A stretch of 57,500 bases of DNA from Bacteroidia bacterium. GTDB taxonomy: Bacteria; Bacteroidota; Bacteroidia; J057. The notes under the pieces are model-generated. The model saw only the letters and a program-made list of their open reading frames with translations, was not told the DNA's origin and ran no database searches. Positions within the stretch are counted from its first letter, which is position 1, and each line of letters begins with the position of its first letter. The stretch covers positions 1-57,500 of the forward strand of contig JAUIGE010000040.1 of NCBI GenBank assembly GCA_030430205.1, in the 5' to 3' direction. Shown piece by piece: positions 1 through 57,500 of this stretch. Both the position numbers and the translations under genes were made by a program.

Positions 1-104
1 CAAGAAAAAAAGCTACCTTGAATCTCATGGAAAAGAACGACCGGACAAGCACTTGTCCACTTATTAATAATCCTATTTATTTTCACCAAAGCGGTCAACA
101 CTAA

Positions 105-659
105 TCAGGGATTCGCATCTATTCTCTCCTCTCTCCTCTCTCCTCTCTCCTCTCCTCTCCTCCCGCCTCTCGACCCCCTCCACACCACAAAAGCCAAAAA
201 CACCATGCCAGTCACCATGGCAATGCCCACTGTCCACATATTCATCATGAGATTTTTGGGATCCTGAGGGAAGGTCCCCTCCCCCCACAACTGAAGCTCA
301 GCTTCAGCGTCTTCCACAGCCTTGCTCCCTGAGCAGCTATTGGTCTCTTTGGCGGTAAACACCTTGTTGGCATATACCAGATAGCTTTTGCCTTTTTCAA
401 AAAGGACTCCACAGTTTTCCTTGAGAGGTGTTTTGAGATACAAAAGCGTATCTGTTGGCATCTTCCAACTTCTTTCTACCTGAAAAATATATTTATATCC
501 TCCTGACATCCAGTTGGTTTCTGCATTGATGACTTTGCCCACAAAGACAATGTCAGCTGCTGCATAAGCCGCTTGCGGGCTTTCTTTAGGTTGGCAGTCG
601 CAGGCCATTCCCAGGCCCCAGCCTATAAGCAAAAAACTGATAATCAAGCTTCTTTTCAT
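105..659 (-). CDS. TIMP/NTR-like secreted protein with C-terminal membrane anchor
   Basis: About 184 residues. A signal peptide (MKRSLIISFLLIGWGLGMA) is followed by Cys-Asp-Cys at the mature N-terminus and a beta-rich stretch with 'IVFVGKV' near residue 37 and more cysteines (about 83 and 109). This is the pattern of bacterial netrin/TIMP-like domains, whose roles are poorly known. Residues about 140-160 form a transmembrane helix, followed by an Arg/Glu-rich tail. That tail is encoded by a 7-bp tandem array at 123-174, so the C-terminus may have been remodelled by repeat growth. I chose the ATG directly before the signal peptide; an in-frame ATG five codons upstream gives a poorer N-terminus. 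The family call is by motif only. Confidence 0.65.
   Translation of the reverse strand: MKRSLIISFLLIGWGLGMACDCQPKESPQAAYAAADIVFVGKVINAETNWMSGGYKYIFQVERSWKMPTDTLLYLKTPLKENCGVLFEKGKSYLVYANKVFTAKETNSCSGSKAVEDAEAELQLWGEGTFPQDPKNLMMNMWTVGIAMVTGMVFLAFVVWRGSRGGRRGEERGERREERIDANP
123..174. repeat. 7-bp tandem array (TCTCTCC) inside a gene end
   Basis: Four copies of TCTCTCC are followed by two TCTCC units, then TCCCGCC and TCTCGAC. On the minus strand the array encodes the Arg/Glu tail of the TIMP-like protein. The word TCCCGCCTCTC recurs in the array at 55001-55033. Confidence 0.85.
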
Positions 660-791
660 AGGGTAAAGGTACAAAAAGCTTGTTATTCATCTATAGGCAA
701 AAGCCGCCATTCCAAACAAAAAAACGCAGGCCTAAGCCTGCGCATATATTTTCAAATCTCATTATAGAAATGATAGGGAAGAACTGCCCTC

Positions 792-1544
792 CTAATTTCC
801 CATAAGGTGCTGAAGACGCTCCATCTTCTTTTCAAGGCTCTTCATCTTTGCGGGATCGTTTTGGGCAGCCATGATTTCCTGCATAAAGTTATCCATGTCC
901 AGGATCTCAATGCCCGGATCTGGTGTAACATCTTTTTCAGAGACAGAAGTCTCTTCTACCATTGTATTCATGACCAGTTTTTTGCCGTTTTTGTCAGTCG
1001 AACTTACGCGCATCGGGAAGCCTTCCATGCCCATGGAAAACATTTTTTCCTTGATCTCATTGGTCATAGGAGAATTGATCGGGAAAAGGTCAGCTATGCT
1101 AAGCTTTATGTCTTTGGCAACCCAGGCAGTATAGCTGCCCTCAGAGTTGGTACCTGTGACTTTTTCGCAGCTTTGTCCATTGATGGTCTGTTTTTCCCCT
1201 GTCCATGTCATGGTTGCCGCTTTACTTTCTTTTTCCCCGCCCTGCTCCATTGCCATGCGCATTTGCGTGGCTATCATGGAGTTGCCGTTGAGGTTCAATT
1301 TGATGCCAAATTTCTCCCCTTTTTCTTCCATGATCATGATCATATCACCGCTTTTTCCATTCATAAACATGGTTGCAGTTTTGTTATCCAACTCAGGTAC
1401 CATTTTTACCTGATCACCTTTGACGGAAAATACCATTTTTCCAGGTCCATCTGAATTGGTCATGGTTACTTTTCCCTCAAACTGGGCAAAAGAGAAGGAA
1501 AAACTCAATAGGAGAATTGTAATAAACAGAGTTGTTTTTTTCAT
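792..1544 (-). CDS. DUF4412 domain protein, secreted
   Basis: A 250-residue protein with a clear signal peptide (MKKTTLFITILLLSFSFSFAQ), followed at once by 'FEGKVTM', the usual start of the DUF4412 domain of Bacteroidota. The middle is rich in Met, Lys and Gly and carries 'TINGQSCEKVTG' and 'GSYTAWVAKD', a strand pattern seen in this family. The C-terminus (about 210-250) looks helical and charged. Function is unknown; the protein is probably periplasmic or surface exposed. I moved the start 21 codons inside the longest open frame because the ATG at 1542-1544 directly precedes the signal peptide. It is divergent from the small lipoprotein gene at 1660. Confidence 0.75.
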   Translation of the reverse strand: MKKTTLFITILLLSFSFSFAQFEGKVTMTNSDGPGKMVFSVKGDQVKMVPELDNKTATMFMNGKSGDMIMIMEEKGEKFGIKLNLNGNSMIATQMRMAMEQGGEKESKAATMTWTGEKQTINGQSCEKVTGTNSEGSYTAWVAKDIKLSIADLFPINSPMTNEIKEKMFSMGMEGFPMRVSSTDKNGKKLVMNTMVEETSVSEKDVTPDPGIEILDMDNFMQEIMAAQNDPAKMKSLEKKMERLQHLMGN

Positions 1545-1659
1545 GGTTGGAATAATTGCTTTTTGTAAATTGAATGTGATTTTTGTTGCATTATACGAAA
1601 ATTGCAAGGTATTATTCTATCTTCGGACAGATTTTAAAACCCTTTTCAAATTTCTTTCT

Positions 1660-2055
1660 ATGCGTATCTTTTCTCTTATTTTTATTACAATAACCCTCTT
1701 TATTTCCTGTACAAGCCCTAAAACAGAAACCCAACCACAGGAAGCAGGAAGCCAGCAGGAGCCTGTTTCTCTCAATACCCGCCTGAAAGGCGCCTGGCAA
1801 AGTCTCGAAGATAGCATGTACCATATTCATTTCGAGGGAGAATACTATTTCTCTGGTTATGGTGAAGAGTTGGACCCCGCATCCCTTTTCGCGATTGTAG
1901 ATAGCTGTGATGCCTCTGCCACCCAAGGCGAGTATTTACAGGTAAAACTCGAAGACGGCACGCCCATGTGCTACAGCATCAGCAAGCTGACAGAAACAGA
2001 GTTGGAACTCATTTACCTCTCGCGTGGCAATACGCTCCGGTTTGTGAGGAGGTAG
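1660..2055 (+). CDS. Small lipoprotein, possibly lipocalin-like
   Basis: A 131-residue lipoprotein. Its N-terminus MRIFSLIFITITLFISC is a lipoprotein signal with the modified Cys at residue 17, followed by a polar Pro/Gln/Glu linker. The folded part has the sequence feel of small lipocalin-like domains of this phylum: 'LKGAWQSLEDS' at the start, alternating strands, and 'RGNTLRFVRR' at the end. Two internal Cys (in 'DSCD' and 'PMCY') could form a disulfide. It is a single gene with its own upstream gap; a 7-bp-type array starts immediately after its stop codon. No specific function can be assigned. Confidence 0.7.
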   Translation: MRIFSLIFITITLFISCTSPKTETQPQEAGSQQEPVSLNTRLKGAWQSLEDSMYHIHFEGEYYFSGYGEELDPASLFAIVDSCDASATQGEYLQVKLEDGTPMCYSISKLTETELELIYLSRGNTLRFVRR

Positions 2056-2058
2056 GAA

Positions 2059-2083
2059 GTTTCGGGTTTTGGGTAACAACTAG
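2059..2083. repeat. Short GTTTCGG-type heptamer array
   Basis: The 23 bases at 2059-2081 differ by one base from 37341-37363, within the long heptamer array upstream of panB. The units read GTTTCGG, GTTTTGG, GTAACAA. This shows that the arrays share sequence across the chromosome. Confidence 0.6.
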
Positions 2084-2099
2084 ACCTCATCATCTGCGA

Positions 2100-2368
2100 A
2101 TCAATGTCATTGAGCTAAAGAATCTTCTGGAGCGGATTGCGCGCAAGAGCCCACCCTTAGGCCGAAATCCGCTCCAACAATTCGTTTTTTTGCTGCTATA
2201 GCAGCTTGTAAAGACTTTTTGCTGCCAACAGCAGCCTGCATCTGCTTTTCTATGAAAAGCTGGCGCGGATGTAGCCTGCGCTGAACTCGATTCAGTGGCT
2301 CTTTCGCTGGCTTTTGGGTAATCCGCGCCGAGATGCAAGAGATGATATCTTTGCTTAATGACATTGAT
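2100..2368. repeat. REPIN-like structured intergenic element with inverted termini
   Basis: The ends at 2100-2121 and 2348-2368 are inverted repeats (one mismatch and one gap in 21). Inside are several hairpins: a perfect 11-bp stem 2128-2138/2166-2176 (arm TGGAGCGGATT), a 14-bp perfect palindrome at 2192-2205, a related small hairpin at 2221-2232, a 7-bp stem with a 3-nt loop at 2244-2260, and a perfect 9-bp stem 2262-2270/2321-2329 (arm GGCGCGGAT). The two halves have the same order (terminus, GCGGAT hairpin) in opposite orientation. That is the architecture of REP doublets (REPINs) or of a MITE. No protein is encoded. It fills most of the 406-base gap between the lipoprotein gene and prfC. 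Confidence 0.6.
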
Positions 2369-2416
2369 CCTCTATTCTGCAAATCCTCTAATCTACAAAT
2401 CTGCTAATCCACTAAT
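2369..2416. repeat. 8-bp tandem array (CTGCTAAT type)
   Basis: Six degenerate octamers: CCTCTATT, CTGCAAAT, CCTCTAAT, CTACAAAT, CTGCTAAT, CCACTAAT. The same octamer words recur at 33540-33579 upstream of bamD's 3' end. It lies just upstream of the prfC promoter box. Confidence 0.75.
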
Positions 2417-2422
2417 TTTCCC

Positions 2423-2430
2423 TATCTTTG
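2423..2430 (+). promoter_or_regulatory. Probable Bacteroidota -7 box for prfC
   Basis: TATCTTTG fits the TAnnTTTG -7 consensus of the Bacteroidota primary sigma factor. It lies 31 bases before the prfC ATG, directly after the octamer array. No clear -33 TTG is present at the usual spacing. Confidence 0.5.
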
Positions 2431-2461
2431 CGGCCTCAAAAAAGGATCGAAAGAATAGAGA

Positions 2462-4048
2462 ATGACATTTCAGGAAGAAATCAAGCGCAGGCGTACCTTC
2501 GCCATCATCAGTCACCCGGATGCGGGGAAGACCACTTTGACAGAAAAACTGCTCCTCTTTGGTGGAGCGATACAGGTGGCTGGCGCCGTGAAGTCCAATA
2601 AAATCAAACGGGACACTACTTCCGACTTTATGGAGATTGAACGACAGAGGGGAATCTCCGTGGCGACATCTGTGATGGGCTTTGAATACAAAGGCGTGAA
2701 AGTCAACATCCTGGATACCCCTGGCCACCAGGACTTTGCGGAAGATACCTACCGCACCCTCACCGCTGTAGACAGCGTCATCGTGGTCATTGACGTCGCC
2801 AAGGGCGTCGAGACACAGACAGAGAAACTCGTCGAAGTCTGTCGCATGCGCGATACCCCTGTTATCGTTTTCATCAATAAAATGGACCGCTACGGCAAGG
2901 ATGCCTTCGATCTGATCGATGAGATCGAGCAGAAGCTCGGACTCAATCCCCGACCGCTGAGCTGGCCCATTGGCATGGGGCCTGATTTCAAAGGCGTTTA
3001 CAACCTCTTTGAGCGAAACCTGGTGCTGTTCAACCCACATGGCAAACAGCGGGAGAAAGACGTAGTGAAGTTTCAGGACCTTTCGAATGAAAAACTCGAA
3101 AAACATATAGGCGGGGATGCTGCCGGACGCTTGCGCGAGGAGGTGGAAATGATTCAGGGAGTTTATCCGGATTTTGATAAAAATGAATACCTCTCGGGAG
3201 AGCTCTCACCCGTATTTTTTGGCAGTGCTGTCAACAATTTTGGGGTAAAAGAGCTATTGGATTGCTTTATCCAAATTGCACCATCGCCCCGTGCCAGCAA
3301 AACGGCAGAGCGCGAAATCAAGCCCGATGAGGAGCAATTCACAGGATTTGTCTTTAAAATCCACGCCAATATGGACCCCAAGCATCGGGACCGCCTCGCA
3401 TTTGTAAAGATCTGTTCAGGCACATTTGAAAGGGGAAAAAGCTACCGCCATGTGCGGCTGGGCAAAGACCTCCGCTTCAGCAATCCCACCACATTTATGG
3501 CATCCAAAAAATCTATCGTGGACGAAGCTTATCCCGGCGATATCGTCGGTTTGCACGATACAGGCAAATTCAAAATCGGTGATACCCTTACAGAGGGAGA
3601 AGAAATCCATTTTAATGGCATTCCGAGCTTTTCGCCTGAGATTTTCAAATACATCGAAAATGCTGACCCCATGAAGTCCAAGCAGCTTGCCAAAGGCATA
3701 GACCAGCTCATGGACGAGGGACTCGCCCAATATTTTGAGGTGGAAGCCACCAACCGCAAGATCATCGGCTGCGTAGGGCAGCTACAATTTGAGGTGATTC
3801 AATATCGCCTGGAGCATGAATACACGGCTTCCTGCCGCTGGGAAGCAGCAGACTTCTACAAAGCATGCTGGATCAGTTGGAAAAATGAGGAGGAATTTTC
3901 TACTTTCAAACGACGCAAAATGCGCAACCTTGCCCAGGACAAACATGGCAAATACGTCTACCTGGCGACCTCCGCCTGGGATCTGAATTCTACGCAGGAG
4001 CTATTTCCAGGCATAAAATTTCATTTTACAGATGAAGTAAAAAGGTAA
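2462..4048 (+). CDS. prfC: Peptide chain release factor 3
   Basis: Translational GTPase RF3, which recycles RF1/RF2 from the ribosome after termination. At 528 residues it has the full family length. The G1 loop HPDAGKTT is at residues 18-25, followed by the RF3-typical '[15 protein letters not shown]', switch region '[10 protein letters not shown]', G3 DTPGH at 85-89 and G4 NKMD at 139-142. The C-terminal half has the domain II and III features ('[15 protein letters not shown]'). The presence of RF3 rather than EF-G or TetM is shown by the G1 context and length. It is monocistronic, with a TATCTTTG box 31 bases upstream. It converges on the TPR lipoprotein gene with a gap of 30 bases. Confidence 0.97.
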
Positions 4049-4078
4049 TCTGTAGGAAAGCAGGCCGACTGTTTTTGC

Positions 4079-4813
4079 CTATTTCAAATATTCCTCATAC
4101 AATTTTACGACTTCCTCATCTTCGAGGTATTTGGCCCAATTGACGATTTGGCGGGCCACTTCTTTATTTTCAGGGCCGTCCAGGTCAAATGCAAGGCGAT
4201 ATAGGGCGAGGCCATATTTCTGGTAATCGCTGCCTTTTTGAGGATAGCCATCCTCTATATAGACAGAGCCAAAATCAAATGAGGTCATACCAATGCGTAG
4301 CATTTCCTTCACGATAGCCTGGCGATTTTCTTCGCTGCCATCCAGGCTGATGCTTTGGGCCACGCTTTCCTGAGCGTCGGGGATATTGCCCAAATTAAAG
4401 TGAGCCATGGCCTTCATTTTAAAATACGCAGGATTGCTGGGGTCGGCATCAGAGGCTTTCTGGGACCATTCAAGCGCATCTTTAAAACGGTTGCAGTAAT
4501 AATAAGCTCGTGCAAGAGCGGGAGCAGCAGCAGCCGAATAATTGGGATCAATTTTTACGGCATTCTCCAGGTAAAAAGAAGCCTGATTGGCTTCAAGCTG
4601 GGCTCCTTCATAATCTTCGGCTGCCACAAAGGCCTCCATTTTTGTCAAAAAGGCTGTTCCCTTGTCCAATTGCTCTTTGGGAGATTCCTGGCTTGCAGAA
4701 GCCTGGGGTGAAGCAGTCCCATTTTGTGAATTTTGGTTTTGGCTTTGCTGGTCTTGCTTACAAGATGTCAGTAGCAGGCTACTCAGGAGAAAAAGGAAAG
4801 CTAATCGGAACAT
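4079..4813 (-). CDS. TPR-containing lipoprotein
   Basis: A 244-residue lipoprotein. The signal MFRLAFLFLLSSLLLTSC has a canonical lipobox with Cys18. A 35-residue Gln/Ser/Asn-rich linker follows, then helical repeats. TPR-like helices are clear around residues 88-145 ('YSAAAAPALARAYYYCNRF', 'NPAYFKMKAMAHFNLGNI'). It is probably anchored in the outer membrane or periplasm as a scaffold; no partner is indicated. The 5' leader contains the long inverted repeat that may also terminate ndk transcription. Confidence 0.75.
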   Translation of the reverse strand: MFRLAFLFLLSSLLLTSCKQDQQSQNQNSQNGTASPQASASQESPKEQLDKGTAFLTKMEAFVAAEDYEGAQLEANQASFYLENAVKIDPNYSAAAAPALARAYYYCNRFKDALEWSQKASDADPSNPAYFKMKAMAHFNLGNIPDAQESVAQSISLDGSEENRQAIVKEMLRIGMTSFDFGSVYIEDGYPQKGSDYQKYGLALYRLAFDLDGPENKEVARQIVNWAKYLEDEEVVKLYEEYLK

Positions 4814-4825
4814 AATCTGGGAGTT

Positions 4826-4894
4826 AAAAATGGAAATCTGGATATAAAAATTGCTGTTGCTCTTTTCAAAATTACAAAATCCAGATTTCCATTT
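4826..4894 (-). terminator. Long-stem hairpin after ndk
   Basis: A perfect 16-bp inverted repeat (4828-4843 and 4879-4894) with a 35-base loop. Read on the minus strand it follows the ndk stop and ends in a short T run, so it can act as an intrinsic terminator. It also lies in the leader of the TPR lipoprotein gene. Confidence 0.5.
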
Positions 4895-4902
4895 CCTCTT
4901 TT

Positions 4903-5304
4903 TTAGTTAAAAAAGAAAGCAGCCTCGCCGCGCGCGTTCTCATCGGAATCGGATCCGTGAATAGCGTTGGCGTCGATAGACTTGGCAAAACGCTGACGAA
5001 TGGTGCCTTCGGCAGCTTCGGCAGGATTGGTTGCGCCAATCAGTTTGCGGAAGTCTTCAACTGCATTTTCCTTCTGCAAAACCATAGGAACACAAGGTCC
5101 GCTGGTCATGAATTCAACGAGGTCATTGTAAAAAGGACGTGCTTTATGTACTTCATAGAAAGCACCTGCCTGCTCCTTGCTCATGTGAATTTGCTTCATT
5201 TCAAGCACTTTGAAGCCAGCCTGGATGATCTGGTCAATAATTTTACCGGTATGGCCATTGCCTACCGCGTCTGGTTTGATGATGGTTAGTGTTATATTAC
5301 TCAT
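4903..5304 (-). CDS. ndk: Nucleoside diphosphate kinase
   Basis: This enzyme transfers the gamma phosphate of ATP to other nucleoside diphosphates through a phosphohistidine. The protein has 133 residues, slightly short of the usual 140-150. The N-terminus [17 protein letters not shown] is canonical. '[16 protein letters not shown]' and the catalytic-histidine segment 'NAIHGSDS' near the C-terminus are intact. I chose the ATG at 5302-5304 because homologues start just before the 'LTIIKPDAV' strand; the open frame extends another 37 codons upstream but would overlap the leader of the divergent DHH gene. Confidence 0.97.
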
Positions 5305-5390
5305 TTCGTATTCAAATTTGGCCGCAAAGCTACTTTCCCCTACCCGATTATCCAATGTTTTTTGCATTTTGCGACCAAATAGAAGCATAT

Positions 5391-6392
5391 ATGCCGGTAT
5401 ACGAACTGGAAGCAATTTCAGAATTATTAGACAGCCCTAAAAAGATATCCATTGTGATGCATCAGCGCCCCGATGGCGACGCCATCGGCTCTGCATTGGG
5501 CCTTGCCCATTATTTGAAGCAGTTGGGGCATGAAATCCGCGTGGTCACGCCCACCGACTATCCCGACAACCTCAAATGGTTGCCTGGGACGGAAGAGGTC
5601 ATCATAGGGCCAGAAGGCCCCGCAACCAAAATGATCCAGTCAGCCGATGTGCTGATGTGCCTGGATTTCAATGACTTGCGGCGCATAGAGCCGCTCGATG
5701 ATGCCGCCCGGCAGGTGCCTGCCCGCATCATGATAGACCATCATAGAGACCCTAAAGACGATTTTACCCATACATTTTGGGACGACGAAGCTTCCTCCAC
5801 GGCCGAGATGATCTATCGTCTCATGGACCAAAGAGGTGAATTGAGCCTGCTCAATCAGGAGATAGCTACCTGCCTGTACACAGGTACGGCCACAGATACG
5901 GGTTCTTTCCGCTTCCCGGCGACCAGTTCGGCAGTCTACCGCATGGCGGCAGATTTTTTGGATGCCGGCGCCAGCCCCAGCAAAATACATGAGGCTTTGT
6001 ACAGCAATGATCCCGAAAAACGGCTGCGCCTGCTCGGGCATGCCCTCGCCAATAGATTGGTTGTTTTACCAGAATATCATAGTGCGTATATTAGACTTAA
6101 CAAAGAAGACGTTGAGCAGTTTGATATACAAAGCGGCGATACCGAAGGGCTCGTAAACTATTGTCTCAGCATAAAAGGCATCAATTTTGGCGCATTTATG
6201 ATTGATAAAGACGATATGGTGAAAATGAGTTTTCGCAGCAAAGGCGACTTCTCTGCCCAGCAAGTGGCGCTATTGTTTGATGGTGGAGGCCATTTTCACG
6301 CTTCAGGAGGGCGAAGCAAGGACAGCCTGGTAGAGACCGAGAGGAAGTTGCTTGAGATCATTAGTTCCAAAAAAGAAGAATTGAATTACTGA
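5391..6392 (+). CDS. DHH-family phosphoesterase (NrnA-like)
   Basis: A 333-residue DHH/DHHA1 phosphoesterase of the bifunctional oligoribonuclease/PAP phosphatase (NrnA) type. It degrades 2-5 nt RNA fragments and possibly 3'-phosphoadenosine 5'-phosphate. Metal-binding motifs are complete: 'DGDAIGSA' (Asp28, Asp30), 'CLDFND' near 90-94, DHH at 116-118, and a DHHA1 GGGH at about 298-301. The start chosen gives [13 protein letters not shown]. The stop codon overlaps the start of the FKBP gene (TGATG), so the two are probably translationally coupled. Distinguishing NrnA from cyclic-di-nucleotide phosphodiesterase activity needs biochemistry. Confidence 0.9.
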
Positions 6393-6889
6393 TGAGCATA
6401 CTTTGGAAAACATTAATGGGTAGCATGTTGCTGAGTATGGCCTGCATTGGCAATGACAAGCAACTCACACAAACCGCAGACCAGGTTCAAGCCTCTGAGC
6501 CTATCCCTATGGCTATCGCGCATGAGCCATTTCAAATAGCAGATTCTTTAGCCATCATCAGGCTTGAAGGTGAGGTGAAGTTGTATTTTGTGGAAAAGGG
6601 TGACGGCCCTGTAGCAGACAAAAATGATTTTGTAGAAGTACACTATCATGGCATGCTCTCAGATGGAAAAGTCTTTGATAGCTCTTATGACAGGGCTCAG
6701 ACAGTAGAATTGAGTATGCAAACCCTGATAGATGGCTTGCGGATTGCCTTGATGGAAGTGCCAAAAGGCAGCAAGGTAAAAGTGATAGTGCCCGCCCCTT
6801 TAGCCTATGGTGACAGCACCCCTCCCAACTCCATTATTCCACCCAACGCAGACCTCATCTTCGACGTTGAGGTTTTAGGTATTCGATAA
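6392..6889 (+). CDS. FKBP-type peptidyl-prolyl isomerase lipoprotein
   Basis: A 165-residue lipoprotein with one FKBP domain. The signal ends in 'LLSMAC' (Cys18). A 45-residue linker leads to the FKBP fold: 'VEVHYHGMLSDGKVFDSSYDR', then 'GLRIALMEVPKGSKVKVIV', 'LAYGDSTPPNSIIPPNADL' and 'FDVEVLGI'. It catalyses proline cis-trans isomerisation of envelope proteins. Gliding-associated GldI is also an FKBP lipoprotein in this phylum; this gene could be a relative but is not in a gliding context. It starts by overlap with the DHH gene. Confidence 0.9.
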   Translation: MSILWKTLMGSMLLSMACIGNDKQLTQTADQVQASEPIPMAIAHEPFQIADSLAIIRLEGEVKLYFVEKGDGPVADKNDFVEVHYHGMLSDGKVFDSSYDRAQTVELSMQTLIDGLRIALMEVPKGSKVKVIVPAPLAYGDSTPPNSIIPPNADLIFDVEVLGIR

Positions 6890-6915
6890 AGGATTTTTTA
6901 AAAAGCCGATTCATC

Positions 6916-7671
6916 ATGAAATCATTTATTTTCATTCTCTGTTTGTTGCTCGGATTTTCTAGTACAAGCTGGGGACAGTTGAGCGAAAAAGAAGGAGATT
7001 TGCGTGGATTTGGGATGGGTTTTCACTTGAGCTCGCGGGGTTTGGGTTCTGACTTTCGGTACCTTTACGGTACACCTGGCAGCAACTGGCTTTTCGGCTT
7101 GCGTGCTTATGGGCTAAAATCTGCCCGTGAGACCAAAATTGAATCTCAATTTCAGGATCGCGGCTCCCGCTATGTCTTTGGCAAGCTCAACCGCCTCATG
7201 GTACTTACCCCCTATGCAGGCTTACAACGTGAATGGGTACCCAGACGCGAAGGGGCCTACCTGCGTTTAAGCGGCTCCCTGGAGATCGGGCCAGCACTGG
7301 GTTTGTTACGCCCCTACTACCTTGATATTTTTGTCCCTTCCCCTATTTATCAGCAATTAGGGACACCAGAGCCACAGCCATACAATCCTGACCAACATTC
7401 CTATGTGGACATCGTGGGCGTTTCGAGTGTGTTCAACTCGGGATTTGGCAAAGTCAACCTCCACCCGGGTGTGAGCCTGCGCGCAGCAGCGCTTTTGGAT
7501 TTTGCCCAAAAGGATTCTTACATCAATGGCCTGGAATTAGGCGCCAATCTGGATTTTTTCTTTTCAGATGTCCCCCTGATGGCAAAAGTCAATAACCCAC
7601 GCATGTTCCTGGCTATCACTTTGGGGGCAGTCCTGGGAAATAGCTGGACTACGGCAGAAGTAGAAAAATAA
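6916..7671 (+). CDS. Outer-membrane-like beta protein, unknown function
   Basis: A 251-residue protein with signal peptide MKSFIFILCLLLGFSSTSWG, then alternating hydrophobic and polar strands rich in Gly, Tyr and Arg ('GLGSDFRYLYG', 'LTPYAGLQREWVPRR', 'LRLSGSLEIGPALG'). This is consistent with a small outer-membrane beta-barrel, but I do not recognise a named family. It sits between the FKBP gene (26-base gap) and lipA (30-base gap), in the same orientation, so it may be cotranscribed. Confidence 0.6.
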   Translation: MKSFIFILCLLLGFSSTSWGQLSEKEGDLRGFGMGFHLSSRGLGSDFRYLYGTPGSNWLFGLRAYGLKSARETKIESQFQDRGSRYVFGKLNRLMVLTPYAGLQREWVPRREGAYLRLSGSLEIGPALGLLRPYYLDIFVPSPIYQQLGTPEPQPYNPDQHSYVDIVGVSSVFNSGFGKVNLHPGVSLRAAALLDFAQKDSYINGLELGANLDFFFSDVPLMAKVNNPRMFLAITLGAVLGNSWTTAEVEK

Positions 7672-7675
7672 GCCC

Positions 7676-7683
7676 TATATTTG
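7676..7683 (+). promoter_or_regulatory. Possible -7 box for lipA
   Basis: TATATTTG matches TAnnTTTG and lies 18 bases before the lipA ATG. No convincing -33 element is seen, so this is tentative. Confidence 0.35.
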
Positions 7684-7701
7684 AAGCCTAATTTTTCCAA
7701 A

Positions 7702-8595
7702 ATGACTCTTTCAAAAACCATTAACATACAATCTCTGACAGCCAAAAATTTGCCGGGCAACGGCAAGCGTCCGAGCTGGCTCCGAGTGAAATTGCCCTAT
7801 GGAGAAAACTACAGCAATCTCCAAAAGCTTGTAACAGAGCAGCAATTGCATACTGTCTGCCAAAGTGCGCGCTGTCCCAATATGGGAGAGTGTTGGGGTG
7901 CTGGCACGGCTACTTTCATGATTTTGGGAAATACCTGTACGAGGTCCTGCTCTTTTTGCGCAGTGGCTACCGGCAGAGCCACTGGCCTGGATACAGAAGA
8001 ACCCAAAAGGGTGGCAGAAGCAGTTCAGAAAATGGGCGTCAAGCACGCTGTCATCACCTCGGTCAACCGGGATGAACTGAAAGACAGTGGCGCAGGAATC
8101 TGGGCCGAAACCATACGCGAAGTGCGTAAGGCAAGTCCCCAAACGACCATGGAAACCCTGATCCCGGATGTAAAATCCCGCTGGGATGCGCTGAAATTGA
8201 TTACGGACGAAAAGCCGGAAATCATCTCCCACAATATGGAAACGGTGAAAAGGCTTTACCGAAGGGTACGCCCACAAGCCAAGTATGACCGAAGCCTGGA
8301 GCAGATCCAACGCACCAAAGATGCGGGGATACGTACAAAATCCGGCTTTATGCTGGGTCTAAGCGAAACCGTAGAAGAAGTCTACGAGTTGATTTCCGAT
8401 CTTGCAGCCCATGGCTGTGATGTCCTCAGCATAGGCCAGTACCTTCAACCTACCAAGATGCACCTCCCTGTGCATGAATTTGTTCACCCCGACCTGTTCG
8501 AGCATTATAAAGCATACGCCTACGAACAAGGGATGAAATATGTAGAGAGTGGCCCATTGGTGCGATCCAGTTATCACTCGGAGAGAGGGTTGTAA
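7702..8595 (+). CDS. lipA: Lipoyl synthase
   Basis: This radical SAM enzyme inserts two sulfurs into octanoylated carrier domains. At 297 residues it has the normal length. The auxiliary cluster motif is C53-x4-C58-x5-C64, the radical SAM motif is C79-x3-C83-x2-C86 ('CTRSCSFC'), and the C-terminal 'VRSSYHSE' carries the serine that ligates the auxiliary cluster. The ATG at 7702 is preferred over an upstream TTG at 7681. No lipB is adjacent, so the lipoylation partner lies elsewhere. Confidence 0.97.
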
Positions 8596-8794
8596 GGAAG
8601 AGCTTCGGGCTTTGGCCTTATCCTTGGCAGGAGGATTTCTGTGTAACAGAATCCTTGAATTGACCTTCGATTAAACTCCTAAATATTCCTAATTTAGAGG
8701 CTGCATATTTCCTCATTAATGATAGCAAGAGGAAATTTGTGTCATATCGGTATTAATAGTTATTTTACGAAATCATTCTTTTAAAATAAGCCGC

Positions 8795-11653
8795 ATGAAG
8801 AGAATTATTTACTTTTTTTTAACCGCATGTATCTCTTTTGTTTTTTCGACTGAACTGCATGCGCAATATACCTGGGAGCACTTTGGTCCTGAGGGATTGG
8901 GCAGTAAGACAAGGAGTATCATTTTTGACGCTGACGGCAATTTGCTGGCTGGCTCGTCTGGAGGTGGGCTCTGGAAGTCTGAAAACGAAGGCCTGTCCTG
9001 GTTCAAAGTGGAAAGCTATACCGGCAATCCCAATATTACTTCCATGGTGAGAGAAGGAAATACGATTTACATCTCAACAGGTGAAACGGCATTCCAACCC
9101 TATACCCTGGTAGATCAAAATCCACGCACATATAATCCTGCCAGCCCATCTGGCGCTTTTGGTCACATGGGACTGCCCGGTGGCGGAATCTATGTCTCCA
9201 AAAACAATGGACAGGATTGGTCCAATGACAATGCCTCTACCAAAGATTTTCCCACGCTTAACTATGACGGCCCTCTGTTGGCTATTCAGAAGTTGCTGTT
9301 GGGTAAAAATGGCCGGTTGTTTATAGCTGCACGGGAAGGCATTTATTATTCAGATGATGGCCTGGGTAGCCTGAAGCAGGCCAATGGTTCTGCAAAATTC
9401 AAATCCTCTCCGGCTTTTGATATAGAAGTATCCGGTGACCGCGTATTTGTCGGTACAGCAGACTCTCTCTATATGTCTACCAATGCAGGTGAAACCTTTA
9501 AAGCTGTAGGTGATAAAAATCTTTTCATCAATGGCCGATTGAGCTTTATCCGCATGGAAATTGAAGTGGCTTCAGCCAATCCCGACATCATCTATGTTGC
9601 GGGTACCCGTAACTCCAGCAATAACCAGCTGGGCGGTGTATGGAAATCTGAAGACAGAGGTGATACATGGAGACTCTTTGCGCCACGCGGTGGCCCAGGC
9701 TTCTCTCCTTTGGGAAGCAATTCCCTGGATGCTTTTGTCCTCCGCGTAAAACCCGGAACGGAAGAAGGCCTTATCCTCGCCGGCCAAAGCTGGTATACAC
9801 TCACCGAGGCAAATGGCTGGGTCCAGACAGCTCAGCACAACAACCCCAACGCACTCGCGCGCAACTACATTCCCAGCCCTGTCTATACCATTACTTTTGA
9901 CCCCAACAATCCCAAAACACTCTACATTGGAACAGGAACACGCATTTTCCGCTCCGATGATTTGGGTACTACTTTTTACCAAAGAACAAAAGGCTACGGT
10001 GGCACAAATGCTTTCAGTGTCACTTCTGTAGGCATGGAAGGAAAAGAATCTATCATTGCAGGGACCGCCAATAATGGCATGATCCTCAATAACAATTGGT
10101 GGAAAGAGCTGTATGACAGAGAAAATAACCCTGGCGGACCACCCTCTTTGAAAGGTTTTGGTACCATCGGTACTTCTAACCTGGGTTCTGTTGCTGCATC
10201 TTACCTGTATCCAGGCAGTGTCATTATGCAGGGTACAGATTGGGGCGTTGTTCGCTCTGATGGGTCATTTGGAGGTACCTTTGAGCGCTTTTATGGTGCC
10301 CCCCTCAATGCTGACCAATTTGGTCGCCTTTTCCCTCTAAAAGGAGTAGACTCTACACAGGGATCGTGGTTTGTGGATCGTACTGGTAGAACACAGCCGC
10401 CGGGAGGGCTTGTGGATAATGCAAGATTTCCACGTGGTGGAGAGTCTTTCCATACTCCTTTCGTTTTGGACGAATTTATCCCTGATAGCCTCATTACCAA
10501 AAAAGGAGATAATATCAATACGGCTGTTGGAAGAGACAGATTGCAGACAGTTCCTCATTACCTTTACCTTGCTGCCAGTGATTATATCTGGATTTGTCGT
10601 TTTGCATTGGGAGATACCAGTGGTCTTCTGCCACGTTGGGATCGCCTGACAAATAATATCCTCGATGCTGATGAGTACTATACCGCGATTGAGGTTTCTG
10701 ACAACGCCAACCATATTGTCTATGCAGGCACCAGCAAGGGGCGTATTATCCGTATTACCGGATCTACCGACCTCAAGACATTTGACGCTTCACGTACAGA
10801 GTTTGTTGTAGACCTGACTGCTATTAGCCCTCCTCCTATCATCAACAACATGAAAGGAAGGTGGATCACCGATATAGCTGCGGACCCTTCTACCCCAGGT
10901 AGATTGGCCATTACTTTTGGTGGATATGGCGGCACACCGCTACCGACAGCTCCTCCTTCTTCCTATGTTTGGCTTGTAGAAAATGCAGCTGTTGCACCTT
11001 CTTACTACCTGTACAGATTGGCCCCTTCTGTGCCTACTTACACCTGTGAGTTTTTGCAGGAAGAAGGCGGAAAGAAAAGACTGCTGATCGGCAACGAAAA
11101 CGGTCTGTATTCTACCGACAATTTCAATGTGAATCCTCCCAGCCCGATCATCGCGGCTCAATTCACAAAAGAAACATCGGATGCTTACGGCAACCATCCT
11201 GTTTATGACATTTTTGTTCGCCGCTATCGCGCGGTGGTTCGCGATGAGGAGACCAGCGATTTTGTGCTCTATAAGGACAATACCATTTTCTTCGCTTCAC
11301 GCGGTCATGGTATCTGGGCTACCAAAGACGCCCGCTTCAGCAGGAGAGATGGAGAGAATGAAGAAAATCCTCTCGAAATCACTCAACTGGATGCGATCTT
11401 CTATCCCAACCCTGCTTCAGGAACCGGCAATCTGAGAATAGACCTTCTTGAGTCTGCGATGGTTTCTGCACGCTTGTTTGCAGTAGATGGCCGCCGAGTA
11501 GGCAACCTTGTCAATGAGACCCTCTCAGCAGGTCGCCATGCTTTCCAGATGGAAACATCTCAACTGAATCCAGGCGTTTATTTCATGGAAATAAGCGCTC
11601 AGGGAGAGAAAGAAACTTTCCACCAGACACTCAAGGTGGTTATTTCTCAATAA
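8795..11653 (+). CDS. Large secreted beta-propeller protein with T9SS sorting domain
   Basis: A 952-residue secreted protein. Signal peptide residues 1-24 end in 'LHAQ'. The body carries BNR/Asp-box-like turns characteristic of sialidase/sortilin-type propellers: 'SENEGLSWFKV', 'SKNNGQDWSND', 'STNAGETFKAVG', 'SEDRGDTWRLF' and 'SDDLGTTFYQRT'. The last ~85 residues form a type A T9SS C-terminal domain ('FYPNPASGTGNLRIDLL', 'GRRVGNLVNETLSAGRH', 'LNPGVYFMEI'). The protein should therefore cross the outer membrane by the type IX system and be attached to or released from the surface. Catalytic residues of a sialidase were not identified. It is monocistronic, with a strong terminator downstream. 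Confidence 0.88.
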   Translation: MKRIIYFFLTACISFVFSTELHAQYTWEHFGPEGLGSKTRSIIFDADGNLLAGSSGGGLWKSENEGLSWFKVESYTGNPNITSMVREGNTIYISTGETAFQPYTLVDQNPRTYNPASPSGAFGHMGLPGGGIYVSKNNGQDWSNDNASTKDFPTLNYDGPLLAIQKLLLGKNGRLFIAAREGIYYSDDGLGSLKQANGSAKFKSSPAFDIEVSGDRVFVGTADSLYMSTNAGETFKAVGDKNLFINGRLSFIRMEIEVASANPDIIYVAGTRNSSNNQLGGVWKSEDRGDTWRLFAPRGGPGFSPLGSNSLDAFVLRVKPGTEEGLILAGQSWYTLTEANGWVQTAQHNNPNALARNYIPSPVYTITFDPNNPKTLYIGTGTRIFRSDDLGTTFYQRTKGYGGTNAFSVTSVGMEGKESIIAGTANNGMILNNNWWKELYDRENNPGGPPSLKGFGTIGTSNLGSVAASYLYPGSVIMQGTDWGVVRSDGSFGGTFERFYGAPLNADQFGRLFPLKGVDSTQGSWFVDRTGRTQPPGGLVDNARFPRGGESFHTPFVLDEFIPDSLITKKGDNINTAVGRDRLQTVPHYLYLAASDYIWICRFALGDTSGLLPRWDRLTNNILDADEYYTAIEVSDNANHIVYAGTSKGRIIRITGSTDLKTFDASRTEFVVDLTAISPPPIINNMKGRWITDIAADPSTPGRLAITFGGYGGTPLPTAPPSSYVWLVENAAVAPSYYLYRLAPSVPTYTCEFLQEEGGKKRLLIGNENGLYSTDNFNVNPPSPIIAAQFTKETSDAYGNHPVYDIFVRRYRAVVRDEETSDFVLYKDNTIFFASRGHGIWATKDARFSRRDGENEENPLEITQLDAIFYPNPASGTGNLRIDLLESAMVSARLFAVDGRRVGNLVNETLSAGRHAFQMETSQLNPGVYFMEISAQGEKETFHQTLKVVISQ

Positions 11654-11679
11654 TACATCTTACTGAACCAAAAGCTGAT

Positions 11680-11714
11680 AAAAGGACGGTCCCATGTGCG
11701 GACCGTCCTTTTTG
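11680..11714 (+). terminator. Intrinsic terminator after the propeller gene
   Basis: A perfect 9-bp GC-rich stem (11684-11692 with 11700-11708, GGACGGTCC/GGACCGTCC) with a 7-base loop and a T run, flanked by A and T tracts that extend the stem. It lies 30 bases after the stop codon. Confidence 0.9.
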
Positions 11715-11749
11715 TTATATTGCAAGCCTGAAAATGAATGATTATTCCA

Positions 11750-12247
11750 ATGAAAACACTTGTTTTATGTCGTCATGCCAAATCTGATTGGCCCGCAGGC
11801 GTCGAAGACATCCAGCGCCCTCTCAAGGACCGCGGCGTCAACGACTCCACCCGCCTGGGAAAACTCCTGAAATTCCATGATTTCATGCCTGACCTGATCA
11901 TCAGCTCACCAGCCGTGCGGGCGCATAGCACAGCGAAACTGGTAGCAAAGCAGATCGGATATTCAAAGGAGATTCAGATAGAATCTGAAGTGTATTTTGG
12001 CGGTCTGGCAGACCTGGTCCAACTTATCGGCAACCTGCCCAATGGGTCTGATACCATCATGATTTTTGGGCACAATCCTACCATGGAGCAGGCAGTACGC
12101 TACCTGCAAAAATCCCAGCAAATGTTTGAAATGCCAACCTCCGGCATGGCATGTTTTGAAAATTTTGCTGACAAATGGGCTGATTTTATTGGCTCCTCCT
12201 GCCGCATGCGGTGGCTGCAAGTGCCCCGTTTGAAGCGGAAAGACTGA
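11750..12247 (+). CDS. SixA-type histidine phosphatase
   Basis: A 165-residue member of the histidine phosphatase superfamily (phosphoglycerate mutase-like), closest in length and pattern to SixA phosphohistidine phosphatases. The catalytic 'LCRHAKSDW' is at the N-terminus (His9), the second histidine is in 'IFGHNPTMEQ', and 'ISSPAVRAHSTAKLV' is the conserved loop. The start is the ATG that places the RHA motif at residues 8-10; two upstream ATG codons exist. The natural substrate is unknown. It is the first gene of a plus-strand run into the S9 peptidase. Confidence 0.85.
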   Translation: MKTLVLCRHAKSDWPAGVEDIQRPLKDRGVNDSTRLGKLLKFHDFMPDLIISSPAVRAHSTAKLVAKQIGYSKEIQIESEVYFGGLADLVQLIGNLPNGSDTIMIFGHNPTMEQAVRYLQKSQQMFEMPTSGMACFENFADKWADFIGSSCRMRWLQVPRLKRKD

Positions 12248-12277
12248 TCCTGTTTCCTTCCATAATGTAATTATTGC

Positions 12278-14629
12278 ATGAAAAAATTCCTGCTCCTTCT
12301 TGGTATTTCCCTCCTTTTTGTTTCCCTCTCCGGGCAGGCACTCAAGGAGCTGACTGTCGAAAAAATCATGCGCGATCCTGCCTGGATCGGCGAAAGCCCA
12401 CAATCCATATCCTGGTCTCCAGATGGACAGAAAATCTATTTCCAATGGAATCCCGATAAGGCAGACAGCGACTCGCTTTACCAATATTCTTTGCTCGATC
12501 AAACGACAAGCAAGGTCAGCAAAGCTGAACGGGCCAGCCTTCCCCTTAAGGGCACCTACAATGAGGATCGCTCCCGCCTGCTTTTTAGCAGGCATGGAGA
12601 CCTTTACATGATGGAGGTAGCCAGTGGAGAAATCCGCGCTATTGCCCTTACCTCAGATTCTGAACGCTTTTTGGCTTTTCATCAAAATGGTCAGGACATT
12701 TTTTTTACCCAACAGGAAAATGTGTACCAATGGGAAATGAAAAATGGCCTCATACGCCAATTGACCAATTTTCGAAAAGGGAAAGAAGATAAAGGAGATC
12801 AAAAAGGCAGCGAGAACGAAGAGTGGATCAAAAAAGAAGAATTGGAATTAATCGCGATTGTAAAAGAGCGGGAAGCTGAAAAAGAAAAAAGAAAAACAGC
12901 CCGCGAGGCAGAAGGCCCCAGACGGCCTAAGGCGATTTATTACGGCTCTGACAATATAGAGGGATTGGAAATCAGCCCGGATGGCCGCTATATAAGCTAT
13001 CGGATAGAAAAAGACAGCAAAGCCAACAACACACAAGTGCCTGAGTATGTCAATGCATCAGCATTTACAAAAGAGCTTCGCGCCCGACCCAAGGTCGGAA
13101 GTCCGGAGAGCAGCTATAGCTCTTATATCTTTGATACAGAGGCAGATAGCGCCATAGCGCTATCCATCGACAGCCTGCCTGGCGTCAGGCAGGCACCTGC
13201 ATTCCTTGCCGAATACGGCAAGGAAACCCAGCTCGACAAGCCAAAGGCTTGTATCATATACGGCCCCTTCTGGTCTGCCGATAGCAGACATGCAGTCGCA
13301 GTCGTGCGCTCCCAGGACTTCAAAGACCGCTGGATCGCCAAAATTGATTTGGCGACGGGACTGCTTCAAAAGCTGGATCATCAGCATGATGAAGCATGGA
13401 TAGGTGGCCCGGGCATCGTCCGCTGGCTGGGGCCAGGAACTGTAGGCTGGATGCCCGACAACCAACGTTTTTGGTTTCAATCAGAAGCCTCGGGCTATTC
13501 GCACCTCTATTGGGTGAATGTGGAAACAGGTCAACAAAAAGCACTGACCAAAGGAAAATTTGAAATCTATTCTCCTCAAATTTCTCTTGATAAAAAAGCA
13601 TGGTATTTCACAAGCAATGAAGTACATCCCGGCGAAAGGCATTTCTACAGTATGCCTTTGGAAGGGGGAAAACGGGAGAAAATCAGCCGGATTCCCGGCA
13701 ATAACCAGGTGACTCTTTCGCCTGACGAATCTACCCTTGCCATCCTGCATTCCAGCGCAAACCGGCCCGAAGAGTTGTTTATCCAGGATAATATAGCCGA
13801 CAGCCGACCTATTCAAATCACTGCTTCCCTGTCGGATGAGTTCCAATCCTATTCCTGGCGTGAGCCGGAATATGTGACTGTTAAGGCATCAGATGGAGAG
13901 AAAGTGCACGCGCGTCTGTACCGCCCCACAAAGCCAACGGCCCAGGGGCCGGCGGTTATTTTTGTGCACGGAGCAGGCTACCTGCAAAATGCCCACAAAT
14001 GGTGGAGCAGCTACTTCCGTGAATATATGTTTCACAACCTGCTGGTAGACATGGGCTATACGGTACTGGACATGGATTTTCGGGCAAGTGCGGGCTATGG
14101 CCGCGATTGGCGCACAGCCGTCTACCGCGATATGGGCGGCAAAGACCTGAGTGATCAGGTAGATGGTGCCCAATATTTGGTGGATGAATACAACATTGAT
14201 CCCAAGAAAATAGGCATTTATGGGGGCTCGTATGGAGGCTTTATCAGCCTGATGGCCATGTTTAAGGAAAGCGATGTATTTGCTTGTGGAGCGGCGCTGC
14301 GGCCCGTGACGGATTGGGCACATTACAACCATGCCTATACCGCGAGCATGCTGAACCAGCCACAGGATGACAGCCTCGCCTATGTGCGAAGCTCGCCCAT
14401 TTACCATGCAGAAGGCCTGAATGGCCCCCTTCTGATCTGCCACGGCATGATCGACACCAATGTGCATTTTCAGGATGTGGTGCGCCTCGCACAGCGCCTC
14501 ATAGAATTGGGCAAGGACGACTGGGAAGTCGCCATGTTTCCCATGGAAGGCCATGGCTTCCAGGAGCCCTCCAGTTGGGCTGATGAGTATAAGCGCATCC
14601 TCAAACTATTTGAAACGCATTTGAAATAG
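12278..14629 (+). CDS. S9 family peptidase (dipeptidyl peptidase IV-like)
   Basis: A 783-residue exported serine peptidase. Signal peptide residues 1-19 are followed by a beta-propeller domain with WD40-like 'SWSPDGQKIYF' and 'ISPDGRYISY' turns (about 30-500), then a C-terminal alpha/beta hydrolase domain. The catalytic triad is visible: Ser651 in 'GGSYGGF', Asp726 in 'GMIDTNVH' and His759 in 'EGHGF'. A Lys/Glu-rich coiled segment (about 165-220) interrupts the propeller. It is likely periplasmic or surface bound, releasing dipeptides from Xaa-Pro or similar peptides. Confidence 0.93.
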   Translation: MKKFLLLLGISLLFVSLSGQALKELTVEKIMRDPAWIGESPQSISWSPDGQKIYFQWNPDKADSDSLYQYSLLDQTTSKVSKAERASLPLKGTYNEDRSRLLFSRHGDLYMMEVASGEIRAIALTSDSERFLAFHQNGQDIFFTQQENVYQWEMKNGLIRQLTNFRKGKEDKGDQKGSENEEWIKKEELELIAIVKEREAEKEKRKTAREAEGPRRPKAIYYGSDNIEGLEISPDGRYISYRIEKDSKANNTQVPEYVNASAFTKELRARPKVGSPESSYSSYIFDTEADSAIALSIDSLPGVRQAPAFLAEYGKETQLDKPKACIIYGPFWSADSRHAVAVVRSQDFKDRWIAKIDLATGLLQKLDHQHDEAWIGGPGIVRWLGPGTVGWMPDNQRFWFQSEASGYSHLYWVNVETGQQKALTKGKFEIYSPQISLDKKAWYFTSNEVHPGERHFYSMPLEGGKREKISRIPGNNQVTLSPDESTLAILHSSANRPEELFIQDNIADSRPIQITASLSDEFQSYSWREPEYVTVKASDGEKVHARLYRPTKPTAQGPAVIFVHGAGYLQNAHKWWSSYFREYMFHNLLVDMGYTVLDMDFRASAGYGRDWRTAVYRDMGGKDLSDQVDGAQYLVDEYNIDPKKIGIYGGSYGGFISLMAMFKESDVFACGAALRPVTDWAHYNHAYTASMLNQPQDDSLAYVRSSPIYHAEGLNGPLLICHGMIDTNVHFQDVVRLAQRLIELGKDDWEVAMFPMEGHGFQEPSSWADEYKRILKLFETHLK

Positions 14630-14632
14630 GAA

Positions 14633-15121
14633 ATGGAAGAACAACTTGAACGTGATCCTATCCCCGAATTGATATGGATTGGCAGGCTTACCCGCCTGAT
14701 GGACAGTCGCTTTCGCTTTCCGGGAACTCAATTTCGATTCGGGCTGGATCCCTTGTTTGGGATAGTGCCATTTCTGGGTGACATCATCAGCCTGCTGATA
14801 TCAGCGATGATGGTCATGGCGATGGTTCGCCACGGTATCAGCAGCAAGGTGATCATCCTCATGCTGCTCAACATAGGAGTAGACTTTCTATTGGGCTTTG
14901 TTCCTATTGCAGGGGATGCCATAGACTTTTTCAACAAAGCGAATACCCGCAATTTCCACCTCATGCAGGCTTATTATGAGGAAGGAGAGCACAAAGGCTC
15001 TGGCTGGTGGATTATCTGGATGATATTGTTGTTTATCATTTTTATGATTGTGGGTCTGATTTGGGTTGCTTTCAAGCTTCTTTACTGGACTTATGAGTTG
15101 ATGGAAAGTGTGATTGGATGA
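14633..15121 (+). CDS. DUF4112 membrane protein
   Basis: A 162-residue protein with the full DUF4112 signature: 'FGLDPLFGIVPFLGDIIS', 'NIGVDFLLGFVPIAGDAID' and 'FFNKANTRN'. Two or three hydrophobic segments (about 45-65, 75-90 and a C-terminal pair around 125-150) indicate an inner-membrane protein. Function is unknown. It starts three bases after the S9 peptidase stop, and its end overlaps the next start (ATGA), so the three genes probably form one transcript. Confidence 0.85.
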   Translation: MEEQLERDPIPELIWIGRLTRLMDSRFRFPGTQFRFGLDPLFGIVPFLGDIISLLISAMMVMAMVRHGISSKVIILMLLNIGVDFLLGFVPIAGDAIDFFNKANTRNFHLMQAYYEEGEHKGSGWWIIWMILLFIIFMIVGLIWVAFKLLYWTYELMESVIG

Positions 15122-15666
15122 GGAAAATTGCAGATGAGCAGCGGGGAAAGAAAAGGAAAATCCATGCATGGATGCTTGGGGGGCTGCTTGCGGTGGTGGC
15201 AGGTTTGTTTTTGGGAAAAATATCAGGCGGAGCTGCTTTTACGCCTGCGACTTTTGCGCATAAATATTATTTCTATGGCTTTCCTGTGGATAGCCTGAAG
15301 GGCCTGGAAAGGCAATATGCTGCGGAAAGCAGGCGGATTGGGAGAGCTTGTGAATTGTATGAACAAAAGGATTTTGAGGCATTGGCGCCAGTGTTGGCGC
15401 AGCTTCAGGCCCATCAGCCCGCAGAGCGGGCTTTTATTTTCTACGCCGGCCTGACGGCGCATTACCTCAAAAATCGGGATGCGGCGCTCGCCGCTTTTCT
15501 GCCTTTGTCGGAGACAAAGGGAAACTTCCAACAGCCCGCCCGCTGGTACGCGGCCCTCACCTATACCCTGTTCAATGAACCCGAAAATGCCATCAAATGG
15601 CTCGAAACAATTGACAAAGGCCCTTATCATGAAAAGGCAAAAGCCCTGATAGCCGATTTAAAATAA
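15118..15666 (+). CDS. Membrane-anchored TPR-like protein
   Basis: A 182-residue protein with a basic N-terminus, one transmembrane helix at about residues 17-35 ('AWMLGGLLAVVAGLFLGKI'), and a soluble helical domain with TPR-like spacing ('AFIFYAGLTAHYLKNRDAAL', 'ARWYAALTYTLFNEPENAI'). It begins by a 4-base overlap with DUF4112 and is likely coupled to it. Function is unknown; a scaffold role is plausible. Confidence 0.7.
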   Translation: MRKIADEQRGKKRKIHAWMLGGLLAVVAGLFLGKISGGAAFTPATFAHKYYFYGFPVDSLKGLERQYAAESRRIGRACELYEQKDFEALAPVLAQLQAHQPAERAFIFYAGLTAHYLKNRDAALAAFLPLSETKGNFQQPARWYAALTYTLFNEPENAIKWLETIDKGPYHEKAKALIADLK

Positions 15667-15681
15667 TACTGTCTTGTCTAC

Positions 15682-15926
15682 TACGCTGTCAGCTAATTTT
15701 CATTATTAAAATGTCTAATCATTTTTTAGGAGGAGTTGAAGATAATGGACAATGGATAATGGATAATGGATAATGGACAATGGACAATGGACAATGGACA
15801 ATGGATAATGGATAATGGATAATGAGCGATTTGGTTCTTAATTGTCAATTTTCCATTCTCAATTTTCAATTCAACTTCTTTAAAATTATGAAATTCAGAA
15901 TATAAAAGCACTTAATTGACAGCGTA
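15682..15926. repeat. Inverted-repeat intergenic element around a minisatellite
   Basis: Arms at 15682-15740 and 15870-15926 are imperfect inverted copies. Both start with TACGCTGTCA at the outer end and finish with AGTTGAA at the inner end, at almost the same spacing, with similar AT-rich sequence between (for example TCATTTTTTAGG against TCATAATTTTAA). Between the arms lies the 7-bp array at 15745-15821 and a degenerate continuation of it (15841-15870). No coding potential is evident. It could be a MITE-like or palindromic repeat, or simply a fold of diverged heptamer arrays. Confidence 0.5.
15745..15821. repeat. 7-bp minisatellite ATGGAYA, 11 copies
   Basis: Eleven uninterrupted heptamers of only two types, ATGGACA and ATGGATA, ordered C T T T C C C C T T T. 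This uniformity suggests recent expansion. A likely slipped-strand hotspot in the 274-base gap between the TPR gene and lgt. Confidence 0.95.
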
Positions 15927-15940
15927 CTACTGCTTACTGC

Positions 15941-17146
15941 CTACTTCTTCCCTTTAACCGCCTTCACCGGCTTAATCTCCGTATTTTTCAAATTCCGCTT
16001 CCAAACAAAAGTCGTAAGCACAAAAAATGTCAGGCCCAGCAGGACCAAAACGGAAGAGATGATTTCAGCTTGTGTAAAGGCGTTTTCGCCAAACTGACCA
16101 GGATTGGTTCGTATTTTTTCTATCAAAAAACGCTCAATACCATTCAAAACCAGATACATGCTCAGCAATTGTCCCCAATACGGAAAGCGCTTGCGCATAA
16201 ACCACAGCCCAGCAAAAATGATGAGTGCCATGGTGGTTTCATAAATCGGCGTAGGAAAAACAGGCACAGCCAAATGGTTGCAGTATTCTCCCCAGTGCGC
16301 TGCACAGTCTTCGATGGGAATCCCCTGCTTAACCACATTGTGCGGGTAATCATAGGCCCAGAGCCAGTCTGGTAGCCAGGAAAGCCCATCTGGCTTGGGG
16401 TTGGGATTGTCAATCCCCCAGTCGCCATCGCCAGAAACCTGGCAACCTACCCGGCCAATGCCGTAGCCCAATATCAAAATCATGCTCGCCCCATCTACAA
16501 ATGGCAAGAGTTGATAGCCTCTTTTATTCACATACCACAGCACTGCCATGGTCCCCACCAGCAAGCCGCCATAAAATGTCAGGCCCGAAAAAGACAACAA
16601 TTGGCCGATGGGATCTTCCATAAACTGATCCCAATATTCGAAATTGTGGAAAAATTTTGCACCGATTACCCCGCTGATGAAAGCAATGGTAAAAATAGTC
16701 CCCAGCTCATCACTTAGGCTTTTTTCTACTTCTACCAGCTCTGCTTTGCTGTCTTTGAGCTTGCGGTATTGATACAGTTTGTATCCGCCTCCCGCTGCCG
16801 CAAGCAGCAAGGCACCCAACCAGGAGCCCCTGGTGGAAAGAACCGCATCCTGCGGATTGTCACAAAAAACATCGTAATCCTCAAACATGAGGAAAAGCTT
16901 GAAACCCAAAAGACCATAAATCAGGGCATTCAGCCATACTTCATTCATCGAAATCGGGCCTCCCTTTTCTTCCTGGCTTTTCCATTTCGGGAAAATGCCC
17001 AATTCGGTCTGGCGGCGATACTCTTTACGGAGGATCAAATATGCCACAACAAAGGCCATAGCCATGAAAAAACCGAAACTTTGAACAGGCAGGCAGAAGT
17101 TCGTGCCCAGTATGTCATTGAAAAAATCGCTGATTCTAGGATACAT
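15941..17146 (-). CDS. lgt: Prolipoprotein diacylglyceryl transferase
   Basis: Inner-membrane enzyme that adds diacylglycerol to the lipobox cysteine, the first step in maturation of the many lipoproteins in this window. The protein has 401 residues, longer than the ~280 of enterobacteria; extra length lies in the N-terminal half (charged segment about 110-145). Conserved parts include 'GLTFYGGLLVG', the signature region 'GYGIGRVGCQVSGDGDWG' (GRxG arginine) and 'PTPIYETTMALIIF'. The ATG at 17144-17146 was chosen because the upstream extension overlaps the Fur promoter region. It is divergent from the Fur-family gene. Confidence 0.92.
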   Translation of the reverse strand: MYPRISDFFNDILGTNFCLPVQSFGFFMAMAFVVAYLILRKEYRRQTELGIFPKWKSQEEKGGPISMNEVWLNALIYGLLGFKLFLMFEDYDVFCDNPQDAVLSTRGSWLGALLLAAAGGGYKLYQYRKLKDSKAELVEVEKSLSDELGTIFTIAFISGVIGAKFFHNFEYWDQFMEDPIGQLLSFSGLTFYGGLLVGTMAVLWYVNKRGYQLLPFVDGASMILILGYGIGRVGCQVSGDGDWGIDNPNPKPDGLSWLPDWLWAYDYPHNVVKQGIPIEDCAAHWGEYCNHLAVPVFPTPIYETTMALIIFAGLWFMRKRFPYWGQLLSMYLVLNGIERFLIEKIRTNPGQFGENAFTQAEIISSVLVLLGLTFFVLTTFVWKRNLKNTEIKPVKAVKGKK

Positions 17147-17184
17147 ATTGGTTGATAAAATGAGGCAGTAAGTTAACCATTTCG

Positions 17185-17192
17185 TAGCTTTG
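17185..17192 (+). promoter_or_regulatory. Possible -7 box for the Fur-family gene
   Basis: TAGCTTTG fits TAnnTTTG, 19 bases before the start codon. No -33 TTG at normal spacing. Confidence 0.35.
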
Positions 17193-17211
17193 TCAAATAA
17201 CAAATATCCGG

Positions 17212-17634
17212 ATGCAGCCAGCAAAAAACATTTTGAATACCCATCAATTGCGGATCACGCAAAGCCGGATGGATGTATTGTCCCTCTTTATGGACCGGAA
17301 AGTGGCTTTATCTCAACCTGAGATAGAAGACGAAATGCAGGGTCAATGTGACCGTGTCACGATTTATCGGACCCTGGCGACCTTTTTAGAAAAAGGTCTG
17401 GTGCATAAAGTCCTGGATGATGCGGGCGCAGCAAAATACGCGCTTTGCGCGGGAGGCTGTGAAGCCACCACTTCTCACCACCACAACCATGTGCATTTCA
17501 AATGCGCTGACTGCGGCCAAACCCTTTGCATCAATGATGTGCATGTGCCCGTAATATCTCTCCCGAAAGGTTTTCGGGTGAGTGAGCAGAATGTCCTCCT
17601 GCAAGGTACTTGTCCGGTATGTACAGGGAAATAA
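17212..17634 (+). CDS. Fur-family transcriptional regulator
   Basis: A 140-residue metal-responsive repressor. The N-terminal winged helix ('RITQSRMDVLSLFMDRK', 'CDRVTIYRTLATFLEKGLV') is followed by the metal site 'HHHNHVHFKCADCGQTLC' and a second Cys pair in 'GTCPVCTGK'. The CxxC pairs indicate a structural zinc. The His-rich linker and short length fit Zur- or Fur-type members, so iron or zinc cannot be told apart from sequence. It ends five bases from the convergent gldD stop. Confidence 0.9.
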   Translation: MQPAKNILNTHQLRITQSRMDVLSLFMDRKVALSQPEIEDEMQGQCDRVTIYRTLATFLEKGLVHKVLDDAGAAKYALCAGGCEATTSHHHNHVHFKCADCGQTLCINDVHVPVISLPKGFRVSEQNVLLQGTCPVCTGK

Positions 17635-17638
17635 AGCC

Positions 17639-18250
17639 TTATTCCTTCCACTTCAGGCTCTGAAGCGACCTTTCCATTTCGCCTCGCATATACTCGATCA
17701 CCGGAGCGAGTGAGTCATTTTTCAATGCAGTATTGAAATAAAAGGAAATCACCAGAATATTCTCCTGGGCAGAATCTGACAAAAAGTAGTAGGCAGGTGT
17801 GCCTACATTGCCATAGACTTCCCAGGCTTTGCCTGTGCCTTCAGCAGTTTGAAAATCTCTGGCTGCTATCTGGGTAGCTTTTTTGCTATGCTTGTAGATG
17901 AGTTTGCGATGCTCTTCGAAATGCTCGGCAGTGGTCATATTGGTTTCAGGAACGAAACGATGTGTCAGGTGCCATTTTAAATCGTAAAGAGGGAAATCTA
18001 TATCTACCCAGCAGGAATCTTCCTTCATTCTGCTTACCTCAGCATAAGCCGGATATTCAAATTCAAAAGGGCAATCAGGGCTTTCAAATTTTTTGTATGT
18101 TACATTTTCAGGAAAAGAAATCCTGTGAAAACCATGCGGACGCGCCCGTGGCGGCAGTTCTTCCCCGCAGGCACTCAACAAAAAGGTCATTCCTATTACA
18201 AGAATGAACAGCTGTATTTTTTTCCAAAAAATCATTTTTCGCATCTCCAT
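17639..18250 (-). CDS. gldD: Gliding motility lipoprotein GldD
   Basis: About 203 residues, a lipoprotein (signal ending 'FLLSACGEE') required for gliding and T9SS function in Flavobacterium. The GldD family pattern is seen: 'RPHGFHRISFPENVTYKKF', 'CPFEFEYPAYAEV', 'CWVDIDFPLYDLKWHLTHR' and 'AYYFLSDSAQENILVISFYF'. It lies directly downstream of gldE, the usual pairing. The exact start is uncertain: in-frame ATGs at 18250, 18244 and 18235 all precede the signal, and the upstream segment is a heptamer-like repeat, so the annotated N-terminus may be long by a few residues. Confidence 0.92.
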   Translation of the reverse strand: MEMRKMIFWKKIQLFILVIGMTFLLSACGEELPPRARPHGFHRISFPENVTYKKFESPDCPFEFEYPAYAEVSRMKEDSCWVDIDFPLYDLKWHLTHRFVPETNMTTAEHFEEHRKLIYKHSKKATQIAARDFQTAEGTGKAWEVYGNVGTPAYYFLSDSAQENILVISFYFNTALKNDSLAPVIEYMRGEMERSLQSLKWKE

Positions 18251-18272
18251 AATTAACCCGAAACTCAAAACC
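18250..18272. repeat. Short heptamer-like stretch between gldE and gldD
   Basis: CCCGAAA and CTCAAAA units match words found in the array at 37364-37405. Only two or three units, so weak on its own. Confidence 0.35.
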
Positions 18273-19667
18273 TTACTCCTCTGCCCCGGCCACTTTCCTC
18301 ACAATCTTAACCCGAATAATTCGGTATTTATTGGCTGCCTCTATATGAAAATCAAAATCTCCATAGGACACAACTTCACCTGCCTTTGGGATTTTTCCAT
18401 TCAGCTCAAGAATCAATCCTGCCAGGCTATCGCTATCTCCCTTTACTTCTTCGAATAGCTGTTCATCCAGATCCATGATTTTTCGCATATCAAGCAGGGG
18501 GATCCGTCCCTCAAAGAGGTACTCATTATCATCTATCTGACGGTAGACATTATCTACTGCATCAGACTCATCTATGATTTCGCCAAAAATTTCTTCAATG
18601 ATATCCTCCAGCGTAACGATGCCCGCTGTTCCTCCATATTCATCTACGACTATCGCCAGATGCACCCGCCTTTGCTTCAATTCATCCAGCAAATCATCTA
18701 TTTTTTTGCTCTCAGGCACAAAATAGGCCTCAGTTATCTCATTTTGCCAGCTCATTTCATCCCCCGCCTGGTGAGAAGCCAAAAGCGGCAAGAGTGCTTT
18801 TATATGTAATATTCCCTTCACCTGGTCCAGGTTTTCCTCATAGACAGGAAAGCGGGAAAATTTATGCTCATTGATGATTTTGATGACGTCTTCGAAAGTA
18901 TAAGCCAGGTCGAGGGCCTGCACATCCACGCGGGCACGCATGATGCCTTTGACAGAAGTATTGCCAAAACTGACAATGCCTTTGAGGATTTCACGTTCCT
19001 CTTTGGCTTCTGCCGAAGGGACTGCCAGTTCAATGGCGCTTTTCAAATCCTGAAGGGAAGTATCTTCCTCATGGGCTTTTTTCTCGATCCGCTTACTGAT
19101 AAAATCAGTGCCTTCTGTGAGCCACTTGGCTGGCAAAGCCGTCAGCCAGCTGATGCGGAACATAGGTCCGACCATGGCTTTGGCAAGCTTTACCCGGTTG
19201 AGGCGGGCATATTTCTTGGGGACAATTTCTCCAAATAAAAGCAGCAGAAACGTAATGACGCCGATTTCTAAAAATGCCATCATATCCAGATGAAAGCTGT
19301 CGGTTATCTGCAAAATAAGCTCGTTGCCGATCTGGTCACGCAGGATAAAAGTGGCTATCAGGATAGCTGATACGTTAACGAAGTTGTTGGAAATCAGGAT
19401 GGTAGCCAGCAATCGCTCGGCTTTTTTCTGGCTTTGTATCATGCGCAGAACGCGTTCTGCCGTAGGGGCTTCATCATTTCGCAGGTCTTCCAGCTCATTA
19501 TCATTGAGTGTCAGAAAGGCGACTTCCGCACTGGAGACCAGAAAGGACATCGCGAGCAAAACAAAAAATAGCAGGCTTAAAGCCCAGGGCCAATTCAAAA
19601 TAGCATCCCAAACGGAAGTCTGCAATAATTGGCCGAATTGAAAAAATAAATAAGGATCAGGATCCAC
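18273..19667 (-). CDS. gldE: Gliding motility-associated protein GldE (CNNM/CorC-type)
   Basis: A 464-residue membrane protein of the DUF21-CBS-CorC_HlyC architecture. Hydrophobic DUF21 helices occupy about 25-180 ('LLFFVLLAMSFLVSSAEVAF', 'LLLFGEIVPKKYARL'). Two CBS domains follow ('MRARVDVQALDLAYTFEDV', 'DELKQRRVHLAIVVDEYGG', 'TLEDIIEEIFGEI'), then the C-terminal CorC_HlyC domain. The family is linked to ion transport; in Flavobacterium GldE supports GldD function. The pair sits after ssb and mutY, as in many Bacteroidota. Confidence 0.93.
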   Translation of the reverse strand: MDPDPYLFFQFGQLLQTSVWDAILNWPWALSLLFFVLLAMSFLVSSAEVAFLTLNDNELEDLRNDEAPTAERVLRMIQSQKKAERLLATILISNNFVNVSAILIATFILRDQIGNELILQITDSFHLDMMAFLEIGVITFLLLLFGEIVPKKYARLNRVKLAKAMVGPMFRISWLTALPAKWLTEGTDFISKRIEKKAHEEDTSLQDLKSAIELAVPSAEAKEEREILKGIVSFGNTSVKGIMRARVDVQALDLAYTFEDVIKIINEHKFSRFPVYEENLDQVKGILHIKALLPLLASHQAGDEMSWQNEITEAYFVPESKKIDDLLDELKQRRVHLAIVVDEYGGTAGIVTLEDIIEEIFGEIIDESDAVDNVYRQIDDNEYLFEGRIPLLDMRKIMDLDEQLFEEVKGDSDSLAGLILELNGKIPKAGEVVSYGDFDFHIEAANKYRIIRVKIVRKVAGAEE

Positions 19668-19684
19668 TTAATCTAGTATTAAAC

Positions 19685-20104
19685 TTATTCTTTTTCCTCT
19701 GTATCTGTCAACATACCCATGGAGTGAAATTTCCCAACGGGTTGAGAGGCTTCAGGCCACAAATTGGTTTTTTCCTCTTGTTGTTTATTCAGCAAGCTAA
19801 ACCGATTTCCCCAAATCTTCAACTGAGAGCGGCCTGCTTTGTCTTTCCAGCCAGACAAGCGCCCTTCTACCAGAATCTGGTTGCCTTTGCGGCAAAGGCG
19901 ATGCAAGCGCTCGGCCTCCTCCTCCCGAAATTCAATTTCAAAGGTATGAGTCTGCTCTACAGCTATTTGCTCTTCATTGATAAAACGGTCTGCACAGACC
20001 AATACGATATTGCAGCGGGCTTTGCCTCGCTCCGCATACTGCAATGAAGGATCAGCGCCCAATTTGCCGATGAGTATCAGTTGATTAAATCCGCCTGTTG
20101 ACAT
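19685..20104 (-). CDS. ssb: Single-stranded DNA-binding protein
   Basis: About 139 residues with an OB fold: 'NQLILIGKLGADPSLQYA', 'IVLVCADRFINEEQIAVEQ', 'FEIEFREEEAERLHRLCRKG', 'ILVEGRLSGWKDKAGRSQ'. It binds ssDNA in replication and repair. The C-terminus ends in 'DTEEKE' and lacks the acidic DDDIPF-type tip that recruits partner enzymes in classical SSB. This suggests a specialised or second SSB paired with MutY. The start at 20104 places the OB strand at residue 6; an ATG seven codons upstream is also possible. Confidence 0.9.
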   Translation of the reverse strand: MSTGGFNQLILIGKLGADPSLQYAERGKARCNIVLVCADRFINEEQIAVEQTHTFEIEFREEEAERLHRLCRKGNQILVEGRLSGWKDKAGRSQLKIWGNRFSLLNKQQEEKTNLWPEASQPVGKFHSMGMLTDTEEKE

Positions 20105-20131
20105 ATAAAAAGGTCTATTTACCATTTTTGC

Positions 20132-21142
20132 CTAAAAACCCATACGTTCAAAGATTTTTAAAACTCCTTTGGCAAACGCAAATATAGATATTTTATCAAT
20201 TGGGATAAATTGAATATTGGGCGATCCCTCCCAGTGAGCTGCTGGCCCTTCATATACTTTGATCATCATATCAAAATGCGTGAACACATGCTTGAGTTCA
20301 TGATGAAAGTGTAAGCCTTTCGTGATTTCCCCTTTTTCCCAGCTATGCAGCGATACTTCCCGGTTGGGAACTTCATACAGACCTCCCCATAAGCCCTTTT
20401 CAGGGCGTTTTTGGATACCGATTTCATCTTTTTCATTGTACAAAATCACAAACTGAAAGTAGCGGACTTTGCGTTTGAGTTTTTTCTTTTGCGGCAAAAA
20501 ACCAATTGTGCCTTCCTTATAAGCTTTACAGCCATCCATAAGAGGACAAATCAGGCAGCCTGGATTGGTAGGTGTGCAAATAGTAGCCCCCAGGTCCATC
20601 ATGGCATGATTGAAATCGCGGGAATCGTGCCCTGCCACCCAATCATCTATGATAAGCTGCCAGCTTTTCCGGGTTTTTTGCTCATTGATGGGGGAAGGGT
20701 CACTGAGCAAACGACTCATTACCCGCATGACATTGCCATCCAATACGCCAGTAGCCTGGCCAAAAGCAAAGGAGCTAATAGCTCTTGAAGTATAAGGACC
20801 TACTCCTTTGAGTAGCATCAGTTGATCGTGATGATGGGGAAAGTTTCCCCCAAAATCCTCCACCAATTGCCGGGCAGCGGCATGTAGGTTACGGGCACGG
20901 CTATAATAGCCCAGGCCCTCCCAGTATTTCAATACCTCATCTTGTTCTGCCTCTGCCAACATGACGACGTCAGGAAATCGCTCCATGAACCGATAGTAGT
21001 ACTGAATGCCCTGCTGAATGCGGGTTTGTTGCAGGATAGTCTCGGCAATCCAAATCTTATAAGGGTCCTTTGTTTCACGCCAGGAAAGCTCTCTTCCCTG
21101 CTCAGCATACCATGAAATGATTTTTTTTCCGATACCAGACAT
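20132..21142 (-). CDS. mutY: A/G-specific adenine DNA glycosylase
   Basis: Removes adenine mispaired with 8-oxoguanine. A 336-residue protein with catalytic Glu in 'AETILQQTRIQQG', the HhH motif 'LLKGVGPYTSRAISSFAFG', catalytic Asp in 'VLDGNVMRVMSRL', and the 4Fe-4S motif C-x6-C-x2-C-x5-C within 'CTPTNPGCLICPLMDGC'. The C-terminal ~120 residues form the Nudix-like domain that reads 8-oxoG. It is upstream of ssb with a gap of 27 bases, so they are probably cotranscribed. Divergent from the HU gene. Confidence 0.96.
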   Translation of the reverse strand: MSGIGKKIISWYAEQGRELSWRETKDPYKIWIAETILQQTRIQQGIQYYYRFMERFPDVVMLAEAEQDEVLKYWEGLGYYSRARNLHAAARQLVEDFGGNFPHHHDQLMLLKGVGPYTSRAISSFAFGQATGVLDGNVMRVMSRLLSDPSPINEQKTRKSWQLIIDDWVAGHDSRDFNHAMMDLGATICTPTNPGCLICPLMDGCKAYKEGTIGFLPQKKKLKRKVRYFQFVILYNEKDEIGIQKRPEKGLWGGLYEVPNREVSLHSWEKGEITKGLHFHHELKHVFTHFDMMIKVYEGPAAHWEGSPNIQFIPIDKISIFAFAKGVLKIFERMGF

Positions 21143-21235
21143 GTTTTTTTCTAATTATTATCCCCTCTCAGCTATCATGATGCCATCCTTTTCAATAAAT
21201 AGCTCAGTTTCAAAGAGTTTTTGCAGTAAAAAGTT

Positions 21236-21264
21236 TTGAGGTTAGGCCGAAACTACTAAATTTG
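21236..21264 (+). promoter_or_regulatory. Bacteroidota promoter for the HU gene
   Basis: TTG at 21236-21238 is separated by 18 bases from TAAATTTG at 21257-21264, a good match to the TTG/TAnnTTTG consensus. The start of transcription should be near 21271, giving a leader of about 55 bases. Confidence 0.65.
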
Positions 21265-21326
21265 CATGGCATTTCTTGACGCCCTCAAAACGTCTAATCG
21301 TTTCATAATTAATAATTTAGCAAGCT

Positions 21327-21623
21327 GTGACTAAGGCAGAAGTAATCGTAGAAATCTCCAATAAAACCGGTATTGACAAAGCCGATGTGTCCGCTTCCCT
21401 GGAAGCGTTTTTTACAGTTGTGAAGGCTTCTCTCGCAAATGGAGAGAACGTTTACGTGCGAGGGTTCGGAAGCTTCGTTGTCAAACATCGTAAAGAGAAA
21501 ATAGGTAGGATCATTTCAAAAAATGAACCCGTTGTGATACCATCTCACAATGTCCCTAGCTTCAAACCTGCAAAGGTATTTGTAGAAAGAGTGAAAAGCT
21601 CTTCAATGAACAAGGAGAATTAA
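21327..21623 (+). CDS. HU-family DNA-binding protein
   Basis: A 98-residue DNA-bending protein of the HU/IHF family. The N-terminus 'TKAEVIVEISNKTGIDKADV' and the DNA-arm region 'YVRGFGSFVVKHRKEKIGRI' are typical, with Pro at the arm tip region ('VVIPSHNVPSFKPAKVF'). It compacts and bends DNA in replication, repair and transcription. The start is GTG; there is no ATG near the conserved N-terminus. It opens the plus-strand run to the TPR gene, the 30-residue basic protein and rng. Confidence 0.95.
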   Translation: MTKAEVIVEISNKTGIDKADVSASLEAFFTVVKASLANGENVYVRGFGSFVVKHRKEKIGRIISKNEPVVIPSHNVPSFKPAKVFVERVKSSSMNKEN

Positions 21624-21647
21624 TCCACAGGCATTGGCTTATTCATA

Positions 21648-22523
21648 ATGGTTGAAAAAAACTCTCCTTCTCAAAGCGTCAACGGTTTTCCTCTTCGGCT
21701 AATAGTCATTGGCTCTGGGATATTAATCCTGATCCTCCTGATGTTTGCTGATAAAACCAACCTGGACAATCAGGAGGAGCGCTTGTTAGACACAGGTAGC
21801 TCAGCCATGGTGACACCCAGTGCTTCCAGTATTCCTCAGGGAAAACTGCCGCCTCTCGCCCCAGATCCTCAATTGGATGCATGGGTAGCAGATGCAGAAA
21901 AAAATACAGGAGACACTCAAAAAGTGCTCCTTGATTCCATTGTGAATCGCCTCTCCGCCAGAAACCGCTTCGATTATGCAGCGATTTACGCCTCACAAAG
22001 CCTGGCACATGACAGTTCTTTAAATGCAAGATTGCGAGTCGGTCGCCTTTACCAGCAGGCAAGTCGCCTGGAGTATATCGCCAATGATACTGTGCTTTTT
22101 CAGCAATACAGCAATCAGGCGATCAACCAACTGGAAAAAGTTGTAGAACAAGCTCCCCAAAATGAAGAAGGACTTTATTATTTGGGGCTCGCTTATGTGG
22201 AAAGTAAAAATCCACAATACAGCATGCAGGGAATTTTGACTATCCGAAAAATATTGGAGATCAATCCCGACAATGTGCAAGCAACCTACAGCCTGGGAAT
22301 GTTTTCCATCCAGACTGGCCAATTTGACAAAGCGCTTGGCCGCTTCGAAAAAGTCTTGCAACTGCAGACAGAAAATCAAAGTGCTCGCTATTACCTGGCT
22401 TACGCCAAAGTTCAGCTAAATCAGCCCGAAGGCGTTTCGGACTTATTGGAAACCGTCCTGAAGGAAGCGAAAGACCCTGAGCTAAAACAACTTGCGAGAA
22501 ACTTGATGAACCAAATAAATTAA
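21648..22523 (+). CDS. Membrane-anchored TPR protein
   Basis: A 291-residue protein with a short cytoplasmic N-terminus, one transmembrane helix (about 16-34, 'LIVIGSGILILILLMFA'), a linker rich in Ser and Pro, then TPR repeats across about 95-290 ('EEGLYYLGLAYVESKNPQYS', 'VQATYSLGMFSIQTGQFDKAL', 'QSARYYLAYAKVQLNQPEG'). It is commonly found between HU and rng in Bacteroidota, role unknown. Spacing of 24 bases from HU suggests a shared transcript. Confidence 0.8.
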   Translation: MVEKNSPSQSVNGFPLRLIVIGSGILILILLMFADKTNLDNQEERLLDTGSSAMVTPSASSIPQGKLPPLAPDPQLDAWVADAEKNTGDTQKVLLDSIVNRLSARNRFDYAAIYASQSLAHDSSLNARLRVGRLYQQASRLEYIANDTVLFQQYSNQAINQLEKVVEQAPQNEEGLYYLGLAYVESKNPQYSMQGILTIRKILEINPDNVQATYSLGMFSIQTGQFDKALGRFEKVLQLQTENQSARYYLAYAKVQLNQPEGVSDLLETVLKEAKDPELKQLARNLMNQIN

Positions 22524-22536
22524 CTTTAAAAAAACC

Positions 22537-22543
22537 GAGGAGG
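22537..22543 (+). promoter_or_regulatory. Strong Shine-Dalgarno sequence
   Basis: GAGGAGG ends six bases before the ATG of the 30-residue basic protein. Most starts in this window have no such sequence, as usual in Bacteroidota, so it stands out. Confidence 0.75.
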
Positions 22544-22549
22544 AACATT

Positions 22550-22642
22550 ATGCCTTGTGGAAAGAAAAGAAAAAGACATAAAATTGCGACACACAAACGC
22601 AAAAAACGCTTGAGAAAGAATCGTCACAAGAAGAAGAAATAA
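22550..22642 (+). CDS. 30-residue basic ribosomal-type protein (AURKAIP1/COX24-like)
   Basis: A very small protein that starts MPCGKKRKRHK and continues with 'HKRKKRLRKNRHKKKK'; about two thirds of residues are Lys, Arg or His. It matches the pattern of the short Bacteroidota proteins annotated with an AURKAIP1/COX24 domain, which relate to mitochondrial mS38 and the actinobacterial small-subunit protein bS22. I infer a small-subunit ribosomal protein. It has a strong Shine-Dalgarno sequence and sits between the HU-TPR genes and rng, 26 bases after the TPR stop. A hairpin terminator follows. Confidence 0.85.
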   Translation: MPCGKKRKRHKIATHKRKKRLRKNRHKKKK

Positions 22643-22650
22643 TTTCTTCA

Positions 22651-22722
22651 CATGCCTGGGAGAGTAAGCTGCCTACTGAGTACCGCAGACTATAAAAACT
22701 CTTCCAGGCAATTTTTTTTACT
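22651..22722 (+). terminator. Intrinsic terminator after the small basic protein
   Basis: TGCCTGGGAGAG pairs with CTCTTCCAGGCA (12 bp with one wobble). The loop of about 34 bases contains a smaller CTGC/GCAG stem, and the outer stem is followed by a run of eight T. It separates the HU operon from rng. Confidence 0.75.
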
Positions 22723-22828
22723 GAGTATCCCCAATTTTTCTGAAAGGCTTCGTCTTAAATGATGGCTTTTTTTCCTACTTTAGGAGAAAAAGCATATTTG
22801 TATTGCACGAATAAAAATATATGCTCAC

Positions 22829-24382
22829 GTGAATGAATTAGTTGTAAACAAAAATGACGACGGGCTTCGAATTGGGATTTTGCATGATAAATTGATTGTT
22901 GAACTTCACAATGAAAAGCTCACAGAAGAATTTTCTGTGGGGGATTTGTTTTTAGGAAGGGTCAAAAAAATAGTTCCTGGCTTGAATGCAGCATTTGTAG
23001 ATGTAGGCCATCCCCGGGATGCTTTTCTGCACTACTTCGATTTGGGCCCCCAAATCAAGTCCATGCTCAAATACATGCGGCTTGTTAAAACGGCTAAGGG
23101 AGCCGGGAAAAAACAGCTCAACAATGTTAAGCCTGTTCCAGATATCAATAAACATGGAAAGATGGCAGAGGTTCTGCAACCTAGCCAGGAAATCTTGGTA
23201 CAGGTGGTAAAAGAACCCATTTCAACCAAAGGGCCACGCCTATCCAGCGAAATTTCTATCCCCGGACAGTATGTGGTACTTGTACCCTTTTCGCGGGTCA
23301 CATCTGTCTCCAAAAAAATCCGCTCTTCTGAAGAGCGTCGCCGCCTCAAAGTACTGGCAGAAAGCCTTAAGCCACCCAATTTTGGGATGATCATCCGCAC
23401 GGCTGCCGAAGGCAAAGACGCCGCTTCTCTCAGCAATGACATCACAGGGATACTCGATCGCTGGGAGGCCATGTCAGAGACCATGGCGAAAGGCCGCGCT
23501 CCTTCCAAGGTATTAAGCGAGCATAACCGCGCTACAAGTATCCTCAGGGATATGCTGAGCCAGGGTTTTGACACTATCTATACAGATGATCAGCAGGCTT
23601 TTCAGGACATCAAAAACTATCTTTCCGTTAATCAACCTGAGCAGCTCAAAACCCTAAAATATTACAAAGGAAAGATCCCTCTTTTCCAGCATCTCGGGCT
23701 TGAGCGCCAGATAAAGGCTTCTTTCGGCAAGATTGTTTCCATGGCCAATGGCGCCTATCTCGTCATAGAGCATACCGAAGCGATGCATGTGATAGATGTA
23801 AACAGTGGCTCAAAAAACCTGACCAATTCGACCCTGGAGGACACTGCCCTCAAGGTAAATATGGCAGCTGCCGAAGAGATTGCCAGACAATTGCGCTTGC
23901 GTGATATGGGGGGAATCATCGTGATCGATTTTATCGACATGAAGAAAAGTGAAAACCGACGCAAGCTCAATGATCACCTTCGCAAGGTGATGAAAGATGA
24001 CCGTGCGCGGCACTCCATTCTTCCTATCAGCCGCTTTGGACTGGTGCAGATCACCCGCCAGCGGGTCCGCCCCCAGATAAAAATCAGCACAGCTGAGACC
24101 TGCCCCAGTTGTAATGGATCTGGAAAAATCCAGGCTTCTATCCTCATCGCTGATGAAATCCAGAATAATGTAGATTTCATCATGAAGATGAACAAGGAGA
24201 AAAAGTTGAAAATTGTCCTCAATCCTTTTGTAGCAGCATATTTTACAAAAGGCGGGTTCAAAAGCATACAGTGGCGTTGGTACTTCAAGTATCGTAAATG
24301 GATCAAAGTTTCCAGCGATACGAGCATGCCTTTTGCAAAGGTAAAATACTACAACACAGACGGTGGCGAGATAAAACTTTGA
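22829..24382 (+). CDS. rng: Ribonuclease G/E family endoribonuclease
   Basis: A 517-residue endonuclease for rRNA and mRNA processing. The N-terminal S1-like domain ('VGDLFLGRVKKIVPGLNAAF', 'HPRDAFLHYFD') is followed by the DNase I-like catalytic domain with Asp in 'MHVIDVNSGSK' and 'GGIIVIDFIDMKK', and the zinc-link 'CPSCNGSGKI'. The length fits RNase G without the RNase E C-terminal scaffold. It starts with GTG; the nearby ATG is out of frame. This is the usual position next to HU and mutY in Bacteroidota. Confidence 0.95.
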   Translation: MNELVVNKNDDGLRIGILHDKLIVELHNEKLTEEFSVGDLFLGRVKKIVPGLNAAFVDVGHPRDAFLHYFDLGPQIKSMLKYMRLVKTAKGAGKKQLNNVKPVPDINKHGKMAEVLQPSQEILVQVVKEPISTKGPRLSSEISIPGQYVVLVPFSRVTSVSKKIRSSEERRRLKVLAESLKPPNFGMIIRTAAEGKDAASLSNDITGILDRWEAMSETMAKGRAPSKVLSEHNRATSILRDMLSQGFDTIYTDDQQAFQDIKNYLSVNQPEQLKTLKYYKGKIPLFQHLGLERQIKASFGKIVSMANGAYLVIEHTEAMHVIDVNSGSKNLTNSTLEDTALKVNMAAAEEIARQLRLRDMGGIIVIDFIDMKKSENRRKLNDHLRKVMKDDRARHSILPISRFGLVQITRQRVRPQIKISTAETCPSCNGSGKIQASILIADEIQNNVDFIMKMNKEKKLKIVLNPFVAAYFTKGGFKSIQWRWYFKYRKWIKVSSDTSMPFAKVKYYNTDGGEIKL

Positions 24383-24394
24383 TCTTCTCTTTAT

Positions 24395-25393
24395 ATGAAA
24401 GCCGTAATCCCTGTGGCTGGCGTAGGCACACGACTACGCCCCCATACACATACCCAACCCAAACCGCTCATACCGGTTGCCGGGAAGCCTATACTCGGGC
24501 ATATCATCGAAAGCCTGCTGAAAGTAGGGATCACCCAACAAGTATTTGTTGTAGGCTATCTCAGGGATAAAATTCAGGCTTATATAGAAGAAGAATACAA
24601 GGACCTCATCCAGGCTGAATTCATAGTTCAGGAACCCCGCAGGGGCCTGGGGCATGCCCTTTGGGTAGCCAGGAAGACCTTTAAAAAGGAAAATGAAATC
24701 CTCATCATGCTGGGAGACACCATCATTTTTGGCCATGAAATCCAGGCTTTATTGGCTATGGAAGGGGCTGTGTTGGGCGTCCATGATGTCGACAATCCTC
24801 GGGAGTTTGGTGTGGCGGTTTTAAATGAAAACAGGGTTGTAAAAAAACTCATCGAAAAGCCTGTCATTCCCACCAGCAATCTCGCCCTGGTAGGCATCTA
24901 CAAGATCTCTCAAATATCCACCTTTGTAGGGGTATTGGAAGAAATGGCTAAAGCCGATTTGCCACTCCATGAAGAGTATTTGCTGACAAATGCCTTGATG
25001 GAAATGGTGAAAAAAGGCGTTGAATTTCGCACACTCAGGATAGAAAACTGGTTTGATTGCGGACGCAAGCAATCACTTCTCGACGCCAACCGCATTTTGC
25101 TTGAGCGAATAGAGAAACTTGATACCTATTCCTTTCCCAATTCTGTCATTATTCACCCTGTCCATATTGGCAAGGGTTGCCGCATTTCCAACTCCATCGT
25201 GGGTCCCTATGTAGCCATTGCAGACAATGCTGTGATACAGGAGTCTATCGTAAAAAACTCCATCCTGGGGGCTTATTCGACGCTAAAAACGATTATGCTG
25301 GATCATTCCGTAGTTGGCAGCGATACTGTACTTAAAGGCAATCAAACGAGTTTGAACATTGGCGATAATACCGAAATAGATTTTGGAAACTAA
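24395..25393 (+). CDS. Sugar-phosphate nucleotidyltransferase
   Basis: A 332-residue enzyme that makes an NDP-sugar. The N-terminal Rossmann-like domain opens with the nucleotide-binding signature 'AGVGTRLRPHTHTQPKPL', then 'LLVGD'-type 'ILIMLGDTIIF' and 'GVAVLNENRVVKKLIEKP'. A C-terminal left-handed beta-helix (about 245-325) carries hexapeptide turns ('IIHPVHIGKGCRISNSIVG'). The family includes RmlA-type thymidylyl-, GlmU- and mannose-1-phosphate guanylyltransferases; the substrate is not evident. It follows rng by 12 bases, and its end overlaps DUF952. Confidence 0.88.
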   Translation: MKAVIPVAGVGTRLRPHTHTQPKPLIPVAGKPILGHIIESLLKVGITQQVFVVGYLRDKIQAYIEEEYKDLIQAEFIVQEPRRGLGHALWVARKTFKKENEILIMLGDTIIFGHEIQALLAMEGAVLGVHDVDNPREFGVAVLNENRVVKKLIEKPVIPTSNLALVGIYKISQISTFVGVLEEMAKADLPLHEEYLLTNALMEMVKKGVEFRTLRIENWFDCGRKQSLLDANRILLERIEKLDTYSFPNSVIIHPVHIGKGCRISNSIVGPYVAIADNAVIQESIVKNSILGAYSTLKTIMLDHSVVGSDTVLKGNQTSLNIGDNTEIDFGN

Positions 25394-25733
25394 AACAGAC
25401 CTCATTTTCCATTTGGCATTTCCTGCGGAATGGGATTCAGCGAAAGAAAAAGGGGAATATATCCCTTCACATTATGCAGATGATGGCTTCATTCACTGCT
25501 CTACGGCTGCCCAGCTGAAGGAAACTGCCGCAAGGCATTTTGCAGAAGCCCAGGAATTGAGAATACTGGCGATGAAGTCGGACAATTTGGGCGAAGCCCT
25601 GAAATGGGAATCCTCCCGCAATCAAGAGCTGTTTCCACACCTATATCGGCCGATTCAGCCGGCTATGGATCTCGTCTATGAATTCACGGTAAAACGTGAT
25701 CAGCTGGGAAATTGGCAGGGTTGGGAAGTGTAG
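25383..25733 (+). CDS. DUF952 family protein
   Basis: A 116-residue cytosolic protein with the DUF952 hallmarks 'IFHLAFPAEWDSAKEKGEY', 'DGFIHCSTAAQ' and 'FPHLYRPI'. Function is unknown. The reading frame begins with TTG inside the 3' end of the nucleotidyltransferase gene (11-base overlap); no ATG or GTG precedes the conserved 'IFHLA', so TTG is the best start. Translational coupling is likely. Confidence 0.8.
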   Translation: METKTDLIFHLAFPAEWDSAKEKGEYIPSHYADDGFIHCSTAAQLKETAARHFAEAQELRILAMKSDNLGEALKWESSRNQELFPHLYRPIQPAMDLVYEFTVKRDQLGNWQGWEV

Positions 25734-25735
25734 GG

Positions 25736-25777
25736 CAGTTGACAGTATACAGTTGGCAGTATGCAGTTGGCAGGAGG
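25736..25777. repeat. 7-bp array CAGTTGG/CAGTATG
   Basis: Six heptamers in register: CAGTTGA, CAGTATA, CAGTTGG, CAGTATG, CAGTTGG, CAGGAGG. It fills the 47-base gap between two convergent genes. Confidence 0.8.
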
Positions 25778-25780
25778 TTT

Positions 25781-26611
25781 TTAAAGGAGGTCCAATAATG
25801 TTTTTAAGGATTTCAGTCTTTCATTTTCTTTTTGATAGGCAAAAGCTTTCATAAGGCCTTTAATCATCACTGCCAGAATATTTTCAGGCGCTACTGTCTT
25901 GTATATTTCCGCCTCCTGTTCCTTCGCATGCATTTCCTGCAAAAACTGAGCAATATCTTCCCGGACAAAAAAGTCGCCTTTTTGAAAGACATCAATAAAG
26001 AATTCGCTTTCCTCATTTTCTGATCGCAGCACAAAGTATCCCGGGAGAATCACCGCTTCCAGCGGTATCTCCAGCCTATCACAAATGATTTTATACAAAA
26101 CCCCCAGACTAAAGGGCCCTCCCCTCCTTTTTTCAAAAAGTAAATTCATCAAAAACTCCCCCGGTGTGCGCATCTGGCGGCCTCCGGGTCGAAATTTTTC
26201 CACCCGAAAAAGCATCGAATTGACTACCATCAGCTTTTCAGCTGTCGTCATATCTCTCCGAAATTCCAACCAGATTCGGTTAACCAGGCGATTTACGCGG
26301 CTTGTATAGGTAGCATACTTGATGTTGGGATAAAGATATTTGGACATCAAAAACCAACCTTCCATCAGATTCTTTTCCTCTGAATCTCTCCAGGCGATAA
26401 AGCGATCCAGGGTGTCTTGCTCCTGTATCCCCTGAATGATATCTTCCAGGCGTTGCTGAATGATTTCGTCTTTTTCTGTCTCCCATGCATTTTCCAGGCG
26501 GCTTATCACCTCCCCGCCCATTTCAATCAATTTGCTTTCCACATGGGTAGACACAGTGGGATCATCATCCTCCAACAAGCTGATCAATGCCCTAAATTCA
26601 CTTTCTTTCAC
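25781..26611 (-). CDS. SirB1/transglutaminase-like protein
   Basis: A 276-residue cytosolic protein of the SirB1-type transglutaminase-like family. The diagnostic segment is 'RRGGPFSLGVLYKIICDRL' followed by 'EAVILPGYFVLR' (about 168-203); it matches the SirB1 pattern of GxPxSLxxxYxxxAxRL...PGHFL. In place of the usual PGHF histidine there is PGYF, and no catalytic Cys is evident, so it is likely non-enzymatic. The N-terminal ~60 residues are HEAT-like and acidic. Function is unknown. Confidence 0.75.
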   Translation of the reverse strand: MKESEFRALISLLEDDDPTVSTHVESKLIEMGGEVISRLENAWETEKDEIIQQRLEDIIQGIQEQDTLDRFIAWRDSEEKNLMEGWFLMSKYLYPNIKYATYTSRVNRLVNRIWLEFRRDMTTAEKLMVVNSMLFRVEKFRPGGRQMRTPGEFLMNLLFEKRRGGPFSLGVLYKIICDRLEIPLEAVILPGYFVLRSENEESEFFIDVFQKGDFFVREDIAQFLQEMHAKEQEAEIYKTVAPENILAVMIKGLMKAFAYQKENERLKSLKTLLDLL

Positions 26612-26809
26612 AATTTTTTACCTGATTATTCACCCTAAAACGCATCCTAAAAACACATTTCCCCGTAATAGGGATACCTAAAGTCAAAGCCAAAAATGCT
26701 GCGTACCCTATCGGACGTGGCATTTTTTTATTTGCCCCCCAAATTATAAACAAGAAACAGAAAAGTGAAAAAGAATGTTACGGAGATGTTTGGTATTAGT
26801 GGGCGGACT

Positions 26810-27250
26810 TTATTCGATCACCCTTATTTCAGGTGAAAAAACGCGGTTGCTCTCATGACCAGCCTGGTCTACCATATACAAGCTAAAAATCACTTTTTCG
26901 CTCGCTGAGCCATCTGTAATAATAGTATTGGGCAAAATAATCCGCAAACTACCCGTAATCGGAACACGCTCCCCATTAGGAACAATTTCCTGCACCCGAA
27001 AGCCATGCGTCAGTTGTATGCGATCATCCAGAATAAACAGGTTATTTTCTGTCATGGAGCCCAAATCCCCATCTCCATCCGTATAGCTCACTTCAAAGAC
27101 GATCGAATCACGAAAAGCAATCACCTGCATAGGGCCAACCGAAATCAATTCGATTTCAGGTACAGGAGAAAATATTTCCCCGCCATCCTCTTTACAACTT
27201 GTAAGTCCTAATACTATGAGGATAAAAAATACATAAAAGGCATTCTTCAT
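26810..27250 (-). CDS. Ig-like lipoprotein
   Basis: A 146-residue lipoprotein, the last gene of a five-gene operon. The signal MKNAFYVFFILIVLGLTSC has a canonical lipobox. The rest is a single beta-sandwich-like domain with the acidic turn 'YTDGDGDLGSM', typical of calcium-binding Ig/PKD-type folds, and ends 'NRVFSPEIRVIE'. Role unknown; by context it belongs to the envelope module with the cytochrome-like and DUF1501-like proteins. I chose the ATG at 27250 (residue 8 of the longest frame), directly before the signal. Confidence 0.65.
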   Translation of the reverse strand: MKNAFYVFFILIVLGLTSCKEDGGEIFSPVPEIELISVGPMQVIAFRDSIVFEVSYTDGDGDLGSMTENNLFILDDRIQLTHGFRVQEIVPNGERVPITGSLRIILPNTIITDGSASEKVIFSLYMVDQAGHESNRVFSPEIRVIE

Positions 27251-27291
27251 AACATCAAATTGATTAATCACATATCCAATCTTTAGTCTGA

Positions 27292-27320
27292 CATCCCGTC
27301 ATCCCGCTGTCCCGCCTCCC
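27292..27320. repeat. 8-bp array CATCCCGT/CATCCCGC
   Basis: Three full octamers (CATCCCGT, CATCCCGC, TGTCCCGC) and a decayed fourth. It lies in the 70-base gap between two genes of the five-gene operon, ending at the stop codon of the upstream gene. Confidence 0.6.
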
Positions 27321-28262
27321 CTACTGTACTACAAAAAAAGACATATAAAACTGCCAACCGATCCCCTGATCGGGAGTAGGAAACTCAAAAGTTTCGGTAT
27401 GATCTCCATCTTTTGCCCGGTAGCGCATATAGGTGATGGCATTGGGGGTAAAAGTATTTGTATTGACCACGATCTTCCAATGAAAATCGCCATCGGCCCC
27501 AGGGCCATAGAAGTCTGGAACAATTTTGGGCGTAGCCCTATAGGTTGCCTGGATTTTTCGGGCATTGGAAAAATCAAAAGGATCATCTGAGAAAAGCATT
27601 TCATTGAGCTGTAAATCAGCTGTCTGTGTGCTGTCATCTTCCACCCGCAGCCAGAGTGTCATCTGGTTATTGTTCAGGGTACCAAATGGCGCGAATACAT
27701 CGTCCCGGGTAGTATCTATCCGGTATTCGATAGGTCCAAATTGCAGAAATGCTGCAAGGCCCAGAAATTGTGGCTGGGTGTTGGGCAAAGCCGATACATG
27801 GCCAAACATATCGGGCGCGCCCGCCAGGATCCAATCTTCGATTGCCTTGACCTGACCCGCTGTAAGCGGGTTGTCATAGAGGGGCATGCGCCCCAGGACC
27901 TGATCCTGCGTGGTCACCCGATGGTGAAGCCAGGACTCTGCCACGCTAAAGGGTTTTACCCTCACCTTAAATCGCCCGTCCTGGGTATTTTTTATCACAG
28001 GATGAAAAACCAGGCTTGAATAGCTTGACTGAACTGTCCTGTAATCCGGCTCAAAAGAGCCATCATGACAACCGGGCACAGCACAACTCTGTGAAAAAAT
28101 AAATTTATGTAAGCCCAATAAACTAGCCGAATCCGGCTCAATCAGGGGCATATCCGGTGTGTCTATCTTCACATCAAAAGGATTGGGCGGGGGCCCATCA
28201 TCCTCTGTTTTGCATGCAACAAGTGAAACGATCACGAAAAGGAAGAGAATGTATTTTTTCAT
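27321..28262 (-). CDS. Cytochrome-c-like lipoprotein
   Basis: A 313-residue lipoprotein (signal ending 'VSLVACKTED'). Residues about 50-155 resemble a c-type cytochrome domain of the PSCyt kind: a heme-type 'SCAVPGCHDG' (C60-x4-C65-H66, not the classical CxxCH), later 'GRMPLYDNPLTAGQVKAIED' with candidate ligand Met126, and 'WILAGAPD'. The C-terminal half is beta-rich ('GDFHWKIVVNTNTF'). Whether heme is bound is unproven. It is six bases after the DUF1501-like gene, so the two are surely cotranscribed and probably work together. Confidence 0.7.
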   Translation of the reverse strand: MKKYILFLFVIVSLVACKTEDDGPPPNPFDVKIDTPDMPLIEPDSASLLGLHKFIFSQSCAVPGCHDGSFEPDYRTVQSSYSSLVFHPVIKNTQDGRFKVRVKPFSVAESWLHHRVTTQDQVLGRMPLYDNPLTAGQVKAIEDWILAGAPDMFGHVSALPNTQPQFLGLAAFLQFGPIEYRIDTTRDDVFAPFGTLNNNQMTLWLRVEDDSTQTADLQLNEMLFSDDPFDFSNARKIQATYRATPKIVPDFYGPGADGDFHWKIVVNTNTFTPNAITYMRYRAKDGDHTETFEFPTPDQGIGWQFYMSFFVVQ

Positions 28263-28268
28263 TTTATT

Positions 28269-29573
28269 TTATTCAAAAGCTTCCATCAGCACTCTACCCG
28301 GCAATCTGCCATTGGGTATATCTACATCAAATCCCAGCGCATAAGCGATGGTGGGGACGATATCAATGCTTTCGCCTTTGGGATTAGAAGGCGTCCCGAC
28401 GACCTGGTTTTTCTTCACCAGGCCTGACGGCCCCAGGATCATCGCGAATATTTCGCGGGAAGTCGCATCGCCCGTATGATCGAGCGCGAAGCGCCCATAG
28501 ATATCCTGGACCGTATTGGGTTCCTTGTTGCGCCCATGCTCCGGTACAATCACCAAAAGGGTGTCGTCGGCCATCCCGGGTGTATTTTGGATGGTATGCC
28601 AAAGGTGTGCAACAGCATAGTCTGCTTTCCGCAGATTATTGCAATATTCCGTGAAATTTTGGTGGCAGATGTCAACATCTGTCATATTCACCGTCAGCAA
28701 TTCCGGCTTAAACTCCCTGATGATTTCCTCTGCAAACAACATGGTGTAGATGTCATTGTTGGCGTGGATGCCCGACACCCCCAGGGGATTGTTATAAGCG
28801 CCACTGTTGCCTTTTTCCATCAAAGACTGGATAAAATCCTGAATCAGTTTCGTTTCAGAATCAGTATTGCTGATGCCAAAACCTTGATTTACAGCTTGTT
28901 TTCCAAAACTTTGGTCCAGAAAGTTGCGGACATGGTTGAGGCGTTCTTCTTCGTGAAACTGAAATTGTTTGGGGTTGCTGATCGCAGGGTATAGACTCGG
29001 ATTGAGCAGCACCGTCGGGGCAATGTGATTTGCACCGTATTTGGCGCCATAGCCGGGATCCTGGCTGTAATTCAACGCTGGATAGGGCCCCAAAGAATTG
29101 GAGACCCACCAGGCGTTTTTGGCTGTTTGGGCAGGAGAATTATGTTTGAGGTAATACTCGAATACCGTTGGGAATTGCGGATTTTGGCGAAGGTTGAGCC
29201 CCGTATCTGTGTAGCGCCCTGTCACGGCCACCGTGTGGCCGTTGAAATGGCCCGTAGGGCCTTCCCTATATCTCAACTCAGGAAAGAGGGTGCCCTCTTT
29301 TGCCAGCTTCTGAAACCAGGGAGAGGCCGGAATGGGGTCCAGGCCCGGCATTGCCGATGAAGTCCCTTCAAAAGAAGCTGGCATCAGGTTGCCTTCCGCT
29401 TGCTGGATGGCTTCGATATTGCGGATACCGCCCGCAAAAAGGCAAAATACCACATGCCCTACCCGCCTGCTGCCTGTCCTGGCAAATAAACGCCCACCGG
29501 GCAGGATAAATGGCGCTGCAACGCTAGATGCCGCCAAAGCGGCTGTCTGTTTGAGAAAAGTTCTTCTTTTCAT
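28269..29573 (-). CDS. Tat-exported DUF1501/alkaline-phosphatase-superfamily-like protein
   Basis: A 434-residue protein with a twin-arginine signal (MKRRTFLKQTAALAASSVAA). The body follows the order of DUF1501 proteins of the alkaline phosphatase superfamily: 'CLFAGGIRNIEAI' (GG near the first metal site), 'GPTGHFNGHTVAVTGRYTD', 'VNMTDVDICHQNFTEY', 'VPEHGRNKEPN', 'FALDHTGDATSREIFAMI' and 'IDIVPTIAYALGFDV'. Catalysis is not established for DUF1501. Tat export implies cofactor or metal loading before export. It lies between two genes with six-base gaps on both sides. Confidence 0.75.
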   Translation of the reverse strand: MKRRTFLKQTAALAASSVAAPFILPGGRLFARTGSRRVGHVVFCLFAGGIRNIEAIQQAEGNLMPASFEGTSSAMPGLDPIPASPWFQKLAKEGTLFPELRYREGPTGHFNGHTVAVTGRYTDTGLNLRQNPQFPTVFEYYLKHNSPAQTAKNAWWVSNSLGPYPALNYSQDPGYGAKYGANHIAPTVLLNPSLYPAISNPKQFQFHEEERLNHVRNFLDQSFGKQAVNQGFGISNTDSETKLIQDFIQSLMEKGNSGAYNNPLGVSGIHANNDIYTMLFAEEIIREFKPELLTVNMTDVDICHQNFTEYCNNLRKADYAVAHLWHTIQNTPGMADDTLLVIVPEHGRNKEPNTVQDIYGRFALDHTGDATSREIFAMILGPSGLVKKNQVVGTPSNPKGESIDIVPTIAYALGFDVDIPNGRLPGRVLMEAFE

Positions 29574-29579
29574 AGAAAT

Positions 29580-30104
29580 CTAAAAATATCTATACTCATC
29601 AGAAGTCAGAAAGGCATAATAAATGATCTCAGGGGTGATATCCGGATCATTTGCAATCAGGTTTTCAAAAAACCAAAGTTCGTACTCACCGGGTTCCCGC
29701 ACATAAAAACGACGGTAAGTCGCTTGGATAAAAGCAGGTACATCTGCTCTCATTTGCTGTGCTGAAGGCACATCTGCGCCCGGATTGTTGAGGAAGTTGC
29801 GGATAATCACATCCGCGATCAGGCCTTTATCCCCCACAGCATTATAACCCGTCACCAGAACCAATAATTGGTTTTCTGTAAGGGTAGTTCCAAATAAATC
29901 TGAATAGGCCAGTGATATAAATTCAAGATCGCTTTTTAGCGTATTTTTGTTTACCCCTGCCTGGGTGACTTCCACTTCATTTACTTCATACAGATAGACT
30001 TGCTCCGTTTTAGAACAGGAAAACAAGAAACTAAAGAGAATGATGATGAGGGGAAAATAAAGAAGCCTGGCGATGGAAAAATGGATGTTTTGATGGAAAT
30101 ACAT
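29580..30104 (-). CDS. Lipoprotein with GRxP-type helical repeats (short)
   Basis: A 174-residue lipoprotein (signal ending 'FSFLFSCSKTEQ'). After a linker it has two copies of a helical module: 'FISLAYSDLFGTTLTENQL' and 'FIQATYRRFYVREPGEYEL' followed by 'IIYYAFLTSDEY'. The module resembles the one in the gene just upstream (30147-31016) and the C-terminal part of PSD1/DUF1553 or DUF4214-type proteins. Function is unknown. The 6-base gap to the Tat protein indicates tight coupling. Confidence 0.65.
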   Translation of the reverse strand: MYFHQNIHFSIARLLYFPLIIILFSFLFSCSKTEQVYLYEVNEVEVTQAGVNKNTLKSDLEFISLAYSDLFGTTLTENQLLVLVTGYNAVGDKGLIADVIIRNFLNNPGADVPSAQQMRADVPAFIQATYRRFYVREPGEYELWFFENLIANDPDITPEIIYYAFLTSDEYRYF

Positions 30105-30146
30105 ACCGTATTGGATTTAAAATTAAACAGGAAATCGGGGATATCA

Positions 30147-31016
30147 TCAAATTCCCAGGACTTCATCTTTACTCAGAATGGTTTTGAGCATCTCTCCATA
30201 ATCATCATTTTGCTTGTAGACGAGCACAGCCTCGACCATTTCGGTCGATACAGGTTCACGCAGCAAAAAATCATTGTACACATCAATGACCTGACCCTCA
30301 TAGTAATCTGTAGAGGAAAAAAATATTTCGAGGAAATCAGCTTTGGAATTGCCCTCTTTCCCAAACAAAATCCCCCCAAATCCATCTACGATAGTGATAG
30401 CGGTTTCTTCTTCCGAAGCAGTAGGATATCTTCCCAAAAAATATTCAAAAAGGGAAAGCACAAAGTTTTGGGAGCCCATATTGATTTCATCATAGAAGTA
30501 GTTGAATGCCATTCTCCGATGCATTTCCATGCGTCCTATCCTACCCGCCAGCAAATCCGCCGGGAGGCGCTTGAGCAAAACCAATTTGTTTAATTCCTGC
30601 TCAATCAAGGGCAGGAAAGGCTCATATTGCGGGTCCTTTTTCGCTTCGTTAAAAATATATATCTGGAAGCTGATATCCGCCGTGTCCAAATTGGCGAGCA
30701 TTTCCGCACGCCCGATGTCATACATGCGTTGAATGAATCCAGGGAATTGAAAAATCAATTCCAGCACCTCTTCGCGATCACTGACAGCCGCATTATCGCG
30801 GCCGAGGATAGCAAGCGCTTGCTGCAACTCCTGCTCGTTGGGCTTTCGCCCCAAAAGGCCGATATACAGTTTGTTGACATAGCTTTCCTGCAGAACCAGG
30901 GGAACTGTCTCGTCAGGCACCACATCGTTGTCGGGAATGCGGATGATCTCTGCCTCTGGCTGGCAGGCAGTGACGATCAGGATGAGAATCAGGAAGAAAG
31001 GTAGCGTGCTTCGCAT
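30147..31016 (-). CDS. Lipoprotein with GRxP-type helical repeats (long)
   Basis: A 289-residue lipoprotein (signal ending 'LILIVTACQPEAE'), first gene of the five-gene operon. Three related helical modules are visible: 'YVNKLYIGLLGRKPNEQEL' (about 48-66), 'FVLSLFEYFLGRYPTASEE' (about 183-201) and 'VIDVYNDFLLREPVSTEM' (about 242-259). Each continues into a segment ending in a phenylalanine-rich or Ser-Xaa-Asp/Glu helix. This recalls the 'LGRxP' helices of DUF1553/PSD1 and DUF4214. I do not recognise a named family over the full length. Confidence 0.7.
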   Translation of the reverse strand: MRSTLPFFLILILIVTACQPEAEIIRIPDNDVVPDETVPLVLQESYVNKLYIGLLGRKPNEQELQQALAILGRDNAAVSDREEVLELIFQFPGFIQRMYDIGRAEMLANLDTADISFQIYIFNEAKKDPQYEPFLPLIEQELNKLVLLKRLPADLLAGRIGRMEMHRRMAFNYFYDEINMGSQNFVLSLFEYFLGRYPTASEEETAITIVDGFGGILFGKEGNSKADFLEIFFSSTDYYEGQVIDVYNDFLLREPVSTEMVEAVLVYKQNDDYGEMLKTILSKDEVLGI

Positions 31017-31102
31017 AAAACAGAATATTTCCTTAAGTGTTAGACTGAAAGAAGCTCTTTCGGTTTAACGCAAGGAAAAAGGCTTTATGATTTTCTGCGG
31101 AA

Positions 31103-32011
31103 TTAGCCGCCAGCCAACACAGCATTATACTTCTCCGAATTTTTCGGATCTATATCCTGCATGATCTCGACAAAAGATTTTTTGTCATTGACAAAAGCTC
31201 CTCCAAAAACTTTGATTAATTCATCGCTCTTGGCGTCGAGGAAAAGGCGCGAAACCATCAGGAGGGGATTGGTACGAACCAGTTTTTGCAAATCAGACAT
31301 GCTGTCGAGCATGGTCCGGCGGGCCCGCGGAATGTTCTCAGTTAGTTGATCAAGGCCACCGCGGTGGTAGTTATACAGTAAGTCATGAAACTGGCGGTAG
31401 CTGCTGTTGGTCAGGTTTTCGGCCAGCCAAAAACGATTATTTTGACCGATGCCAGAAGAAGACCAGCCCTGCTCCGGACTGGAGGCTGAGAGACTCACCC
31501 ACTGCTGGGCTTTCTTAAAATAGGGCATCCCCGCACCTTTGCCATAACTGCCATAATCGAAACCCAAAATGATGTAAGCATAATAGTTTAACATCGCTGT
31601 CAGGTTATCGGTATAGCTGTTTTCATTGAATTGAAGGGCTTGCCCGATATTGTAATTAAAATTGAAATATTGGTCACTGATATTGACCAATATGGTTTCA
31701 TAAGTAGAATTGAAGGTGGGGCGGTATATCTGTATGTTGCCTGTGCAACGGAAATATCCCGCCGAGGGACGGGAACTGACAATGATGCGGAAATTGACAC
31801 GGATTCGCTCAAAGTACTCCATTTCATCCGTATTCCACTCCTGAAAATTGAGGTATTCCGTAATTGCCTTTTGCATTTCCTCATAAATCATTCGGTCACT
31901 TTGACCACCTGCCTGGTTGTAATCAATGGATACCGAGCAGTTGAGTTGCTGTGCGAAAAGGCCAGAGCATGATAAAAAGGCAATCAAGAAGGAAATGGGA
32001 AGGAGTTTCAT
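31103..32011 (-). CDS. porD: Type IX secretion protein PorD (DUF4835)
   Basis: A 302-residue exported protein of the DUF4835 family, called PorD in work on the T9SS of Porphyromonas. The signal peptide ends 'SGLFAQ'; the mature start 'LNCSVSIDYNQAGG' and the core 'ITEYLNFQEWNTDEMEYFER', 'INFRI'-type strand, and 'LNYYAYIILGFDYGSYGKG' match the family. The exact biochemical role is not settled. It starts with a 4-base ATGA overlap with coaBC, in the conserved order bamD-rpoZ-coaBC-porD. Confidence 0.88.
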   Translation of the reverse strand: MKLLPISFLIAFLSCSGLFAQQLNCSVSIDYNQAGGQSDRMIYEEMQKAITEYLNFQEWNTDEMEYFERIRVNFRIIVSSRPSAGYFRCTGNIQIYRPTFNSTYETILVNISDQYFNFNYNIGQALQFNENSYTDNLTAMLNYYAYIILGFDYGSYGKGAGMPYFKKAQQWVSLSASSPEQGWSSSGIGQNNRFWLAENLTNSSYRQFHDLLYNYHRGGLDQLTENIPRARRTMLDSMSDLQKLVRTNPLLMVSRLFLDAKSDELIKVFGGAFVNDKKSFVEIMQDIDPKNSEKYNAVLAGG

Positions 32012-33216
32012 GATGAAAGGATTTGCAATATTTTTTGAAAAATGTCTTCAGCTACCTGGGCTTTGTCTTTTAAGGGAAAACGTTCGATTTGCTCATTTTT
32101 GTCTATCAAAGTAATTTGATTGGTGTCATGGGCAAATCCGGCTCCCTTATCTTTGAGTGAATTCAGCACGATCAGGTCAAGCTTTTTCTTCCGCAGTTTG
32201 CCCAAAGCATTTTGCTCTTCATTTTCTGTTTCCAGGGCAAAACCGACCAGGAGCTGATTATTTCGCTTTTTTTCACCTACAGAGCTCAATATATCCTGTG
32301 TGCGCACCAAAGTCAATACCATTTCATCTCCCCCTTTTTTGATCTTTTCTTTGGCGACTTCCTGAGGGCGGTAGTCCCCTACCGCCGCGGACATAATCAC
32401 GATATCCTGCGCATCAAGATGCGCATGTACAGCCTCATACATCTGCTGAGCAGATTTCACCCGCAGGCAGCTTAGCTGCGGCGGATCGGGCAGATTTGTC
32501 GGGCCTGAAACGAGGGTTACCTCAGCGCCCAGGCGCTGGGCGGTCTCGGCAAGGGCATAGCCCATCTTTCCTGTAGAGTGGTTCGAAATAAAGCGAACCG
32601 GATCAATCGCCTCCTGCGTCGGCCCGGCTGTGATCAGCACCTTGTGGCCCTTGAGAGGGCCATCCTGCTGCAACTGCAGCAGTTTCTCCGCCTCGGCGAA
32701 TATCTCATCAGGCTCCATGAGCCTGCCAGGCCCTTCCAGGCCACTGGCCAGAAAGCCGACGCCCGTCGGCAGGATGTGGTTGCCATAAGACGCGAGCGTC
32801 TTCAGGTTTTGCTCCGTGGACGGATGTATGTACATATCGGCATCCATCGCCGGAGCGATGAGCACAGGGCAGCGTGCTGCCAGATAAACCGCCAACAAGG
32901 CATTGTCGCAAAGGCCATGGGCCATTTTGGCAAGGGTATTGGCAGTAGCGGGTGCTACAATCATCAAGTCTGCCCATGTACCTATTTCCACATGAGCAGA
33001 CCAGTTTTCATTCCAAAGGCCGGAAAAGACTTCCCGGCCTGACAAAGAGCTGAAACTCAGCTCTCCTATAAAATGTGATACTGCAGGAGTTGTGACAACC
33101 TGAACTTCTGCTCCGGCTTTTTTCAAAAGCCTCAGCAAGTAAACTGCCTTATAAGCAGCTATGCTGCCAGAAACAGCCAGGATGATCTTTTTACCCTTCA
33201 CATCAAAGCGTTCCAT
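32008..33216 (-). CDS. coaBC: Bifunctional CoaBC (phosphopantothenate-cysteine ligase/decarboxylase)
   Basis: A 402-residue enzyme that condenses 4'-phosphopantothenate with cysteine and decarboxylates the product in coenzyme A synthesis. The N-terminal flavoprotein CoaC part has 'ILAVSGSIAAYKAVYLLR', 'APATANTLAKMAHGLCDN' and 'APAMDADMYIHPSTEQNL'. The C-terminal CoaB part has 'LITAGPTQEAIDPVRFISNH' and 'STGKMGYALAETAQRLGAE'. It overlaps the rpoZ end by 14 bases and porD by 4, so translation is coupled. panB, an earlier step of the same pathway, is 4 kb away on the other strand. Confidence 0.95.
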   Translation of the reverse strand: MERFDVKGKKIILAVSGSIAAYKAVYLLRLLKKAGAEVQVVTTPAVSHFIGELSFSSLSGREVFSGLWNENWSAHVEIGTWADLMIVAPATANTLAKMAHGLCDNALLAVYLAARCPVLIAPAMDADMYIHPSTEQNLKTLASYGNHILPTGVGFLASGLEGPGRLMEPDEIFAEAEKLLQLQQDGPLKGHKVLITAGPTQEAIDPVRFISNHSTGKMGYALAETAQRLGAEVTLVSGPTNLPDPPQLSCLRVKSAQQMYEAVHAHLDAQDIVIMSAAVGDYRPQEVAKEKIKKGGDEMVLTLVRTQDILSSVGEKKRNNQLLVGFALETENEEQNALGKLRKKKLDLIVLNSLKDKGAGFAHDTNQITLIDKNEQIERFPLKDKAQVAEDIFQKILQILSS

Positions 33217-33514
33217 CGTTAGGGTCACGCCAGTAGACCATCTCATCAAGAAACTCCTCTATCGCTACTTGCGTGGATTTGGGTTTTCGCTCGTAGAAGC
33301 GAGAAATTTCAATCTGTTCTTTGTTTTCCATTACCTCTTCAAGGTTGTCATAAGCAGGAGCAAACTCCGCAAGTTTATGCGTCAGTTCTTCCTTCATCTC
33401 AATGGTAATCTGATTGGCGCGCTTGGAAGCAATCGTGATGGACTTGTACACATTGCCACCCGAAAGATTCGCGATCTTCTGCACATCCAAAGGCAAAAAA
33501 TTGTTATCACTCAT
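33203..33514 (-). CDS. rpoZ: RNA polymerase omega subunit (Bacteroidota type)
   Basis: A 103-residue protein in the conserved bamD-rpoZ-coaBC order. It contains 'NVYKSITIASKRANQITIEM' and 'LTHKLAEFA', the RpoZ-like segment, and a C-terminal extension 'QVAIEEFLDEMVYWRDPN' typical of the Bacteroidota form. It assists RNA polymerase assembly. The gene ends 14 bases inside the coaBC start. Identification is partly by context because omega is short and diverged. Confidence 0.88.
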   Translation of the reverse strand: MSDNNFLPLDVQKIANLSGGNVYKSITIASKRANQITIEMKEELTHKLAEFAPAYDNLEEVMENKEQIEISRFYERKPKSTQVAIEEFLDEMVYWRDPNDGTL

Positions 33515-33539
33515 ATTTAAACGTTTTTCGTTCTTCTAT

Positions 33540-33579
33540 CTACTAATCTGCTAATTTACTAATCTGCTAATCTGCAAAT
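33540..33579. repeat. 8-bp array CTGCTAAT/CTACTAAT
   Basis: Five octamers: CTACTAAT, CTGCTAAT, TTACTAAT, CTGCTAAT, CTGCAAAT. It sits between rpoZ and the bamD stop. The same words occur at 2369-2416. Confidence 0.85.
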
Positions 33580-33582
33580 CTA

Positions 33583-34410
33583 TTACCCCACCATCTTCCC
33601 CAATCCACGTTGGGCTTTTTGGTACAGGTTTTCGGCATCTTTGCCAAAAGTGCTATTCGGATATCTATCAATAAAGTTTTGATAAAAGTCAATTGCATCC
33701 AGGTAGCGATTTTTTCGCTTCGAAATAATACTGACTTCAGCTAATTCAACAGCTGCCTGTACCAGCAAAAATTGAGCCTCTTCGCGATAGCGGGAGTCTG
33801 GATACTGGCGGATCAAATTTCTAAACGCTTCCACAGCGGCCTTGGAGTTCTGGATTTTGAGGTAAAGTTTGGCTTGCTCAAAGGATTTTTTCGCCAATCT
33901 CTCGCGCAGCTCAGCCATGATCTCGTTAGCCTCTTTGACCTTTTCCGAGCTGGGAAATATATTGACAAATACCTGAAACTGGTTGATCGCTTTTTTGGTG
34001 TATTCCTGATCCAGGAAGTGAGGATCCGATTGGAGGTAGTAGCAATAAGCCACCATAAAGGCGCTTTCCTCATATTTTTCTCCTGAAGGGTACTGCTGGG
34101 TGTATTGCTGAAAGTAGTAGGAAGCCGAAATGAATAGCTTCTGATTGAATTTGCAATAAGCAAAATGATACAGATAATCAGAAGATCTCTGATCCCCTCT
34201 TCTCAGGCTCATCAACTCTTCGAACATGAAAGAGGCCTTCTCGTAGCTTTCATTATTATAAAAGTAGTAGGCTGCAGTATCCTTCTCTTCCACCGTTCCT
34301 TTTTTGACGTAAACGTTCATTTGCTTACGCAATTTCCCTTCTGTCCCGCAGGAAGAAAGCAGCACAATAGCAGATATAAGTACAATAAAGATGACCAGCG
34401 TTTTTCTCAT
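33583..34410 (-). CDS. bamD: Outer membrane assembly lipoprotein BamD
   Basis: A 275-residue lipoprotein of the BAM complex, which folds outer-membrane beta-barrels. The signal MRKTLVIFIVLISAIVLLSSC has a canonical lipobox. Five TPR-type helical pairs follow ('DYLYHFAYCKFNQKLFISA', 'EESAFMVAYCYYLQSDP', 'AVEAFRNLIRQYPDSRYREE', 'FYQNFIDRYPNSTFGKDA'), the last being the BamD/YfiO signature of repeats ending in YPNS. The start nine bases inside the longest frame is preferred because it directly precedes the signal. First gene of the rpoZ-coaBC-porD cluster. Confidence 0.93.
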   Translation of the reverse strand: MRKTLVIFIVLISAIVLLSSCGTEGKLRKQMNVYVKKGTVEEKDTAAYYFYNNESYEKASFMFEELMSLRRGDQRSSDYLYHFAYCKFNQKLFISASYYFQQYTQQYPSGEKYEESAFMVAYCYYLQSDPHFLDQEYTKKAINQFQVFVNIFPSSEKVKEANEIMAELRERLAKKSFEQAKLYLKIQNSKAAVEAFRNLIRQYPDSRYREEAQFLLVQAAVELAEVSIISKRKNRYLDAIDFYQNFIDRYPNSTFGKDAENLYQKAQRGLGKMVG

Positions 34411-34543
34411 AGCTCGCAAATTTAAAAAAATGTTTTGTAACCCGTATGGAGAAAAATTATCCTCTATACTTTAGCCCTGATTTTTAGCTAGTTTTGTTAC
34501 ACTTTTAGAAGAATTTTTCATACTGACGAAAGAAAGTCACAAA

Positions 34544-35653
34544 ATGCTGTCTTTGTTCAATAAGCTTTTTCGAAATACCTCCAGAATCCTGGACAGGTAT
34601 ATTGTCTTCAAATTTTTGGGGGCCTTCTTTTTTCTTTTGGCCATTGTAATCATCATCTGTGTGGTTGTTGACTTCAGCGAAAAAAGCGATGAAATATTTG
34701 AAAAAAAGATTCCCATGGCGGAACTTTTTGGTGATTATTACCTGAATTTCATTCCTTTTTGGGCGAATTTGCTTTCGCCGGTTTGTATTTTTCTGGCGGT
34801 GATATTTTTCACCTCCCGCCTGGCTCACCGTACCGAATTGATCCCCATCCTCACCTCTGGTGTGAGTTTTTTGCGCTTACTGGCACCCTATCTTTTTACA
34901 GCCATACTTCTGGCAGGCAGCTCTTTTTACCTGAAAGGCTATATGGTGCCGCGGGCCACGGAAAAGCAGATTGAGTTTGAATACAAGTATTTCAATAAAA
35001 GAAAGATTCACAAGGACAGAGATGTGCATAAGAAAGTCGCTGCCGACACCTATGTCTACATCAATTTTTACAATAAAAATAAAATGGAAGGCCATGGTTT
35101 CACCCTTGAACGCAAGGATGGAGCTGATTTTTTGACCCGTATCAAGGCAGAAAGAGCCCAGTGGGTAGATAGCACGAGGAGTTGGCACTTGAAAAAAGTA
35201 TGGCGGAGGGACTTTCAGGGAGAACGCCAAAGCCTCCGATATATAGCGGATTTGGATACCACGTTTTTATTGTCACCAGACGACATCTTTGTCAAAGAGA
35301 TGCTGGAAGCCAGCATGACCAATACAGAACTCGCCGAATTTATTCGGCTAGAGGAAATGCGAGGCTCAGATATTCTTCAAAATCTATATTTTGAACGGCA
35401 TCGAAGATTTGCCGATCCGGTCGCCGTGATCATACTCACATTGATTGGCTTTGCGATGTCATCGCGAAAAACGAGGGGCGGCATCGCCCTTCAGATTGGT
35501 ATAGGGCTGATGATCAGCTTTTTTTACATCATCCTGCTTTTTGCGGGGAAAGCATTGATTAGCGATACCTTCCCGCCTTTTTATGCGGTTTGGCTACCCA
35601 ACTTTATCTTTTTTCCCATAGCCATTTTCCTCCTCTGGCTTTCGCCCAAGTAA
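34544..35653 (+). CDS. LptF/LptG (YjgP/YjgQ) family permease
   Basis: A 369-residue inner-membrane protein of the lipopolysaccharide export ABC transporter. The N-terminal membrane helices ('YIVFKFLGAFFFLLAIVII', 'LLSPVCIFLAVIFFTSRLAH', 'ELIPILTSGVSFLRLL') are followed by a periplasmic beta-jellyroll of about 160 residues. C-terminal helices follow ('FADPVAVIILTLIGFAMSSR', 'IGLMISFFYIILLFAG'). The pattern identifies the family; whether it is LptF or LptG is not clear because the partner is not adjacent. It is divergent from bamD, an envelope-assembly gene. Confidence 0.92.
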   Translation: MLSLFNKLFRNTSRILDRYIVFKFLGAFFFLLAIVIIICVVVDFSEKSDEIFEKKIPMAELFGDYYLNFIPFWANLLSPVCIFLAVIFFTSRLAHRTELIPILTSGVSFLRLLAPYLFTAILLAGSSFYLKGYMVPRATEKQIEFEYKYFNKRKIHKDRDVHKKVAADTYVYINFYNKNKMEGHGFTLERKDGADFLTRIKAERAQWVDSTRSWHLKKVWRRDFQGERQSLRYIADLDTTFLLSPDDIFVKEMLEASMTNTELAEFIRLEEMRGSDILQNLYFERHRRFADPVAVIILTLIGFAMSSRKTRGGIALQIGIGLMISFFYIILLFAGKALISDTFPPFYAVWLPNFIFFPIAIFLLWLSPK

Positions 35654-35677
35654 GGAATAAATGGAAAGAGACAAAGG

Positions 35678-36040
35678 TTAAAGATATTGCTTGATCAATT
35701 GGGAGGCTTTGGCCTGATCCAGCGGCTTCAGCAGGAAGCCATTCATACCAGCTTTTCGAATTTCACGGAGCTTTTCTTCCACAGAATGGGCCGTAAGGGC
35801 TATGATAGGGATTTTCTTGCCATGGGCAAGCCTTCTGATGGCGCGGGTTGCCTCCAGCCCATTCATGATAGGCATTTCGATATCCATCAAAATGAGGTCA
35901 TACTTATCCGCTTCAACTTTTTCAACAGCTTCTTCACCATTTGAGGCAGTTTCTACTTCAAAGCCTTCTTTTTGAAGCAAATATTCAACGATGACGATAT
36001 TGACTTCATCATCCTCAACAATGAGAATTTTTGTATTCAT
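35678..36040 (-). CDS. Single-domain response regulator
   Basis: A 120-residue CheY-like receiver with no output domain. The acidic pocket 'VEDDEVN', phospho-acceptor Asp53 in 'LILMDIEMP', 'ALTAHS' (switch Thr) and 'LLKPL' (Lys) are intact. It likely acts by protein interaction in a phosphorelay; 'NGLEATRAIR' resembles receivers of hybrid-kinase systems. No histidine kinase is near, so its partner lies elsewhere. It is downstream of the DUF4249 gene, but the 142-base gap suggests a separate promoter. Confidence 0.9.
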   Translation of the reverse strand: MNTKILIVEDDEVNIVIVEYLLQKEGFEVETASNGEEAVEKVEADKYDLILMDIEMPIMNGLEATRAIRRLAHGKKIPIIALTAHSVEEKLREIRKAGMNGFLLKPLDQAKASQLIKQYL

Positions 36041-36182
36041 GACTCAATGCTCAGTATGTGCAATTAGTGATAGTGAGATATACGAGGAACCGTAAATGTA
36101 CGTATTCTGTGGTACAATTCAAGTTAAATATCGCAACATATCCTACCTGCTTTTACTGAGCATTTTTGCATTTTTCAACGCT

Positions 36183-37241
36183 TTAGAAAGCACAACCTGG
36201 ATTGGGTTGCCGCTCTCCATTCAGATTAAGCAAATACCGTGTGCAACTGTTAAATGCTGCATATTGGCGCGTTATACTGATAGAACCGAATATGCCAACG
36301 GCCGTTTCTGTTCCAAGAATATTGCTAAACTCAGGGCGGGAAGTATTAAAATCTGTAAATAAAGGGTCATTTGCCAGCCGATAATTGTACAAAAAACTAT
36401 CAATTGCGGTTAATTCATACCAGAAGGAATTCGCCAATAGCTCAGGTTGAGAACAGGTCGGCGAATCTACATAGGTGTAGAAGGCTCCAGGCTGCTGATC
36501 CATTCTTGTAAGAAAGGTAGAGATCAATTCCTTCTCGCGAAAGCGATAGCAATACTGTGTGCCACAGGCTTTGATATCGATCATTCGGCTGGGGCCAAAC
36601 TTCACTGTATCACTCATGCCATTCTCCTCATAAGCCAAAAATGCACGTAATTCAAAGGCTTTTCCCCTTACACCTTCCTCCTGAGCCCGCTTATCCGACC
36701 ACTCGACCCTCGTTTCTTTATCCAAAGAAAGCGCCTGCAACCCTTTCCCATTGCCTGAGCAAAGGGTAAGCGAAGGTCTTGAGATACGAGGGATTAAAGG
36801 CAAAGCTGTTTCGGCGTGTAGCTCAAACTCATCATCGCCGATTTTGGCGATCCGAAGCGTATATTTTTCGCCACCTACCAAGGCATTTTCTCCCTCTGTA
36901 TCAAAGGTATATAAAGTGGTCAGAGAATAAAATGTGCCATTTTCCGGCTCTTTGAGGACTTCATCCAACTGGCTAGCCTGGTAGGTTTTGCCAGATTCGG
37001 CGGTGAGAGTGACCCGTAAATCCTTTACGCTTAAATCATTCTCTTTGGCATATTCCAGGGCATTGCCTTCTGGAAGAAATCCCATGGATATTCGGACAAA
37101 TTGCCTGGAATCCTCCTGGTTAAGCACACCATAAACGGCCCAAATAGGCTTCTCCGGAGCATTGATATCTATTTCAGTAGAGCAGGACATGGCTCCGATA
37201 AACAAAAGAAGTACGGCAAAAAACAAAACAGAAAATCTCAT
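36183..37241 (-). CDS. DUF4249 lipoprotein
   Basis: A 352-residue lipoprotein (signal ending 'FIGAMSCSTEID') with DUF4249 features: 'KPIWAVYGVLNQEDSRQFVR', 'LRVTLTAESGKTYQASQLD', 'YTLRIAKIGDDEF' and 'ILGTETAVGIFGSISITR'. DUF4249 proteins are usually next to a TonB-dependent receptor as putative surface partners; none is adjacent here. The promoter region is shared with the panB heptamer array. Confidence 0.85.
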   Translation of the reverse strand: MRFSVLFFAVLLLFIGAMSCSTEIDINAPEKPIWAVYGVLNQEDSRQFVRISMGFLPEGNALEYAKENDLSVKDLRVTLTAESGKTYQASQLDEVLKEPENGTFYSLTTLYTFDTEGENALVGGEKYTLRIAKIGDDEFELHAETALPLIPRISRPSLTLCSGNGKGLQALSLDKETRVEWSDKRAQEEGVRGKAFELRAFLAYEENGMSDTVKFGPSRMIDIKACGTQYCYRFREKELISTFLTRMDQQPGAFYTYVDSPTCSQPELLANSFWYELTAIDSFLYNYRLANDPLFTDFNTSRPEFSNILGTETAVGIFGSISITRQYAAFNSCTRYLLNLNGERQPNPGCAF

Positions 37242-37279
37242 ATTAAATCAATTTGGACAAATTGTTACACTTATTTAGA

Positions 37280-37405
37280 AGATAGTTTATAGTTTCGGGT
37301 TCTGGGTTTCGGGTTTCGGGTTTCGGGTTCTGGGTTTCGGGTTTCGGGTTTTGGGTAATAACTCGGAACACAAAACACGAAACTCAAAACGCAAAGCTCA
37401 AGCCC
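37280..37405. repeat. 7-bp array GTTTCGG/GTTCTGG then AAAACGC type, G-quadruplex-forming
   Basis: A long run of heptamers beginning GTTTATA, GTTTCGG, GTTCTGG and ending GTAATAA at about 37361, followed by A/C-rich heptamers of a different type (GAAACTC, AAAACGC, AAAGCTC). On the plus strand it has nine GGG tracts at 37297-37355, each separated by four bases, a canonical four-base-loop G-quadruplex pattern. It occupies the DUF4249/panB divergent gap. Confidence 0.9.
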
Positions 37406-37426
37406 CTTAACGAAAAAAATAAGATT

Positions 37427-38245
37427 ATGTCGACCGCAAAGAAAACAAAAAAGCGGGTAACCACCCATCGTCTTTGGGAGATGAAGCAGAGAGGCGAAAA
37501 AATTTCCATGCTCACAGCCTATGACTACTCCCTGGCCCGCATTGTAGACGATGCTGGCATCGACGCTGTACTGGTAGGAGACTCCGCCTCCAATGTGATT
37601 CATGGGCATGAGACCACCCTACCCATCACCCTGGAGCAGATGATAGATCATGCATCATCTGTGGTGCGGGGCATCAAAAGAGCCCTCATTGTGGTAGACC
37701 TTCCTTTTGGTGCCTACCAGGGGGATTCCAAAAATGCGCTCAAAAGCGCCATTCGCATCATGAAGGAGTCTGGCGCTCACGCCATCAAGATGGAAGGCGG
37801 GAGTTTTATCTCCGCTTCTGTGAAGCGCATCATATCCGCAGGCATCCCTGTGATGGGGCATTTGGGGCTTACGCCTCAGTCCATCTATAAATTTGGGACC
37901 TACGAAGTAAGGGCCAAAGAGGAAGAAGAGGCAGAAAAGCTCATTGAAGATGCGCTGATGCTCGAACGACTGGGCTGCTTTGCCCTGGTGTTGGAGAAAA
38001 TCCCTGCGCATCTCGCTCAAAAGGTCACCGAAACCGTCAAAATTCCGACCATCGGAATAGGCGCGGGGCCTGGCTGCGATGGTCAGATCCTTGTGACCCA
38101 TGATATGTTGGGGATCAATAAGGAGTTTAGCCCACGCTTCCTGCGCAGATATGCACAACTATACGATGTGATGAAAGCCAGCATGGAGCAATACATCACT
38201 GATGTCAAAAGCGGGGATTTCCCCAACGAGCAGGAAAGCTATTAG
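37427..38245 (+). CDS. panB: 3-methyl-2-oxobutanoate hydroxymethyltransferase
   Basis: First step of pantothenate synthesis, making ketopantoate from alpha-ketoisovalerate. The 272-residue length is normal. Seen: '[20 protein letters not shown]', '[20 protein letters not shown]', '[10 protein letters not shown]', '[17 protein letters not shown]' and '[19 protein letters not shown]'. The metal-site Asp and catalytic Glu regions are intact. The start codon is 22 bases after the repeat array, so transcription or translation may be affected by it. It is followed after six bases by the RluA gene. Confidence 0.97.
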
Positions 38246-38251
38246 CAAAAA

Positions 38252-38932
38252 ATGGAGATTCTTTACGAAGACAATCACCTGATTGTCGTAAATAAACCCT
38301 TCTGCATGCTCTCTCAGGGCGATGAGACTGGCGATGACAGTGTCTTTGAGTGGGTGAAACGCTACATCAAAGAGGCTTATGATAAGCCCGGCAATGTCTA
38401 TGCAGCTTTGCTGCATCGCCTGGACAGACCCACCGGAGGGGTCCTGGCGCTTGCCAAGACCTCGAAGGCGGCTACGCGCATCTCCAAAGACTTTCAGCAA
38501 CGAAAAGTCAAAAAAGTCTATTATGCTATCACCCAAAATGTGCCTACCCCTCCTGAAAGAGAATTGGTTCATTATCTGAAAAAGATTCAGGATAGGAACA
38601 TCATAAAGGCTTACCAGAAGGAGGTTCCCGAGAGCAAAATAGCCAGGTTGACTTACAAAGTCGTCCATCATCATGCAGGCAAAGCCCTGGTCGAAGTACG
38701 GCCGGAAACCGGCCGCAAACATCAGATTCGGGTTCAGCTATCCAGCATAGGATGCCCCATCAAGGGCGATATGAAGTATGGAGACTCCGCTTTCAATCCT
38801 GATAAATCCATCTGCCTTTTTGCACATAAATTGACTCTCATTCACCCTGTACAAAAAGTGCCTATGGACTTTGTGGCGCCATGGCCAAGCCAGGCTATCT
38901 GGCAGGAATATGCTTTGGATTACTTGCGTTGA
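38252..38932 (+). CDS. RluA-family pseudouridine synthase
   Basis: A 226-residue enzyme that isomerises uridine in rRNA or tRNA. The catalytic 'LLHRLDRPTGGVLALAKTSK' (Asp of HRLD) and 'VEVRPETGRKHQIRVQL' are typical. There is no N-terminal S4 domain, so it is a short RluA/TruC-like member; the target position cannot be predicted. Six bases separate it from panB. The 3' end overlaps the end of a convergent gene by 13 bases. Confidence 0.92.
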   Translation: MEILYEDNHLIVVNKPFCMLSQGDETGDDSVFEWVKRYIKEAYDKPGNVYAALLHRLDRPTGGVLALAKTSKAATRISKDFQQRKVKKVYYAITQNVPTPPERELVHYLKKIQDRNIIKAYQKEVPESKIARLTYKVVHHHAGKALVEVRPETGRKHQIRVQLSSIGCPIKGDMKYGDSAFNPDKSICLFAHKLTLIHPVQKVPMDFVAPWPSQAIWQEYALDYLR

Positions 38933-39582
38933 AGGACATCAACGTTGAGTCCGACCATCAGCCCCATGCTTGCGAAGCGGTATTCGGTAGGTTGAAGGGC
39001 TTTTTGCCATTGGGCATCCATATTGATGGCGACAAAGCCGTAGATATTGGAGGCGAGATGGGCCTCCCAGCCAACCTGGCAACTTAAGACCACTTCCATA
39101 TTCCTGGAAGGAATAAAGCTTACCGGCACGGCATGGCCGTTCTGATAGGCTCCAAAGCCTGTGAGCATTTCCAGCGAAGGGCCAATCGCTACATGAATGT
39201 CCTGCCAACTGAGGTGCAACTTCAGCGGAAAACCCAAATAGGTATAATGAGAAGAGAAATGTGAATAGTCAATGACATTGCCAAATGGATCCAGTATGGG
39301 CTTTTTACCCCCTATCCCCCGGTCTTTTTGATAAATCCCTCCCTCCAGGGCCAGCCATTCCAAAAAGTTGAATCGAAAATGAGCTTCCGGCTTATAGGTG
39401 AACCGGCCATTGTTCAGCAAACTCATCGGATCATCCGTTTTGCCAGCCACAGATCCTGTCGTAAACTCGGGGGTAAGGGAAAAACCCACATGGATATTGA
39501 GCTCCTGCCCCCAGGCCTGAAAGCCAGAAATCAGTATCAACCAAACAAGTATGTAGGGAGAAAGCCTAAAGACAAGGTGCAT
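38920..39582 (-). CDS. Outer-membrane beta-barrel protein (PorT-like)
   Basis: A 220-residue exported protein with a signal ending 'GFQAWG'. It has alternating strands and Gly/aromatic ends, such as 'LNIHVGFSLTPEFTTG', 'FTYKPEAHFRFNFLEWLALE', 'YTYLGFPLKLHLSWQDIHV', 'GFVAINMDAQWQKALQPTEY'. This fits an eight-stranded barrel of the PorT/outer-membrane-like family. Function is unknown. The start at 39582 is the ATG before the hydrophobic core; the frame is open 21 codons further. Confidence 0.65.
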   Translation of the reverse strand: MHLVFRLSPYILVWLILISGFQAWGQELNIHVGFSLTPEFTTGSVAGKTDDPMSLLNNGRFTYKPEAHFRFNFLEWLALEGGIYQKDRGIGGKKPILDPFGNVIDYSHFSSHYTYLGFPLKLHLSWQDIHVAIGPSLEMLTGFGAYQNGHAVPVSFIPSRNMEVVLSCQVGWEAHLASNIYGFVAINMDAQWQKALQPTEYRFASMGLMVGLNVDVLQRK

Positions 39583-39705
39583 AAAACGGAAGTTTTCGTA
39601 TAGACGAAGAAATAATCTTTTAAGCTGCGCCACAAGGTAAAACAATTTGCCCCATTACAGATTATTAGGAATAATCATCCTTTTTCTCAATCCCAAAAAA
39701 GGCAG

Positions 39706-39713
39706 TACCTTTG
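39706..39713 (+). promoter_or_regulatory. Probable -7 box for the acyl-CoA carboxylase gene
   Basis: TACCTTTG matches TAnnTTTG and lies 36 bases before the GTG start. No clear -33 TTG. Confidence 0.5.
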
Positions 39714-39749
39714 CCCTCCAATAGCAGACACCTTTCAAATCAATAGTCC

Positions 39750-41402
39750 GTGAGCAAAAAAGCATTTTCAGATACAGACATGACATTCAACCTCAATGAG
39801 GATCATAACCGGGAGTTATTGAGGGTTTTGCAGCATAAGTTAAAAGCCATTCATCTGGGGGGAGGAGAAAAAGCCATAGCGAAGCATAAGGCCAAAGGTA
39901 AGATGACTGCTCGCGAGCGAATTGCTTATTTGCTGGATGACAAAAATGATTTCCTCGAAATCGGCGCTTTCGCCGCCGATGGCATGTACCAGGAATATGG
40001 CGGAGCGCCCTCCGCGGGTGTCGTCACCGGCATAGGCCGGGTAGAAGGCCGCCTTTGCATGATCGTCGCAAATGATGCGACTGTGAAGGCAGGGGCATGG
40101 TTTCCGATGAGCGGAAAAAAGAACCTGCGGGCGCAGGAGATTGCGATAGAAAACCACCTCCCCACCATTTATCTGGTGGACAGCGCGGGGGTTTTCCTGC
40201 CTATGCAGGACGAGATATTTCCCGACAAAGAACACTTTGGCCGCATCTTCCGCAACAATGCGGTCATGAGCAGCAAGGGCATCCCGCAAATCGCGGCCAT
40301 CATGGGCCCCTGCGTAGCAGGAGGAGCCTATCTGCCCATCATGAGCGATGAGGCTCTCATCGTCAAAGGCACAGGCTATGTGTTCCTGGCCGGCCCGGCA
40401 CTGGTCCAGTCCGCCATAGGCGAAAAAGCAGATATAGAAGAACTCGGCGGTGCCGAAATGCACAACACCCTCTCAGGGGTATGTGATTATCAGGCGGAAG
40501 ACGACAAGAGCTGCCTCGATCAGGTGAAGTCTTTGATCGGAAAAATGGGCCATGGCCCGACCGCGGGCTTTGACCGCGTCAAAGCAAAAGCGCCTCAATT
40601 TGAGGCACATGAGCTGATGGGCATACTGCCCGCAGATCGTACCAAACCTTATGAAATAAGGGATATCCTTTACCGCATCATTGATGCGGATAGTTTTGAT
40701 GAGTACAAGGCTGGCTTTGGCCAGAGTATCGTTACGGGCTATGCCCGTATTGATGGGTGGTCTGTTGGCATCGTTGCCAACCAGCGCACCTTGCTCAAGA
40801 CCGCCAAAGGCGAGATGCGCTTTGGAGGCGTCATCTACTCCGACTCGGCCGATAAAGCGACTCGCTTTATCATGAACTGTAACCAAAAGCGGATTCCGCT
40901 TGTCTTCCTTCACGATGTGACGGGTTTTATGGTCGGAACGCGTTCCGAGCAGGGCGGCATCATCAAAGATGGCGCAAAAATGGTCAATGCAGTCGCCAAC
41001 AGCGTTGTCCCCAAGTTTACCTTTGTGATCGGCAATTCCTATGGAGCGGGTAACTATGCCATGTGTGGCAAAGCCTATGATCCCCGGCTGATCTACGCCT
41101 GGCCTTCGGCCCGCATCGCGGTCATGGGCGGAGCAACTGCCGCCAATACACTCATGCAGATTCAGGCTTCCGCCCTCAAAAAGAAGGGCCAGGAAGTAGA
41201 TGAAGCCGTACAGGCAAAACTGTTGGAAGAAATAACGGAACGCTATGAAGAGCAACTCTCGCCCTATTATGCTGCGGCACGCATCTGGGTGGATGGCATC
41301 ATAGATCCGCGAGACACGCGCAAAGTCATTTCCAAAGGCATTGAATCTGCCAATGGAAATCCGAATATGGAGCGTTTCAATCCCGGTGTGATTCAGACAT
41401 AA
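39750..41402 (+). CDS. Acyl-CoA carboxylase carboxyltransferase (methylcrotonyl-CoA carboxylase beta-like)
   Basis: A 550-residue carboxyltransferase subunit of a biotin-dependent acyl-CoA carboxylase. The crotonase-like two-domain order is clear: 'VTGIGRVEGRLCMIVANDA', 'PTIYLVDSAGVFLPMQDE', 'GPCVAGGAYLPIMSDEALIV' (first oxyanion region), 'GFMVGTRSEQGGIIKDGAKM' and 'SYGAGNYAMCGKAYDPRLI' (second). The order and 'AGPALVQSAIGEKADIEELG' fit methylcrotonyl-CoA carboxylase, i.e. leucine breakdown, better than propionyl-CoA carboxylase. The biotin subunit is not adjacent. GTG start; an in-frame ATG is ten codons downstream. Confidence 0.92.
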   Translation: MSKKAFSDTDMTFNLNEDHNRELLRVLQHKLKAIHLGGGEKAIAKHKAKGKMTARERIAYLLDDKNDFLEIGAFAADGMYQEYGGAPSAGVVTGIGRVEGRLCMIVANDATVKAGAWFPMSGKKNLRAQEIAIENHLPTIYLVDSAGVFLPMQDEIFPDKEHFGRIFRNNAVMSSKGIPQIAAIMGPCVAGGAYLPIMSDEALIVKGTGYVFLAGPALVQSAIGEKADIEELGGAEMHNTLSGVCDYQAEDDKSCLDQVKSLIGKMGHGPTAGFDRVKAKAPQFEAHELMGILPADRTKPYEIRDILYRIIDADSFDEYKAGFGQSIVTGYARIDGWSVGIVANQRTLLKTAKGEMRFGGVIYSDSADKATRFIMNCNQKRIPLVFLHDVTGFMVGTRSEQGGIIKDGAKMVNAVANSVVPKFTFVIGNSYGAGNYAMCGKAYDPRLIYAWPSARIAVMGGATAANTLMQIQASALKKKGQEVDEAVQAKLLEEITERYEEQLSPYYAAARIWVDGIIDPRDTRKVISKGIESANGNPNMERFNPGVIQT

Positions 41403-41532
41403 AGAAGGATTCTTCTTCTTTCCTGCCTTCCTCATCCTATTCATTTCCCGGTTCATTCCCACAAATTTCACTTTGCCTGGGACTTGTCTGATGTTTGCAT
41501 TATCAAAAACAAACGCATTAAATCACACAGAC

Positions 41533-42726
41533 ATGAGACACTTCAACACCTTCCTCATCACCCTGATACTTTGCATCGGAAGTTTGAGCTTACATGCCCA
41601 AAAGCCATTTAAAGACGGATACAAAAAAGAAACCTATCACCGCCCAGCTCAGCTCACGCTGATCTCGCCCATTGGCACCAATGGCCTCAAAAGCGCAAAA
41701 TGCATTAACCACCTATCAATCAACCTGATAGCAGGCGTTTCAGCCGCCACAGAAGGCGTCGAAATCGGCGGCTTCCTCAATATCAACCGCAAACATACCT
41801 ATGGTGTACAGATTGCCGGTTTTGGCAATATCACAGGCGATGACGCCATCGGAGCCCAGATCGCGGGCTTCGGCAATATCGTTGGTGATGATCTCTACGC
41901 TGTCCAGCTTGGCGGCTTTGGCAACATCGTTGGGGGAAAGGTTCATTTAGCGCAGGTTGCCGGTTTTGGCAATGTGGCGGGTAGCCATGTAGGCGGACTG
42001 CAAGTGGCAGGCTTTGGCAATGTGGCCGGAGGAAATGTCGGTGGAGGCCAGATTGCAGGTTTCGGAAATATAGCCGAAAAAGTATATGGCATCCAGCTCG
42101 CAGGCTTTGGCAATGTGGCCGGAGATGTAACCGGCGCCCAGATCGCCGGTGGCGTGAATATAGCCGGCCATGTAAAAGGCCTCCAAATAGGGTTGGTGAA
42201 CATTTCTGAAGAAATGGATGGCATTCCCATTGGCCTGCTGAGCATTGTCAAAGAGAATGGCTTCCGCCAGCTTGAAGTCTCCAGTTCTGAAGCGCTAAAC
42301 GCGCAAGTCGCCTGGAAAATGGGCGTCGAGCATTTCTACAACATTTTTGCCGTTGGCGGACGCTATACGGATGAATTGAATTATTTCTCCTTTGGCTATG
42401 GCCTGGGAACGCAGTTTCGCCCTTTTAACAACAGCATCGTCGCAAATGTAGAAGCCATGAGCTGGCATGTGAATGAAGGCTATGAACGTTGGATGACAGA
42501 TTTGAACCTGCTCAATCAGGTCAAACTGACCGTCGGTATTCCCTTCTTCAATGAAGCCGTCACCCTTTTCGCCGGCCCCAGCTACAATGTCATGGTATCC
42601 AATTCTGAGCGCGCTTTAGAGTTAAATGACAAAGGCATCGCACCGCTATGGACCTTCCAGGATCAGGTATACGGCCAAACGCGCATCCAGCAATGGGTAG
42701 GCATGAATGTAGGTCTCCGATTTTAA
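41533..42726 (+). CDS. GFGN-repeat surface protein (LA_2272-like)
   Basis: A 397-residue exported protein (signal ending 'SLHAQ'). Residues about 95-230 consist of about nine copies of a 14-16 residue unit of the form QIAGFGNIxGDxxxGx, e.g. 'QVAGFGNVAGSHVGGL'. Each unit is probably one turn of a beta solenoid, with Phe and Asn stacking inside. The repeats end in 'QIGLVNISEEMDGIPIGL', typical of LA_2272-type surface repeats. The C-terminal 150 residues look like a small beta-barrel ('VGGRYTDELNYFSFGYGLGT'). Probably surface located; function unknown. Confidence 0.78.
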   Translation: MRHFNTFLITLILCIGSLSLHAQKPFKDGYKKETYHRPAQLTLISPIGTNGLKSAKCINHLSINLIAGVSAATEGVEIGGFLNINRKHTYGVQIAGFGNITGDDAIGAQIAGFGNIVGDDLYAVQLGGFGNIVGGKVHLAQVAGFGNVAGSHVGGLQVAGFGNVAGGNVGGGQIAGFGNIAEKVYGIQLAGFGNVAGDVTGAQIAGGVNIAGHVKGLQIGLVNISEEMDGIPIGLLSIVKENGFRQLEVSSSEALNAQVAWKMGVEHFYNIFAVGGRYTDELNYFSFGYGLGTQFRPFNNSIVANVEAMSWHVNEGYERWMTDLNLLNQVKLTVGIPFFNEAVTLFAGPSYNVMVSNSERALELNDKGIAPLWTFQDQVYGQTRIQQWVGMNVGLRF

Positions 42727-43367
42727 TCGCGAAATCGCCAGAAGGCATTGTTGATCATTTCTGACAAAAGCTGCTCATCCTTTTCCCCCTGATAAGTCAG
42801 GATAAAACTGAGCCCATAGGTTTTGTCTTTGGTCAAAAGAAGGTAAAACGCCTGCTGAAAATTGGCGTCGGCACGCACAACTTCTCCTTCCCATATATAG
42901 TAAAAACGCCCATTTATGGGCTTTCTATGGGCCTCTTGAAGTTGAAAATCAGGAAAATCTTCCTGATAGGATTGAAGGATTTGCTCAGAAAGCGTGCTTT
43001 CTTCCGGGATCGTAAAATCACCCACATAATTGGCCTGAAACTGAAGGCTTGACAAAAATTCGCCCGTCTCACTTACTTGCTTAATTATGCCGCCCAGCTT
43101 AACAAGCTGGGCTTTTTGTGAGACAGAATCTTTGACCATTACATCTTTGACAGCATACCTTTCACTTTCGGGATACAATTGGGCTGCTTCAAAAAATTGC
43201 CAGCCTTCCGGCACCTTGAGGCTAAACCCAAAATAATGGTTGTTGTAATAGCCCAGCTCTGTTTTTCCGACATCTACCAGCACAGGCTGTTTTTGCTCAA
43301 ATGCAGGAAAACACCCCCAAAGCAGGGAAAACAAAAGAATAAGGGAAAGCGGACGATAGCTTGTCAT
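42723..43367 (-). CDS. Lipoprotein with Mog1/PsbP-like fold (predicted)
   Basis: A 214-residue lipoprotein (signal ending 'LLFSLLWGC'). The segment 'YYNNHYFGFSLKVPEGWQF' is the entry strand typical of Mog1/PsbP or DUF1795-type alpha/beta sandwich domains, and 'RFYYIWEGEVVRADANFQQA' with 'TYGLSFILTYQGEKDE' completes the expected pattern. Function is unknown. It overlaps the end of the solenoid gene by four bases, with convergent stops. Confidence 0.65.
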   Translation of the reverse strand: MTSYRPLSLILLFSLLWGCFPAFEQKQPVLVDVGKTELGYYNNHYFGFSLKVPEGWQFFEAAQLYPESERYAVKDVMVKDSVSQKAQLVKLGGIIKQVSETGEFLSSLQFQANYVGDFTIPEESTLSEQILQSYQEDFPDFQLQEAHRKPINGRFYYIWEGEVVRADANFQQAFYLLLTKDKTYGLSFILTYQGEKDEQLLSEMINNAFWRFRD

Positions 43368-43442
43368 AGATATGATAATTGCCTGATTCTGACTAAATTC
43401 GTACGATTATAAGTTAAATTAACGCATCTACTTCTTAAATTT

Positions 43443-44204
43443 ATGTTAAAAGCACTGATTGTTGAGGATGAGTTGAACAGCCAGGAACTGCTCAAAGATA
43501 TCATTGATGAATCCTGCGATGGCGTACAAGTCGTGGCCATGGCTCAGGGAGTAACCGAAGCCCTTGAAAAAATCAAGGAACATAAGCCTGATATTCTCCT
43601 GCTCGATATCGAGCTGACAGACGGAGATGGCTTCCAGGTACTGGAGCAGGCAGAAGACATTGACTTTGATGTTATTTTCACTACCGCTTATGATCAGTAT
43701 GCGATCAAGGCTTTTAAGTTTGCCGCAACTGATTATATCCTTAAACCTGTAGACTTTGAGGAATTGCAGGAGGCTGTCAAGCGTATCGTTGATAAACGAA
43801 ATAATCCTGAGCAGGCACCTTCCAATGAGCAGCTCCAGGCGCTGATCAACAATATCCGGAGTATCCGCCAACCCTTTAAGCGGATAGTACTACCCACCAC
43901 CAACGGTTTTACCGTTGTGGATCCCAAAGACATCATTCGCTGCGAATCTGATCGCAATTATACCTTCATCTTCCTCACAGATGGGCGCAAAATACTGGTT
44001 TCCCGCACCATCAAGGAATATGAAGAAATGCTGGAAGATTTCAACTTTTTCCGCATTCATCAATCTCACCTGATCAACCTGGCGTTTTTGAAAAACTATA
44101 CCCGTGGCCGGGGTGGGTATGTGGAACTCTCCAATGGTACCACCCTTGATGTCTCTGCACGGCGCAAGTCCGATTTTCTCAGACGCCTCGCAGCAGAAAG
44201 CTAG
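43443..44204 (+). CDS. LytTR-type response regulator
   Basis: A 253-residue transcription factor of the LytTR family. The N-terminal receiver has the acid pair in 'IVEDELN', phospho-acceptor Asp55 in 'ILLLDIELTDGDGF', 'FTTAYDQYAIKAFKF' and Lys in 'YILKPVDF'. The C-terminal LytTR DNA-binding domain spans about 150-250 ('DIIRCESDRNYTFIFLTDGR', 'FFRIHQSHLINLAFLKNYTR'). Bacteroidota members usually pair with a LytS-type kinase; none is adjacent, so the partner is elsewhere. The LytTR gene precedes the DUF697-SHOCT gene by 19 bases. Confidence 0.93.
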   Translation: MLKALIVEDELNSQELLKDIIDESCDGVQVVAMAQGVTEALEKIKEHKPDILLLDIELTDGDGFQVLEQAEDIDFDVIFTTAYDQYAIKAFKFAATDYILKPVDFEELQEAVKRIVDKRNNPEQAPSNEQLQALINNIRSIRQPFKRIVLPTTNGFTVVDPKDIIRCESDRNYTFIFLTDGRKILVSRTIKEYEEMLEDFNFFRIHQSHLINLAFLKNYTRGRGGYVELSNGTTLDVSARRKSDFLRRLAAES

Positions 44205-44223
44205 GAACCCCAAACGTATTTTC

Positions 44224-44820
44224 ATGTCTGAACAACCCAAAACCGATACCCTCATCCGCAACCACGTCCTGCTTGCAGCAGGTGGAGGCCTGATTCCCAT
44301 TCTATTGGTAGACATCGCTGCTGTGACAGCCATTCAATTGGACATGCTCCAAAAGCTATGTCAGCTTTACGGCCTGAATTTCAGTCGGTCAATGGGCAGA
44401 GGGTTTATTGCTGCACTGAGCAGCAGCGTCTTAGCGAGGCTGGGAGCCTCTTTAATCAAAGCTATTCCTGGTGTGGGTTCATTTATTGGAGGGCTTTCAA
44501 GCGCCATCCTGTCGGGAGCTGCGACTTATGCTGTAGGTCAGGTTTTTGTGGCGCACTTCGAAAAAGGAGGTACACTGGAGGACTTTGACCCTTTATCCTA
44601 CAAAGAGATCTATGAGGAGCAATTTGAAGAAGGGAAGCGCAAAACGCGCAATTGGCAGCAAAAAGAAAATGATAAGAAAGACCAAACAATTGAGATCGAG
44701 GCCAGTTCTCAGGAGGAAAAGTTGGCGAAATTGAAAGATTTAGCTACATTGAAGGAAGAGGGAGTGATAAGCGAAGCAGAGTTTGAAGAAATGAAGCGCA
44801 AAATAATGGAAGAGTTCTAA
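44224..44820 (+). CDS. DUF697/YcjF-like membrane protein with C-terminal SHOCT
   Basis: A 198-residue protein. The N-terminal half is a membrane domain of the DUF697/YcjF kind, with 'LLAAGGGLIPILLVDIAAVT' and 'ALSSSVLARLGASLIKAIPG'. The C-terminus is a SHOCT helix pair ('EKLAKLKDLATLKEEGVIS' then 'EAEFEEMKRKI'), common as an oligomerisation tag. The middle is acidic and coiled. Function is unknown. It is immediately downstream of the LytTR gene and has a strong terminator after it, so the pair forms an operon. Confidence 0.8.
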   Translation: MSEQPKTDTLIRNHVLLAAGGGLIPILLVDIAAVTAIQLDMLQKLCQLYGLNFSRSMGRGFIAALSSSVLARLGASLIKAIPGVGSFIGGLSSAILSGAATYAVGQVFVAHFEKGGTLEDFDPLSYKEIYEEQFEEGKRKTRNWQQKENDKKDQTIEIEASSQEEKLAKLKDLATLKEEGVISEAEFEEMKRKIMEEF

Positions 44821-44865
44821 GACTTTTCAATAGTGCCTGCTCCCGGGTACGATACGCGAAGGGAC

Positions 44866-44897
44866 CCGTCGGCTGCCATGCAGTCGGCGGTTTTTTT
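44866..44897 (+). terminator. Intrinsic terminator after the SHOCT gene
   Basis: An 11-bp stem (44866-44876 with 44880-44890, two wobble pairs), CAT loop, then seven T. It overlaps the end of the convergent TMTC-like gene by two bases. Confidence 0.85.
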
Positions 44898-46698
44898 ATG
44901 GCACCGGATACCCAAACTGCCGCGCAAGGCGTGCATTTTCCTGGGCTTTTGCCTCATCTCCCTGCCGCTGATAGAGGCGCGAGCGGATAAAATAAAACAT
45001 TCCCTGACGGCCATTCAGCTGAATAGCCCGGTTGATGTTTTCCATTGAGGCCTGATTCTCTCCCAGGCTGTATTGGCAGGAAGCCATATTTCCATATCCA
45101 ATCGCAAAATTGGGATTGATTTTCACCGCCTGCTGAAACTCATAGAGTGCTTTGCGAATTTCATTTCGCTTCATAAAAATGTCTCCTCTATTATTATAAG
45201 CCATATAATCTGGCCTGATACTCAGCACTTTGTCATAATCTGCCAGGGCTTTGTCCTGCAATTCTCGCTTGCGTGCTGTATTTTCTTCGCCGCTGAGGCG
45301 GTTGGCGAGGTCAGCCCGGTAGTGGCCGCGGCTCACATAAGGCCTTGCGGCATGAGGATATTTGGCGATGACATCGCTGAAGAGGATTTCTGTATTTTCC
45401 CATACTTTCACCCGCTGAAAAGTTGCAAAGGAGCTACTCAGCGCCAAAAGCCCCAGGAGGCCGAAGACAGCGTAGGTGAGCGCTTTATTCTCTTTATTTT
45501 GCTCCCATACATACTGAACCAAAAGCCCCAACAACAATAAAATGCCAATATAGGGCACATAGGTATAGCGCTCTGCAATGACCACATCGCCTACAGCGAT
45601 GATCTGAAGCACCAGTCCAATATTTAGCAGGTAAAACAAAGCACCAAACAAGCCTGTTCGCCCAAATTTCTTTGACCAGATCGCCAAAGCGCCTATTCCC
45701 AGAGCTATCAGCGGCGCAATTTTGTACATCAGGGGAAAGCCATTTTCAGGATAGGCATGGTAAGCGGCCTGTTTTATCGGCACAAATAGCATGGCGATAT
45801 AGGTCACAAAGCCATAGGAAGCGACCATGATTTTGTCAAGGAAAGTATTGGTGTGGGTGGTCAGCGCCCCCGCGTCCTTCTGTATTTCCATCGTCGCCAG
45901 GCCCAGCGCTATCGCTCCTATGAAAAAGGGCACTTTTTCCAAAAGCGCTTTCGCATCAAAAGGACGTTTTTTGTACCAATCAATCAACAAAAGCACTACG
46001 GGAAGTACCACGGCTGCGGGCTTGGATAAAAGCGATAAGCTGAAAAACACAAGCAAGAGGACATAGAGGCCCAGTTTGCGCGTTTCGAGATACCGAAGGT
46101 AGCCGATGAGTGTCAGCATAAAGAAAAAAGTGTACAACACATCTTTTCGCTCTGCGACCCAGGCTACGGACTCCACATGCATGGGATGTATGGCAAAAAA
46201 GAAAGCTGTGAACAGCGCAGCCAGCCATTTTTTATCAAAAAGCAGAAAGACAAAAAAGAAAACCAATAAGGTATTGAGTAGGTGAAAAAGCAGATTTGTC
46301 CCAAAATAAACAGGGAAATCAGTCTCTGCCATGGCGTAATTCACCGCCATACTCAGGACAGTAATCGGGTGATAATTGCCTGCAACTTCGGAGGTTTTTC
46401 CTTTGAAAATCTCGTTGAGATGGGGACCGTCTAATGCTCTGATAGAGAGGTTGTTGATGACGTAGACGTCGTCATCCCAATTGGTAAACTCATGGCTAAA
46501 GCCATGGCTATAGACCAGGGCGGTGAGCAGCAGGATCACCGCCAAGGCAATCCATATCCTGCGATCCGTTTTCAGCCATTCACCTAAGCTGGAGTAGCTC
46601 AGCGAAGGTGCAGGAGAGCTTTTCCGCTGTTGTTTTTTCTTCGGGGCGCTGGTTCGTTTTTTACCAGCATAGCGAGATGAGGGTACTTTTTTTGCCAT
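44896..46698 (-). CDS. TMTC/GT105-like membrane glycosyltransferase with TPRs
   Basis: A 600-residue polytopic membrane protein of the GT-C superfamily, similar in design to TMTC O-mannosyltransferases. The basic N-terminus is followed by about 11 transmembrane helices. The conserved first loop 'FTNWDDDVYVINN' has the acidic catalytic-type pair, and 'FAIHPMHVESVAWVAERKDVL' is a strong family signature. The C-terminal ~130 residues contain TPR helices ('DYMAYNNRGDIFMKRNEIR', 'NFAIGYGNMASCQYSLGEN'). Probably transfers a sugar from a lipid carrier to exported proteins; substrate unknown. It has a close paralogue at 47211. Confidence 0.85.
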   Translation of the reverse strand: MAKKVPSSRYAGKKRTSAPKKKQQRKSSPAPSLSYSSLGEWLKTDRRIWIALAVILLLTALVYSHGFSHEFTNWDDDVYVINNLSIRALDGPHLNEIFKGKTSEVAGNYHPITVLSMAVNYAMAETDFPVYFGTNLLFHLLNTLLVFFFVFLLFDKKWLAALFTAFFFAIHPMHVESVAWVAERKDVLYTFFFMLTLIGYLRYLETRKLGLYVLLLVFFSLSLLSKPAAVVLPVVLLLIDWYKKRPFDAKALLEKVPFFIGAIALGLATMEIQKDAGALTTHTNTFLDKIMVASYGFVTYIAMLFVPIKQAAYHAYPENGFPLMYKIAPLIALGIGALAIWSKKFGRTGLFGALFYLLNIGLVLQIIAVGDVVIAERYTYVPYIGILLLLGLLVQYVWEQNKENKALTYAVFGLLGLLALSSSFATFQRVKVWENTEILFSDVIAKYPHAARPYVSRGHYRADLANRLSGEENTARKRELQDKALADYDKVLSIRPDYMAYNNRGDIFMKRNEIRKALYEFQQAVKINPNFAIGYGNMASCQYSLGENQASMENINRAIQLNGRQGMFYFIRSRLYQRQGDEAKAQENARLARQFGYPVP

Positions 46699-46706
46699 TT
46701 CTTTCC

Positions 46707-47114
46707 TTAACTGCTTCTTCCTACAATTTTTGATAGACCTGCTTTGAGTGCATTTTGGTGTATAATTAACAAAGAAACACATGCCAGCAAAGTAATGAGG
46801 GCCATCACAAACAAACCTCCTCCATCTCCCTGGACTTCGATACCCAAAACTGTAAGATGAGCACTCAGGGCCCCAAACATCAATCCCGTCCCGATCACAG
46901 CGCCCAACCAAACTGTGCTGGGCAGCACAAGGAGAATAGCTGTAATCAGCTCCAAAACACCCAGGGCAATGCGTCCCCAGGGTTCAACGCCGAGCGTAGA
47001 AAAAATATGAATCGCTTCCGGCTTACCGCCAAACTTGAAGTAAAGCGTTTGCAGGAGGATCAAGGCAGCTACGATGCGCAAAATCCAGCTAATGATGGGT
47101 AAATACTTTTTCAT
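46707..47114 (-). CDS. DoxX-family membrane protein
   Basis: A 135-residue protein with four transmembrane helices, starting 'KKYLPIISWILRIVAALILL' and with 'LYFKFGGKPEAIHIFSTLG', 'GRIALGVLELITAILLVLP' and 'GLFVMALITLLACVSLLII'. This matches the DoxX family (some are thiosulfate:quinone oxidoreductase subunits or poorly known). The gene lies eight bases upstream of the minus-strand glycosyltransferase gene, so they are probably one transcript. Confidence 0.85.
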   Translation of the reverse strand: MKKYLPIISWILRIVAALILLQTLYFKFGGKPEAIHIFSTLGVEPWGRIALGVLELITAILLVLPSTVWLGAVIGTGLMFGALSAHLTVLGIEVQGDGGGLFVMALITLLACVSLLIIHQNALKAGLSKIVGRSS

Positions 47115-47210
47115 GAGATGGTATTGTAGTGGATAGCTAAATAAACAAATTTTTTAGCTAATCTCTCAATATGTTAACTTACTTCCCAATTCAGCATCTC
47201 TCCAATATTC

Positions 47211-49172
47211 ATGGCAAAACGAAAAGCAGCTCAGCAAAAAGATTCGGCAAGCCGAAGGACAAAAAAAAGCACCCGCACAGCAAAAAAGGTACGCTCCAGC
47301 CAAAGGGGCCCTTCTTCTGATTTGACGGGTGGGCTTGCAAAGCGCAACAAACTGATTTTGGGAGGTATCCTCCTGCTGACATTATTGACATTTCTTCCCC
47401 TTTTCCAAAATGAATTCACCAATTGGGATGACAATGTATATGTCACAGAAAATACGATGATCACCAGCCTCAGTGGGGAGAATATTCAGCGGATGTTTAC
47501 GGAAAAAGTTTCTTCCAACCACCATCCGCTGACCATGCTGGTCTATGCCATCAATTACCAGATTTCAGGCTTGAAGCCCTGGTCGTATACCCTGTTTCAA
47601 ATCCTTTTTCATTTATTGAATACCTTTTTGGTATTTGTTGTGATCAGGCGCCTGGCGGGAGGGAAAGAAGAGGTTGCCCTCTTTGTGAGCCTGTTTTTTG
47701 GGATCCATCCCATGCATGTAGAATCTGTGGCCTGGCTGTCCGAGCATAAAGATGTGCTTTATACCTTCTTTTTGCTGCTTTCGGTAAATGAATACCTGAA
47801 GTATGTGGAAGGTGGCGGATGGGAAAAAATAAAAGAAGGCAACTGGAAATGGCTTGCCCTCGGCTTGCTCTATTTTTGGCTTTCGCTCAACTCCAAGTCT
47901 GCTGCTGTCGCTATGCCTGTAGGCTTATTTGCCATTGATTATTGGCTGAGGCGACCGATGAAAGCGGGTATTTTTATCGAAAAAGTCCCCTTTCTTGCCC
48001 TTTCCGTCGTCTATGGAATCATCGCGCTGCGGACACAGGCTGATGCCATCAATGAGAGTTACAGCTTTTTACAAAAGATCAACTATGCCTCCTATGGCTT
48101 CAGCATGTACTTTGCCAAGCTATTTGTGCCGATCAATCTGGCCTCTTTTATCCCCTACCCTCCCACGGGAGAGCCCGAACCCGGCTACCTCCAAATCATG
48201 CCGCTGATCGCCCTGGCGATCGTGGGCCTGACCGCCTTCTCGATGCGCAAAACGCGCCTTTTCGCCTTTGGCGTGGCATTTTTTGCGATCATGATTTCCC
48301 TGACTTTACAAGTCGTGGCGGTAGGTGGCCAGATCATGGCCGAACGCTATACCTATGTCCCTTACATCGGTCTTTTCTTCATTTTGGGCTATGGGCTGTA
48401 CCAAATGGGGCAACATCCCCAATGGAAAAAGTACCATCAGATGGCCATTTACGCCACAGCGGCGATCGCGCTGCTTTTTGCTTTTATGTCCTTTCAACGG
48501 ACAAAAGTCTGGAAAGACAGCCGTAGCCTTTGGTCGGATGTGATCGACAAGCACCCGAACTGTGGTCGGGCGTGGCTGATGCGGGGCGTTTTGCTCTATG
48601 ACGAAAATGACGATGTAGCGGCGCTTGACCATTTCAACAAAGCGGTAAAATACCGCTCAACTATGGCTTTTTGCTACTACAATCGCGGATTGGTACTCAA
48701 TCGCAGCAAGCGATATGATGAAGCCATCGCAGATTTTGACGTGGCCATAGCGAAGAAAAACAACTATTTCGAAGCATATCACCACCGTGGCAATGCAAAA
48801 TACTATCAGGGGAAATTCGATGAAGCCCTCGAAAATTACAACCAGGCACTTTCCTATAATTCCAACTTCGCCAAGTCATATACCAACCGCGGCCTGGTCT
48901 ACTACCAAAAACAGCAGTACGAAAAAGCCGCTTCGGATCTGGAACGTTCCATCCAGCTGGAAGCGCCAAATTCCCTCACCTATAACAACTTAGGTGCCTC
49001 TTACGCAGCGCTCGGCCAAAATCAAAAGGCCATTGACACCTATACTAAAGCCATCCAAATCAATCCCAATGATGCCAATGCCTACGGCAATCGTGCGATC
49101 ATGTATCGCCAGTTGGGGCAGGAGGATAAGGCCAGGCAGGATGAGGCGGAGGTGAGGGGATTGAGGAGATAG
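47211..49172 (+). CDS. TMTC/GT105-like membrane glycosyltransferase with TPRs
   Basis: A 653-residue paralogue of the product at 44896-46698. The same order is seen: basic N-terminus, first-loop 'FTNWDDNVYVTENTM', 'FGIHPMHVESVAWLSEHKDVL', about 11 helices, then a longer C-terminal TPR array of about six units ('NYFEAYHHRGNAKYYQGKF', 'NFAKSYTNRGLVYYQKQQY', 'NSLTYNNLGASYAALGQ', 'NDANAYGNRAIMYRQLGQ'). The more extended TPR region could select acceptor proteins. It is divergent from the DoxX gene. Confidence 0.85.
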   Translation: MAKRKAAQQKDSASRRTKKSTRTAKKVRSSQRGPSSDLTGGLAKRNKLILGGILLLTLLTFLPLFQNEFTNWDDNVYVTENTMITSLSGENIQRMFTEKVSSNHHPLTMLVYAINYQISGLKPWSYTLFQILFHLLNTFLVFVVIRRLAGGKEEVALFVSLFFGIHPMHVESVAWLSEHKDVLYTFFLLLSVNEYLKYVEGGGWEKIKEGNWKWLALGLLYFWLSLNSKSAAVAMPVGLFAIDYWLRRPMKAGIFIEKVPFLALSVVYGIIALRTQADAINESYSFLQKINYASYGFSMYFAKLFVPINLASFIPYPPTGEPEPGYLQIMPLIALAIVGLTAFSMRKTRLFAFGVAFFAIMISLTLQVVAVGGQIMAERYTYVPYIGLFFILGYGLYQMGQHPQWKKYHQMAIYATAAIALLFAFMSFQRTKVWKDSRSLWSDVIDKHPNCGRAWLMRGVLLYDENDDVAALDHFNKAVKYRSTMAFCYYNRGLVLNRSKRYDEAIADFDVAIAKKNNYFEAYHHRGNAKYYQGKFDEALENYNQALSYNSNFAKSYTNRGLVYYQKQQYEKAASDLERSIQLEAPNSLTYNNLGASYAALGQNQKAIDTYTKAIQINPNDANAYGNRAIMYRQLGQEDKARQDEAEVRGLRR

Positions 49173-49173
49173 C

Positions 49174-49190
49174 GGCGGATTGCATCCGTC
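49174..49190. repeat. Small GCGGAT hairpin near the TMTC stop codon
   Basis: GGCGGAT and ATCCGTC flank a 3-base loop (7 bp with one wobble). It shares the GCGGATTGC core with the hairpin in the element at 2100-2368. It lies two bases past the stop codon. Confidence 0.4.
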
Positions 49191-49252
49191 ACTACGGCTA
49201 TTTTTCCTCCACTTTTTCCCTAATATTGCACAGCACGCAATAACCCAAAGCA

Positions 49253-51121
49253 ATGAAAAAATACTTCCTCCTTCCCTTCCTCTTCCTTTTCTGTTTTCAG
49301 CTTTTTGCCCAAAACCGCGATTCCCTCTACATCGCTACGCACTATGACAAGCAGCAGGTCAATATCGCTATGCGCGATGGAGTGAAGCTCTTTACCACGA
49401 TTTATTCGCCGAAGGACAAAAGCCAGACTTATCCGATGATGTACATCCGTACGCCTTATCGGGTGGCACCTTATGAGGCGGATCAGTTTCCGTCCAGCCT
49501 CGGGCCATCACCGCTTTTTATGCGGGAGGGATTTATCTTTGTGTACCAGGATGTGCGGGGCAAATTTATGTCAGAAGGCGTTTTTGAGGATATGAGGCCG
49601 CAGCTCAAGGGGAAAAATGCAGATAAAAAAGACATAGACGAAAGCACAGATACCTGGGACAGCATTGATTGGCTGGCTAAAAATGTCAACAACAACAATG
49701 GCAAAGTAGGCATGTGGGGGATTTCCTATCCCGGCTTTTATACAGCTGCCGCTGTCATCAACTCCCACCCGAATCTCGTCGCGGCTTCGCCACAGGCTCC
49801 CATCGCCGACTGGTGGTATGATGATTTTCATCATCATGGCGCTTTTTTCCTGCCCCATTGCTTCAATTTCATGTACAGCTTTGGCAGGCCCAGAAAGGGC
49901 CTCGAAAAAGAATGGGGCCCTCGCCTCAATCACGGTACGCCTGACGGCTACCGCTTTTTCCTGGAAGAGCTCGGCCCCCTTTCGAATTCGAAAAACTGGA
50001 TGGGCGATGACAACAAATTTTGGAATGACCTCATAGCGCATCCCAATTACGACGCCTTCTGGCAGGCGCACAACCTCCTGCCGCATTTGAAAAATGTAAA
50101 CTGCGCCGTCCTGACCGTAGGCGGTTGGTATGACGCAGAGGACCTCTATGGTCCGCTCAACATTTACCAGACCATTGAAAAAAACAATCCCAATGCGAAA
50201 AATGCCATCGTGATGGGCCCATGGAGGCATGGAGGTTGGGCAAGAGGAGATGGCACCTCGCTCGGCAATGTCTACTTTGGCGATACGCCAGCACCTTCTT
50301 CCTTTTACCAGAATCAGATTGAATTTCCCTTTTTCATGCATCACCTCAAGAGAAAGCCGGACAGCAAATTGCCTGAGGCATATATGTTTGAGACGGGCTA
50401 CAATGTGTGGCACAAATTTGACAGCTGGCCTCCCAAACAATTGGAAAAAGTGCGCTTTTACCTGAGAGAAGGAGGAGATCTGCTGCGAACAGAACCCATT
50501 GAGACGCAGGCTTTCAGTGAATTTGTCAGTGATCCTGCCCACCCAGTGCCTTCACATGAAGAGATCAGCACCGGCATGCCGAGAGAATATATGACAGCGG
50601 ATCAGCGCTTTGCAGCGCGCAGAGCTGATGTCCTGGTCTTTCAGACCGATGTGCTCACAAAAGACATCACGCTGGCGGGACCTATCATGGCTATGTTGAA
50701 GGTTTCAACAGACCAGAGCGACGCCGATTGGGTCGTAAAATTGATTGATGTCTATCCGGATAATCATTCCGCCTATCCGCATCAACCCGAAAAAAACATG
50801 GGAGGATACCAGCAAATGGTGCGCTCTGAATCCATTCGGGGACGTTTTCGCAATAGCTATGAAAAGCCAGAGCCCTTCATTTCTAACAAAATTGAAACCG
50901 TGGACCTTCCACTTCAGGATGTATTGCACACCTTCAAAAAAGGCCATAGAATCATGATACAAGTGCAAAGCAGCTGGTTTCCGATCATAGACAGGAATCC
51001 GCAGAAGTATGTGGACAATATTTTTGAGGCGAAGGAAGAAGATTTTGTGAAAGCCACCCATCGGGTATTTCACCAGGAAGAAGCGGCAAGCTATATTGAG
51101 GTAGGCATTTGGAAAAAATAA
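49253..51121 (+). CDS. CocE/NonD family hydrolase (X-Pro dipeptidyl peptidase S15-like)
   Basis: A 622-residue exported alpha/beta hydrolase. Signal peptide residues 1-19 end in 'QLFAQ'. The catalytic serine is Ser158 in 'GMWGISYPGF'; 'RTPYR' and 'FVYQDVRGKFMSEG' are typical; the C-terminal ~200 residues form the jelly-roll of S15/CocE proteins ('GPIMAMLKVSTDQSDADWVV', 'LQDVLHTFKKGHRIMIQVQS'). Such enzymes act on alpha-amino acid esters, beta-lactam-like esters, glutaryl amides or Xaa-Pro peptides; the substrate cannot be told from sequence. Confidence 0.92.
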   Translation: MKKYFLLPFLFLFCFQLFAQNRDSLYIATHYDKQQVNIAMRDGVKLFTTIYSPKDKSQTYPMMYIRTPYRVAPYEADQFPSSLGPSPLFMREGFIFVYQDVRGKFMSEGVFEDMRPQLKGKNADKKDIDESTDTWDSIDWLAKNVNNNNGKVGMWGISYPGFYTAAAVINSHPNLVAASPQAPIADWWYDDFHHHGAFFLPHCFNFMYSFGRPRKGLEKEWGPRLNHGTPDGYRFFLEELGPLSNSKNWMGDDNKFWNDLIAHPNYDAFWQAHNLLPHLKNVNCAVLTVGGWYDAEDLYGPLNIYQTIEKNNPNAKNAIVMGPWRHGGWARGDGTSLGNVYFGDTPAPSSFYQNQIEFPFFMHHLKRKPDSKLPEAYMFETGYNVWHKFDSWPPKQLEKVRFYLREGGDLLRTEPIETQAFSEFVSDPAHPVPSHEEISTGMPREYMTADQRFAARRADVLVFQTDVLTKDITLAGPIMAMLKVSTDQSDADWVVKLIDVYPDNHSAYPHQPEKNMGGYQQMVRSESIRGRFRNSYEKPEPFISNKIETVDLPLQDVLHTFKKGHRIMIQVQSSWFPIIDRNPQKYVDNIFEAKEEDFVKATHRVFHQEEAASYIEVGIWKK

Positions 51122-51136
51122 AAAAGCAATAAAAAA

Positions 51137-51176
51137 ACGCCCAAAGGAAGTCCTCAGAGCGTCTCAAGTTTTTTAA
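51137..51176 (+). terminator. Possible terminator after the CocE-like gene
   Basis: An imperfect hairpin (ACGC...GCGT with an inner AGGA/TCCT) followed by six T. A preceding run of A means it could also work in reverse. Confidence 0.4.
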
Positions 51177-51276
51177 AAAAACTCACTAACCGTTAACTTA
51201 ACTAAATAACGACATTAGCAGTACTGAATAAACGACAATAAGTTGCCTTTTTTTGAATGGTTTTTGATTCTTTTCC

Positions 51277-51939
51277 ATGGAAAAAATCCTTCTCATCGGT
51301 GCCTCTGGCCACGCCAAAGTAGTGATCGACATAGTCGAAAAGGAAGGGCGATTTGCGATCGCCGGCCTGCTCGATAAGAGTCGCCAGGCAGGAGATACGC
51401 TCCTGGGCTATCCCATTCTGGGCCCCGAAGAAAGCCTGCCTTACTGGCAAAATGCCTTCCAGATCGCCGGAGGCATCGTCACCATAGGTGACAACTGGCT
51501 TCGCCACAAGGTGGTCGAAAAGATCCAAAAGCTCCAAGCGGACTTCCGCTTTGTCCAAGCGATTCACCCCACAGCTTGCATTGGCAAGCGGAGTGAGATC
51601 GGCCATGGCAGCGTGCTGATGGCAGGGGCAGTCGTCAATCCAGCCTGCAAAATTGGCAATTTTTGCATCCTCAATACCCGTAGCTCCCTGGACCATGATT
51701 GCATCATGGAAGACTTTAGCAGCCTGGCTCCCGGAGCCATTACCGGCGGCCATGTGCATATCGGCGCTTTTAGCGCCCTCTCTCTGGGCGCCAACCTTAT
51801 CCATGGGATAAGGATCGGCGCGCATAGCGTTGTGGGCGCGGGCGCTGTCGTGCTGAACGATATAGAGCCCTACGCCCTTGCTTATGGTGTCCCGGCAAAA
51901 GTTGTAAGAAAACGGGAACAGGGAGAAAAATACCTCTGA
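51277..51939 (+). CDS. NeuD/PglD-family sugar O-acyltransferase
   Basis: A 220-residue acetyltransferase for nucleotide or amino sugars. The N-terminal Rossmann-like domain starts 'KILLIGASGHAKVVIDIVEK'. A left-handed beta-helix follows (about 105-200), with catalytic-type His in 'SSLDHDCIMED' and the turns 'GSVLMAGAVVNPACKIGNFC' and 'GAHSVVGAGAVVLNDIEPYA'. The family acetylates UDP-linked amino sugars used in surface glycans or protein glycosylation. It is a lone gene. Confidence 0.92.
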   Translation: MEKILLIGASGHAKVVIDIVEKEGRFAIAGLLDKSRQAGDTLLGYPILGPEESLPYWQNAFQIAGGIVTIGDNWLRHKVVEKIQKLQADFRFVQAIHPTACIGKRSEIGHGSVLMAGAVVNPACKIGNFCILNTRSSLDHDCIMEDFSSLAPGAITGGHVHIGAFSALSLGANLIHGIRIGAHSVVGAGAVVLNDIEPYALAYGVPAKVVRKREQGEKYL

Positions 51940-51940
51940 G

Positions 51941-54229
51941 TTAGTCTTTAATCAAACGCTTCACCACGCTTCTTCCTTCTTTCTCAAACTGAAGCAAATA
52001 CATGCCTGCGGGCAGATGATCCAGGCTGACATAGTTTTCTGCCAGGGGTAGCGCATGTTTAGAAAGCGATTGTCCCATCAGGTTGATGATGCGCAAGCTA
52101 ACAGCTTTTCCCTGCTGATCAGCCACTTCCACCCAGATACCATCATGCGCCGGATTGGGGTAGAATTTTATCCCAAAATCAGCCAACAGGTTTTTGTCGA
52201 TAGAAACCGGTGCGGGAAGCTCATCCGGCAGGGAATTGAATAATTTCAATCCGCCACGCTGTATTCCGACCACATATGTCAAATCGCCTGTGCTATCCAG
52301 CACAGCAGCAGCCGGAGAAGCATAGCTGCCAAAATCATAGCCAAATAAGATGGTGCTAATCGGAAGCGTATCCGTCAAGGCCTTATTGAGGCTTTTATAC
52401 ACTTCTATTTCCCCCCTGATATTTCCTACCAGCATTTCGACCTCATTGTCGTTGTCAAAGTCTACAATAATAGGTTTGGTGTTTCCTTCGAATTTTCCCC
52501 CATAATTATCCTTTGCCTGAATAAAGCCATATTCCTCTGTCACCAGGGTAAAAGTGGCATTGGAAACGGTCCCCGTATTTTCATAAAAAGCGACCCTCCC
52601 TCTGAGGTTACCAATAAACAAATCCAGATCCAGGTCCTTATCTATGTCATACAGAAATGGAGCAGCATTTCCCCCCACATCTATAGAAGCCAGTTGGCTG
52701 GTTACCAGGGTAAAAGCTGCCGGATTAGCGGGTCCTGCTGTATTTTCGAACATGAGGATGGTTCCATCCGCAGCACCTACAAGGAGATCCATATCTCCAT
52801 CACCGTTGAGATCGCCTACCGCAGGCGAAAGGCGCGCTGCTGTCAGGCTACCGCCACTGAATCCCAGATAGTTATCATCTACCAATTTGTAAATGGGCAC
52901 ATCGTGGTCTCCTACATTTTGGTACAAAAGCAGCCTGCTGTCGTAGATCTGCGTAGCAGTATCAAATATGCCTCCATCACCTACAAGAAGGTCGAGTAGG
53001 CCATCATCATTGAAATCAAAAAATGCAGGCGATGCACCACTGCCCTGGTCAATATTGTCCTTTTGCATAAAAGCCCTGCCTTTATACTTAAAATCAGGGT
53101 AATTATCGCTTCCCTTATTGAGGTACAATTGGGTGCTGTACTTATTCTCGGCACGGCCGGTGGTGCAAGTCGCGACTATGAGGTCGCGGATGTCGTCATT
53201 GTCTACATCGACATAAAATGTCGCCGGGAAGAGGCCCATATTGATGGGCACATCATAAGATGGAAACGCCTCATCCACCGAATCCATATAGGCATAGTCT
53301 ACCCGTCCGCAATTATGGGCGGCATTGATGTTGTTGAAGGTAACATCTCCGATCAGGACATCCTTGATGCCATCGGCGTCCAGGTCTAAGACCAGGGTGG
53401 ACGAGCCTGTATGCCTTCCGTCATTGACGGGGATGCCATTGCCGGCCGGCCTCATCAGGCCGCTGCACTCTGCTCTGGGCGAAAAATTGCCCAGTGGGCA
53501 AAGCAGCTGCACGGTCGTATCGTGCAAAATGAGGCTATTGTCTGCACCACTTTCATGAAAGTGTCCAAAACAACCGGTTTCTTCCCTCAAATGAAAAGTA
53601 TCACAGCGCCCTAGCTCCTCCATGGCATAATTCTTATGATACTCGATAAAATTGTAGCCAAGTTTCCAATTGAGGATGTCCATATCCCCATCATCATCAA
53701 AGTCTACTACCGCAGGCAGATCCACCCTCGCAGAGAAAATCCACAGGTAAAAACCGTTTTCAAAAGTAGAGTTGAGGTAACTATAGTCTGACAGGAAGAA
53801 GATTCCCTGGTTTTTTTCCACTTGCTTATAAGCCTGTATATAGGAATTGGCGCCGCAAACAATATCGAGCAGCCCATCACAATTGTAGTCCACTGCAAGG
53901 GCCCAATCGGTACAATTGCATTCTACAAATGCTTCCTCATACTTGGGGGCATATTTGTATGCCCTGTTTCCGGGACTTCCCACATTCAAGTAAGTGGCAA
54001 AGGAATTATCCTCTCTGTCAAAAACCATCATGTCCATCTTGCCATCAAGATCCAGATCCAATTCGGAGAATTGGGGTGAATTCATCCCGCCAGCCCAGGC
54101 GCTGGGCAGCGTATCCCCATCTATAACCATCTTGAGGTTATTCTGATGATTTTGAGGCAGTTGAGCTACAAGCAGGTTGACACTCACACAGCCAAAAACG
54201 AGCAACATTGATACTATTATCCGGTTCAT
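51941..54229 (-). CDS. FG-GAP/VCBS repeat protein with T9SS sorting domain
   Basis: A 762-residue secreted protein. Signal peptide 'MNRIIVSMLLVFGCVSVN' leads to a beta-propeller with at least nine D-x-D-x-D-type calcium loops ('DLDLDGKMDMMVFD', 'DYNCDGLLDIVCG', 'DFDDDGDMDILNW', 'DFNDDGLLDLLVG', 'DLNGDGDMDLLVG'). The last ~80 residues are a type A T9SS C-terminal domain ('FYPNPAHDGIWVEVADQQ', 'LPAGMYLLQF', ending 'VVKRLIKD'). Probably a calcium-stabilised adhesion-like surface protein. The start at 54229 is chosen before the hydrophobic stretch. Confidence 0.9.
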   Translation of the reverse strand: MNRIIVSMLLVFGCVSVNLLVAQLPQNHQNNLKMVIDGDTLPSAWAGGMNSPQFSELDLDLDGKMDMMVFDREDNSFATYLNVGSPGNRAYKYAPKYEEAFVECNCTDWALAVDYNCDGLLDIVCGANSYIQAYKQVEKNQGIFFLSDYSYLNSTFENGFYLWIFSARVDLPAVVDFDDDGDMDILNWKLGYNFIEYHKNYAMEELGRCDTFHLREETGCFGHFHESGADNSLILHDTTVQLLCPLGNFSPRAECSGLMRPAGNGIPVNDGRHTGSSTLVLDLDADGIKDVLIGDVTFNNINAAHNCGRVDYAYMDSVDEAFPSYDVPINMGLFPATFYVDVDNDDIRDLIVATCTTGRAENKYSTQLYLNKGSDNYPDFKYKGRAFMQKDNIDQGSGASPAFFDFNDDGLLDLLVGDGGIFDTATQIYDSRLLLYQNVGDHDVPIYKLVDDNYLGFSGGSLTAARLSPAVGDLNGDGDMDLLVGAADGTILMFENTAGPANPAAFTLVTSQLASIDVGGNAAPFLYDIDKDLDLDLFIGNLRGRVAFYENTGTVSNATFTLVTEEYGFIQAKDNYGGKFEGNTKPIIVDFDNDNEVEMLVGNIRGEIEVYKSLNKALTDTLPISTILFGYDFGSYASPAAAVLDSTGDLTYVVGIQRGGLKLFNSLPDELPAPVSIDKNLLADFGIKFYPNPAHDGIWVEVADQQGKAVSLRIINLMGQSLSKHALPLAENYVSLDHLPAGMYLLQFEKEGRSVVKRLIKD

Positions 54230-54439
54230 ACCTAATTTATTTTGGTTCAATATCATCCTTTTGCTTAGAACGAAAGCTAGACAAATATTAGCACCTCTGA
54301 ATGCTTTTTCTCACCCTATCTCTCTGAACGGATGGAATTGCAGCGTGAGGAGTGTTTTTTTCAAGAATAATTGATTTTTTTTCTCTGCCATGCAACCCTT
54401 TTCCTCTTTCTATCTTCTAGCTTATAGTTAACAACAAAG

Positions 54440-55000
54440 ATGAAACGTCGCCTACATTACACCGAAGCTGAGTTAATCAAAGGTTGCCAAAAAGGCAGCG
54501 GCCTTCACCAGCAGGCGCTGTACCAGCAATACCACCGAAAAATGTTTGGAGTATGCCTTAGGTACACAAATAAGCAGGAGGATGCAGAGGATGTATTGCA
54601 GGAAGCATTCATCAAGGTCTTTAAACATATAAATGGATTTCGCGGAAATGGATCATTTGAGGGTTGGATCAGAAGGATCATGGTACACACATCCATCGAG
54701 CACTACCGCAAGCGTTCCCGCTATTTTATGGTCGACATTGATCAGGCTAATGAGGTAGAGTTGGATGCGGATCAGCTTTCGGAAATGAGCAGGGATGAGA
54801 TCCTGGACCTGGTTCAAGGCCTGCCAACGGGTTACCGGACGGTCTTTAACCTCTACGCCATCGAGGGATACCCCCATAAGGAAATCGCAGAGATGCTCGG
54901 AATCTCCGTCGGCACCTCAAAGTCGCAGTTTTCAAGAGCAAAAGCACTGCTAAAGGAGAAAATGGAAAGCCAAAACCAATTTTTGGTAAAAAGTTCCTAG
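54440..55000 (+). CDS. ECF RNA polymerase sigma factor
   Basis: A 186-residue sigma-70 family factor of the extracytoplasmic function group. Region 2 is seen as 'LYQQYHRKMFGVCLRYTNKQ' and 'EDAEDVLQEAFIKVFKHING', and region 4 as 'LPTGYRTVFNLYAIEGYPHK' and 'EIAEMLGISVGTSKSQFSR'. There is no region 3. It heads a group with a membrane protein (55056), a charged outer-membrane-like protein (55830) and a secreted protein (56852). By position the downstream membrane protein is a likely anti-sigma candidate. Confidence 0.93.
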   Translation: MKRRLHYTEAELIKGCQKGSGLHQQALYQQYHRKMFGVCLRYTNKQEDAEDVLQEAFIKVFKHINGFRGNGSFEGWIRRIMVHTSIEHYRKRSRYFMVDIDQANEVELDADQLSEMSRDEILDLVQGLPTGYRTVFNLYAIEGYPHKEIAEMLGISVGTSKSQFSRAKALLKEKMESQNQFLVKSS

Positions 55001-55033
55001 TCTCTGCTCTCGCTTCTCGCTTCCCGCCTCTCC
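55001..55033. repeat. 7-bp array TCTCGCT/TCCCGCC
   Basis: Units TCTCTGC, TCTCGCT, TCTCGCT, TCCCGCC, TCTCCAA, between the sigma stop and the next start. Shares the word TCCCGCCTCTC with the array at 123-174. Confidence 0.75.
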
Positions 55034-55055
55034 AAAAATTAACACTCAACATAAA

Positions 55056-55781
55056 ATGAGTAAAGACATAAAAAACATATTGCAAGAAAAATTCGAAGGC
55101 TTCGAACCCCAACCTACAAGGAACTTGTGGGCGGGCATAGAGGCTGAGATTCAGCCCCGGAGGCGCATAGCGCCTGTGTGGTGGTACGCTGCGGCAGCAG
55201 CGGTGGCCATCCTGCTCACAGTGGCCCTATGGCCAGGGCAAGAACAGCCACTGCAAAGCGGTCCCGCTTTGGCCAATCAGTCAGATAGCCTGGATGCCAG
55301 CCAGCCAGAGCAGGTTCCGGCAATATTGCCGGAGGAGACAGTGGCCCAAGCCTTAGTGCCTCAAAAGACAAGGCCAGGCAAGCATTCCCTACCCCAAAAT
55401 ACCAGACAACAGCCCGCCCCCCGTTCTTTGGAAACTCCCACTCAGGAAGAAGCAACGCCCAGGATTCATGTAGCAGCCATAAAACTCCCAGCTCTGTCTA
55501 CCATTTCCCTAACGAATGCGGCTCCTGAAATCCCGCCAACTTCAACAGCCTCTGCTCCAGCCCCTGAGAAGAAAAACCTTCTCTATAAGGACATCAAGCT
55601 AAGCGAGTTGGACCCCATAACGGTTGTTTCTCTTGCTTCCGAAACCTTGGACGAATTGGGTGTGCGCAGCCCCGTACGTTATCAGTTGGAAAAGCAGGAA
55701 GAACTTAAGCAAAAGAAAAGTCGCTTTGAGCTCGTTTTGGGTAAATTTTCCTTTACCCACACCACTCACAGAGATATGTAA
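55056..55781 (+). CDS. Single-pass membrane protein, possible anti-sigma factor
   Basis: A 241-residue protein. The short N-terminal cytoplasmic domain ('ILQEKFEGFEPQPTRNLW') is followed by a transmembrane helix at about residues 43-60 ('WWYAAAAAVAILLTVALW') and a long Pro/Ala/Gln-rich periplasmic linker. The C-terminus has a charged Lys/Glu segment. The position directly after an ECF sigma factor and the topology support an anti-sigma role, but no zinc-binding anti-sigma motif is seen. A repeat array lies between the two genes. Confidence 0.65.
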   Translation: MSKDIKNILQEKFEGFEPQPTRNLWAGIEAEIQPRRRIAPVWWYAAAAAVAILLTVALWPGQEQPLQSGPALANQSDSLDASQPEQVPAILPEETVAQALVPQKTRPGKHSLPQNTRQQPAPRSLETPTQEEATPRIHVAAIKLPALSTISLTNAAPEIPPTSTASAPAPEKKNLLYKDIKLSELDPITVVSLASETLDELGVRSPVRYQLEKQEELKQKKSRFELVLGKFSFTHTTHRDM

Positions 55782-55829
55782 GCCAGTCGATAGAAAATGA
55801 AATTTTGGAAACCAGAAAATAAAACAATT

Positions 55830-56810
55830 ATGAAAACTATTATCTTAAGTATCGCGCTGATCTTCGGGATAAGCTTCTCCCAGGCACAAATAGATACCTT
55901 GATGGTCATCAAAAAAGAAGCAGACAGACCTTCTGCTACAAGCAGAGAAAAAGTTCAGGTCAAAGCAAATGACACCACGGTGATTCAGTTCAATAAAAAG
56001 AGAGTCATCATTGTTGATGATGGAGAAGACAAGCATGTCACCTGGGACAGCAATGAGGGCAATGAAAAAAAGAAGGAAAAAGATTGGGATTATGATAGCT
56101 GGGAAGATAAAGATAAAGACAATGACAGCTACCGGTATTCCGATGATGATGATGATGATAACAAGGACGGGAAAAAGCGGAAACGCCAAACCTCAGAAGT
56201 AGATGCATTTGCAATGGACCTGGGACTCACCAACTACTTTAGTGGCAATGTCTATGGCCGCGAAGCGGCTCCTGCAGGCATGGAACTGAACGACTTCCGC
56301 GTAGGAAGCCATGTAGCCTTGCATTTTCTGCCAACTACTGTCAGCCTGGTAGGCCGTGGGGTGATCAACTTAAAAACTGCTTTGACGGTGGATTACTCCA
56401 ACTATTACTTCCAAAATGACATCACGCTTGTCCCCGGACAAGACCAATTGACACTGGAAACTTCAGCCGTTTCTTTGGATAAAAACAAGCTGACAGCCCG
56501 TTATTTTCAGGTGCCGATGCTGCTGAATATCAACACCAGTCCCTGGACAGATGACGGCCTGAGTATCTCTTTTGGGGTTTATGGGGGTGTTTTGTGGAAG
56601 GCCCACAGCAAGCAGGTCAGCAAAGAATTGGGTACAGTCAAGGACGTAGATGACTTCAACCTCAATCCCATTCGTTACGGATTGATGGCACGCTTTGACC
56701 TCAAATGGATGGACCTTTATGCTACCTACAACCTGAGCGAAATGTTTGAAGAAGGAAGAGGGCCATCTACCCAAACATTCACCGTAGGAGTCAACCTTTT
56801 TGATTTCTAG
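55830..56810 (+). CDS. Outer-membrane beta-barrel protein with acidic/basic tract
   Basis: A 326-residue exported protein (signal ending 'GISFSQAQ'). Residues about 72-120 form a highly charged Asp/Lys/Glu tract ending in a run of Asp followed by basic residues. The remaining 200 residues are strand-rich with 'VDAFAMDLGLTNYFSGNVYG', 'RYFQVPMLLNINTSPWTDD' and 'RYGLMARFDLKWMDLYATYN', ending 'FTVGVNLFDF', whose terminal Phe fits an outer-membrane barrel. It may bind calcium or polyanions. Its start is 48 bases after the possible anti-sigma gene. Confidence 0.7.
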   Translation: MKTIILSIALIFGISFSQAQIDTLMVIKKEADRPSATSREKVQVKANDTTVIQFNKKRVIIVDDGEDKHVTWDSNEGNEKKKEKDWDYDSWEDKDKDNDSYRYSDDDDDDNKDGKKRKRQTSEVDAFAMDLGLTNYFSGNVYGREAAPAGMELNDFRVGSHVALHFLPTTVSLVGRGVINLKTALTVDYSNYYFQNDITLVPGQDQLTLETSAVSLDKNKLTARYFQVPMLLNINTSPWTDDGLSISFGVYGGVLWKAHSKQVSKELGTVKDVDDFNLNPIRYGLMARFDLKWMDLYATYNLSEMFEEGRGPSTQTFTVGVNLFDF

Positions 56811-56851
56811 GTGTCATTTAAACAGTAGTTTCACATACAAAAGAAAAAATT

Positions 56852-57334
56852 ATGAAACGTATCGCCACTCTTCTTCCACTCTTCCTGATTCTCCTCATGG
56901 GCATGCACAGCGCTTTTGCTCAAAGCAATTCTGAAAACCATGTAGGCGAAATGCTCATGGAAGTAGGAAAAACCGCAGGCCATGGTGGGCTTATCACCAT
57001 GAACAGCCAAAAACTCATGGGATTGATGGAGGATCAATCTCTTGTTCGCCAGCATAATGGCACCATCACCGAACTTGCCTTGCTGAAAAAAGATGATCTG
57101 TATTATCTGGAAGCACGCGGCAGCAGCGACAGCGAAGAAATCCGCGCGCGGATACGCCTTTTTCGGATTAAGGATCGCCTTTTGATGGTTCAAAAATCAG
57201 AAATTGAGCTGTGCCTGGCACCCATCGGCTGCACCAAACTCGGATTCAACGCCAGTGGCCCAGGCTGCTTCTGCAAAGACATGCAAAATGCCGATGCCAT
57301 TTATTATGCAAAAGATGGCGAACTAAAATTTTAA
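56852..57334 (+). CDS. Secreted protein with conserved C-terminal cysteines, unknown function
   Basis: A 160-residue exported protein (signal ending 'MHSAFAQ'). It is mixed alpha/beta; the C-terminal part contains four Cys in 'ELCLAPIGCTKLGF' and 'GPGCFCKDMQ', probably two disulfides. No family recognised. It follows the outer-membrane protein after a 41-base gap, in the sigma-linked group, and is followed by a strong terminator. Confidence 0.65.
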   Translation: MKRIATLLPLFLILLMGMHSAFAQSNSENHVGEMLMEVGKTAGHGGLITMNSQKLMGLMEDQSLVRQHNGTITELALLKKDDLYYLEARGSSDSEEIRARIRLFRIKDRLLMVQKSEIELCLAPIGCTKLGFNASGPGCFCKDMQNADAIYYAKDGELKF

Positions 57335-57349
57335 GAAAATTGCAGAAAC

Positions 57350-57378
57350 AGGAAAGTCAATTCACTTTCCTGTTTGTG
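57350..57378 (+). terminator. Intrinsic terminator closing the sigma group
   Basis: AACAGGAAAGT and ACTTTCCTGTT form an 11-bp perfect stem with a 6-base loop, followed by a short T-rich stretch. It lies just after the last gene and before the insertion sequence. Confidence 0.7.
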
Positions 57379-57383
57379 CGTCC

Positions 57384-57500
57384 CTGAAATAAGTTGACCG
57401 TTTTTCAACAAAAAATCTCATGTTAAAAGACGGAAAACAGTTACAACGAAGCCGAACTTACAGCGAAGATTTCAAGCGTTCCTTGGTCAGTGAATATGAA
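57384..57500 (+). mobile_element. Left end of an insertion sequence (IS3-like), cut by the window edge
   Basis: The bases after the terminator, with TGAAATAAGTTGACCG at about 57394, look like a terminal inverted repeat followed by a transposase frame. The element boundary and family are inferred from the encoded protein, because the right end is outside the window. Confidence 0.5.
57420..57500 (+). CDS. Transposase N-terminus, partial
   Basis: 27 codons up to the window edge, starting MLKDGKQLQRSRTYSED and continuing 'FKRSLVSEYE'. The 'YSEDFKRSLV' segment is the helix start typical of the OrfA subunit of IS3-family transposases (HTH domain). The gene continues beyond the window. Function: transposition. 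Confidence 0.6.
   Translation, partial: MLKDGKQLQRSRTYSEDFKRSLVSEYE

Follow-up and report, generated by a model that had tools for sequence, protein, structure and literature searches.

The window, a 57,500-nucleotide stretch of Bacteroidia DNA, carries five co-directional genes on the minus strand (A-B-C-D-E, from 31016 to 26810; Table 1), and the question is what kind of envelope system they encode. The sequence-only reading had taken them for a split module, with PSCyt, PSD1 and DUF1501 equivalents on separate exported proteins. Its intergenic gaps of 42, 6, 6 and 70 bases are exact according to both the open reading frames and the sequence. Genes A, B, D and E have lipoprotein-type N-termini, with a short hydrophobic signal followed by a cysteine; gene E also has an alternative in-frame GTG start at 27271. 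The N-terminus of C, MKRRTFLK, is a twin-arginine signal, matched by TAT models only below their own cut-offs. As the export signal of Bacteroidota surface lipoproteins, PMC5080379 describes a motif of the K-(D/E)2 type that follows the lipidated Cys. By a loose rule, a signal of this kind was counted in 36/64 A, 24/64 B, 19/63 D and 39/67 E proteins. With a stricter lipobox the samples are small (A 5/9, B 10/13, D 3/10, E 5/11), and flanking lipoproteins gave 4/11. A defence system was rejected, as PADLOC gave no match at E <=0.01 for the five proteins.

Table 1. Coordinates of the five genes and of the residues discussed in the text.
Feature	Position	Strand	Description
gene A	30147..31016	-	289 aa lipoprotein, three LGRxP-type helical modules, phycobilisome-linker/DUF4214-like fold (AF2 model, profiles)
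gene B	29580..30104	-	174 aa lipoprotein, two modules related to those of A (profiles)
gene C	28269..29573	-	434 aa Tat-signal protein, alkaline phosphatase superfamily, divergent DUF1501 relative
C His109	29247..29249	-	invariant (38/38, 75/75); in a single weak alignment of profiles, opposite the Thr that is catalytic in nucleotide pyrophosphatase/phosphodiesterases
C Asp301 to His304	28662..28673	-	predicted metal ligands
C Glu345-His346-Gly347-Arg348	28530..28541	-	predicted part of metal site
C Asp365-His366	28476..28481	-	predicted metal ligand
gene D	27321..28262	-	313 aa lipoprotein; PSCyt1-like cytochrome c domain at the N-terminus, no fold assigned to the second half
D haem-binding motif CX4CH (Cys60, Cys65, His66)	28065..28085	-	71/71 D proteins
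D Met126	27885..27887	-	predicted axial haem ligand, 71/71 D proteins
gene E	26810..27250	-	146 aa lipoprotein from ATG, conserved YxDGDGDLG motif

The five genes are a block of conserved order in many Bacteroidia. The sequence-only reading had staked its case on this order being kept in relatives, and the complete ordered block was found at 53 of the 56 named-genome loci with room for it; the two locus sets used here overlap (L031 and L051 are the same contig, for example), and their counts are not independent. The association is thus not due to chance. Median gaps across loci are -1 (A-B), 9 (B-C), 5.5 (C-D) and 3 (D-E) bases, and the flanking contexts vary. C can stand apart from the block, as two loci have C only (L099 and L119) and one has only C and D (L122). 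Elsewhere, one genome (G022) has an internally shortened C and lacks the other four genes, and two short contigs of one genus (L245 and L246) show a type-2 C but none of the other four genes. C of either type was found in 22/60 relatives at E <1e-50; at E 0.001 the number is 28/60, the extra six being weak partial matches. In a draw of genomes from the class, C was found in 39/149 at 1e-30. In a draw from the phylum (genomes at least 90% complete), it was found in at least 2/198 at 1e-40, with at most eight candidates scored per genome, so that misses are possible. The named cultured strain Phaeocystidibacter luteus LMG 25704 (L116) has the cassette. The commonest neighbour of type-1 cassettes is a peptidase M20 gene (25/80 loci, directly upstream of A in 20), followed by a large gene (16/80 loci), and a constant sixth type-1 gene was therefore rejected. 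Membership in the upstream BamD-RpoZ-CoaBC-DUF4835 cluster was rejected too. Among 20 stretches those genes occur only in that of a sister genome (L031), where an opposite-strand gene separates them from the cassette.

As judged from the family trees, the cassette comes in two old paralogous versions, of which the window carries type 1. Type-2 proteins form one clade in each tree (support 1.0 for A, C, D and E, and 0.998 for B), which means that the five genes were duplicated together or retained together. A CHU_C gene follows the type-2 cassette in 17/19 loci where the sequence extends 5 kb or more past C. A full-length CUB/PKD/CHU_C orthologue was found in 11/12 type-2 genomes and 0/48 others (Fisher 3.5e-11; at most 11 candidates scored per genome); in one genome (G005) it is unlinked to the cassette. 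In the type-2-tied proteins scanned, the CHU_C domain was identified in 12/12 and the CUB domain in 10/12. A PorP/SprF gene adjoins the type-2 cassette in three loci. The type-2 cassette is thus tied to type IX secretion substrates with CHU_C and to PorP/SprF, but no such tie was found for type 1. Matches to the CUB-protein profile occur in 20/80 type-1 loci; their best E is 3.6e-68, whereas full-length neighbours of type-2 cassettes reach E 0 to 3e-300. They were read as common secretion and PKD domains, and a type-1 tie was rejected; the association with the CUB protein is one of type 2, whereas the window has type 1.

By its modelled fold and common residues, C is DUF1501-like, as had been proposed, and would be a divergent member. 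The model resembles the phosphatase PafA (VIA Z 28.2, rmsd 3.3 over 301 residues), and all 50 fold matches among those listed are alkaline phosphatase superfamily enzymes, sulfatases included. A joint alignment was made of 18 C proteins and 20 DUF1501 proteins (12 with PSD partners, eight with DUF1800 partners), all 20 of the latter being canonical neighbours that match PF07394 (best 1e-163). G48, H109, W155, D301, H304, E345, G347, R348, D365, and H366 are identical in 38/38. The residue set used as DUF1501 criterion was defined in this analysis and is not a published signature. The counted residues are invariant in 75/75 C proteins, except H346 (70/75). The window's C matches PF07394 with 17.1 bits (E 0.0032), below the gathering score of 27 bits, and 3/18 C proteins match it at E <=1. 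The C profile matched the PSD-partner DUF1501 set at 85% (E 6e-6 over 360 columns; reversed control 0.09%), and the local match to the DUF1800-partner set was a 20-column signal peptide only (57.7%). The spacing H-x9-G is kept in the C set, in the PSD-partner set and in 3/8 of the DUF1800-partner set, whose GGxD aspartate corresponds to Arg51 in C.

No solved relative of C was found by sequence search, and its putative active site was compared in weak profile alignments. H109 stands opposite the catalytic Thr in one alignment of 3% probability, while a second (14%) pairs that stretch otherwise. In the same weak alignments, D301 and E345-H346 match metal-site motifs, H304 is one residue off a known His, H366 is unaligned to its counterpart, and C lacks the Asp that comes first in the second metal site. 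C thus probably has in common with PafA, nucleotide pyrophosphatase/phosphodiesterases, and sulfatases the fold and the residues at metal-site motifs, but it would differ from them by a His at the aligned catalytic position and by the missing second-site Asp.

Gene A has, with high confidence of the model, a phycobilisome-linker-like fold (AF2 mean pLDDT 94.9). Chains of phycobilisome structures occupy ranks 1-34 of the structure matches (Z 11.2 to 7.3; next 5.5), with the best one extending over 117 residues at a Z that helical folds can reach by chance. Foldseek alone gave no match of the A model at E 0.001. When the A profile was compared with solved structures by sequence, phycobilisome linkers were found (best E 0.00045); matches to Protein A (E 0.002 to 0.7), with E-values close to these, were read as chance helical matches. 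Among 17 A proteins searched against Pfam at E <=1, DUF4214 was matched in 14 (best 3e-7), DUF1549/PSCyt2 in seven (best 0.0018), DUF1553/PSD1 in four (best 0.023), PF00427 in three (best 0.00043, the window's A not among them), and DUF1800 in one (E 0.041, not the window's A). DUF4214 is the sole match of the window's A at E <=1, below the cut-off. The expected likeness to DUF4214 was borne out for most A proteins and that to DUF1553 for few, so that neither this check nor that of gene order, the two named as able to refute the sequence-only reading, went against it. The best fold match is a phycobilisome linker. A resembles these linkers (PF00427) and DUF4214 in modelled fold and sequence profile, but it is a lipoprotein from a non-photosynthetic operon and below Pfam cut-offs.

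Three related motifs were recognized in A (LGRKP, LGRYP, and LREP), the third of which lacks the LGR that had been claimed for all three. B has two related motifs, its profile matches A proteins at several places, and the kinship of its two modules to those of A holds with a 92% profile match over 35 columns. Against PSCyt1-PSCyt2-PSD1 proteins, the A2 profile, which includes type-2 members, beats 100/100 column-shuffles over 55 columns only, while the score of the A5 profile was reached by 1/100 shuffles. Against DUF1800 proteins, A2 beats 100/100 column-shuffles over about 105 columns only. The score of B against PSD proteins was reached by 0/100 shuffles, but over 33 columns only, and its similarity to DUF1800 was rejected (11/100 shuffles reach the score). 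By sequence, the solved structures matching B are designed proteins and ApcE only, at 0.027 or worse.

Gene D is, from profile comparison, a haem-c lipoprotein related to the PSCyt1 domain, which agrees with the sequence-only reading (96.8%, E 3e-10 over 89 columns; reversed control 0.07%). The cytochrome-c motif expected there is present, but as CX4CH and not CXXCH. The window's D and the other D proteins scanned gave no Pfam match, and the iron oxidase FoxE is the only solved structure matched by sequence (E 0.036, not significant). The Ig-like nature ascribed to E found no backing, with no Pfam match at E <=1 and no solved relative by sequence.

The reading preferred here, given an even chance of being right, is that the products of the five genes assemble into a single envelope complex with C as its core, which would be a third DUF1501 architecture, of a split kind. 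C would be exported folded by the Tat system, with a predicted metal site of D301, H304, and H366 together with E345, and H109 would stand where relatives have a catalytic Thr, Ser or Cys. With H109 and this site, C could perform phosphoryl or sulfuryl ester chemistry via a phospho- or sulfo-histidine. A and B may be lipid-anchored helical linkers that keep C at the membrane, a c-type haem on D may carry electrons or sense redox state or oxygen, and E may be a small subunit that serves for stability or calcium binding. The whole assembly, presumably linked to the outer membrane, would act on or for surface or secreted material. The client of type 2 would be the CUB/PKD protein that is exported through type IX secretion, and type 1 may have a client as well. 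Counterpoints to one complex are that C stands apart in some genomes and that the four lipoproteins and C, a Tat protein without a lipid anchor, may lie in different compartments.

Other explanations assign the same genes differently. C could be a non-enzymatic member of its fold in a scaffold or anchoring platform that holds surface proteins (the CUB protein of type 2, for example), with the haem of D structural or a sensor. The His at the aligned catalytic Thr and the lost second-site Asp (weak alignment), the linker fold of A, whose solved-structure relatives are phycobilisome linkers, and the link between type 2 and a protein exported by type IX secretion are consistent with this. However, the residues invariant in 75/75 C proteins (bar H346) and common to 20 DUF1501 proteins would exceed the needs of a scaffold, and this explanation is possible but considered rather unlikely. 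Less probable still is a primarily redox unit, in which D would carry electrons from a surface substrate (carbohydrate or metal) that C handles or binds. It would account for the invariant CX4CH and Met of D and its PSCyt1-like profile, and it gains something from the weak FoxE match, from the Laminin_G_3 domain in 7/11 PSCyt/PSD proteins, and from a DUF1800-DUF1501 pair of the same genome that adjoins a di-haem CCP_MauG lipoprotein (L183). A carbohydrate-metabolism role is also proposed for PSCyt genes in PMC5615132. But D has a single haem motif, the FoxE match is not significant, and no cytochrome or oxidase look-alike was seen by eye among the nine recurrent neighbour clusters listed.

A locus for utilisation of a polysaccharide (e.g., a sulfated glycan), with C as sulfatase-like enzyme, would fit the sulfatases among the fold matches and the finding that, in some bacteria, DUF1501-DUF1800 genes accompany those for chitin synthase (PMC5122149). 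It is improbable, as the aligned catalytic position of C is neither Cys nor Ser and no glycoside hydrolase or SusC/D was seen among the same nine clusters (by eye; one scanned). Slightly more improbable is that the genes form no complex and are co-inherited by linkage only. The complex is a prediction and C is alone in some genomes, but the five genes have stayed together in both paralogues, which separated long ago, and amid flanking genes that differ.

Going beyond the one-complex reading, DUF1501 proteins in general might form a separate branch within the alkaline phosphatase superfamily, in which an invariant His replaces the usual nucleophile and the protein works with a partner of linker fold and, in many cases, with a cytochrome c. 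One helical module would then be common to the three kinds of partner (DUF1549-DUF1553, DUF1800, and A with B in split form), and the Bacteroidia version would, in a redox-controlled manner, help to display type IX-secreted proteins on the surface or to modify them; this is held to be doubtful. The modules are split here into five small proteins, each of which can be expressed or deleted singly, including in the cultured P. luteus strain. The common His and acidic/His residues offer a direct mutational test for DUF1501 proteins generally, and the type-2 cassette supplies a candidate client in the type IX-secreted CUB protein.

The usual partners of DUF1501 proteins are DUF1549 and DUF1800 proteins, and clusters with DUF1501 were reportedly described by Kamneva et al. 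in 2012. No literature joining DUF1501 with DUF1553, or the CUB domain with type IX secretion and Bacteroidetes, was found in a search that covered papers outside subscription, and the cassette may have been described elsewhere earlier. In the PSCyt1-PSCyt2(DUF1549)-PSD1(DUF1553) system, the adjacent gene codes for a Tat-signal DUF1501 partner with the residues of C, which itself lies between B and D. The PSCyt1-type cytochrome domain resembles that of D, and the start of DUF1549 resembles a stretch of A. PSCyt1 was present in 11/11 canonical partner proteins, and PSCyt2 and PSD1 lie on one chain in 11/11 (764-1098 aa), whereas A and B are much shorter and are not DUF1549-DUF1553 proteins. The cassette spreads the domains over separate lipoproteins and adds subunit E, and its D has one CX4CH in place of CXXCH motifs. 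In DUF1800-DUF1501 pairs, the DUF1501 partner has H109, D301, H304, E345, R348, D365, and H366 as in C, and part of DUF1800 resembles the last third of A (local profile similarity only). However, the cassette has no DUF1800 domain above cut-off, and its partners are lipoproteins. One PSCyt2 protein and three DUF1800 proteins are encoded elsewhere in the window's genome, and therefore the cassette is an additional system. The idea of a split module stands for C and D and is weaker for A and B. The cassette seems to add a third architecture to the DUF1501 systems, one that is split and built on lipoproteins, and to arrange a widespread bacterial system in a new way.

Pfam by itself says little about the proteins of this minus-strand cassette: DUF4214 scored 21.5 bits on A (cut-off 23.2) and DUF1501 scored 17.1 bits on C (cut-off 27). 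The gaps of 42, 6, 6, and 70 bases between its five genes proved exactly as the sequence-only reading had them.

Genes of the cassette in the window and the second cassette of the same genome
Feature	Position	Strand	Remark
Gene A	31016-30147	minus	Cys after short hydrophobic signal
Gene B	30104-29580	minus	Cys after short hydrophobic signal
Gene C	29573-28269	minus	N-terminal twin-arginine signal
Gene D	28262-27321	minus	Cys after short hydrophobic signal
Gene E	27250-26810	minus	Cys after short hydrophobic signal
Second A-E cassette	L045 (G000:C23:272000-287500)		CUB/PKD/CHU_C protein gene next

C of either type (type 1 as in the window, or the paralogous type 2) was found in 22 of 60 related genomes at E < 1e-50. 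According to gene calls and BLAST, the order A-B-C-D-E is kept to the contig limits in 20 fetched stretches, with three exceptions: L043 has a solitary, internally shortened C, L034 has B and C with D and E not called, and in L048, a type-2 locus, E was not called. The solitary C (L043 6127-7224, G022:C58) has an internal gap of about 80 residues, and none of A, B, D, and E accompanies it; it is possibly a decaying or repurposed copy. From a named-genome set of 397 relatives the best 80 were fetched, their contigs being partly shared with the 20 stretches. The 56 loci with room on both sides hold the complete five-gene set, with order kept, in 50 cases by gene calling and 53 by six-frame check; L099 and L119 have C only, and L122 has C and D. 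Median intergenic gaps from A to E across loci are -1, 9, 5.5, and 3 bases. The carriers include Phaeocystidibacter luteus LMG 25704 (L116), a strain that is both named and in culture. A peptidase M20 gene lies directly upstream of A in 20 of 80 type-1 loci (e.g., L058 7112-8554) and near it in 25 of 80. Elsewhere in the window (44896-49172), adjacent divergent genes encode two TPR proteins of 671 and 653 aa with a weak mannosyltransferase-like (PMT_2) region, perhaps a duplicated pair.

Several genomes, including the window's own, carry a second cassette, the C of which is about 40-44% identical. In each family tree (16 to 19 sequences, fragments dropped) type-2 proteins form a single clade, with support of 0.998 for B and 1.0 for A, C, D, and E. 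When the trees are rooted at the midpoint, type-1 proteins also form a single clade in four of the five, E being the exception. The block has stayed intact through an old split.

The AlphaFold model of C (mean pLDDT 86.2) has PafA as its closest structural match (Z 28.2, rmsd 3.3 over 301 residues), and all 50 matches listed are alkaline-phosphatase-superfamily enzymes. Profile alignments of C with nucleotide pyrophosphatase/phosphodiesterase proteins of related genomes were weak (3% and 14%); in these, D301 and E345-H346 fall on metal-site motifs, H304 misses its position by one residue, and H366 and its counterpart do not line up. H109, a putative nucleophile, stands opposite the catalytic Thr in the first (3%) alignment only, where the first Asp of the second metal site has no counterpart in C. 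The terms catalytic Thr, metal-site motif, and second-site Asp refer to the roles of these residues in the known enzymes. In a joint alignment of 38 sequences (18 C proteins, 12 proteins whose genes adjoin PSCyt2, and 8 whose genes adjoin DUF1800), G48, H109, W155, D301, H304, E345, G347, R348, D365, and H366 are identical in all 38, and position 346 is Cys in the six type-2 sequences. All 20 neighbour proteins match DUF1501 in Pfam, and their separate alignment is likewise invariant at the corresponding H, W, D, H, E, G, R, D, and H. The counted residues are also invariant across 75 C proteins, save H346 (His 70, Ile 5). The residues shared with the 20 DUF1501-matching neighbours and invariant among C proteins make C a divergent DUF1501 relative, despite its failing the Pfam cut-off.

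Residues C60, C65, H66, and M126 of D are invariant in 71 of 71 proteins, and D is most simply read as a c-type cytochrome with a single haem. Pfam gave no match for any of 17 D proteins. The N-terminal part of D aligned with the PSCyt1 region of canonical proteins over 89 columns (96.8%, E 3e-10; reversed control 0.07%); PSCyt1, PSCyt2 (DUF1549), and PSD1 (DUF1553) occur together in all 11 compared. A Laminin_G_3 lectin-like domain is present on 7 of the 11 PSCyt1-PSCyt2-PSD1 proteins of these Bacteroidota (alignment A11, L166-L177).

Gene A's product was modelled with very high confidence (pLDDT 94.9). The top 34 rows of its structural comparison are phycobilisome structure chains (Z 11.2 to 7.3), with unrelated ones from 5.5; Foldseek found no match at E 0.001. 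The sequence profile of A reached phycobilisome linkers (best E 0.00045), and its protein A matches, from 0.002, are chance-like. One alignment profile of A (A2) scored 40.2 against the start of DUF1549 (null maximum 24.9) and 36.6 against a DUF1800 stretch (null maximum 25.9), both reached by 0 of 100 column-shuffles; another (A5) scored 28.1 against the DUF1549-type (PSD) set, reached by 1 of 100, and 41.1 against DUF1800 (0 of 100). B aligned with PSD over 33 columns (0 of 100) and had no similarity to DUF1800, its score being reached by 11 of 100. These profile comparisons are suggestive: the DUF1501 partners may have a helical module in common.

In type-2 cassettes E is followed by a gene whose product has about 1170 aa. 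Twelve such neighbour proteins were scanned, and the CHU_C type IX signal domain was found in all 12 and a CUB domain in 10; a PorP/SprF gene then follows in three loci. Among 23 type-2 loci examined (L045 and L231-L247 included), 19 extend 5 kb or more beyond C; of these, 17 have the CUB/CHU_C gene (five served to build its profile), and L232 and L244 are without it. A small ORF separates it from the cassette in L247. L245 and L246, short contigs of one genus, have type-2 C without A, B, D, and E; in G009, of the same genus, the CUB orthologue is retained on a different contig. When the best candidates (at most 11) were scored per genome, full-length orthologues were found in 11 of 12 type-2 genomes and 0 of 48 others (Fisher p 3.5e-11, ignoring relatedness). 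The orthologue is split over two contigs in G012 and was not found in G011 (86% complete), the sole type-2 genome without it. In G005 it is at another genomic place, away from the cassette, which argues for a functional tie of type 2 to this protein beyond linkage. The window's type-1 cassette is without such a neighbour gene; weaker matches to the profile in 20 of 80 type-1 loci look like a reflection of common secretion domains.

The favoured reading is that the products of A to E would form one envelope complex acting on surface or secreted material. Its putative metal-dependent core would be C, linked by A and B, while D would supply the haem and E would be a small accessory protein. Of 20 canonical DUF1501 proteins (alignment A10, L166-L185), 2 carry the type IX sorting domain Por_Secre_tail: surface secretion may extend to some DUF1501 proteins themselves.

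In PMC5615132 and PMC4452313, the function of PSCyt genes and DUF1501 is called unknown, and PMC5122149 links DUF1501, DUF1800, and chitin synthase. In the window's genome, DUF1800, DUF1501, and 446-aa lipoprotein genes stand in a row (L183 3819-8722, G000:C23:374500-384500). The lipoprotein has a di-haem domain (CCP_MauG) and two CXXCH motifs, and the row is another DUF1501 system with an adjoining cytochrome. The description of the cassette as a split PSCyt/PSD1/DUF1501 module is supported for C and D; for A and B it comes down to local similarity. As the same genome also encodes, elsewhere, a single protein with PSCyt2 and three with DUF1800, the cassette is a further architecture beside the canonical ones.
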